Assembly: GCA_002686885.1 (NCBI GenBank)
Contig: NYYT01000034.1
Span: 16,872 to 54,437, forward strand
Source of the DNA: Pedosphaera sp.
GTDB taxonomy: Bacteria; Verrucomicrobiota; Verrucomicrobiia; Limisphaerales; AAA164-E04
DNA: 37,566 nt
Reading direction: 5' to 3'
The notes beneath the pieces are model-generated. The model made no database searches and was not told the DNA's origin. It was given only the letters and a program-made list of their open reading frames with translations. Made by a program: the position numbers and the translations under genes. Shown piece by piece: positions 1 through 37,566 of the stretch; position 1 is the first letter of the stretch, and each line of letters starts with the position of its first letter.

Positions 1-465
1 GCGAAGGTTTTCAATTACCAGTCCGCTCGCTGGGAAACAGGCACGCCGCTCCCCTTCAAACGACGCTTTGATGGCATCCTGATCGACGCCCCGTGCAGCG
101 GTCTTGGCACTTGGCAGAGGCATCCCGATGCAAGGTGGTCCACCCAGCCCAAGGACGTTCAGGAACTGGCAACCTTGCAGCTTGAATGCCTTCAGGCAGG
201 TGCAAGGGCACTCAAACCGGGCGGCAAGTTGATCTATGCGGTCTGTACCCTGACTCGAGCTGAGACTACGGGAGTCGTCAAACGTTTTGAAAAGATGCAC
301 CCTGAGCTTGAACCTTGGCCGTGGCAGGGAAAGGATCCCCATTTGCCCGAGTGCCATGGGCAAGGAACCACCAGGGCAACCCACGGCATCCTGCTTCAGC
401 CTCATGAGTGGAAAGCCAACGGGATGTTCATGGCACGCTGGCGAATGCGCTCCAAGGCCAGGTAA
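1..465 (+). CDS. RsmB/NOL1-NOP2-Sun family (cytosine-C5) RNA methyltransferase, C-terminal part (5' truncated by window edge)
   Basis: Frame 1 is open from base 1. Motifs DAPCSGLGTWQRHPDARW (PCSG motif IV) and GGKLIYAVCTL (motif VI Cys), ending in the ORF track at 465. Confidence 0.9.
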   Translation, partial: AKVFNYQSARWETGTPLPFKRRFDGILIDAPCSGLGTWQRHPDARWSTQPKDVQELATLQLECLQAGARALKPGGKLIYAVCTLTRAETTGVVKRFEKMHPELEPWPWQGKDPHLPECHGQGTTRATHGILLQPHEWKANGMFMARWRMRSKAR

Positions 466-522
466 CGGAATGACTCCAAGGATTCCATTGATGGTACGTT
501 ATGGGCATGCCAATCTTGCTCC

Positions 523-2418
523 ATGCCCCGCTCAAGCTTGTCGTCTTTTTTCTACCTTTACTTATCGCTTCTTAGCTTGGTCTGCCCTGTCCTACTGGTG
601 TGCCAGTCTTGGAATTCACTGCAGGCACAAAGCAAGCCACACAAACCCGTATTGCATGGTCAGCACTGGATTGCCATCACAGGGAAACCCTTGGCAGCAA
701 CAGCTGGGGCGCAGATTTTCAGCCAAGGAGGCAATGCCATCGATGCGGCATGCGCCATGCTTGCTGCCACTTGCACGATGCATGATGCATTGAGCTGGGG
801 TGGCGAAACCCAGGCGCTGATTTTTGACCCCAGGGAAAAGAAAGTCGTCGGCATCAATGCGCTGGGCGTCGCTCCCACAGGGGCCACAGCGGATTTTTTC
901 ATCCAACAAGGGCTTCGATATCCCCCCGGTGAAGGAGCTCAGGCAGCGGTGACGCCCGGAACACCCGGTGGCCTGATGATCATGCTCGCCCATTATGGCA
1001 CGTTCTCCCTGGAACAAGTCTTAAAGCCCGCCATGGAATTGGCTCAAGGATACCCTATCGAGACGGCCACTTCAGAGTGGATCGAGGATTCCAAGGAAAC
1101 CATCAAACAGTGGGAGTCTTCCACGCGCGTTTTTCTTCCTCATCTTGGAAAAGTCTACGAGGCGCCCCGACCGGGCGAAATTTTTCGTCAACCCGACCTG
1201 TATCGGACCTTGGAGAAATGCGTCTTCGCCGAGAAACGGTCGTTGGCCAGGGGATCCAGCCGAAAGGAAGCGATCATGGCAGCGTATGATCGCTTCTACA
1301 GAGGGGATATTGCGGAAGCCTTAGTGGAAGGATGTCGGAAAGAAGGCGGACTTTTCACTCATGCGGATCTGGCCAATTGGCAGGTCCATGTCGAAGAACC
1401 CGTAGTCGGAACGTATCGCGACCTGGAGATTTACAAGCTGACTTCCTGGGTTCAAGGACCTGCCATGATCCAGATGCTCAATATGCTGGAGGCCCTGGAT
1501 ATGCGTTCCATGGGCCTGAATTCATCCCGATATATTCACACCCTTTACCAAGTCATGAACCTTAGCTTTGCGGATCGGGATTTCTACTACGGAGACCCAT
1601 ACTTCCCTCCGGAGGAACCCCTGGAGGTTCTTCTTTCGAAAAGTTATGCAAGGCACCGACTCACTCAACTGAACAGGATGCAGAATGATCCGCATATCGG
1701 CCCCGGTGATCCCTACCGGTGGCGTGGATTGGAGCACCCCTTCCCCGAGGAATGGAAAGGGTTTGTCGAAGGCAATCTGGAGCACATCGGCAAAAAGGAC
1801 ATGGCATCGGTCATCGATCAACGGCGGGACTTTCTCGCCGGAACCACCTCCATTCAGGCAGCCGATGCATCCGGATGGGTTGTTTCGATCACACCAAGCG
1901 GTGGTTGGCTGCCTGCTTGCATTGCCGGAAATACTGGCGTTGGACTCAGTCAGCGAATGCAAAGTTTTGTTCTTCATCCAAAGGATGGGCCCTACAACGT
2001 CCTTGAACCGGGCAAAAGACCGCGGGCCACGTTGACTCCGACCTTGGCCCTGAAAAACCACCGACCCTATCTCTGCTTTTCGGTTCAAGGTGGCGATACA
2101 CAGGAGCAAAACCTGGTCCAGTTCCTTCTCAACACCGTCGAATTTGGAATGAACGTCCAGGAGGCTTGTGAGGCACCGCACATTACCAGCTATCAAATGA
2201 GGGCATCTTTTGGCGAACACGCCTTCAGCCCAGGAAAACTCGCCATCCGAGAAGATCTGCCGTCTTGGACGCGAAAGGAACTTGAGGCCATGGGTTACAT
2301 CCTGGAGGAACAGGAACGTACTTCCGGCCCCATCACTGCCATTTATTTTGATCCGATTCACCAAACCTTTTGGGGAGGTGCCAGCAATCATGGTGACGAC
2401 ACGGGGATTGCCTGGTAA
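523..2418 (+). CDS. Gamma-glutamyltranspeptidase-like Ntn hydrolase, secreted
   Basis: Hydrophobic N-terminal signal; GGNAIDAACA near the N-terminus; GTTSIQAAD aligns with the TTHYSVVD nucleophile region of GGT; GKRPRATLTPTLAL and FGMNVQEACEAPHI match the GGT small subunit. Confidence 0.85.
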   Translation: MPRSSLSSFFYLYLSLLSLVCPVLLVCQSWNSLQAQSKPHKPVLHGQHWIAITGKPLAATAGAQIFSQGGNAIDAACAMLAATCTMHDALSWGGETQALIFDPREKKVVGINALGVAPTGATADFFIQQGLRYPPGEGAQAAVTPGTPGGLMIMLAHYGTFSLEQVLKPAMELAQGYPIETATSEWIEDSKETIKQWESSTRVFLPHLGKVYEAPRPGEIFRQPDLYRTLEKCVFAEKRSLARGSSRKEAIMAAYDRFYRGDIAEALVEGCRKEGGLFTHADLANWQVHVEEPVVGTYRDLEIYKLTSWVQGPAMIQMLNMLEALDMRSMGLNSSRYIHTLYQVMNLSFADRDFYYGDPYFPPEEPLEVLLSKSYARHRLTQLNRMQNDPHIGPGDPYRWRGLEHPFPEEWKGFVEGNLEHIGKKDMASVIDQRRDFLAGTTSIQAADASGWVVSITPSGGWLPACIAGNTGVGLSQRMQSFVLHPKDGPYNVLEPGKRPRATLTPTLALKNHRPYLCFSVQGGDTQEQNLVQFLLNTVEFGMNVQEACEAPHITSYQMRASFGEHAFSPGKLAIREDLPSWTRKELEAMGYILEEQERTSGPITAIYFDPIHQTFWGGASNHGDDTGIAW

Positions 2419-2562
2419 AGGCTTAATTTTTTCTCAAGGCACTGTATTCGAGAGGTTTATACTCTTATTGTTTTCTTAGACATTTTTTAAACTTTTTTTT
2501 GACATGCCGGAAAGCTGTGGAAATTTGCTCACATCCCAGGGGATACAAACTAACTTAAAATT

Positions 2563-3051
2563 ATGATTAAAAACCTACTTCTAACCGCAGCTACCGCAGT
2601 AGCCATTCTCTCACAGCCCGCACTGGCTGAGCCCAACACCAAAGCCGATATCGTTGAGGTCGCTGTCAAGGCAGATTCCTTCAAGACTTTGGTCGCAGCC
2701 GTGAAGGCGGCGGGTCTGGTGGATGTTCTCAAGGGCGATGGGCCTTTCACGGTATTCGCTCCCACCGATGAGGCTTTCAAAAAGCTTCCCAAGGGCACCG
2801 TTGAGTCTCTCCTCAAACCAGAGAACAAAGACAAACTGGCCTCCATCCTCAAATATCACGTGATTCCAGCCAAGGTCATGGCTAAGGATGTGAAGTCCGG
2901 AAAAGCGAAAACGGTGCTGGGTAAAGAAGTGAATATCACCGCCAGCGAGTGGGGTGTGAAAGTGGACAACGCCAAGGTGATCAAAACCGATGTGGCTGCC
3001 TCCAATGGAGTCATTCACGTGATCGACCAGGTCATCCTACCGAAGTCCTGA
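2563..3051 (+). CDS. Secreted single-domain fasciclin (FAS1) protein
   Basis: Signal peptide [25 protein letters not shown]1 motifs [47 protein letters not shown] and [13 protein letters not shown]. Confidence 0.95.
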
Positions 3052-3075
3052 TTGATTCATGTTTTTTAGGGTTGC

Positions 3076-3105
3076 AAGCACCCGCCCTCGGGCGGGTGCT
3101 TTTTT
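3076..3105 (+). terminator. Rho-independent terminator downstream of the fasciclin gene
   Basis: AAGCACCCGCCC-tc-GGGCGGGTGCTT perfect inverted repeat followed by a T-run, 25 bp after the stop codon. Confidence 0.93.
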
Positions 3106-3141
3106 CTGTTTCCCATCAAGGAACCATGATCCACTGATGGG

Positions 3142-3837
3142 ATGGTCATGCAGACTGTTCCCTCCATTCTGATCACCGGGGCCAACCGTGGCATTGGCAG
3201 AGAATTGGCGCTGTGTTGTGCAAAAAATAACTGGTCTACCCACGCCACTTTCCGAACATCACCCCCTGCCACATCCTCGGAAATTGATTATTTTCAAATG
3301 GACGTCACGCTCGAGAATCAAGTTTGCGATGCGATGGCCGCACTCAAAGAAAAAATGGGACATCTCGACGTATTGGTTCACAACGCGGGTGTTTTCCCCG
3401 AGCCCACGGATGCTCCCTTTGACGCATTGAAACCAGAATGGTGGGAGCAGACGTATCAAACCCATGTCCTGGGAGCCTTCTACGTGATCAAGGCAGCACT
3501 TCCCCTCCTGAGAAAAAGCACTTCACCGCGCATCGTTAATTTGTCTTCAGGTGCCAGTTCCATCACCCAAAGATCGGGCCGGAGGTATGCTTATGGTGCC
3601 AGTAAGGCCGCGCTGAACCACCTCACTCGTGGTTTGGCTCAGGAATGGGAACATGAGGGCATCTGCGTGGTTGCCTTAAGCCCTGGCTGGGTAAAGACCG
3701 ACATGGGCGGCTCGAAGGCCGAGCTTGAGCCCAGCCAGGCGGCAAGTGATCTGGAGAGGACCCTCCGCCAGCTCAACATTTCTCATTCAGGGAAATTCCT
3801 CGACCGTTTTGGCAAAGAAGGCGTGTATCACTGGTAA
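3142..3837 (+). CDS. Short-chain dehydrogenase/reductase
   Basis: TGANRGIG cofactor motif, NAG (VHNAGVF), YGASK active site, SPGWVKTDMGG. Confidence 0.92.
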   Translation: MVMQTVPSILITGANRGIGRELALCCAKNNWSTHATFRTSPPATSSEIDYFQMDVTLENQVCDAMAALKEKMGHLDVLVHNAGVFPEPTDAPFDALKPEWWEQTYQTHVLGAFYVIKAALPLLRKSTSPRIVNLSSGASSITQRSGRRYAYGASKAALNHLTRGLAQEWEHEGICVVALSPGWVKTDMGGSKAELEPSQAASDLERTLRQLNISHSGKFLDRFGKEGVYHW

Positions 3838-3856
3838 GGGCCATTGGTCGGAGGGT

Positions 3857-5335
3857 CTAGGGCCTTTCAGGACGTTTCTCGGGCATGGGCGCATCGACCT
3901 CTTCCCACCAGGAACGAAGTTGAGATCGCATGCGCTGCACCACTTCCGGACGGGTCGCCATCAAATTATGATTCTCCCCTTCATCTACGGGCAAATAATA
4001 CAACTCCTCGCGTTCATCCTCGAAATAATAAAGGTATTTCCACGGCCCATGACGCATCGCCGATACAGGTGTGGTGGTTGGATAATAATGCGGATAATGA
4101 AAGAAAAGCGCCTCGCGACCTAAATCGCCCGGCACTGCCGAATCCTGCCAAAGGGTGCTGAGATTCTGCCCATCCAGTGCCGTGCCCTGATCACGCGTGA
4201 TACCCAGGATGGATAAAACGGTGGGCATGAGATCGCAGGTCGTGACCGGAGCCTTCAAGACCTTCTGGCGCAAAGAAGATCCAGGAAGGTCCATGATCCA
4301 AGGAATACGAACCCCTCCCTCGTAACAGGATCCCTTTCCAGAACGCAAAGGTGCGTTGGAAGTCACCGGAACCCCTGGGTGTAATTTGCATTCATTGACA
4401 AATCCCCCATTGTCGGAAAGAAACAAAATCACAGCATTCTCCCTCCATCCGCGGGATTCCATATAATTCAGCAGGCGACCCACATTTTCATCCAGGCTCT
4501 CAACCATCGCTGCATAGTCAGCGTTCCGGTGCCTGGCGGGCTGCACTTGGCGAATCTTACGACGGTATTTCTCCACCTTTTCCGGTCGACCATCGATAGG
4601 CGTATGAACCGAATGGTACCAAAGATTCAGAAAAACCGGCTGATGGTCTGCCTTCTGATCCAAGACTTCCATGGCCTTTTCGGTCAGCTTGTCCGTCAGG
4701 TAATCACCCGGCTCGCCCGGTTCGAGATCGGGTACGTATCGCCAGCCCTGAAAATACCGAGTCCCCGAGTAGGGATAGAAAAAACTCTGAGGTGCCCCCC
4801 ACAAGGTGCCCCCGATATTGACATCAAATCCGTGAGGTTGCGGGTAGGACTCCGCAGGCCCAAGATGCCATTTCCCCACATGAGCGGTGTAATACCCCGC
4901 CTGCTTGAGGTATTCGGCCAGTGTCTTCTCAGAGAGAGGCAAAGCATCCCTGGTGATGGGTTCCAGAAGGGAGCGGTTGCCTCGATTTTTGGCGCTCTCG
5001 CGCCAGATGGTCATGTCGAGTCTGGCAGGGTGACGTCCGGTCAAAAGTGAAGCTCGAGTGGGAGAGCACACCGGGCTTGCCGCATAGGCATGGGTAAAAC
5101 GAAAACCATCCTTTGCCAAAGCATCCAAATGAGGGGTTTCATGCAAATCGCTCCCATAACAGGCAAGATCACTCCAGCCCAAATCATCGGCAAGAATCAG
5201 AACCACATGCGGCTTCTGCCCTGTTTCTTGGGCAGCATACATCCTAGGGGAAGCATCGATCACAGGCACCATAAGGACGGCGATCCATGCAGAAAGAATG
5301 CTCAGTGGGGATTGCATGGAGAAAAGTCTGCTCAT
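3857..5335 (-). CDS. Sulfatase (arylsulfatase A family), exported
   Basis: LILADDLGWSDLACYGS; formylglycine motif CSPTRASLLTGRHPAR; HVGKWHLG; FLSDNGG. ORF is open to 5413, but the start at 5335 (MSRLFSMQSP) precedes the hydrophobic signal and avoids overlap with the next gene. Confidence 0.92.
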   Translation of the reverse strand: MSRLFSMQSPLSILSAWIAVLMVPVIDASPRMYAAQETGQKPHVVLILADDLGWSDLACYGSDLHETPHLDALAKDGFRFTHAYAASPVCSPTRASLLTGRHPARLDMTIWRESAKNRGNRSLLEPITRDALPLSEKTLAEYLKQAGYYTAHVGKWHLGPAESYPQPHGFDVNIGGTLWGAPQSFFYPYSGTRYFQGWRYVPDLEPGEPGDYLTDKLTEKAMEVLDQKADHQPVFLNLWYHSVHTPIDGRPEKVEKYRRKIRQVQPARHRNADYAAMVESLDENVGRLLNYMESRGWRENAVILFLSDNGGFVNECKLHPGVPVTSNAPLRSGKGSCYEGGVRIPWIMDLPGSSLRQKVLKAPVTTCDLMPTVLSILGITRDQGTALDGQNLSTLWQDSAVPGDLGREALFFHYPHYYPTTTPVSAMRHGPWKYLYYFEDEREELYYLPVDEGENHNLMATRPEVVQRMRSQLRSWWEEVDAPMPEKRPERP

Positions 5336-5375
5336 CGAAACTCGGAAGGTCAATGGTAAGACCACCCAAAGGGCA

Positions 5376-6113
5376 TTAAGGCGTGATCGAGTCCTTCTCG
5401 GGCGGCGGAGCATGACGCCATTGATCGGTAACGGCCCAGAGGTTTTCTGGGCTGAGCATGGTTCCTTCTTTCATGAAACGCACACTTCCATCGGCAAAAG
5501 CGGCATTCGCCCCCCCGCCTTCCCCTTCTCGCCTCGCTCCGTGCTTGGCCTGATCAATCTCCTGCACGTCGTTGCCATCGCCTTGATAAAAATCCATGTG
5601 GGCGTGGTAGGAGGATTTTCGCTTTTCGCCGAAGGTAATGGTATTGGATGGTTCGGGAATGTGAGCCATGCGCATCCCAACGGGCCACTGCCATTGTTTG
5701 TAGACATCAAATTGCTCTTTGCTGAGCTTGACCGCAAAGAAATCATTAAACCCATTGATCAGAAAACTATGGTGCGCAAAAAATCCATCGGCCGGGCACT
5801 TCACGATGGCATCCACCTGATAATAGGGCTTGAGTGCCGAAACCCAATTTTGATGCCCGGAGATGCGAGGGGGTAATTGATCATCGTGGTCATCCGCATA
5901 CATTTGCAGGGACATCTGTAGCTGTCGCATATTGCTCAGGCACTTGATCTGATGAGCCTTACCCTTGGCGCGGGAGAGAGCCGGAAGCAGCATGCTCGCC
6001 AAAATGGAGAGGATGGCTATGACCACCAACAATTCGATCAAGGTAAACCCGGCGGGAGTCGATCGGCATTGGACACCAAGTTTCACAATTTGATTCTGCT
6101 CTTTTCCCTCCAC
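5376..6113 (-). CDS. Prepilin-type N-terminal cleavage/methylation domain protein (pseudopilin-like, with C-terminal AFADGSVRF motif)
   Basis: GFTLIELLVVIAILSILASMLLPALSRAK class III signal; NAAFADGSVRFMKEG (H-X9-DG-like C-terminus). Confidence 0.92.
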   Translation of the reverse strand: MEGKEQNQIVKLGVQCRSTPAGFTLIELLVVIAILSILASMLLPALSRAKGKAHQIKCLSNMRQLQMSLQMYADDHDDQLPPRISGHQNWVSALKPYYQVDAIVKCPADGFFAHHSFLINGFNDFFAVKLSKEQFDVYKQWQWPVGMRMAHIPEPSNTITFGEKRKSSYHAHMDFYQGDGNDVQEIDQAKHGARREGEGGGANAAFADGSVRFMKEGTMLSPENLWAVTDQWRHAPPPEKDSITP

Positions 6114-6221
6114 GATGAACAGACAGAATGAAAGGAAAGGCGCTGAGGGGAAATCATCCTCTCACAGACATAATTCCCTGTCCAAGAACTGAGGCTGCAG
6201 GCAAGCTCCTTAGAGTAGGCC

Positions 6222-8261
6222 ATGGCAAAAGCATACCAACTCAAACGCGATGTTCCGAGGCAGCCTCGGGAGGGGCAAATCGATTACCGAGCCGAACTGA
6301 ATGAACAACAGTGGGCAGCCGTTACATCCCCCAAAGGCCCTGCACTGGTCATCGCCGGAGCTGGAGCTGGCAAGACACGCACCTTAACCTATCGGGTGGC
6401 GTACCTTTTAGAGCAAGGCATTCCGCCAGAATGCATCCTCCTGCTCACCTTCACCAACAAAGCAGCTCGGGAGATGATGCAGCGAGTAGGAGATCTTCTG
6501 GGTGCTCAGACACTCGTACCGTGGGGAGGCACCTTTCATTCCATCGGTGCCCGTATGCTGAGGAGACATTGCGATCGTATCGGATTTCAACCCGATTTCA
6601 CCATCATGGATCGAGAAGATGCGACGCAATTGCTCCAAAGCTGCATCCAATCGGCCGGGATCGACATCAAAGCGACCCGATTTCCCAAAGCCAAGGTTCT
6701 GGCCGATATCCTCTCCTTGGCCACCAACCGACAATGCAGCGTCGAACACATCCTGGAAAACCAATTTCCCTACTTCAGTCATCTTGCAGAAGAAATGGCA
6801 CGCGTGCAGCAAGCGTACCGCAGGCGTAAGGCAGAAAACCACATGATGGATTTTGACGACTTGCTATGCCGGTGGCTGGAATGCCTTCAATCCGAAGAGG
6901 ACATTCGAGGACGCTACCAGCAGCAGTTTCAGTTCATCCTCGTCGACGAATATCAGGACACCAACAAGATCCAAAGTGACCTGGTCGACATTCTGGCTGC
7001 CACGCACCAGAACGTCATGGTCGTGGGCGATGATTCCCAAAGCATCTATTCATGGCGAGGGGCCCACTTTGCGAACATCTTTGAATTTCCAAAACGCTAT
7101 CAGGAGGCAAAGGTCTACAAGATAGAGACCAATTACCGCAGCACTCCTGAAATCCTCCATCTGGCCAATGCCATCATCGGATGCAACCAGCATCAATTCA
7201 GCAAATCACTCACTCCGGCGCGTTCACCCGGCATCGCACCCATGCTGGTCGTCACCAACGACGCACATGAGCAAGCAATGTTTGTTGCCCAAAAGGCGCT
7301 AGAATTAAGGGAAGAAGGCTTTGAACTCAATGACATGGCCATCCTTTATCGTTCTCATTTCCATGCCATGGAACTACAGATGGAATTGACCAGCCGCAAC
7401 ATCCCATTTTCCATCACCAGTGGCATTCGTTTTTTCGAGCAGGCGCACATCAAGGATGTCACCGCCTATATCAAATTACTTTGCAACCCGGTCGATGAAC
7501 TCTCCTTTGTTCGACTCGTACGACTGCTTCCAGGGATTGGGGCTCGGAGCGCTGAGAAGCTATGGAAGGCCTTCAGGGAGGGCAGTGTTCTGTCAAATGA
7601 GCAAAGCGAGGGACAGGATCCGGACTGGACCATCCGTTATTCGGTTTCAGCAGGGCTCAAGGCATGCGCCCAAAAGGTTGGCAAAAAATCAAAAACGGCT
7701 TGGGATCAATTCCAGTGCACCTTGGAACAAATGGAAGACCCTTCCTTGAGTCAAAGCATTCCCGGCATGATTCGGCATGTCTTGGAGGCTGGCTATGAAG
7801 ATTACCTCAAGGGAGAATATAGTAACTATCGCAACCGGTTGGAAGATCTCCAGCAACTCGCACATTATGGAGAAGGTTTTGATACCCCGGAAGCTTTCCT
7901 CACCCAATTGGCACTAGAGACCGAAATGGAACCCGGGAGAGGCCAGGAGCAAACCGATGACGAAGAGCGCATCAAACTTTCTAGCATCCATCAGGCCAAA
8001 GGGCTGGAGTTCAAGATCGTTTTCGTCATCATGCTGTGTGAGGGCCTCTTTCCCTCGGAGCGTTCCGCGGAATACGAAGACTCCGAAGAGGAAGAGCGGC
8101 GTTTGTTTTATGTCGCCTCCACCAGAGCCATGAACGAACTGTATTTATGCTACCCTCTCATGCGTTTCACTCATCATGGAACGGGAGATTTCATGCAAAA
8201 TCCATCTCGTTTCCTGACCGAGCTTCCCAAGGAAGTGTATGAGGAAATCCGAGTACAATAA
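6222..8261 (+). CDS. UvrD/Rep/PcrA-like superfamily 1 ATP-dependent DNA helicase
   Basis: LNEQQWAAVTSPKGPALVIAGAGAGKTRTLTYRVAYLL (Walker A), LLLTFTNKAAREM, FILVDEYQDTN, VVGDDSQSIYSWRGA, ETNYRSTPEIL, IHQAKGLEFKIVFV, RRLFYVASTRA. Confidence 0.96.
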   Translation: MAKAYQLKRDVPRQPREGQIDYRAELNEQQWAAVTSPKGPALVIAGAGAGKTRTLTYRVAYLLEQGIPPECILLLTFTNKAAREMMQRVGDLLGAQTLVPWGGTFHSIGARMLRRHCDRIGFQPDFTIMDREDATQLLQSCIQSAGIDIKATRFPKAKVLADILSLATNRQCSVEHILENQFPYFSHLAEEMARVQQAYRRRKAENHMMDFDDLLCRWLECLQSEEDIRGRYQQQFQFILVDEYQDTNKIQSDLVDILAATHQNVMVVGDDSQSIYSWRGAHFANIFEFPKRYQEAKVYKIETNYRSTPEILHLANAIIGCNQHQFSKSLTPARSPGIAPMLVVTNDAHEQAMFVAQKALELREEGFELNDMAILYRSHFHAMELQMELTSRNIPFSITSGIRFFEQAHIKDVTAYIKLLCNPVDELSFVRLVRLLPGIGARSAEKLWKAFREGSVLSNEQSEGQDPDWTIRYSVSAGLKACAQKVGKKSKTAWDQFQCTLEQMEDPSLSQSIPGMIRHVLEAGYEDYLKGEYSNYRNRLEDLQQLAHYGEGFDTPEAFLTQLALETEMEPGRGQEQTDDEERIKLSSIHQAKGLEFKIVFVIMLCEGLFPSERSAEYEDSEEEERRLFYVASTRAMNELYLCYPLMRFTHHGTGDFMQNPSRFLTELPKEVYEEIRVQ

Positions 8262-8357
8262 GGCTGCTCCCGACGCCACGCACCTGGCCCATCCATCTGT
8301 CCAACTTTTGCGACTTGCCTCGATTTTGGAAAACAGGTTCCATGCCGTTGGATCCTT

Positions 8358-9584
8358 ATGAGAAACCTTTTTCCATGGCAACTAGGCTGGACGCCTCTTC
8401 TACTCCTGAACCTCTTTCCCAACCTGAGTCAGGCTGAGCCTCAATACGAGGCTCAACTGATATTTCCTTTGGAATCCTGGCACAATCATGGCTCTTGCAT
8501 TGTTCAAACCCAGGAGGGAGACCTTCTGGCTTGTTGGTTCCATGGTTCAGGGGAAAGAAAGTCGGATGATGTCATGATTCTGGGTGCTCGCAAACGCAAG
8601 GGAGACTCTTCATGGAGCCAGCCATTTTTGATGGCCGATACCCCTGAGTTCCCCGACACCAACTGTTGCATGATCATCGATCCAAATAACCGCCTTTGGC
8701 TTCTCTGGCCCACCATCCAGGCCAACCTGTGGGAATCGGCACTGATGAAATATCAGATCAGTGAAAATTATCATGGAGATGGGCCGCCGGTCTGGAATCA
8801 GGAAAAGGTCCTGCACATCAAACCGGGTGATTCCTTTCCTGACGAAGTCAGGGAGAAAACGGCGGCCTACCTGAGCCATCAACAGCTCACGCCAGACATG
8901 ATCCAGTGGGCCCATGACAACTTCCAACAGGCCGATGACAAACTCACCCGGCGCCTGGGATGGTTTACAAGGGCACACCCTAAAATTCTCGATCAGCAGC
9001 GTATGCTGGTTGGGCTCTATTCGGATGGTTTTTCCTTTTCCATGGTGGCCATCACAGACGACTGGGGGGATTCCTGGACCTTCAGCGAACCCATTATTGG
9101 AGGAGGGAGCATCCAACCCAGCTTTGCCCAGAAGTCGAACGGTCATTTGGTCACTTACATGAGGGATAATGGCCCCCCACCTCACCGGGTATTGGTCTCC
9201 GAATCGCCCGACCGTGGAGAAACCTGGTCCAAAGTCCACGATCACCCACAACTCTTCAACCCCGGAGCCGGCCTCGAGCTGATCAACCTGAAAGACGGTC
9301 GATTTTTGGCCATTTACAATGACACCGAGGATGGTCGCCACCAACTGGCGGTTTCCATTTCTGAGGATGAAGGAGCTTCTTATCGGTGGACTCGGCATCT
9401 TGAAAAGCGTCCCAAAGGTAAAGGTTCTTTTCACTACCCTTCCATCATCCAGAGTGAGAATGGCATGCTCCACGCGACTTACAGCTATTTCATCCCTGGA
9501 GGACTCGAGGAAGAAGAAGGTAAATCCATCAAATATGCTCGGTTCAACATCGAGTGGATCACCCAAGGGGACTCCAACCCGTGA
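8358..9584 (+). CDS. Exported sialidase/BNR-repeat-like protein
   Basis: Signal peptide; SWHNHGSCIVQTQEGDLLACWFHGSGERKSDDV; repeated Asp-box-like segments (DDWGDSWTFSEP, ESPDRGETWSKV); NPGAGLELINLKDGRFLAIYND. Confidence 0.85.
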   Translation: MRNLFPWQLGWTPLLLLNLFPNLSQAEPQYEAQLIFPLESWHNHGSCIVQTQEGDLLACWFHGSGERKSDDVMILGARKRKGDSSWSQPFLMADTPEFPDTNCCMIIDPNNRLWLLWPTIQANLWESALMKYQISENYHGDGPPVWNQEKVLHIKPGDSFPDEVREKTAAYLSHQQLTPDMIQWAHDNFQQADDKLTRRLGWFTRAHPKILDQQRMLVGLYSDGFSFSMVAITDDWGDSWTFSEPIIGGGSIQPSFAQKSNGHLVTYMRDNGPPPHRVLVSESPDRGETWSKVHDHPQLFNPGAGLELINLKDGRFLAIYNDTEDGRHQLAVSISEDEGASYRWTRHLEKRPKGKGSFHYPSIIQSENGMLHATYSYFIPGGLEEEEGKSIKYARFNIEWITQGDSNP

Positions 9585-9649
9585 GTCCAGAATGGATGTG
9601 AGAGTTCTCATCATGAGATAGATTGGCACGCACCCTGCTCACCCTTTTC

Positions 9650-12600
9650 ATGCATCGTTTTCTTCGTTATGGGTTGGCGGCCTGTTCTTTTATGGGCGGC
9701 ACCTTCCATCATGAACTACTGGCAGACACCCTACAAATCAACGAATGGTCGACGACCCGCGACGGCTCACTGAGAGACGAGGATGGGGAAGCGACCGACT
9801 GGATTGAACTGTGGAATTACGGCCCTGAGGATATCTCGCTGGAGCGTTATCATCTAAGTGACGAGCTGGAAGCACCTGACAGGTGGACCTTTCCACAGCT
9901 CACGCTCAAGGCAGGGGCCTATCTCGTGGTAATGGCTTCAGGTAAAGATCGGCGCGATCCATCGCAGAACTTACATACCAATTTCCAATTGAACCAAAGG
10001 AGCGAGGCCATCCTGCTAAGTCGACCCGGACAAACCGGCCTCTTCGTAGTCTCTGTAATCGATGGATATCCCGACCAGAGAGACGGGTATTCTTATGGAC
10101 GGATCACCAACGCGGTTACGGAATCTTTTGGGTTTTTCCCATCACCGAGCCCTGGGGAGGCCAACCCATTGAGCTACCTGGAAGGCTTCGTGGCCGACAC
10201 CCGATTCAGCGTAGATCGTGGCTTTTATCGGGAAGCTTTTGTTTGCACCGTGACCACCCAAACCCCGGGAGCGACCCTTGTTTACACCACTGACGGCACC
10301 TTACCTGGCGCCCGAAACGGTGTTGCCTTTCAAGCTGCAAGTCCCGAGAGCGCCCCAGAACTGAAGCTGGAGATTGGAACCACGACGACGCTGAGGGTGA
10401 TGGCCATGAAGGAAAACATGGAACCCTCCAACATCGATACCCAAACCTATGTTTTCCCTGATGACATCCTGGCTCAAGATGGCGAGGGGGCACCTTATGC
10501 CCAAAGCATGCGATGGGGACATGCCGGACCCGACTGGGCCATGGACCCCAAAATCACACAGCATGCCGACCCGGAGATTCGCCCGGAGATCACTGATTTC
10601 TACCGACTCCCCTCCCTTTCCATCGTGATGGATTTTGAGGACATGTTTGGCAATGGGGGTATCTACATTGCCGGGCAAAGTGTCGAAAAACCTATTTCCA
10701 TGGAATGGATCAATCCCCATACCGATGTGAATCTTCCCAATGAAGTTCCTGGTTTCCAGACCGATGGAACGGTCCAGATTGTGGGAGGCAGCAGTCCAAA
10801 CCGCTGGAAATCGGACAAACTGTCCATGCGACTGAAATTCGATCGCGATCTGAAATACCCTATATTTGGAGAGGAGGCTGCGACGCGCTTTGACACCTTG
10901 GTCGTCGATGCGCGACTCAACAATGTGTGGCATTACGGGGGAGGATCCCAACCGGTGGCCCAGCGCGATCGCGCCCAGTACGTCAGGGATCTGTATGCCG
11001 CAAATCTCCACAATGCCATGGGAGGTCTATCCCCTCATGGGGCTCATGCTCATGTGTTTATCAATGGGATTTATTGGGGCATTCATACCCTTCACGAGCG
11101 CCCAGATGACAACTTTGCTGCCAGTTACTTCGGGGGAGAAAATGAAGAATACGACGTCATTAAGCATCGCACTTCAACTGTCGTGCAGGGGTCCAACCGA
11201 TCCTACCTCGCCTTGATGCGCCTGGCTGATCAAGATCTCACCCAAGCCGATCATTGGGCTTCCATGCAATCGCTACTGGAGATCGATGACTTCATTGATT
11301 ACATGCTGATGAACTACTACATCGGTAATGGTGATTGGGCTCACCATAATTGGTATGCCAGCTATCGCCGCGACGATCCAAATGGTAGGTGGCGATACCA
11401 CAGCTGGGATGCCGAAAAAGGGCTTCAGAGTGTTCAAGACAACGTCACACGTAAAGATAACAGCGGTGGCCCGACCCATCTCCATCATCGTTTGATTCAA
11501 AACCCCTCCTATCGCATGCGCTTTGCCGATCGCGCCTATGAACACCTGAGGCGAGGCACGCTCACCCCAGAAATGGCAGAAAGTATCTACCGGACGACCA
11601 GTGACCCCATTGAGTGGCCCATCCGTTTGGAATCTGCGCGATGGGGAGACAACCAACGGGCGCAGCCCTACGATCGTTTGGACTGGGTGGAAATCCGTGA
11701 TTCTTTATTTGGCGAATCACAGAATCGCTCCTTGCCAACCTTTGATTATTTTTCCCGCCGCAGTGAGATTGTTCTCAACCAGTTCCGATCAAGGAATTGG
11801 ATCCCATCGATCGATCCTCCCACCTTCAGCCAACAGGGAGGCCCACTGGCATCGACAAGCTCCTTGACCATGCAGTCAGGCGGAGGGACCATCTTCTACA
11901 CACTGGATGGCACCGACCCCATGGGGCAGCAACCCGTAGTCCTTTCTCGGCAAATCAAGACACTGGTCTCAGAATCGGCTACCAAAAAAGCCTACATGCC
12001 CGAAAACAACACTCTGGACGGCTCTTGGTTTGAGGTAGGTTTCAACGATGCTGATTGGCCTTCCGGTCAGGCAGGCGCGGGGTATGAAAATGGATCTGGC
12101 TACGATGATTTCATCGCTCCCTCCTTGAACTTCTCAGAGGCTGTCTCCAGCCAAAACGCAGAAACCATTTACATGCGAACTCATTTCACGCTGGAAGAGG
12201 TTCCCTCCTTTGATCAGCTTACGTTGGAGGTGCGCTATGACGATGGCTTCATTGCTTATTTAAACGGAAAAGAGGTCGCCAGGTCGAATGCTCCGGGAAA
12301 CAGGGGTACGCCTGCCGCATGGAACGCCTCCGCTTCTGCCAGCCACAATGACACCCAGGCTGCGGTTTTCGAAGCCGTGGACATCACTGCTGAAGGCCTG
12401 AATGTATTGCGCCCGGGAGACAATGTACTGGCCATTCATGGACTAAATGTCTCCAATTCGAGCAGTGATTTTCTCATTTGGCCACGCCTGACCGCTTCCA
12501 CCACACTCACTGAAGAACCCACCGGTCAGGATCAGGCAGTTTTCCGTTACGAAAACCCCATCCTGCTGCAGGCTTCCGCCCGCCTCAAGGCGCGCTCTTT

Positions 12601-14416
12601 TGATGGGGTCCAATGGTCTCCCCTGAATCAGGCCCAATTCTTGATCAATGCCGTTCCAGCCACTGCTCAAAACCTGTTATTGACACAGATTCATTACCAC
12701 CCAGCGGCACCCTCGGGTGAAGAGATGGCGCTCGGTTTTGACCAACGAAGTGACTTTGAGTTCCTTCAAATCAAGAATGTCAGCCAGAAACCGGTCGATC
12801 TTCGAGAGGTCGCCTTTACCGATGGCATTACCTTCCATTTCCAGGACGACAGCTTCCTTCACGAGTTACCTGCGGGCGCCAAATGCGTGGTGGTGGCCGA
12901 TCCGGATGCCTTTCGCTTTCGGTTCGGTTCTCAGGAAACGATTGCGGGGATGTTTCAGCAACAGACCAACCTTTCCAATGCGGGCGAACGACTGCAGGCG
13001 ACCGGGTCTGGTGGAAACCCGCTTTGGGACCTCACCTATGACGATCAGGAACCCTGGCCAACACTAGCAGATGGCCAAGGGTATTATTTGTCCCGCTTGT
13101 CTCCGACCCTCTTTCCCGATGCAAACAGTTCATCGGCATGGGAAGCCGTTCAGGCTGCTACAGATCGGACGCTTCCCCCGCCCCCTTCCATTTCACTCCT
13201 TCTACCGGATGAACAGACATCGGTTGCCCAAGGTCAAAATGTCAACATCTCGGCCAATATTGCCTCATCCCAGAACATCCCCATGGCCCGACTGGAGTGC
13301 TTGATTGATGGTGTGTCCATTGGCGAACTGTTGGGTCCGCCCTATCTCTGGAATTGGAAACCAGAACAATCGGGTGCACACCTCCTGCAAATCCAGGGTT
13401 GGGATGTTTACGGGCAATATGGGGTCTCTGAAGAGGTGCGCCTCATCGTCATCCCTCACACCGGCCCGTCCAGTGCACGCATCGCCTGGGTCAGCTTTCA
13501 CACCGATGAAACCACCGCATCGAATGCTGCGAGAGCGGCAGGAATGACCGAAGCGCCAGATGCCCTCTACACCCGGTTGCTCACCAGGGATGGGCACGAA
13601 GTCTACCGCATTGCAACTACCTCCACTCCCGATAAAGCCTTACTCGAATCGTATGATTTAGTCATCGTGAGTCGTTCTGTTGCCAGCGGAGACTACGCCT
13701 CAGATGCCCAAGGGATGACGTGGCACGGCCTCGAGACTCCCGTGATGATTCTGGGGGGTTATGTCACGCGAAGCAATCGACTCGGCTTCACGCAGGGCAC
13801 CACCATGATCGACGCGGCCAGCCCCATATACCTGAAGGCCAAAGATCCCTCTCATCCCGTTTTCGAGGGAATCCCATTGGATGCCGAGCATGTCATGGCG
13901 CAACTTTATGCAGAACCTGTTACCTGGAACGGCATCTTACAGAGAGGTATTTCCGTCAACCAGAACCCCCTTTCCGGGGGCGGCAAAATCATTGCGACCC
14001 ACGCAACGCACTCTGACAACGCCTATGGAGGAATCGTGATCGCCGAATGGGAGCCAGGCGCCACGATAAGCCATGCGGCTGAACCGATATTGGCGGAGAA
14101 GAGAATGCTTTTCCTGACCGGAAGCCGTGAGGCATCGGGGTTCACCTCCGAAACGGCCGGTCTATTTGACCTCACCGAAGAGGGTGGGCACATGTTTCTC
14201 AATGCCGTGCGATATCTCACTCAAACCCAGGAAACAACGTTCGATTCTTTTGTGGCCATCGAAAAGTCTGATCAAGGTTTGTGGATCTACTACACGGGGA
14301 CCTTACAAAGCGCCCCAAGTTTGCAGGGACCTTGGAGCGATGTCGTGGGAAGCCAGAACCCACATCCGCTGGGGAGTCCCATGGATCGGATGCAATTTTT
14401 CCGCTCGGTCCCCTGA
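9650..14416 (+). CDS. Large multidomain secreted protein: lamin-tail, chitobiase-like, CotH kinase-like, second lamin-tail, Ig-like and ThuA/GATase-like regions
   Basis: Open from TTG 9623; ATG 9650 precedes the signal-like segment. TDWIELWNYGPEDISLERYHLSD (LTD); TPGATLVYTTDGTLP and GGGTIFYTLDGTDP (chitobiase-like); VRDLYAANLHNAMGG...VFINGIYWGIHTLHERPDDNFAASYFGGENEEYDVIKH...YHSWDAEKGL (CotH). Confidence 0.85.
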   Translation: MHRFLRYGLAACSFMGGTFHHELLADTLQINEWSTTRDGSLRDEDGEATDWIELWNYGPEDISLERYHLSDELEAPDRWTFPQLTLKAGAYLVVMASGKDRRDPSQNLHTNFQLNQRSEAILLSRPGQTGLFVVSVIDGYPDQRDGYSYGRITNAVTESFGFFPSPSPGEANPLSYLEGFVADTRFSVDRGFYREAFVCTVTTQTPGATLVYTTDGTLPGARNGVAFQAASPESAPELKLEIGTTTTLRVMAMKENMEPSNIDTQTYVFPDDILAQDGEGAPYAQSMRWGHAGPDWAMDPKITQHADPEIRPEITDFYRLPSLSIVMDFEDMFGNGGIYIAGQSVEKPISMEWINPHTDVNLPNEVPGFQTDGTVQIVGGSSPNRWKSDKLSMRLKFDRDLKYPIFGEEAATRFDTLVVDARLNNVWHYGGGSQPVAQRDRAQYVRDLYAANLHNAMGGLSPHGAHAHVFINGIYWGIHTLHERPDDNFAASYFGGENEEYDVIKHRTSTVVQGSNRSYLALMRLADQDLTQADHWASMQSLLEIDDFIDYMLMNYYIGNGDWAHHNWYASYRRDDPNGRWRYHSWDAEKGLQSVQDNVTRKDNSGGPTHLHHRLIQNPSYRMRFADRAYEHLRRGTLTPEMAESIYRTTSDPIEWPIRLESARWGDNQRAQPYDRLDWVEIRDSLFGESQNRSLPTFDYFSRRSEIVLNQFRSRNWIPSIDPPTFSQQGGPLASTSSLTMQSGGGTIFYTLDGTDPMGQQPVVLSRQIKTLVSESATKKAYMPENNTLDGSWFEVGFNDADWPSGQAGAGYENGSGYDDFIAPSLNFSEAVSSQNAETIYMRTHFTLEEVPSFDQLTLEVRYDDGFIAYLNGKEVARSNAPGNRGTPAAWNASASASHNDTQAAVFEAVDITAEGLNVLRPGDNVLAIHGLNVSNSSSDFLIWPRLTASTTLTEEPTGQDQAVFRYENPILLQASARLKARSFDGVQWSPLNQAQFLINAVPATAQNLLLTQIHYHPAAPSGEEMALGFDQRSDFEFLQIKNVSQKPVDLREVAFTDGITFHFQDDSFLHELPAGAKCVVVADPDAFRFRFGSQETIAGMFQQQTNLSNAGERLQATGSGGNPLWDLTYDDQEPWPTLADGQGYYLSRLSPTLFPDANSSSAWEAVQAATDRTLPPPPSISLLLPDEQTSVAQGQNVNISANIASSQNIPMARLECLIDGVSIGELLGPPYLWNWKPEQSGAHLLQIQGWDVYGQYGVSEEVRLIVIPHTGPSSARIAWVSFHTDETTASNAARAAGMTEAPDALYTRLLTRDGHEVYRIATTSTPDKALLESYDLVIVSRSVASGDYASDAQGMTWHGLETPVMILGGYVTRSNRLGFTQGTTMIDAASPIYLKAKDPSHPVFEGIPLDAEHVMAQLYAEPVTWNGILQRGISVNQNPLSGGGKIIATHATHSDNAYGGIVIAEWEPGATISHAAEPILAEKRMLFLTGSREASGFTSETAGLFDLTEEGGHMFLNAVRYLTQTQETTFDSFVAIEKSDQGLWIYYTGTLQSAPSLQGPWSDVVGSQNPHPLGSPMDRMQFFRSVP

Positions 14417-14445
14417 GGAACCCCCTTTGACGTGGGTCATCCTCA

Positions 14446-15804
14446 TCAGGGTTTTGAGGCAACACCTCGCTTGGATGCGCTCGAGAGGTTGCGCGCAAGA
14501 AATAAAGCCACCACCCCCACCATGGAGCCCAAACTCACGGCAAACGGTGCACTGATGACCTTAGCTAACCAGCCAGCCAGGAAATGCCCGAAGGGGCTTA
14601 GCCCAATAAAACAGAAGGCATACACACCCATGACTCTGCCCCGCATGCCATCGGGCACAAAGCCCTGAACCATGGTGTTGGAAGTGGCAAAAAACACAAT
14701 CATACCCCATCCCGAAATCGCCAGCAAACAGCCTGCCAGCAAGGAATGGGTCGTCCAGGCGAAGCAAAAACTGGCACAAAGGAAAATTCCCAAACCCCAA
14801 TGGGAGAGCTGGAGCCGATCGCCTCTTTCGCGCAACCAGGCGAGACTGACCGAACCCGTAATCGCGCCGACTCCATTGGCTGTAAGCAACCACCCCAGAC
14901 CTTCGGCACCGACATGAAGCCTTTCCTGGACAAAAACTGGCATCAACACGAGATAGGACATGCAGAACAAGCTGGCCACCGAAACCAGGAGAAAGATGGT
15001 GCGCACCTCAGGGTGTCCCCCAATCCATTGCACAGCTTGGCGCAACAGCGGCCTTGTGTTGCTCACATTCGAGACGCTCTGCCTGACTGGCAGGCGCATG
15101 CAAAGGTAGCCCGCAATGACGGCCCCGTAGGAAAGGGCATTGATCAGGAAGCAAATCGGCAAGCTCACCCGACTCACTAATAGCCCGGCAATCGCTGGAC
15201 CGACAATGCGTGCGGCGTTGAACACGCTGGAATTGAGAGCGATGGCATTGGGAAGGTGCTCCTTGCCGACCATATCGACCACAAAGCTTTGTCGAACCGG
15301 AATGTCGATGGCATTGCTGATTCCCAGGCAAACAGCCAGGCATCCAATTTGCCAAAACGCGATGGATTCGCTGAGACTCAGAAAATAGAGAATCAAGGAA
15401 AACACCAGTGCCAAACACTGGGTCACAACAAGAAGGGTCCGTTTGTCGTATCGATCAGCCATCGAACCCCCAAGAAATGTCAGCAGGGTGACGGGAAGGG
15501 TATGCAGGAACCGAACAATCCCCAGGCTCATTGGAGAGCGAGTCAAGGAATAGACCAACCAGCCCTCGGCCACCATCTGCATCCAGGTACCGGTCAGGGA
15601 GACTAATTGAGCAAAAAAGAAGATCCGGTAATTGCGGTGCTGGAGAGAAGCAAACATGCCATCATGGACCGGTTCGCCACCTCCCTCTCCAGGAAGTCCC
15701 TTCCCAGTATCCCCCTTGAATGATGTCGGCAGCGAGTTGGGAGATTTACAGTCATCTGTCATCAGGCGGAGGCCTACAGAATCAGAGGGATCCCGGACTG
15801 GCAA
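14446..15804 (-). CDS. Major facilitator superfamily transporter (EntS/MFS_3-like)
   Basis: Multiple TM segments; LQHRNYRIFFFAQLVSLTGTWMQMVAEGWLVYSLT; GGSMADRYDKRTLL; NAIALNSSVFNAARIVGPAIAGLL. Start could be internal (MTDD at 15762). Confidence 0.9.
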   Translation of the reverse strand: MPVRDPSDSVGLRLMTDDCKSPNSLPTSFKGDTGKGLPGEGGGEPVHDGMFASLQHRNYRIFFFAQLVSLTGTWMQMVAEGWLVYSLTRSPMSLGIVRFLHTLPVTLLTFLGGSMADRYDKRTLLVVTQCLALVFSLILYFLSLSESIAFWQIGCLAVCLGISNAIDIPVRQSFVVDMVGKEHLPNAIALNSSVFNAARIVGPAIAGLLVSRVSLPICFLINALSYGAVIAGYLCMRLPVRQSVSNVSNTRPLLRQAVQWIGGHPEVRTIFLLVSVASLFCMSYLVLMPVFVQERLHVGAEGLGWLLTANGVGAITGSVSLAWLRERGDRLQLSHWGLGIFLCASFCFAWTTHSLLAGCLLAISGWGMIVFFATSNTMVQGFVPDGMRGRVMGVYAFCFIGLSPFGHFLAGWLAKVISAPFAVSLGSMVGVVALFLARNLSSASKRGVASKP

Positions 15805-15859
15805 TACTAAAGGACGATCTCGGGAGAGCGTTGCCAGTTATCTTCCCCTTTGCTAAATC

Positions 15860-17278
15860 TTGGAGGTGGCGCTCACCATCGACGACTTACCGAATCAGCT
15901 GGCGGCATTGATGGCCTCCATCAAGCAGCCAGCCAAGGCCTATTTGGTGGGTGGTTGCGTTCGAGACGCTTTGTTGGGGCATCCAGTCCATGACTACGAT
16001 ATTGAAGTCTATGGCATGCCCATGGAGAAACTCCTGAAGCATTTGCAATCCCGAGGCCGCACCGATGCCGTTGGGAAGTCCTTTGGCGTCATCAAATGGT
16101 CGCCCAAACCAGGCGAGACTTACGATATCGCACTCCCTCGAAAAGAAATCAACACCGATACCGGTCACCGGGGTTTCAGCGTGCATGCAGACCCTTTTCT
16201 CCCGCTGGAGGCGGCTTGTGAACGCAGAGACTTCACGATCAATGCCATGCTTTATTGCCCTCTGGAAAAACGACTGATTGATTTCTTTGGAGGCAAGGAA
16301 GATCTGAAGAAACGCCAGCTACGCCATACCTCTGAAGCGTTTCACGAAGATCCTTTGCGGGTCATGCGAGGCATGCAACTGGCTGGACGCTTTGGACTCT
16401 CCCCTCATCCAGAGACACTGACCCTTTGCCGTTCGATGCACTCGTCTTTTGCTTCCCTCCCGAAGGAGCGCTTGTGGGAAGAGTGGAAAAAATGGGCCAC
16501 CCAATCCACTCATCCTTCCATGGGCCTTTGCTTTCTAAGAGAGGCAGGGTGGTTATCTCATTACACCTCGTTGAATCAGATGATTGGGATTCCACAAGAC
16601 CCGCATTGGCACCCTGAGGGGGATGTGTGGGAGCACACTTTGTTGGTTTGCGATGCCATGGTTGGAGCCGAATCTTGGCAGGATGGTCTCTCATGCGAAG
16701 ATCGTCTGGCGATCATGATGGCCTGTCTCCTCCACGACACAGGAAAAGTCACGACGACAAAGACGATCCTCAAAGAGGGCCTCCAGCGCATCGTCTCCCC
16801 TGGTCACGCTCAAGTAAGTTCGCGCCTCTCAGAGGTTTTTCTCGATCAAATTGGTGCACCTCTGTGGTTGACCCAAAGGGTCCGGCCGCTCGTCCAAGAA
16901 CACATGATGCACTTGCAGCAGCCTACCGAACGAGCCGTGCGCCGTTTGTCCAGACGCCTTGAGCCGGAGTCCATCAGGCACCTCTGTCACTTAATGCTTG
17001 CCGACGCCAGAGGCCGAGGTCAGGCATCTCAGGCAAACCCCACCCACGTCATGGCCTTGAAAAAAACAGCTGAGAAACTCGAAGTCACCCATGGCGCCCC
17101 AAAGCCACTTGTTCAGGGAAAGCAGCTGCTGAGCATGGGGTATCCACCGGGAAAGGAAATGGGGCGACTCCTTACCAAGGTTTATGACCAGCAAATTGAG
17201 CAAGGGTGGAGCCAAAGGCAAAGTGCTCTGACCTGGCTTTTGGAGGCCTACCCACCACCTCAAGAGGCCTCTTCTTGA
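15860..17278 (+). CDS. CCA tRNA nucleotidyltransferase / poly(A) polymerase family with HD domain
   Basis: YLVGGCVRDALLGHPVHDYDIEVYG; RRDFTINAMLY; FHEDPLRVMRGMQLAGRFG; HD motifs WEHTLLVCDAM...ACLLHDTGK. TTG start at 15860; GTG at 15866 also possible. Confidence 0.92.
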   Translation: MEVALTIDDLPNQLAALMASIKQPAKAYLVGGCVRDALLGHPVHDYDIEVYGMPMEKLLKHLQSRGRTDAVGKSFGVIKWSPKPGETYDIALPRKEINTDTGHRGFSVHADPFLPLEAACERRDFTINAMLYCPLEKRLIDFFGGKEDLKKRQLRHTSEAFHEDPLRVMRGMQLAGRFGLSPHPETLTLCRSMHSSFASLPKERLWEEWKKWATQSTHPSMGLCFLREAGWLSHYTSLNQMIGIPQDPHWHPEGDVWEHTLLVCDAMVGAESWQDGLSCEDRLAIMMACLLHDTGKVTTTKTILKEGLQRIVSPGHAQVSSRLSEVFLDQIGAPLWLTQRVRPLVQEHMMHLQQPTERAVRRLSRRLEPESIRHLCHLMLADARGRGQASQANPTHVMALKKTAEKLEVTHGAPKPLVQGKQLLSMGYPPGKEMGRLLTKVYDQQIEQGWSQRQSALTWLLEAYPPPQEASS

Positions 17279-17293
17279 ATCTGACCACCGTTT

Positions 17294-17881
17294 TCAGTCA
17301 AAAAGTTTCAACATTTCCTCGCGAGTCTTTTCGATACGATCGATGTCCAGAGGCTGTTGCATGGGGGTAAACAGGACGGCATTCAACAAGTCGTAAATGC
17401 CTTTGGCCAATGGCCATGGCAGTCGCAGTCCATCCGGAGGGGTTGAGCCTTTGAGGTTGGATACGCCTGCATCGGCACCATGGCTCAATAAATCCTCAAC
17501 AATCTCAGGGTGACACAGAAACGCAGCAGAATGGAGTGCCGTATCGCCATCCTTGTTCTGAGCATTTAAATCAGCCCCCGCTTCCATCAGAAGATGCGCC
17601 ACTTCAGCGTGGCCGAATGCGGCTGCCATCATCAGCGCCGTACTTTGATTCCCTTGTGGGTTAGGATCTCTCTGCTCCAGATCCGTTCCTGAGGCAATGT
17701 GTCGCTTAATTTCAAGAACGTTATTCGAAAGGGCAGCCATCAGGAATTCCACCGTCGGCGGTCCCAGATCGGGTGATGGGGAGCCTTCGTCTCCCCCATT
17801 TTCCTTTGAGGCGGCATCCGAACCACATCCAGAAGCAAAGCCTAAAAGAAGGCCAAGTAAGAGGGTCGTGATAGTTCTCAT
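17294..17881 (-). CDS. Ankyrin-repeat lipoprotein
   Basis: MRTITTLLLGLLLGFASGCGS lipobox-like signal; ankyrin units STALMMAAAFGHAEVAHLLMEAGADLNAQNKDGDTALHSAAFLCHPEIVEDLLSHGAD. Longer ORF to 17950 would run through a terminator. Confidence 0.88.
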   Translation of the reverse strand: MRTITTLLLGLLLGFASGCGSDAASKENGGDEGSPSPDLGPPTVEFLMAALSNNVLEIKRHIASGTDLEQRDPNPQGNQSTALMMAAAFGHAEVAHLLMEAGADLNAQNKDGDTALHSAAFLCHPEIVEDLLSHGADAGVSNLKGSTPPDGLRLPWPLAKGIYDLLNAVLFTPMQQPLDIDRIEKTREEMLKLFD

Positions 17882-17916
17882 GATAATTTTATACGATTGC
17901 CAAAAGTGTTTCCTGA

Positions 17917-17946
17917 CAAAAAGAGGCCGCTCACAAGGAGCGGCCT
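17917..17946 (-). terminator. Rho-independent terminator for the Cys-rich repeat protein gene
   Basis: On the minus strand AGGCCGCTC-cttgt-GAGCGGCCT followed by CTTTTTG; lies just after the stop of the 17970..19103 gene. Confidence 0.9.
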
Positions 17947-17969
17947 GCATAAGAGGAACTAGAAAAACC

Positions 17970-19103
17970 TTACTGAGCCTTGATGGCTGTGGCGGTGAAT
18001 TCTAGTTTGCCATCGATTTCGGCTACGGAACCCTCGGCCGAAACTTTCACCGTAGACTGACAAACCTGGCCGTGAAACTGACGGCTCACTTTGTTTTGAT
18101 CCAAAACATAGAGATGCTCTTTGCCATCGACTGAAACTCGGATGGCATTCTGACAGGTGCGGCTTTTCTTGAGTTCGCACTTCAAGCACAGGGCTTCTCC
18201 CGTCAGGGTTTTCTTCTCTTGCAGCTTGATACTGGAGGCAGTGAGCACGGATTGATTGCCATCCTTGGCCAGAGTGCCGACAGCAATGATGGGAGCCGTG
18301 GAAGAGCAAAGATTCTTGTGAAAACCGTTGCTCGCTTCATTTTTGGCAAAAATGATCAATGTTTCCTTGCCATCAATACTCGCCTGCAAGGCATTCTGAC
18401 AGCTGTCGGACTTGCCTAATTCGCACTTGAGACAGCAACCAGTACCCTTCAGGGTGACGGCTGAGGCGGCAACCGTTTTTGCAGGAGCTGCCTCTTTCTT
18501 TTCGGCTTTGGCCTCCTTCTTTGGAGCCACTTCGATTTTGGTTGCTACAATCTTTTTGATGCCGTTGACCTCAGTGACTTTCCCGTGAACGACCGTCGCC
18601 TTGGGTCCCTGACAAACTTCAGAGTGGTAAGCTTGGCTCACATCATTGTGCTCGATGAAGTGAAGGATTTTCTTGCCTCCAACATCGACAATGATGCCAT
18701 TTTGGCACTGCGCAGTGATTTTGGAGACGCACTTGGTGCAGACACCTGTTCCGGCGAATTGTTGGGGGGCATCTGACTTGGCCTCATCGCCAGCCAAGCT
18801 GATTTTGGTGGCAACAAGCACTTTTTTGCCGTCCACATCCTTAACGGCCCCAACGGCCGTGATGGCTTTGGTGCCGCTGCAAAGATTTTTGTGAAATGCC
18901 TTGCTGACAGCGTTGTGCTCCAGAAGGTAAACAACATCCCCCGACTTGAGTGCATTTTGACAGCTATCGGCCTGCTTGAGCTTGCACTTGGCGCAACAAC
19001 CGGTACCCGTCAGGGTGACTTCAGCCGACTCGGCTTGACTTTCGGGCATGAGGCCCAGGCTTAAACCCAGGCTCAGGCCCAGGGCAATGATTAGATGCTT
19101 CAT
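17970..19103 (-). CDS. Secreted protein with four Cys-rich modules (C-x2-C ... CQN ... H ... C); function unknown
   Basis: Signal peptide, then four related ~75-80 aa modules with conserved CxKC, CQN, N-x2-[SA]-x2-[FY]H and a fourth Cys. Confidence 0.9.
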   Translation of the reverse strand: MKHLIIALGLSLGLSLGLMPESQAESAEVTLTGTGCCAKCKLKQADSCQNALKSGDVVYLLEHNAVSKAFHKNLCSGTKAITAVGAVKDVDGKKVLVATKISLAGDEAKSDAPQQFAGTGVCTKCVSKITAQCQNGIIVDVGGKKILHFIEHNDVSQAYHSEVCQGPKATVVHGKVTEVNGIKKIVATKIEVAPKKEAKAEKKEAAPAKTVAASAVTLKGTGCCLKCELGKSDSCQNALQASIDGKETLIIFAKNEASNGFHKNLCSSTAPIIAVGTLAKDGNQSVLTASSIKLQEKKTLTGEALCLKCELKKSRTCQNAIRVSVDGKEHLYVLDQNKVSRQFHGQVCQSTVKVSAEGSVAEIDGKLEFTATAIKAQ

Positions 19104-19165
19104 GATTTTACGAATTGGATAAATTGAGGGCCATATCCCTCAATGAGTTGAATTTGTGGGTTTTA

Positions 19166-19179
19166 CGTGAATATACACG
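19166..19179. promoter_or_regulatory. Palindromic candidate operator overlapping the predicted transcription start
   Basis: CGTGAAT/ATACACG, 7-bp half-sites with one mismatch, starting 3 bp downstream of the candidate -10. Confidence 0.3.
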
Positions 19180-19182
19180 CAG

Positions 19183-19210
19183 ACTATAGCATGTCTATTT
19201 CGGTCGGCAA
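19183..19210 (-). promoter_or_regulatory. Candidate sigma70-like promoter for the Cys-rich repeat protein gene
   Basis: Minus strand TTGCCG (19205-19210) - 16 bp - TATAGT (19183-19188), about 80 bp upstream of ATG. Confidence 0.45.
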
Positions 19211-19359
19211 CGAATAATTCGACCTTGGAACCTTCCCCACTAGTGAGTTGCACTCATCGAATCACCTCCTTTCACCATGCCTCGAGGACATTCACCTAAT
19301 CGCTTGCCTTGCGTTCAAGAGGAGTGGAAGCTTTGGGCCGTTGAACTTCCCAACAAGCC

Positions 19360-20625
19360 ATGTATCAACTCAGTCAATTAGCCAACGGTTGTCGCATCGC
19401 AAGCGCCTATCTGCCCTCCATGTCGAGTGTTTGCGTGGGGGTTTGGGCCGGTACTGGAAGTCGCCATGAATCAGCCCAGCAGGGAGGCATCAGTCATTTC
19501 ATTGAACACATGCTCTTCAAAGGTACAACTGGGCGCACGGCTAAAGCGATTACAGAATCGGTGGAAAGCCTGGGGGGATACCTCAATGCCTTTACTTCGG
19601 AAGAAAACACCTGCTACTACGCAAGGGCCAGCAGCCGACATTTTGCAACCCTCAGCGACGTCCTCATGGATATGGCCATGAATCCGACCTTTCTTAAGGA
19701 AGAACTGACCAAAGAACGTGAGGTTATTTTGGAGGAACTCGCCATGATCATGGATCAGCCCCATCAGCGGGTTCTGGAGATGCTCAATGAAGTCTGTTGG
19801 CCAAACCATCCATTGGGTCGATGCATCACTGGCACCCCGGAGACACTCGTCAGCATGAATGCCGGAAGGTTGCGCCGTTTCTGGGGCAAACACTACCATG
19901 CAAGCAATTTATTGGTTGCCGTCGCAGGTCCCTTGGAGCACCGACAAGTCGTTCGACAACTTCGTCCATTGGCAAGAAAACTGCCATCCGGCATACCACC
20001 CCATGAGAAGGCTGTGCGCAGCCGACAACGCCATCCCGGGCTCATTCATTTGAGACGTTCCTCTGAGCAGGTACAGCTGGCCATTGGAATCAAGACCAAC
20101 TCTCGCCATGATTCCAATCAATATGCGTTGCGAATCCTCAACACCATCCTTGGAGAGAACATGAGCTCACGTTTGTTTCAGAGCCTGCGCGAGGACCACG
20201 GGCTAGCCTATTCGATCTACAGTTCCCTGGGTTTCTTCAATGATGCTGGCTTGATGACCATCGCTGCGGGCATCGAAGCCACCAACATCCCCAGAAGCCT
20301 ACAGCTGATACAGCAAATTCTTGAGGAACTCTGCCAGAAACCTCCGTCCGTCAAGGAGATCCATCAGGCACGTGATTACCTCATCGGCCAACTGGAACTT
20401 CATCTGGAAAATACTGAAAACCACATGATCTGGTTGGGAGAGCATGTTTTGGGCTTTGGCCACCCTCCCATCCAGAATCAATTTCAAAACCGACTGCAGT
20501 GCGTCACTCCAAATGCCGTATGGACGGCCGCCCAAAAAACTTTCCGGCCGCAGCACATGAATCTTGCGGCAGTAGGACCCGTTGCAAAAAGGCAACTTTC
20601 CCCATTCCAACATTGGATGTCTTGA
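19360..20625 (+). CDS. M16 family zinc peptidase (processing peptidase-like)
   Basis: GISHFIEHMLFKGT inverted HxxEH zinc motif; downstream REVILEELAMIMDQP; C-terminal LNTILGENMSSRLFQSLREDHGLAYSIYSS. Confidence 0.95.
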   Translation: MYQLSQLANGCRIASAYLPSMSSVCVGVWAGTGSRHESAQQGGISHFIEHMLFKGTTGRTAKAITESVESLGGYLNAFTSEENTCYYARASSRHFATLSDVLMDMAMNPTFLKEELTKEREVILEELAMIMDQPHQRVLEMLNEVCWPNHPLGRCITGTPETLVSMNAGRLRRFWGKHYHASNLLVAVAGPLEHRQVVRQLRPLARKLPSGIPPHEKAVRSRQRHPGLIHLRRSSEQVQLAIGIKTNSRHDSNQYALRILNTILGENMSSRLFQSLREDHGLAYSIYSSLGFFNDAGLMTIAAGIEATNIPRSLQLIQQILEELCQKPPSVKEIHQARDYLIGQLELHLENTENHMIWLGEHVLGFGHPPIQNQFQNRLQCVTPNAVWTAAQKTFRPQHMNLAAVGPVAKRQLSPFQHWMS

Positions 20626-20657
20626 CCCAAAGCCTCCCCTTACCCAGCATCCCCTTC

Positions 20658-20999
20658 ATGGCTTTTCGTGTTCTCATCGATAAAAAAGATCTTCAGATTG
20701 GGGAAACCATGGTGTTCGATTACACAGAGGTGGGTATCCCTCGACAGGGTTTTTTGGCCCGCTTGGAGGATGGATGGGTGGCCTACGAAAATCGCTGCCG
20801 CCATCTCCCGATCAGTCTCGACATGGATGACAACCAGTTCTTCACGCGGGACAAAGCCTATTTTTTTTGCCAGAGCCATGGCGCTCTTTACGAACCGCAA
20901 ACGGGCAAATGCGTGCAGGGCCCTTGCGCCGGAGCAGCACTGAAGCCCATTGCGCTGATCATTCAAGAGCATCAGATTGGACTCGAGACCGAAGATTAA
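20658..20999 (+). CDS. Rieske-type [2Fe-2S] protein
   Basis: NRCRHLPISLD...FFCQSHGALYEPQTGKCVQGPCAGAALKPI: C-x-H and C-x2-H ligands. ATG at 20658 chosen within the longer ORF from 20499. Confidence 0.88.
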   Translation: MAFRVLIDKKDLQIGETMVFDYTEVGIPRQGFLARLEDGWVAYENRCRHLPISLDMDDNQFFTRDKAYFFCQSHGALYEPQTGKCVQGPCAGAALKPIALIIQEHQIGLETED

Positions 21000-21238
21000 C
21001 CTCCACCTCTGGAATAAGGGTCCTGCCCCGGATCATCTAGATACTCTCCTGGAGGCAGCTCACCATAACCCTCAAAATGGTCGGGACGAAGAGGTTCGGA
21101 AATCACCCTCTCCTCGGAGAGCCATTTCCCTAGATCCACCCACTTACAGCGCTGACTGCAAAAAGGACCGCAGGCCTGCGTAAGCCAAGCTCCGCGCTTT
21201 TGACAAGTCGGGCAGAGGATGGATGCATCATTCGCCAT
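20996..21238 (-). CDS. yacG: DNA gyrase inhibitor YacG-like zinc protein
   Basis: CPTCQK...PFCSQRCKWVDLGKWLSEERVI matches the CxxC...CxxxC YacG signature. Confidence 0.9.
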   Translation of the reverse strand: MANDASILCPTCQKRGAWLTQACGPFCSQRCKWVDLGKWLSEERVISEPLRPDHFEGYGELPPGEYLDDPGQDPYSRGGG

Positions 21239-21253
21239 GAGCCCTCAAAGCAA

Positions 21254-22495
21254 CTAGCCGCGCCGAATCTCCGAACCCTGAAAACGTATGGTGATTCGAA
21301 AAACCTTTTTTTGCCGACAAGAAATATCGCCACTGGCCAGATCCACTTGCTCGGGAATTTCTATCCGATGAAGATCGACCACAGCATGATAGCCTCTCTC
21401 GGAAAAGATATCGATGAGCATGGCAAGTGCTTCGCTGTCGTGAAGCAAGGGATCTTCAATATTGACGGTTGCGAGCCCCGAAATGGCGTGCCTCACCACA
21501 ACAGGCATGATCTTTTCCTGAATCAAACCAATTACCTGATGAAAAAGTTCGGTTTGATTGAGTTCATAGGCATCGAGGCGCTTCACCAGATCCTGCCGCG
21601 CATGAAGAATGATCTCACTGGCAAGTGGCAGATTGCGAAGGCTATCGTAGGTCTGAGGATCCAGCTCCAGCAAACTCTGATAGCGCAATTCATTAAGAAT
21701 GTTGCGCTCCACTTCGGCCACCGAGCCTTGTGCGTTGACGAAATGGTAGAAGAAAGTCTGTTTGAGTGACTGGAGTGCCTCCCAGGTCTGCTCCTTGAAC
21801 ACCTGATACCTTCGTCGGGCCGCCTTGGGGTCCAGGTCGGTGGGACGCAACTCCACACATTCCCCAACACCGGTAGTACGAACCTCCTGATTGTGCGCCT
21901 CAGCTTGATGTCCACGTTTGATCTGCCTTTCCACACTGGTCTTTTCATCCACGAAAAGGACCATGATGTGGATGGTCGGCTGACGAAAGTGCACCCTCAA
22001 GGGTGTTTCAAAAAAGCGTGCCCTTAACTCCTTCATCTTATCAACAAGAAGCTTGAGACACTCCACCTGCACCTCGGTTCTGGGAAAACCATCAAGGATG
22101 GCGCCATCTCGATAATCAGGGTCCAGAAGTTTCCTGAAAAGAATCCCAACCACCTCCCGGTCACCAACCATGTAACCCGCATCGATGACCTTGCGGGCCT
22201 CAGGCGATGTCAGAAGCGAGCTCACCACGATGGATGGGCAAGTCAGACCACGCGTTTTCTGTATGAACCGGGTATGCGTGCCCTTGCCAGAGCCAGGGGC
22301 TCCTCCCAGAAGAATGATCTCCTTGGGGAAGCGGAGCATGTCATCCCCCAGATCCTGCTCGAGCTCATTCCACACAGAATGGAAGATGATCTGAGCATCT
22401 TTGATTTCCAGATCGTGCACCACTGCTTTGGGCTTCCCGGAAGCAGGTCCTTTTGCGGGCTTTGCAGGGCCCGTTGGTTCTGATGACATCACCAT
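21254..22495 (-). CDS. Adenylate kinase-like nucleoside monophosphate kinase with extra C-terminal domain
   Basis: IILLGGAPGSGKGTHTRFIQK P-loop; ISSLL-like VVSSLLTSPEARKVIDAGYMVGDREVV; AILDGFPRTEVQVE. About 140 further residues after the kinase region. Confidence 0.85.
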   Translation of the reverse strand: MVMSSEPTGPAKPAKGPASGKPKAVVHDLEIKDAQIIFHSVWNELEQDLGDDMLRFPKEIILLGGAPGSGKGTHTRFIQKTRGLTCPSIVVSSLLTSPEARKVIDAGYMVGDREVVGILFRKLLDPDYRDGAILDGFPRTEVQVECLKLLVDKMKELRARFFETPLRVHFRQPTIHIMVLFVDEKTSVERQIKRGHQAEAHNQEVRTTGVGECVELRPTDLDPKAARRRYQVFKEQTWEALQSLKQTFFYHFVNAQGSVAEVERNILNELRYQSLLELDPQTYDSLRNLPLASEIILHARQDLVKRLDAYELNQTELFHQVIGLIQEKIMPVVVRHAISGLATVNIEDPLLHDSEALAMLIDIFSERGYHAVVDLHRIEIPEQVDLASGDISCRQKKVFRITIRFQGSEIRRG

Positions 22496-22633
22496 TGGTT
22501 TAAAGAATCATCTTTAGCCCACACTGGCCAGTGGTGCAAGGGAGGAAACCTTCTGAAACAGGGCTAATAAAAGGCGGGCTCAGATCGTCCCCAAAGGCCG
22601 CAGGGGGAAAGGTTTCGATGCAACCTATTGATC

Positions 22634-23188
22634 TTAAGCCTTCTGCAATATCCAATCGGCAGCCTCTGGGAGGTCATGGACCCGATGAAAAGGACCTTCG
22701 GGTTCTACACCTGCCTGTTCCAACTGCGCCCCATAACCCGTGCGGACCAAAATCGAAGTCGCAACCCCGGCTGCCCAACCGCATTGCAGATCACAAAGCT
22801 TGTCGCCGATCATGAAACTTTGTTTCAAGTCGAGTCGATAATCGCGGGCTGCATCCCATAGAAACTGGGGGGATGGTTTGCGCCCATAAGAGGGTTGACC
22901 GGGCACCTCAGGGGCAAAGTAAATATGTCGAAAAGTCACACCATAGGGACGCAGAATGGAACACAAGCGATCATGCACTCGATGCATGTCTTCCTCGCTG
23001 AAATACCCGCGACCGATTCCAGACTGATTGGTGACCACAAACAACTCCATCCCGGCAGACTGCAGAAGGCTCAGGGATTCCGGGACTCCTTCAAACAATT
23101 CCAGTTCCTCAGGTTTGCTCAAATAGTGCTTCTCGAGGTTGAGCGTGCCATCCCGATCCAGAAAAACGGCCCTGGCCAAATCACCCAT
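22634..23188 (-). CDS. gmhB: D-glycero-D-manno-heptose 1,7-bisphosphate phosphatase (GmhB-like HAD phosphatase)
   Basis: AVFLDRDGTLNLEKHYL; FVVTNQSGIGRGYFSEEDM; FMIGDKLCDLQCGWAAGV. Confidence 0.88.
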   Translation of the reverse strand: MGDLARAVFLDRDGTLNLEKHYLSKPEELELFEGVPESLSLLQSAGMELFVVTNQSGIGRGYFSEEDMHRVHDRLCSILRPYGVTFRHIYFAPEVPGQPSYGRKPSPQFLWDAARDYRLDLKQSFMIGDKLCDLQCGWAAGVATSILVRTGYGAQLEQAGVEPEGPFHRVHDLPEAADWILQKA

Positions 23189-24206
23189 GGTCCCTCACTG
23201 AGTTCAGCCATTCCTGCAAACTGTGAGTGGCAGTCCCGCTTTTACCCACCACCACACCCGCAGCGTGATTGGCAAGTATGGCGGCCTCCACTGGCGAGGC
23301 TCCCCCTGAAATGGCAAGTGTGAAGGCCGCAATGGCCGTGTCTCCAGCCCCAGAGACATCGTAGACTTCCCGAGCCATGGTGGGAATGTGGAAAGGTTCC
23401 TGCCCCCTTTGGCAAAGCAACATGCCTCTCTCTCCCAAAGTGACCAGCATCATCGCAGGGGCGGCTTCGGTCATCAGCTGGGCAATCACCTCGTGGAGCG
23501 CCCGATCCTTGAGAGGATCCACGGTTCCAGGCACCTCGGGGCGTCGCGCCAAAGCAAAGAGCTCCTTGCGATTGGGCGTCATCAGAGAAAGTCCTTTCAA
23601 ATGGAGTGGCTTGACTGGCTTGGGGTCCATGCTGAGCCAGATCCCACGTTGTCGACACATCACGGTCAGAGAATCTAACAACTCCTGAGTCACCACACCC
23701 TTGCCATAATCGCAGAGAATCACTGCCGAAACTTTCGATGTGAGGTGGCGCTCAACACGTTTGAGCAGTTGTTCGGTCTGGCGAGTGGTAATGGGCTCAC
23801 GGCGCTCTCGATCCACCCTTACCATTTGCTGACGCAAGGCAACGATGCGCGTTTTCAGTGCGGTCATGCGGGAAGCACTGCGGAGCACACCGCCACAACC
23901 CACCTGGCATTGCTTGAGCTGCTCGATGAGGTGATCCCCTGCCACATCACGGCCAATCCACGAGCAAATGACCGTATCGGTATTCCATGCCGTCAGGTTA
24001 CGCGCTACATTGGCTGCTCCGCCAGGCATGTAACGCTCATCCTGGAAATCCAGAACGGGGACAGGAGCCTCAGGGGAGATGCGGGTGACCTGCCCCCAGA
24101 TAAATTGGTCAAGCATGACATCTCCAACCACCAATATGCGCTGAGACATCCCTGCCTCGAGAATGGCTTGTGCCCGCAAGGGATCCATGGAAGGCAGTTT
24201 CGGCAT
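23181..24206 (-). CDS. hldA: D-glycero-beta-D-manno-heptose-7-phosphate kinase (RfaE domain I, PfkB family)
   Basis: VVGDVMLDQFIWGQVTRISPEAPVPVLDFQDERYMPGGAANVARNL; DVSGAGDTAIAAFTLA. GTG 24209 or ATG 24206 start; no C-terminal nucleotidyltransferase domain. Confidence 0.92.
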   Translation of the reverse strand: MPKLPSMDPLRAQAILEAGMSQRILVVGDVMLDQFIWGQVTRISPEAPVPVLDFQDERYMPGGAANVARNLTAWNTDTVICSWIGRDVAGDHLIEQLKQCQVGCGGVLRSASRMTALKTRIVALRQQMVRVDRERREPITTRQTEQLLKRVERHLTSKVSAVILCDYGKGVVTQELLDSLTVMCRQRGIWLSMDPKPVKPLHLKGLSLMTPNRKELFALARRPEVPGTVDPLKDRALHEVIAQLMTEAAPAMMLVTLGERGMLLCQRGQEPFHIPTMAREVYDVSGAGDTAIAAFTLAISGGASPVEAAILANHAAGVVVGKSGTATHSLQEWLNSVRDHG

Positions 24207-25003
24207 CACGAGGCTTCCAGAAAGGCCGTTAACGGACTCGATGCGTTGGCCGTGCTCGAAGTAGCACCCAGACCGATTTCATAGGCTTCACGACCCGCTT
24301 GCACGGCCTTCTTAAAAGCCATCGCCATTCGAACCGGATCCTGGCAAACAGCAATCGCCGTGTTGATGAGAACCGCATCGGCTCCCAGCTCCATGGCTTC
24401 GGCTGCATGACTGGGTGCTCCCAGACCTGCATCCACCACCACCGGGACTTCAGCTTGTTCAATGATGATGCGAATCTGGTCACGCGTGGCTACCCCCTGA
24501 TTGGAACCAATGGGCGAGCCCAATGGCATGACCGTTGCCGTGCCCACGGCTTGCAGACGCTTGGCCAATACAGGATCCGCATTGATGTAGGGCAAAACAG
24601 TAAAACCTTCGGAAACCAATTGTTCGGCAGCCTTGAGGGTCTCTACCGGATCGGGCAGCAGATATCTTGGATCCGGGTGAATTTCAAGTTTGACCCACTT
24701 GGGGAGACCAGCTGCGGCGGCCAGTCGAGCCAACCGTATGGCTTCCTGAGCATCCATCGCCCCGCTGGTGTTGGGAAGAACAAGGAACTTTTTCGGGTCA
24801 ATGAATTCGAGAATATTGGCGAATGGGTCTTTGGCGCCGGAGAGATCAGCCCGCCTCAAGGCAACCGTCACGATCTCTCCCCCGGTGGCATCCAAGGCAT
24901 CCCGCATGAGATGCGGCGATGCAAACTTCCCTGTTCCTACTAAAAGGCGAGAACCAAAAGAGCGCCCACCGATGTTTAAGGTTTTGTCATCCGCTGCTGA
25001 CAT
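24206..25003 (-). CDS. thiG: Thiazole synthase ThiG
   Basis: [88 protein letters not shown]. Confidence 0.96.
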
Positions 25004-25050
25004 AGGCTGTTAAGATAGGTCATTTGAGGATAAGTTCCAGCCTGCGATGC

Positions 25051-25647
25051 TCAAATCATGAGCTCCAAGATACGATCACTCAATTGACGTTTCCACCGCT
25101 CAAGAAATGTAAAGCGGTGATAGAGTTCGGTCAACTCGCCAACGAGTGATCGAGGGATGGAACCCTCTTCTTGGCGATGGGATTCCCATGAAACCTGGTG
25201 TCGTGAGAGAAGGCCCTCGAGATGCTGCAGATCGTCCTCCAAAGCCGAGCGAAGTGATTCACAGGTTTTGCGTTCATTCAACGCCTTGCTAAGAAATACG
25301 ACTTGTAAGAGCTCGGGCGCGTCTGAAGGTGGTTTCTGCTTGAGCATGGCATCGGTGGCATGGAGACAAGCACCCACCTCCATGAATCGGTCTCCGAGGT
25401 CTTCGGGAACCTCCTGCATCGGAACCAGCGAGGTTTGAAAACATTCTTGAAGCAGATACTTGAGCCGACTGGGGATCGCTCCAAGAATCTGGTAGGCATG
25501 ATGGAGGGATTGAGCTTCTGCTTCATTTTCAGGCCCCTTGAGCTCGGCCGCTCGCTCCAAGTAGCGGCTTTTGAGTGTCTCTGCATCCAGCACCAAGCTC
25601 GGAGTGACCCCAAGAAGTTGGAAATACGAATCCACGACAAACGACAA
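25051..25647 (-). CDS. HscB-like J-domain protein lacking the HPD motif
   Basis: YFQLLGVTPSLVLDAETLKSRYLERAAELKGPEN...HHAYQILGAIPSRLKYLLQ parallels HscB helices I-III; C-terminal YHRFTFLERWKRQLSDRILEL parallels the HscB C-terminus. Confidence 0.75.
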   Translation of the reverse strand: MSFVVDSYFQLLGVTPSLVLDAETLKSRYLERAAELKGPENEAEAQSLHHAYQILGAIPSRLKYLLQECFQTSLVPMQEVPEDLGDRFMEVGACLHATDAMLKQKPPSDAPELLQVVFLSKALNERKTCESLRSALEDDLQHLEGLLSRHQVSWESHRQEEGSIPRSLVGELTELYHRFTFLERWKRQLSDRILELMI

Positions 25648-25665
25648 GAAAGCAGACCTATCTGG

Positions 25666-26052
25666 TCAGGCACTGAAACTCTCGCCACAGGAGCAACTCG
25701 ACGCCGCATTGGGATTACTGACCTTGAATCCTCCATCCTGAAAGGATTCCCTGTAGTCCAATTCAGAACCCGTCACATAAAGGGCACTTTTAGGGTCTAC
25801 CACCACCCGGACGCCTTGAGACTCCACTACAATGTCGCGGTGAGCCGGTTGATCCTGAAGATCCATTTTATACTGAAGCCCCGAGCAGCCACCACCGACC
25901 ACGGCGACTCGCAAAATCCCATGCGGCCTTCCCTGTCGAGAGAGAAGAGAAGACACCTTGTTGCCAGCCTGTTCGGTGAGACGAATCAGACGCTCATCCC
26001 CCTGCCGGATACTCACTTCACTTTGGGATTTCTTCAACTTGCCCGTGATCAT
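25666..26052 (-). CDS. IscA/ErpA/HesB family A-type iron-sulfur cluster carrier
   Basis: VAVVGGGCSGLQYKMDL, SALYVTGSELDYRE, FKVSNPNAASSCSCGESFS: the three conserved Cys. Start MITGKL at 26052 (ORF open to 26094). Confidence 0.95.
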   Translation of the reverse strand: MITGKLKKSQSEVSIRQGDERLIRLTEQAGNKVSSLLSRQGRPHGILRVAVVGGGCSGLQYKMDLQDQPAHRDIVVESQGVRVVVDPKSALYVTGSELDYRESFQDGGFKVSNPNAASSCSCGESFSA

Positions 26053-26094
26053 ATCAATACCTATTTCTATACGGCACTCGCGGCTACCTTGCAA

Positions 26095-29000
26095 TCATGG
26101 GCTCGTTTCTTCATGCAGCACTTCAATGCGATCCCAGTAGGCGAAATCATTGGTCAGGTCATAGGCATAGTTTTCAAGACGCACCGGAACGGACGGCCCG
26201 GCAAAAGGGGTCAAGTCCACTTGAACCTCCTGCCAGGTGCCCGCGCTTGCTTCCATGCGCTGGCGATGCACGAGCTTTTGATCCACAAAGACCCTCAGCA
26301 CCCAGGGTCCATCCTGAGCAGCGCCCGCCCGGATACGCAACCAAGTAGCCCCCTCAGAGGCAACATCCAGCGTGGAGGAGAGGCTGGCAGAACGCTGGTG
26401 GCCGTAAGGATGAGTGACCAGGATGTGCTCGCGCCCATTCCAATCTGTCATCACCGCGGGAGCTGGACCTTTCTCGGCGGAATCCACCTCCCATTGTGGG
26501 TTCCAAAGGCTGATGGACTCATAGTCACGGGGCATCGAGGAGGCCTGCTCCCCTACCAGCTCACGCCGCAGGGCCGGGGTCATGCGGCGACCATCTTCAG
26601 GCGGATTAAGCACATACCATATGAGGTCTCTGAAATCCTGATCGGGCATTTGTTCCAGCCCTTCGGGCATCAGGCTGGATGGGGTTGTTTCCCTCGATGC
26701 AATATCCTTTTTGCGAACCACCTGCTCCAAAGGTCCAGCAGCGAGCAGCTTCACGTAGGTCTCGGTTTCCTCGATCACTCTACCGGAAAAGGTCCGATCA
26801 TCATGCGTCTCAACGATCACATTCTCGTAACCAGCTCCGATGATTTGATTGGGATTAATGACATTGGCCAAGAGCGCGTCAAGATTGGAGCGCCCCACTC
26901 CCGTGAGGTCTGGACCCACCGAGGCCCCTTTGCCGTGCAACTGATGACAGACCAGGCAAACCGTCTCTGCAAGCTGTTGACCACGGGCTAAATCGGGTTC
27001 CCCTTCCAGCACCATGGCTTTTTTGGCTGCGATCAATAGATCCATGTCGGCATTGGCCGGGCGCACGCGCCCGATGGCAGCCAAGGAAGCTTTCTGAATA
27101 GCTTCATCACGATGTTCGGTGAGGGCACGGATCACCGAAGCGGGCAAGTCGGAGGCAGCCACCTGTTTCTGCTCAATCCCCAAGAGCAGTCTTCTGATCC
27201 ACGCGTTTCTGGACATGAGCATTTTGATGGCCTCCTGTCGATGGGAAGGTGTCAGCTTGGACCAGGATTCCATCACGCCCTGAGCCATGGCCTCACCTTC
27301 CTGTTCGCGCATGGCGCGAATCAGTTCCAGAGTCAATGGCCCACCGGCATCCCGCTGAAAGCGCTTGAGCAAGGCTTGCTGCAAGGCGTCGTTCTGGAAG
27401 CGTCGAGCCATATCCATGGCCCTTCTCTGCGTCGGCTCATCCACCTGCTCCGATTCAATGTGCTTGACGATATTTTCCAAGGTCTTGGGATCTCGCCACA
27501 ACACCCCTAACTGCAGTAGCCACTCCTGGTGCAGGGTCCCTCCCGCTTGTGACCAACGTTCCAACAACGCCGTGGCGTTTGCGGGAGCATCGCTTCCATG
27601 CAATTCCTGTCCCTCAGCCAAGGCCCTGAGAGCTTGGAGCATCAAGCCCTGATCTGCCGCACTGAAACGATCCACAGCTTGAACCGCCAGGGCGAAGGCC
27701 TCCGGTGTGGCCATGTCACAAAGTCGCCGGAGGGTCTTGTGCGTCAGTTGACCGGCAAGCGGCTGAGCCGCGGGCCCCTCGTTCACAAGCCAATCCAAAA
27801 CGGAAGCGGGATCTTCTGCGACCCAAGGTTCGGCAGCCATCCAGGTCATGAATGGGATCAGGGGATCCTGAGCATCGGCAGAAGCACGAATCAATGCATC
27901 AAAAACAGGTCCCAGTGTTTCCAGGCCCGCAGACGAACGCCGGGGAGTATCGATGGTCAGCGACCCAGAAGCATACTGTCGCAAGGCTGTCGCCACCGCC
28001 GCCCTTACCGAGGCATGCGGATCCTTGGCCAGACGCTCGAGCCTGGCAAAAGCCCTCCAGTGGTCGGTCGCACGTTCTCCTGTCAAACGAGCAGCCCACA
28101 TGCGCAAGCCAAAATCGACATGTTGACTGGCGGCATCCAAGGTGGATTCATCCAAAAGCCCGCTCCCATGAAGGGTCCAAAGGGCACTCAAACGCCCCTC
28201 AAGGGTGGAAGCCTCTTGGATCATCGCCCTCAAGGCAGGCTGTGTCTCTGCATCACGACGCTCATTCAATAATCGCTGGGCCATTTCGCGATGCCATACG
28301 TTGGGGTGATTCAGCAGAGTCACCAGCTCCTTGCCAGAGGCTTGGGCAAGGTTCATCTCTTTCTCAGGTCGGCTTGAGATCATACCTCCTTGGCCATCGC
28401 CGGTGTAGACCACGCGCCAAATGCGACCATAAGCACGATCCACGCCTTCGGGATCGGCCCGAGCATTTTGATAGCATGGGTATTTATCATACCAATCGGC
28501 AATCCAGACCGTACCATCAGGACCAATCTGCTCACTGACGGATCGAAACCAACCATCGGAAGACTGGACGAAATTATCCATGGCGTGGGCCTTGAAGGAT
28601 GCACCATGGGGTTCCAGACGATCCATGTTGACCGCGTTTTCGTGAATATTCCCCATCAGCACTCTACCGGAATAGGCCTCAGGGTATTGATTTCCCTGAT
28701 ACACAGCCACCCCGCAGTAAGCAGCTCGATAGTGACGATGATCGACAATGGATGGTAGCAACCCATAGCTATAGGAAAATTCAGGCCGTCCGGCTTGACG
28801 GACATAAAGTCCCCCCGGAGCCATGTGAAAGAGATGGTCAATGACACAGGCACTGACAAAAGCATTGCCATAGCGATCAAAATCCACGTGCCATTGATTG
28901 GATGCGCCATCCGAAAAAATCTCGAACCGTTTGGAAGTCGGGTGATAGCGGGCCACGGCCGCGTTCATGATGACTTCGGGGCGCTCGGGGTGATCGGGAT

Positions 29001-29613
29001 CCTTGACCTTCGAATGAGTGAACACCCCCTGAGTCATGTAAAGCCAGCCATCCGGCCCCCAGGTAAACCCATTGAGCAATTCGTGGCGATCCTCCAAACC
29101 GAATCCACCCAACAGAGTCGTGGTTTGATCACATCGATCATCTCCATCGGTGTCTTCCAGAAAAAGTAAATAGGGAGCCTGCCCCACGTAAACGCCCCCG
29201 TTACCCAACAGCAAACCGGTCGCAAGGTTGAGTCCATCCGCAAAGAGGGTGGACGTGTCCGCACGTCCATCCGCATCGGTGTCTTCCAGTATGCGAATTC
29301 GGTCACGAGGTTTTTCACCCCTCTTGGCCCCTTGAGGGTATTCGAAAAGTTCCAGCACCCAAAGTCGCCCTCGCTCGTCCCAGTCCATGGCAACTGGATT
29401 GACCACATCAGGTTCGCTGGCAAAAAGACGCATTTCAAAGCCATCAGGAACCGAAAAGGTCGCCGGGGCCAGGGTGGGTGGCACGGGCTGACTGGAGGCA
29501 GGCGCATGGGGGCCCGTCAATTGACGCCCTGCAGCGCGCAGGGTGATGGTATTAAGGACCAAAGCCAGGCAAACACACAGGGCACAAAAAGTGGTTGAAA
29601 CAATAGTTTTCAT
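26095..29613 (-). CDS. PVC-type exported membrane-bound dehydrogenase: beta-propeller, HEAT-like repeats, c-type heme
   Basis: Signal MKTIVSTTFCALCVCLALVLNTITLRAAG; FSVPDGFEMRLFASEPDVVNPVAMDWDERGRLWVLE; C-terminal heme motif CLVCH with KGASVGPDLTGVGR. Confidence 0.93.
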   Translation of the reverse strand: MKTIVSTTFCALCVCLALVLNTITLRAAGRQLTGPHAPASSQPVPPTLAPATFSVPDGFEMRLFASEPDVVNPVAMDWDERGRLWVLELFEYPQGAKRGEKPRDRIRILEDTDADGRADTSTLFADGLNLATGLLLGNGGVYVGQAPYLLFLEDTDGDDRCDQTTTLLGGFGLEDRHELLNGFTWGPDGWLYMTQGVFTHSKVKDPDHPERPEVIMNAAVARYHPTSKRFEIFSDGASNQWHVDFDRYGNAFVSACVIDHLFHMAPGGLYVRQAGRPEFSYSYGLLPSIVDHRHYRAAYCGVAVYQGNQYPEAYSGRVLMGNIHENAVNMDRLEPHGASFKAHAMDNFVQSSDGWFRSVSEQIGPDGTVWIADWYDKYPCYQNARADPEGVDRAYGRIWRVVYTGDGQGGMISSRPEKEMNLAQASGKELVTLLNHPNVWHREMAQRLLNERRDAETQPALRAMIQEASTLEGRLSALWTLHGSGLLDESTLDAASQHVDFGLRMWAARLTGERATDHWRAFARLERLAKDPHASVRAAVATALRQYASGSLTIDTPRRSSAGLETLGPVFDALIRASADAQDPLIPFMTWMAAEPWVAEDPASVLDWLVNEGPAAQPLAGQLTHKTLRRLCDMATPEAFALAVQAVDRFSAADQGLMLQALRALAEGQELHGSDAPANATALLERWSQAGGTLHQEWLLQLGVLWRDPKTLENIVKHIESEQVDEPTQRRAMDMARRFQNDALQQALLKRFQRDAGGPLTLELIRAMREQEGEAMAQGVMESWSKLTPSHRQEAIKMLMSRNAWIRRLLLGIEQKQVAASDLPASVIRALTEHRDEAIQKASLAAIGRVRPANADMDLLIAAKKAMVLEGEPDLARGQQLAETVCLVCHQLHGKGASVGPDLTGVGRSNLDALLANVINPNQIIGAGYENVIVETHDDRTFSGRVIEETETYVKLLAAGPLEQVVRKKDIASRETTPSSLMPEGLEQMPDQDFRDLIWYVLNPPEDGRRMTPALRRELVGEQASSMPRDYESISLWNPQWEVDSAEKGPAPAVMTDWNGREHILVTHPYGHQRSASLSSTLDVASEGATWLRIRAGAAQDGPWVLRVFVDQKLVHRQRMEASAGTWQEVQVDLTPFAGPSVPVRLENYAYDLTNDFAYWDRIEVLHEETSP

Positions 29614-29830
29614 CGAAAATGGTGAGCAATTGGCATGTTGCGAGAATGCATCCTTCAAAGGGTCCAATGCGCAGCGAACAGGCTCCGCAGCCTCAAGTGA
29701 ACCATCTCGGATGGGGTGGATGTTGCGCCAAATCGCCCGTGCTGTCAAAATCCCATTCCTGCCCGTGGGGCTGAAGATCTTTTTCACCTCAAAACCGATG
29801 ACCTGCAGGTCAGATGGAGATTGGGCACCT

Positions 29831-31294
29831 TCAGGCAATCAAGGAACGGACAATATTGCCATGGACATCGGTGAGACGGAAATCTCGCCCGGCATAGCGG
29901 AAGGTAAAAGCCTCATGATCAAAACCCAGGAGCCATAGAATCGTGGCATGCAGATCGTGAACATGCACCACATCTTCGACTGCCTGAAATCCAAATGGAT
30001 CGGTCGCCCCATGCACCATGCCACCCCGGACACCCCCTCCGGCCAACCACATGGTAAACCCATGGTGATTGTGGTCTCGCCCATTGATCTTACCAGCATT
30101 GGCACCGGGCTTGGGAAGTTCCACCGTCGGAGTCCGCCCAAATTCGCCGCCCCATAGGACCAGGGTGTCTTCCAACATGCCTCGCTGCTTGAGGTCGGTG
30201 AGGAGCGCGCCTATCGGTTGATCACACTCCCGAGCCAATCGGCGGTGGTTTTTTTCGATATCATCGTGGTTGTCCCAGGGTTGCCCGGCTCCGTGCCAAA
30301 GCTGGACAAAACGCACCCCCCGCTCCAGTAACCGGCGGGCAATCAACATTTGGCGTCCCTGGACCCCATCCCCATACATGTCGCGGATGTGTTCGGGTTC
30401 CCGTTGGATGTCGAATGCGTCGGTAGCGTCCATTTGCATGCGATAAGCCAACTCGAATGAGTGAATACGGGCTTCGAGCTGAGGATCGGCTTGTCGCTGT
30501 TCGACGTGTTCCCGGTTGATGCGTTGGAGCAAATCAAGCTGACGTCTCTGGCGAGAGCTGGTCAGTTTCTTGTTTTGAATATGCTCAATCAGCTTTTCAA
30601 CTTCCCGGTGGCGAGAGTCGACATAGGTTCCCTGAAACACACCCGGAAGAAATCCTGACTGCCAATTTTGAGATTCCTGAATCGGGTAGCCCCCCGGACA
30701 CATGACAATGAAGCCAGGCAAATTCTGGTTTTCACTTCCCAGACCATAGGTCACCCACGAACCTACACTGGGGCGAACGAGCCGGGCTTCACCGCAATTC
30801 ATCAACATCAACGAGGGCTCATGATTCGGCACATCGGCCTTCATGGATCGAATCACGGCGATATCATCGATGCATCGAGCCACATGAGGAAAGAGGTCAC
30901 TGACTTCGATCCCACTTTGCCCATGATGCTTGAATTCAAAAGGCGATGCAAAAGCAGCGCCCGTCTGACGTTCGGTGCGCAAATTTTGCATCGGCAGCAT
31001 CTGCCCGGCATAGCGGTCAAGCTCTGGCTTGGGATCAAAGCTGTCCACGTGAGACGGCCCACCATTCATGAAGAGATGGATCACTCTCTTTGCCTTGCCG
31101 GGAAGCAGGGGTTGACGCGGTGCAAGCGGAACAGTGGTTTCAGCCGAGGCATGCGAGGCGGGAGTGAGAAGCCCCGCTCCGCCCAACAGACTCTGCAGGC
31201 CAAGAGAACCGAAGCCCATACCCAGTCTGGAAAGGAAAGCTCGCCGGGGGGGCTGGCTTACCCTGTCCGAGTCGAATGATGGGGTGGAGAGCAT
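29831..31294 (-). CDS. DUF1501 family protein with Tat-like signal
   Basis: PRRAFLSRLGMGFGSLGLQSLLGG; KAKRVIHLFMNGGPSHVDSFDPKPEL; VLWGGEFGRTP; DHNHHGFTMWLAGGGVRGG. Confidence 0.95.
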   Translation of the reverse strand: MLSTPSFDSDRVSQPPRRAFLSRLGMGFGSLGLQSLLGGAGLLTPASHASAETTVPLAPRQPLLPGKAKRVIHLFMNGGPSHVDSFDPKPELDRYAGQMLPMQNLRTERQTGAAFASPFEFKHHGQSGIEVSDLFPHVARCIDDIAVIRSMKADVPNHEPSLMLMNCGEARLVRPSVGSWVTYGLGSENQNLPGFIVMCPGGYPIQESQNWQSGFLPGVFQGTYVDSRHREVEKLIEHIQNKKLTSSRQRRQLDLLQRINREHVEQRQADPQLEARIHSFELAYRMQMDATDAFDIQREPEHIRDMYGDGVQGRQMLIARRLLERGVRFVQLWHGAGQPWDNHDDIEKNHRRLARECDQPIGALLTDLKQRGMLEDTLVLWGGEFGRTPTVELPKPGANAGKINGRDHNHHGFTMWLAGGGVRGGMVHGATDPFGFQAVEDVVHVHDLHATILWLLGFDHEAFTFRYAGRDFRLTDVHGNIVRSLIA

Positions 31295-31368
31295 GAGATC
31301 AAAAATAGAGGGGGCTCAGGAGGGCATCCAGCTTGAACCAGCACTGCATGATTCCTCAAACATAGCTC

Positions 31369-31566
31369 TTAGCCAAACCCGGGCTCTTGTGGGGGCGCTA
31401 GAGGAGCCGGCTCGGTTTTGGGAGCTTTGCTCTGATAGGTGTAGATGGCCCACAACCCAAAGCCAACCATCAGGAAGATCCCTGCAATCAGGCTGGCAAA
31501 AACCTTACCCACCCATGGGTTGGTGACGATGGCAGGATTTTGAGGCTTGGTGTCGTTCACGCTCAT
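31369..31566 (-). CDS. Small single-TM hypothetical protein with Pro-rich C-terminus
   Basis: MSVNDTKPQNPAIVTNPWVGKVFASLIAGIFLMVGFGLWAIYTYQSKAPKTEPAPLAPPQEPGFG; lies 36 bp after the nucleotidyltransferase stop, same strand. Confidence 0.6.
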   Translation of the reverse strand: MSVNDTKPQNPAIVTNPWVGKVFASLIAGIFLMVGFGLWAIYTYQSKAPKTEPAPLAPPQEPGFG

Positions 31567-31601
31567 TAGATAGTTTACCCTGCCCCTGCCCGGATGCAAC
31601 C

Positions 31602-32354
31602 CTATCCTTGAGGCGCCTGCAAGGAGGCAAGCACCTCAGGATCGCGAACATCTACCCAGCGACCTTCAATTTTGAGGCCAGCCATGCGACCACCTGATTC
31701 GATCGTCGCGCTAATGGCGTCGGTCAACTCATATTCCCCACGCGGCGATGGAGTCAGCGCCTGCATGCGGTCAAAAGCCTGAGGCGTGAAAACGTAAATG
31801 CCCGCATTGTAATAAATCGGGTCCCCCGGTTTGAGAACGCCTTCCCTTCGGAGGGCTTCCAACTGTTCCAGAGAAGGTTTTTCGACCAGCTTGGTAAGAC
31901 AGAAGGTGTCGTCGAAGAAATTGATCCCCCCCTGCGTCACATCTTCCCCTTCGGTCACCGTCAGCAAACCATCGAATGCAGCTGTGCTAAAACGCTGAAC
32001 CATCTGATGGTAGGTCTCAGGGCGCACCAGAATGTCGCCGTAGGTGAGCAGAAAATCATCTTTCCCCACAAAATCTCGAGCTGGCAGAGCTGCGCGGCCC
32101 GTACCGTCTTGTAGGGTTTGCTGACGATACTGGAGATTGACTCCGAGAGCGCTCCCATCGCCTAGGTGTTGTTCGATCACTTCGGCTTTCCAGCCGGTGA
32201 TGAGGCAAATGTCGACAATGCCGGCCTGTCTCAAGCCACCCAGAATGTGTTCTAGGATAGGCTTGCCTTCGACCCGAAGCATGGGCTTGGGGGTTTCCTC
32301 GGTCAGAGAGCCCATGCGGGTCCCCTTCCCTGCTGCCAGGATGATTGCTTTCAT
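31602..32354 (-). CDS. Sugar-phosphate nucleotidyltransferase
   Basis: MKAIILAAGKGTRMGSLTEETPKPMLRVEGKPILEHIL; LLTYGDILV; YYNAGIYVFTPQAF; start at 32354. Confidence 0.93.
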   Translation of the reverse strand: MKAIILAAGKGTRMGSLTEETPKPMLRVEGKPILEHILGGLRQAGIVDICLITGWKAEVIEQHLGDGSALGVNLQYRQQTLQDGTGRAALPARDFVGKDDFLLTYGDILVRPETYHQMVQRFSTAAFDGLLTVTEGEDVTQGGINFFDDTFCLTKLVEKPSLEQLEALRREGVLKPGDPIYYNAGIYVFTPQAFDRMQALTPSPRGEYELTDAISATIESGGRMAGLKIEGRWVDVRDPEVLASLQAPQG

Positions 32355-32423
32355 GGCCTCTCTCCGCACCCCTGTAAGCACTTGGAACCTCTCCTCTTGG
32401 CGATTCGCAAGTATGGGAAATAT

Positions 32424-33662
32424 TCAGGCACCATATTTGTCAAACATCCGAGCGTGAGCCTGCATGTGTCGCATGAGGAACTTGGCTTCAAAGACCCCCA
32501 GAGATCCTAGATTGGCCCCAGTTTCGGTAAATCGATCCAACTTGTCCGAGCCTGAAAAGGCGGAGCTCAAGAGCACCGGTTGTGGATGCCATGAGTGTCC
32601 CTTCATCGGGCATGGCGTGGAATGGTCTCCGGTGATGGCCAGCACATCGGGGCGCTTTTGAAGAAGAATCGGCAAGGCTTCATCCAGCTCCTCGATGGCT
32701 TTTTTCTTGGCCTCAAAATTCCCATCCTCCCCATACATGTCGGTGTATTTGTAATGAATGAAGAAGAAATCGTAATCGTCATAAAGTTCCAGATAACGAT
32801 TGAACTGTTCACCAATGGTTTGCGGACCCTCTATCTTGGTCATGCCAACGAGTTGGGCCAAACCTTTATACATGGGATAAACCGCCAAACAGGCTGGCTT
32901 GAGCCGATAGCGTTCTTGGAAAGTTGGAATATCGGGCTGATGCGCAATGCCCCGCATCAGAAACCCATTGGCCGGTTGCTCATCTTTGAGCAGTGGTAGC
33001 GCCACCTCGTAGAAGGCATTGATCAGATCCGCGGCCTTTTGAGCTTTCTTGGAACTGGCATCGGCGGGAATCGCCTTGGCGATGGGAAGTCCTTCCCGTT
33101 GAGGATCGGTATCCAGAATCGGGCCCTCCAGGCCGGCTCCCCTGAAGATGACCACAAAACGATGTCCCTTACCCGCCTGAATCATCACCTCAGCAGACCC
33201 CACCCTTTTGATTTTGGAAGCCAGAATGTCGCACAAGCGCTCACACACCTCGGTTTCAATCCGCCCAGCTCGACGGTCGGTGACCAGCCCTGAGTCATCG
33301 AGAGAGCAAAAGTTGGCTCGGGCAGCCACATCACCTGGCTTCAATTCAATCCCCAGGCCAAGCGCTTCAATGACCCCTCGTCCCACTTGAGTTTCCACCG
33401 GATCATAGCCAAAGAGCGCGAGATGTCCGGGCCCGCTTCCGGGTGTGATCCCCGGAGCCACAGGGGTCATGCGCCCCTGAATGGCTTCATGGCTCAGCTG
33501 ATCCATGTTGGGCGTTGCGGCAGCTTCCAGAGGGGTCAGAAACTCTGTGTCCTTGGTAGCAATATCCCCCACCCCATCCATGACAATCAGGGCCAGTTTG
33601 GCCGTCGTCGGAAGGGTGAGTTGAGAATACAGTGTGTCAAGTTGGGTCATGCTCAATGTCAA
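32424..33662 (-). CDS. apgM: 2,3-bisphosphoglycerate-independent phosphoglycerate mutase, archaeal type
   Basis: LALIVMDGVGDIATKDTEFLTPLEAAATPNMDQLSHEAIQGRMTPVAPGITPGSGPGHLALFGYDP; GRGVIEALGLGIELKPGDVAARANF; TGDHSTPCPMKGHSWHPQPVLL. Confidence 0.94.
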   Translation of the reverse strand: MTLSMTQLDTLYSQLTLPTTAKLALIVMDGVGDIATKDTEFLTPLEAAATPNMDQLSHEAIQGRMTPVAPGITPGSGPGHLALFGYDPVETQVGRGVIEALGLGIELKPGDVAARANFCSLDDSGLVTDRRAGRIETEVCERLCDILASKIKRVGSAEVMIQAGKGHRFVVIFRGAGLEGPILDTDPQREGLPIAKAIPADASSKKAQKAADLINAFYEVALPLLKDEQPANGFLMRGIAHQPDIPTFQERYRLKPACLAVYPMYKGLAQLVGMTKIEGPQTIGEQFNRYLELYDDYDFFFIHYKYTDMYGEDGNFEAKKKAIEELDEALPILLQKRPDVLAITGDHSTPCPMKGHSWHPQPVLLSSAFSGSDKLDRFTETGANLGSLGVFEAKFLMRHMQAHARMFDKYGA

Positions 33663-33839
33663 TGTAAGAGTTCAAAAGTTGCCAGTGAGGTCTTCATTCG
33701 TAAACGTTTCGCGAAAAAACAGAGACCGCCACGGCTCCAAGGGGTGGATTTTGGGTCGTGCCGTCTTCAAGGTCAATGGGATATTCATTCCATGCCAACG
33801 CGCCTACCATCCTTTTATCCCTTTTATGGAAGACAGCAT

Positions 33840-34307
33840 TCAGTCCACGGCTATCACAGAAGCCTGTTCACCGTTGGGAAGAGTGAGTGACTCTCCTGCT
33901 GAAAGCCCATACATGGATTCACCCAGTGGTGATTGAGGGGTTACGACCGTCACTCTTCCCAGTGACACTTCCACATCCATTCCACCCCCTTGGCGAAGCA
34001 GGAAGTAATATTCGGTCTGCCCCTCCAGCTCGAGGGTCACCAAGGCCCCAATGCCGATAGGTTGCCCTTTGAAGGAGCGAGGCTCCATGGCACGCAACTC
34101 GTCCAACTGCAGGGCCAATGCGGTGAATTGCCTGGCATGCCCTCGAGCTAGATAGGAAGCCTCCAATCCGCTGGTGTCCCATTTGGTCTCCGCTCGAGAT
34201 TGTTCATCCGTCGCCCCTGCCGATGCTTGACGATTGGCTTGCTGATGTCTTCTGAGCAAAGCCTCCATCGCTTCCTTCAATTGATGCCAAACAAGGGTCT
34301 TGTCCAT
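33840..34307 (-). CDS. GreA/GreB-like transcription elongation factor family protein
   Basis: N-terminal helix with DEQSRAETKWDTSGLEASYLA; C-terminal IGALVTLELEGQTEYYFLL...VTVVTPQSPLGESMYGLSAGESLTLPNG as in the Gre FKBP-like domain. Confidence 0.8.
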   Translation of the reverse strand: MDKTLVWHQLKEAMEALLRRHQQANRQASAGATDEQSRAETKWDTSGLEASYLARGHARQFTALALQLDELRAMEPRSFKGQPIGIGALVTLELEGQTEYYFLLRQGGGMDVEVSLGRVTVVTPQSPLGESMYGLSAGESLTLPNGEQASVIAVD

Positions 34308-34351
34308 AAGCTGATGTGCAGGAGCGCGAGACAGGAGCCGCCATCTGATAG

Positions 34352-34386
34352 AAAAAAAGGCTCAAACTTTGGGGTTCCTTGAGCCT
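34352..34386 (-). terminator. Intrinsic terminator in the minus orientation, 44 bp upstream of the Gre-like start codon
   Basis: AGGCTCAA (34358-34365) / TTGAGCCT (34379-34386), flanked on the left by AAAAAAA, which reads as a U-tract on the minus strand. Confidence 0.7.
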
Positions 34387-34491
34387 GACCCGTCACCACC
34401 GGTGTTCCGCTTGACGCCCGTGTTGATCAATCTAAACTGGTTCTGCGCCGCAACTTTCCTACGCGCCTGTGTTTACTTGAATAAAAGGTTT

Positions 34492-35781
34492 ATGCCACAA
34501 TTTTCTTTTAAAGCGCGCAAGCGCAGCGGCGAATTGGTCCAGGGTGTTCTTGAGGGCCCAGACCGCAGCGCCGTCCTCTCTCAGATGGAGAGGCAAGGAC
34601 TTCTCCCTATCTCTCTGGAGGCATCCAAGGGCAAGAAAGGCAGCACACCGGCCAAGGCTCGGCAGGCTGGATCAAGCCCGACATCCCCCTCAGGAAGTGC
34701 CGCGCCGCCACTCTTTCGCGAGTGGTTCAGCAAAAAACGCAAACCCAAGTTACAGGAGTTAGCCACCTACACTCAGCAGCTTGCCAATTTGCTACATTCC
34801 GGGATGCCATTAACCGTGGCTCTTAACAGCATGAGTCATCTTGAATCCAAGGGAATCCCTCAGGAAATCAGCATCCAGCTGAGGGGAGACGTCATGGAGG
34901 GCAAAGCCCTGTCAGATGCCATGGCCAGGCTGCCACACATATTTACCGACCTCTACATCAACATGATCCGGGCAGGAGAGCAGAGCGGTGCCCTTGAGGA
35001 AGTCCTTCACCGCCTGGCGGCGCACTTCGAGCGGTTTGCCGAGGTTCGGCAAAAGTTCGTTTCTGCTCTGATCTACCCCATCATCGTCGGAACCGTTGGT
35101 GTCGGGATCATCGCCCTGTTCATGACCGTCATTCTGCCGAAGTTTACGCAGATCTTCACCGACATGAAGGTTCCTCTACCGGCCTCTACTGAAGCCTTGA
35201 TTACGGTGAGTCGACTTTCAGCGACCTATTGGTGGTTGGCTCCTCTGGTGGGTGCTGTTGGGGCCATTCTTTACCAGCGATTCAGTTCCAACCCCTCTGG
35301 ACGACGCACGCTGGACCGTTGGAAACTCACCATGCCCATCATCGGAAAGGTTTTTAAATTAAACCTCTTCAGTCAGTTTGCCCGCACCCTGGCCACTCTG
35401 CTCAAGAACGGCGTCCCGGTTTTGACAGCACTGAAGATCACCGAAAACGTGATGCCCAACACCATTCTGGCAGAGGCGATTGCCAAGACCCGCGAAGATG
35501 TCACCGATGGCAAGACCATCTCACAACCCCTGGCACGAAGCCAGGTCTTCCCACAATTGATGATCGACCTGATCAAGATCGGGGAGGAAACCGGTGATGT
35601 TCCAGGCTCCCTACAAAGCGTGGCAGAAACCTATGAAGATCAACTGACCATCGCCTTGAGGGTCATGACGAATTTGGTGGAGCCTGCCATGATTATCCTG
35701 ATGGCCATCGGTGTCGGAGGACTCCTCTTCAGCATCCTTTCAGCCATGTTCCAAATCACCTCTTCCATTGGCAACCGATGA
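34492..35781 (+). CDS. gspF: Type II secretion system / type IV pilus inner membrane protein GspF/PilC
   Basis: MPQFSFKARKRSGELVQGVLEG; LQELATYTQQLANLLHSGMPL; FARTLATLLKNGVPVLTALKI; IKIGEETGDVPGSLQSVAETYEDQL; start ATG 34492. Confidence 0.95.
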   Translation: MPQFSFKARKRSGELVQGVLEGPDRSAVLSQMERQGLLPISLEASKGKKGSTPAKARQAGSSPTSPSGSAAPPLFREWFSKKRKPKLQELATYTQQLANLLHSGMPLTVALNSMSHLESKGIPQEISIQLRGDVMEGKALSDAMARLPHIFTDLYINMIRAGEQSGALEEVLHRLAAHFERFAEVRQKFVSALIYPIIVGTVGVGIIALFMTVILPKFTQIFTDMKVPLPASTEALITVSRLSATYWWLAPLVGAVGAILYQRFSSNPSGRRTLDRWKLTMPIIGKVFKLNLFSQFARTLATLLKNGVPVLTALKITENVMPNTILAEAIAKTREDVTDGKTISQPLARSQVFPQLMIDLIKIGEETGDVPGSLQSVAETYEDQLTIALRVMTNLVEPAMIILMAIGVGGLLFSILSAMFQITSSIGNR

Positions 35782-36380
35782 GGCAACATCGCGCTCAGGA
35801 AAGTGCTTTCACTCTCATTGAGATCATGTTGGTCACTGGCATGATGCTTCTCATGCTGGGCTGGGGTATCCCCAACATGATGCGTGCCCTTGAAAAACAC
35901 GGGATTGCCAAAGCTACGATGGATATCATGGATGGATGCAAGCAGGCGAGGGCCCTTGCCATCCTTAAGAGTCAAACCAGCGAACTGGTCATTGCCTCCT
36001 ATGAAGATGGCTACGCGCTTTATGTCACCGCCACTCAAACCCCACGTCTTGTGCAGCAGGACACGGGCATTCTTCCTGAGGATTTTGACGACCCCGACAA
36101 TCTGGATGATGAGGGAAACCAGAAATCCAATCGCAGCGTCCTGGCCGAGCTGGATGGCTTCCGCCGCAACATTGGAGGCGACATCGCCATCGAGATGCTA
36201 GACATCAATTTCATCAACATGCTGGAGGGCACCATCAACGAAGCTAGAGTGCGGTTTTACCCCAATGGAACCAGCGATGAATTCACCATCGGACTGCTTC
36301 TCAACGATGACCGTCGCATCGTCACACTCGATGCCATCACGGGCTTACCCAGCGTCATGGACCCAAGCAACATCGATTAA
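35778..36380 (+). CDS. GspH-like pseudopilin
   Basis: AFTLIEIMLVTGMMLLMLGWGIPNMM class III signal; ATGA overlap with gspF. Confidence 0.85.
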   Translation: MRQHRAQESAFTLIEIMLVTGMMLLMLGWGIPNMMRALEKHGIAKATMDIMDGCKQARALAILKSQTSELVIASYEDGYALYVTATQTPRLVQQDTGILPEDFDDPDNLDDEGNQKSNRSVLAELDGFRRNIGGDIAIEMLDINFINMLEGTINEARVRFYPNGTSDEFTIGLLLNDDRRIVTLDAITGLPSVMDPSNID

Positions 36381-36392
36381 TAGCAAGCACCC

Positions 36393-36824
36393 ATGAACCG
36401 ACGCCGCTCACCCTTCCAAAAAGCCAACCCCGCGCACGGGGGCTTCAGCTTGCTGGAGGTCATGATTGCCATTGGTATTTTTTTTACTTCGGTGTTCCTG
36501 ATCCTGGAATTAACCAGTCAACACCTTCGCACTGCACGCATTATGCAAACCATGGATGTCGATCGCAGCAGTTTGCCCGCACTGCTCTCCATGACCAACT
36601 TCCTGGAGATAGGTCCCCTGCCCATTGACATCAAAATGGCTTATGAAGACAGCCATCCCGGGGTCACGGTCGATGGCATGATCGAGGAGGCAGCCACCAA
36701 TGGTCTTTTCAGAGTCGACTACACCATCCACTGGCTTGCCGAAAACAACATGCGTAAGACGCGCAACAGCATTTTGCTGTGGCGGCCCAACATGGCCAAC
36801 AACCGATCCAATCTACCGAGATAA
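36393..36824 (+). CDS. GspI-like pseudopilin
   Basis: GGFSLLEVMIAIGIFFTSVFLILEL class III signal; operonic position. Confidence 0.82.
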   Translation: MNRRRSPFQKANPAHGGFSLLEVMIAIGIFFTSVFLILELTSQHLRTARIMQTMDVDRSSLPALLSMTNFLEIGPLPIDIKMAYEDSHPGVTVDGMIEEAATNGLFRVDYTIHWLAENNMRKTRNSILLWRPNMANNRSNLPR

Positions 36825-36826
36825 CG

Positions 36827-37552
36827 GTGACACTCCGATGCACAAACCGTCAGCGAGGTTTTACCTTGATCGAAATCATGGTCGCCGTGGGCGTCCTAGG
36901 TGGATTGATGGTGGCCATCTTCGCTTCCTGGCAGGCGATCGTCAAAAGCTCTCAAATCGGCATCACGGCATCGGTGGAATCCCATCGCAACCGCATTGCG
37001 ATCCGCTCCATCAACGATGCACTGACTTCTGCCATCATGCATGAACTGAACTTGCCCTACTATGCCTTCCTGGCCGACACGACGGGTGAATTTGCCGCTT
37101 TCAGCATGGTCTCCCACCTCCCTGCCTCCTTTCCAGGAAGCGGTCTTTTCCAAGGGCAGCCCGTCCGAAGGGTGACCTTCAGTGTGGAGTCCACCAACTC
37201 GGTCTACCAGCTGATCCTGCGACAAAACCCCATTCTGGCTCCTGTGGAGCAAGGAGATGAGCCCTACCCCGTCGTGTTGGCAAAGAATGTCGGTGAGTTC
37301 AACCTCGAATTTTTCGATTTGCGCAGCGGTGAGTGGATGCCCGAATGGGGGAATACCAACCAGCTTCCGGCGATGGTGCGGTTTCGTCTCGGGTTTGCCC
37401 GCCCCGGCTCCAAAGAAGTGGAGGAGGGCCGCATCATTGAACGGATCGTGCAACTCCCTGGACAGACGGTACAGGCAGCCTGGCAGCGCCCGGTCGCTCC
37501 CAATGGGATGGGCGCCCCCAACGTCAACCAAAACCGACCCCAAACCCAATGA
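36827..37552 (+). CDS. GspJ-like pseudopilin
   Basis: RGFTLIEIMVAVGVLGGLMVAIF; GTG start at 36827, 2 bp after the preceding stop; downstream sequence consistent with a larger minor pseudopilin. Confidence 0.82.
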   Translation: MTLRCTNRQRGFTLIEIMVAVGVLGGLMVAIFASWQAIVKSSQIGITASVESHRNRIAIRSINDALTSAIMHELNLPYYAFLADTTGEFAAFSMVSHLPASFPGSGLFQGQPVRRVTFSVESTNSVYQLILRQNPILAPVEQGDEPYPVVLAKNVGEFNLEFFDLRSGEWMPEWGNTNQLPAMVRFRLGFARPGSKEVEEGRIIERIVQLPGQTVQAAWQRPVAPNGMGAPNVNQNRPQTQ

Positions 37553-37566
37553 AGCTGTTAACCTCC
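37549..37566 (+). CDS. Start of the next operon gene (truncated; possibly GspK-like)
   Basis: ATGAAGCTGTTAACCTCC begins with an ATGA overlap with the preceding stop; only six codons visible, so the GspK idea is positional. Confidence 0.35.

Follow-up and report, generated by a model that had tools for sequence, protein, structure and literature searches.

The window, i.e., the whole stretch of 37,566 nucleotides analyzed here, carries on its minus strand an hscB-type gene at positions 25051-25647, in agreement with the coordinates given in the preliminary description of this DNA. The gene encodes a protein of 198 amino acids without the HPD tripeptide; its translation from the TTG start codon at 25647 reads MSFVVDSYFQLLGVTPSLVLDAETLKSRYLERAAELKGPENEAEAQSLHHAYQILGAIPSRLKYLL...FLERWKRQLSDRILELMI, and an alternative GTG start at 25635 yields MDSYFQLL, which resembles the MTDYFALL starts of orthologues. 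With a GC3 of 0.548 the gene matches its neighbours (0.545 and 0.560). Immediately upstream, on the same strand and at a distance of 18 bp, lies a gene for an A-type Fe-S carrier (IscA/ErpA-like; 25666-26094, minus strand; TIGR00049, E 2e-36; PF01521), and the next gene downstream is thiG (24206-25003, minus strand; PF05690, E 1.7e-104), the downstream context also including a PfkB-family rfaE-type gene. The iscA-hscB-thiG-rfaE order is kept in sister genomes of the family, and the iscA-hscB pairing recurs among relatives; the carrier, its spacing, and its pairing with the hscB-type gene thus stand as they were first described. Directly upstream of iscA, the window encodes a large DUF7133-HEAT-cytochrome c protein (26095-29838, minus strand) and a DUF1501 protein (29831-31294, minus strand), a gene pair that we take to be typical of PVC bacteria.

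Fold, family profile, tree position, and synteny identify the gene product as a genuine HscB orthologue. An AlphaFold2 model, computed with 28 relatives (mean pLDDT 93.6), contains a J-like helical hairpin at residues 8-70 (25438-25626, minus strand), in which helix II (22-35) and helix III (39-56) are joined by a three-residue turn (36-38), and a C-terminal scaffold-binding helical domain at residues 82-197 (25057-25404, minus strand) that keeps FMEVG (88-92) and FLERW (181-185), which align with the FLMEQ and FLDKL regions of E. coli HscB. The best fold matches of this model in the PDB were the HscB structures of E. coli (1FPO), Vibrio (4IT5), and human (3BVO), each at a probability of 1.00 and with no other near match. 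A family profile search recovered E. coli HscB 1FPO (E 1.6e-14), so that the HscB-like layout recognized at first reading is borne out both by the fold and by the profile comparison that had been proposed to check it. Moreover, TIGR00714 (hscB) matches 27 of the 29 family members, and the window protein is 47% identical to the HPD-bearing HscB of genome G001, its sister in the tree (support 99/97). The family profile and the fold were used because Pfam and NCBIfam models applied directly to the window protein by itself gave too weak a call: the cut-offs of the curated HscB models were not reached (PRK00294, E 0.013, 15.5 of 169 bits), and HSCB_C was not found. A scan of genome contigs with the window protein as query gave no matches, while the IscA query succeeded.

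Since HPD is absent between helix II and helix III, the window protein is a J-like protein rather than a canonical J-domain protein. The site of the HPD loop of the orthologues is occupied by ELKGPEN (25525-25545, minus strand), with only the three-residue turn left between the two helices. A same-genus orthologue (ASCHPDHETCPDEDQLAGNQTSEL) has HPD and roughly 14 residues at the tip of helices II and III that the window protein is missing, and the alignment indicates that HPD has gone by an in-frame deletion that included the loop, and not by substitution. The absence of HPD had been recognized beforehand, but its description as a replacement by ELKGPEN is better rendered as a deletion.

The orthologue survey at the HPD position that had been suggested revealed that the loss is rare. 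In an order-wide sample of 135 loci (124 distinct), the window genome (G000) and genome G005 were the only ones with an HPD-less sequence, and 65 further loci from named genomes, which brought the total to 167 distinct orthologues, added as their sole HPD-less member G005 again. Of the 167 distinct orthologues, 165 thus carry HPD, so that its absence from the window protein goes far beyond what chance would give, and its loss as a trait of the family was rejected on this basis. G005 (record OX638380.1) is a closed, single-contig chromosome of an uncultured Verrucomicrobiae bacterium from the same family as the window genome. In the tree, the window protein is sister to the HPD-bearing G001 protein (99/97) and the G005 protein to the HPD-bearing G003 protein (90/86); since each HPD-less orthologue has an HPD-bearing sister, the phylogeny points to two independent losses. 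In the G005 lineage the DnaK and DnaJ branches are also long.

No hscA had been seen in the window, which holds true for the window itself; a second Hsp70 of the HscA type is found elsewhere in the genome, and the notion that the genome is devoid of hscA was therefore rejected. Besides a canonical DnaK (contig C53), the genome holds a full-length Hsp70 of 638 amino acids on contig C133, which is orthologous across the order. This protein scores 574 bits with TIGR01991, below the HscA cut-off of 708.55, and 618 bits with PRK00290 (DnaK), likewise below cut-off. It groups with E. coli HscA (99/97), in a part of the tree where long branches meet, and it has the HscA residues at DnaK positions 407, 413, and 427 (L407, P413, and T427). 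At DnaK position 436, the HscA residue Met is found in 28 of 31 second-Hsp70 orthologues and Ile in the window genome. These HscA residues are not seen in eight DnaKs of the order. Across 58 genomes, in which the presence of both genes was assigned by hand, hscB and the second Hsp70 occurred together in 43, neither occurred in 11, and only one of them in 2 and 2 (Fisher p 2.5e-8, ignoring phylogeny), which provides the survey of hscA in hscB-bearing genomes that had been called for. The 11 genomes without both genes contained only low-scoring NifU_N matches, SufU-like by score class. A Pfam DnaJ search of the window genome did not find a replacement J-protein specific to it; in this genome and in G005 a single protein each, a class A DnaJ, passed the threshold. 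Throughout the order, about 20 extra residues, which DnaK does not have, follow GGQTRMPMV in the nucleotide-binding domain of the second Hsp70. Genome G010, with an estimated contamination of 6%, carries two nearly identical copies of the second-Hsp70 gene, on contigs C23 and C25.

The scaffold on which such a chaperone pair would act is also present. The genome encodes one NifU_N protein, which is IscU-like and reads LPPTKIHC for LPPVKIHC of E. coli IscU, thus containing an LPPTK motif at the HscA site. Its gene belongs to a suf cluster on contig C116 (22000-31000) with the order sufC-sufD-sufT-sufS-rhodanese domain protein-iscU-like, and similar SUF/ISC hybrid clusters occur in relatives. 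The preliminary description had suggested an Hsp70-independent scaffold-binding factor; independence from Hsp70 is not established, because the genome keeps both the HscA-type Hsp70 and the LPPTK-type scaffold.

The reading that we favour, at a probability of roughly one half, is that the protein is an HscB still dedicated to its scaffold, in which canonical ATPase stimulation has been lost or greatly weakened. In this scenario, the in-frame deletion would have removed the HPD tip of the J-domain, and the C-terminal domain would still bind the IscU-like scaffold encoded in the suf cluster. The HPD-less HscB would be expected to bind the scaffold, keep it protected and in position, and drive it off the cysteine desulfurase, roles that HscB is known to perform without Hsp70: HscB on its own stabilises IscU upon binding and retards cluster transfer, and Hsc20 shields Isu from Lon and is a competitor of the desulfurase (PMC9596805). 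The ancestor of HscB has even been proposed to be a scaffold protector without Hsp70 contact that gained its J-domain later (PMC9596805). HPD is required for stimulation of the Hsp70 ATPase in all systems tested (PMC8215388), and a change of HPD to AAA in yeast Jac1 profoundly lowers the stimulation of Ssq1 and fails to rescue a JAC1 deletion (PMC6006194). We infer from these precedents, along with the domains kept and lost, both scaffold binding and a loss or strong weakening of the HPD-driven stimulation; the HscA-type Hsp70 would therefore depend on ATP turnover that is basal or induced by the scaffold, or on DnaJ as the sole HPD-bearing J-protein found in the genome. A point against this explanation is that HPD is needed in yeast, so that a scaffold-only HscB must be tolerated here. 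The longer HscB branch of the window genome and the draft state of that genome (estimated contamination 6.66%) also count against it.

Alternatively, HscB and Hsp70 could have co-evolved, the HPD-less hairpin still docking on the HscA-type Hsp70 and triggering it by another contact, with a substitution in the Hsp70 as part of the adjustment; we regard this as unlikely. The Hsp70 of contig C133 reads RIIHEPTAA for RIINEPTAA and thereby has His at the position of DnaK N170, which is unique to the window genome among the 31 orthologues; the other 30, as well as eight DnaKs, E. coli HscA, and E. coli HscC, have Asn. In view of DnaK mutagenesis, N170 presumably has a role in J-domain docking, and a search of the literature for N170 found nothing. 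R167, the residue to which the HPD Asp is bonded in the crystal structure of DnaK with DnaJ (PMC8215388), precedes this position by three residues. In line with a coordinated change, the C133 protein has private changes at just 3 of the 191 columns that are otherwise invariant (31 orthologues), and helix II of the window protein retains the basic residues K26, R28, and R32. Precedents are found in yeast Jac1, which underwent a J-domain loop deletion and became more tolerant of HPD substitutions after pairing with the specialised Ssq1 (PMC6006194), and in a designed J-domain analogue without HPD that was reported to stimulate Hsc70 (PMC13254874). However, 3 random private changes would by chance include a hit among 3 to 6 docking residues in 5-9% of cases, Asn is retained in G005, the other HPD-less genome, the residues in direct contact with HPD in DnaK (R167, Q378, L391, and P419) are unaltered in the C133 Hsp70, and the J-domain has lost the portion with which it reaches the linker. 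The Asn to His change may be a co-change with the HPD loss, a lead that is possible but unproved, and a natural HscB-HscA pair with HPD-independent coupling, in which the HscB deletion and the Hsp70 substitution are matched, appears distinctly improbable. Two other candidate partner changes in the Hsp70 were rejected: the linker change of L390 to Thr is common to the HPD-bearing G001 and G010, and M436 is also missing from two other Hsp70s whose genomes have HPD. In two genera of the family, TLLD replaces LLLD in the interdomain linker of the second Hsp70.

The gene could also be decaying, its J-domain function lost and the reading frame on its way to a pseudogene, which we consider doubtful. 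The HscB branch is longer in the window genome than in G001 (0.83 vs. 0.56), whereas those of DnaK (0.068 vs. 0.12), the second Hsp70 (0.34 vs. 0.39), and IscA (0.19 vs. 0.38) are not, and some relaxation of HscB is therefore likely. The loss of HPD in just 2 of the 167 orthologues would fit such decay, as would the 24 of 40 strongly conserved columns that the window protein retains (25-34 in family relatives), but the HPD-bearing G001 protein itself keeps only 25. Private changes, counted by region with G010 and G008 as outgroups, numbered 6 vs. 3 (window genome vs. G001) in the J-domain and 5 vs. 6 in the C-terminal domain, which are small numbers; by this measure the client domain is not relaxed, and its rate, which does not exceed that in the HPD-bearing sister, makes a dead gene less likely. 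The intact reading frame, the conserved synteny, the high-confidence predicted fold, and the same kind of deletion arising a second time in G005 speak against decay as well. Intact HPD in orthologues had initially been proposed as a sign of a strain-specific defect or sequencing error; the tripeptide is indeed intact in nearly all of them, but a sequencing error or simple decay is made less likely by the intact reading frame, by a client-binding domain that shows no acceleration, and by the HPD loss that occurred independently in the closed G005 chromosome. An artefact of assembly or sequencing is highly improbable, even though the genome is a draft of 140 contigs, as the deletion is in-frame with diverged flanks, lies within an 86 kb contig, and has an independent counterpart in the single-contig chromosome OX638380.1.

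The window protein, read as a scaffold-dedicated HscB with lost or weakened stimulation, shares with the HscB/Hsc20/Jac1 family the J-type hairpin, the C-terminal scaffold-binding helical domain, the location next to iscA, and the presence of an HscA-type Hsp70 and an LPPxK scaffold in the genome; it differs by the deleted HPD tip, an IscU-like client in a suf cluster, and an hscA that is not adjacent to hscB. The HPD-less J-like proteins of eukaryotes (Pam16/Magmas and plant J-like proteins) likewise have a J-type fold without HPD, whereas the window protein is a bacterial class C orthologue that lost HPD recently, inside an HPD-bearing family, and kept its client domain. Yeast Jac1-Ssq1 is comparable in its shortened J-domain loop and dedicated Hsp70 (PMC6006194), but Jac1 retains and needs the HPD that is missing here. 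If the HscB deletion and the Hsp70 substitution did prove to be matched, the supposedly universal J-domain trigger would be replaceable within a dedicated pair. Finally, two independent natural deletions of HPD, both in genomes where the Hsp70 and the scaffold are still present, allow a direct test of the separation of HscB functions, for which close HPD-bearing orthologues can serve as controls, and provide a natural test case for HscB action in the absence of Hsp70 activation.
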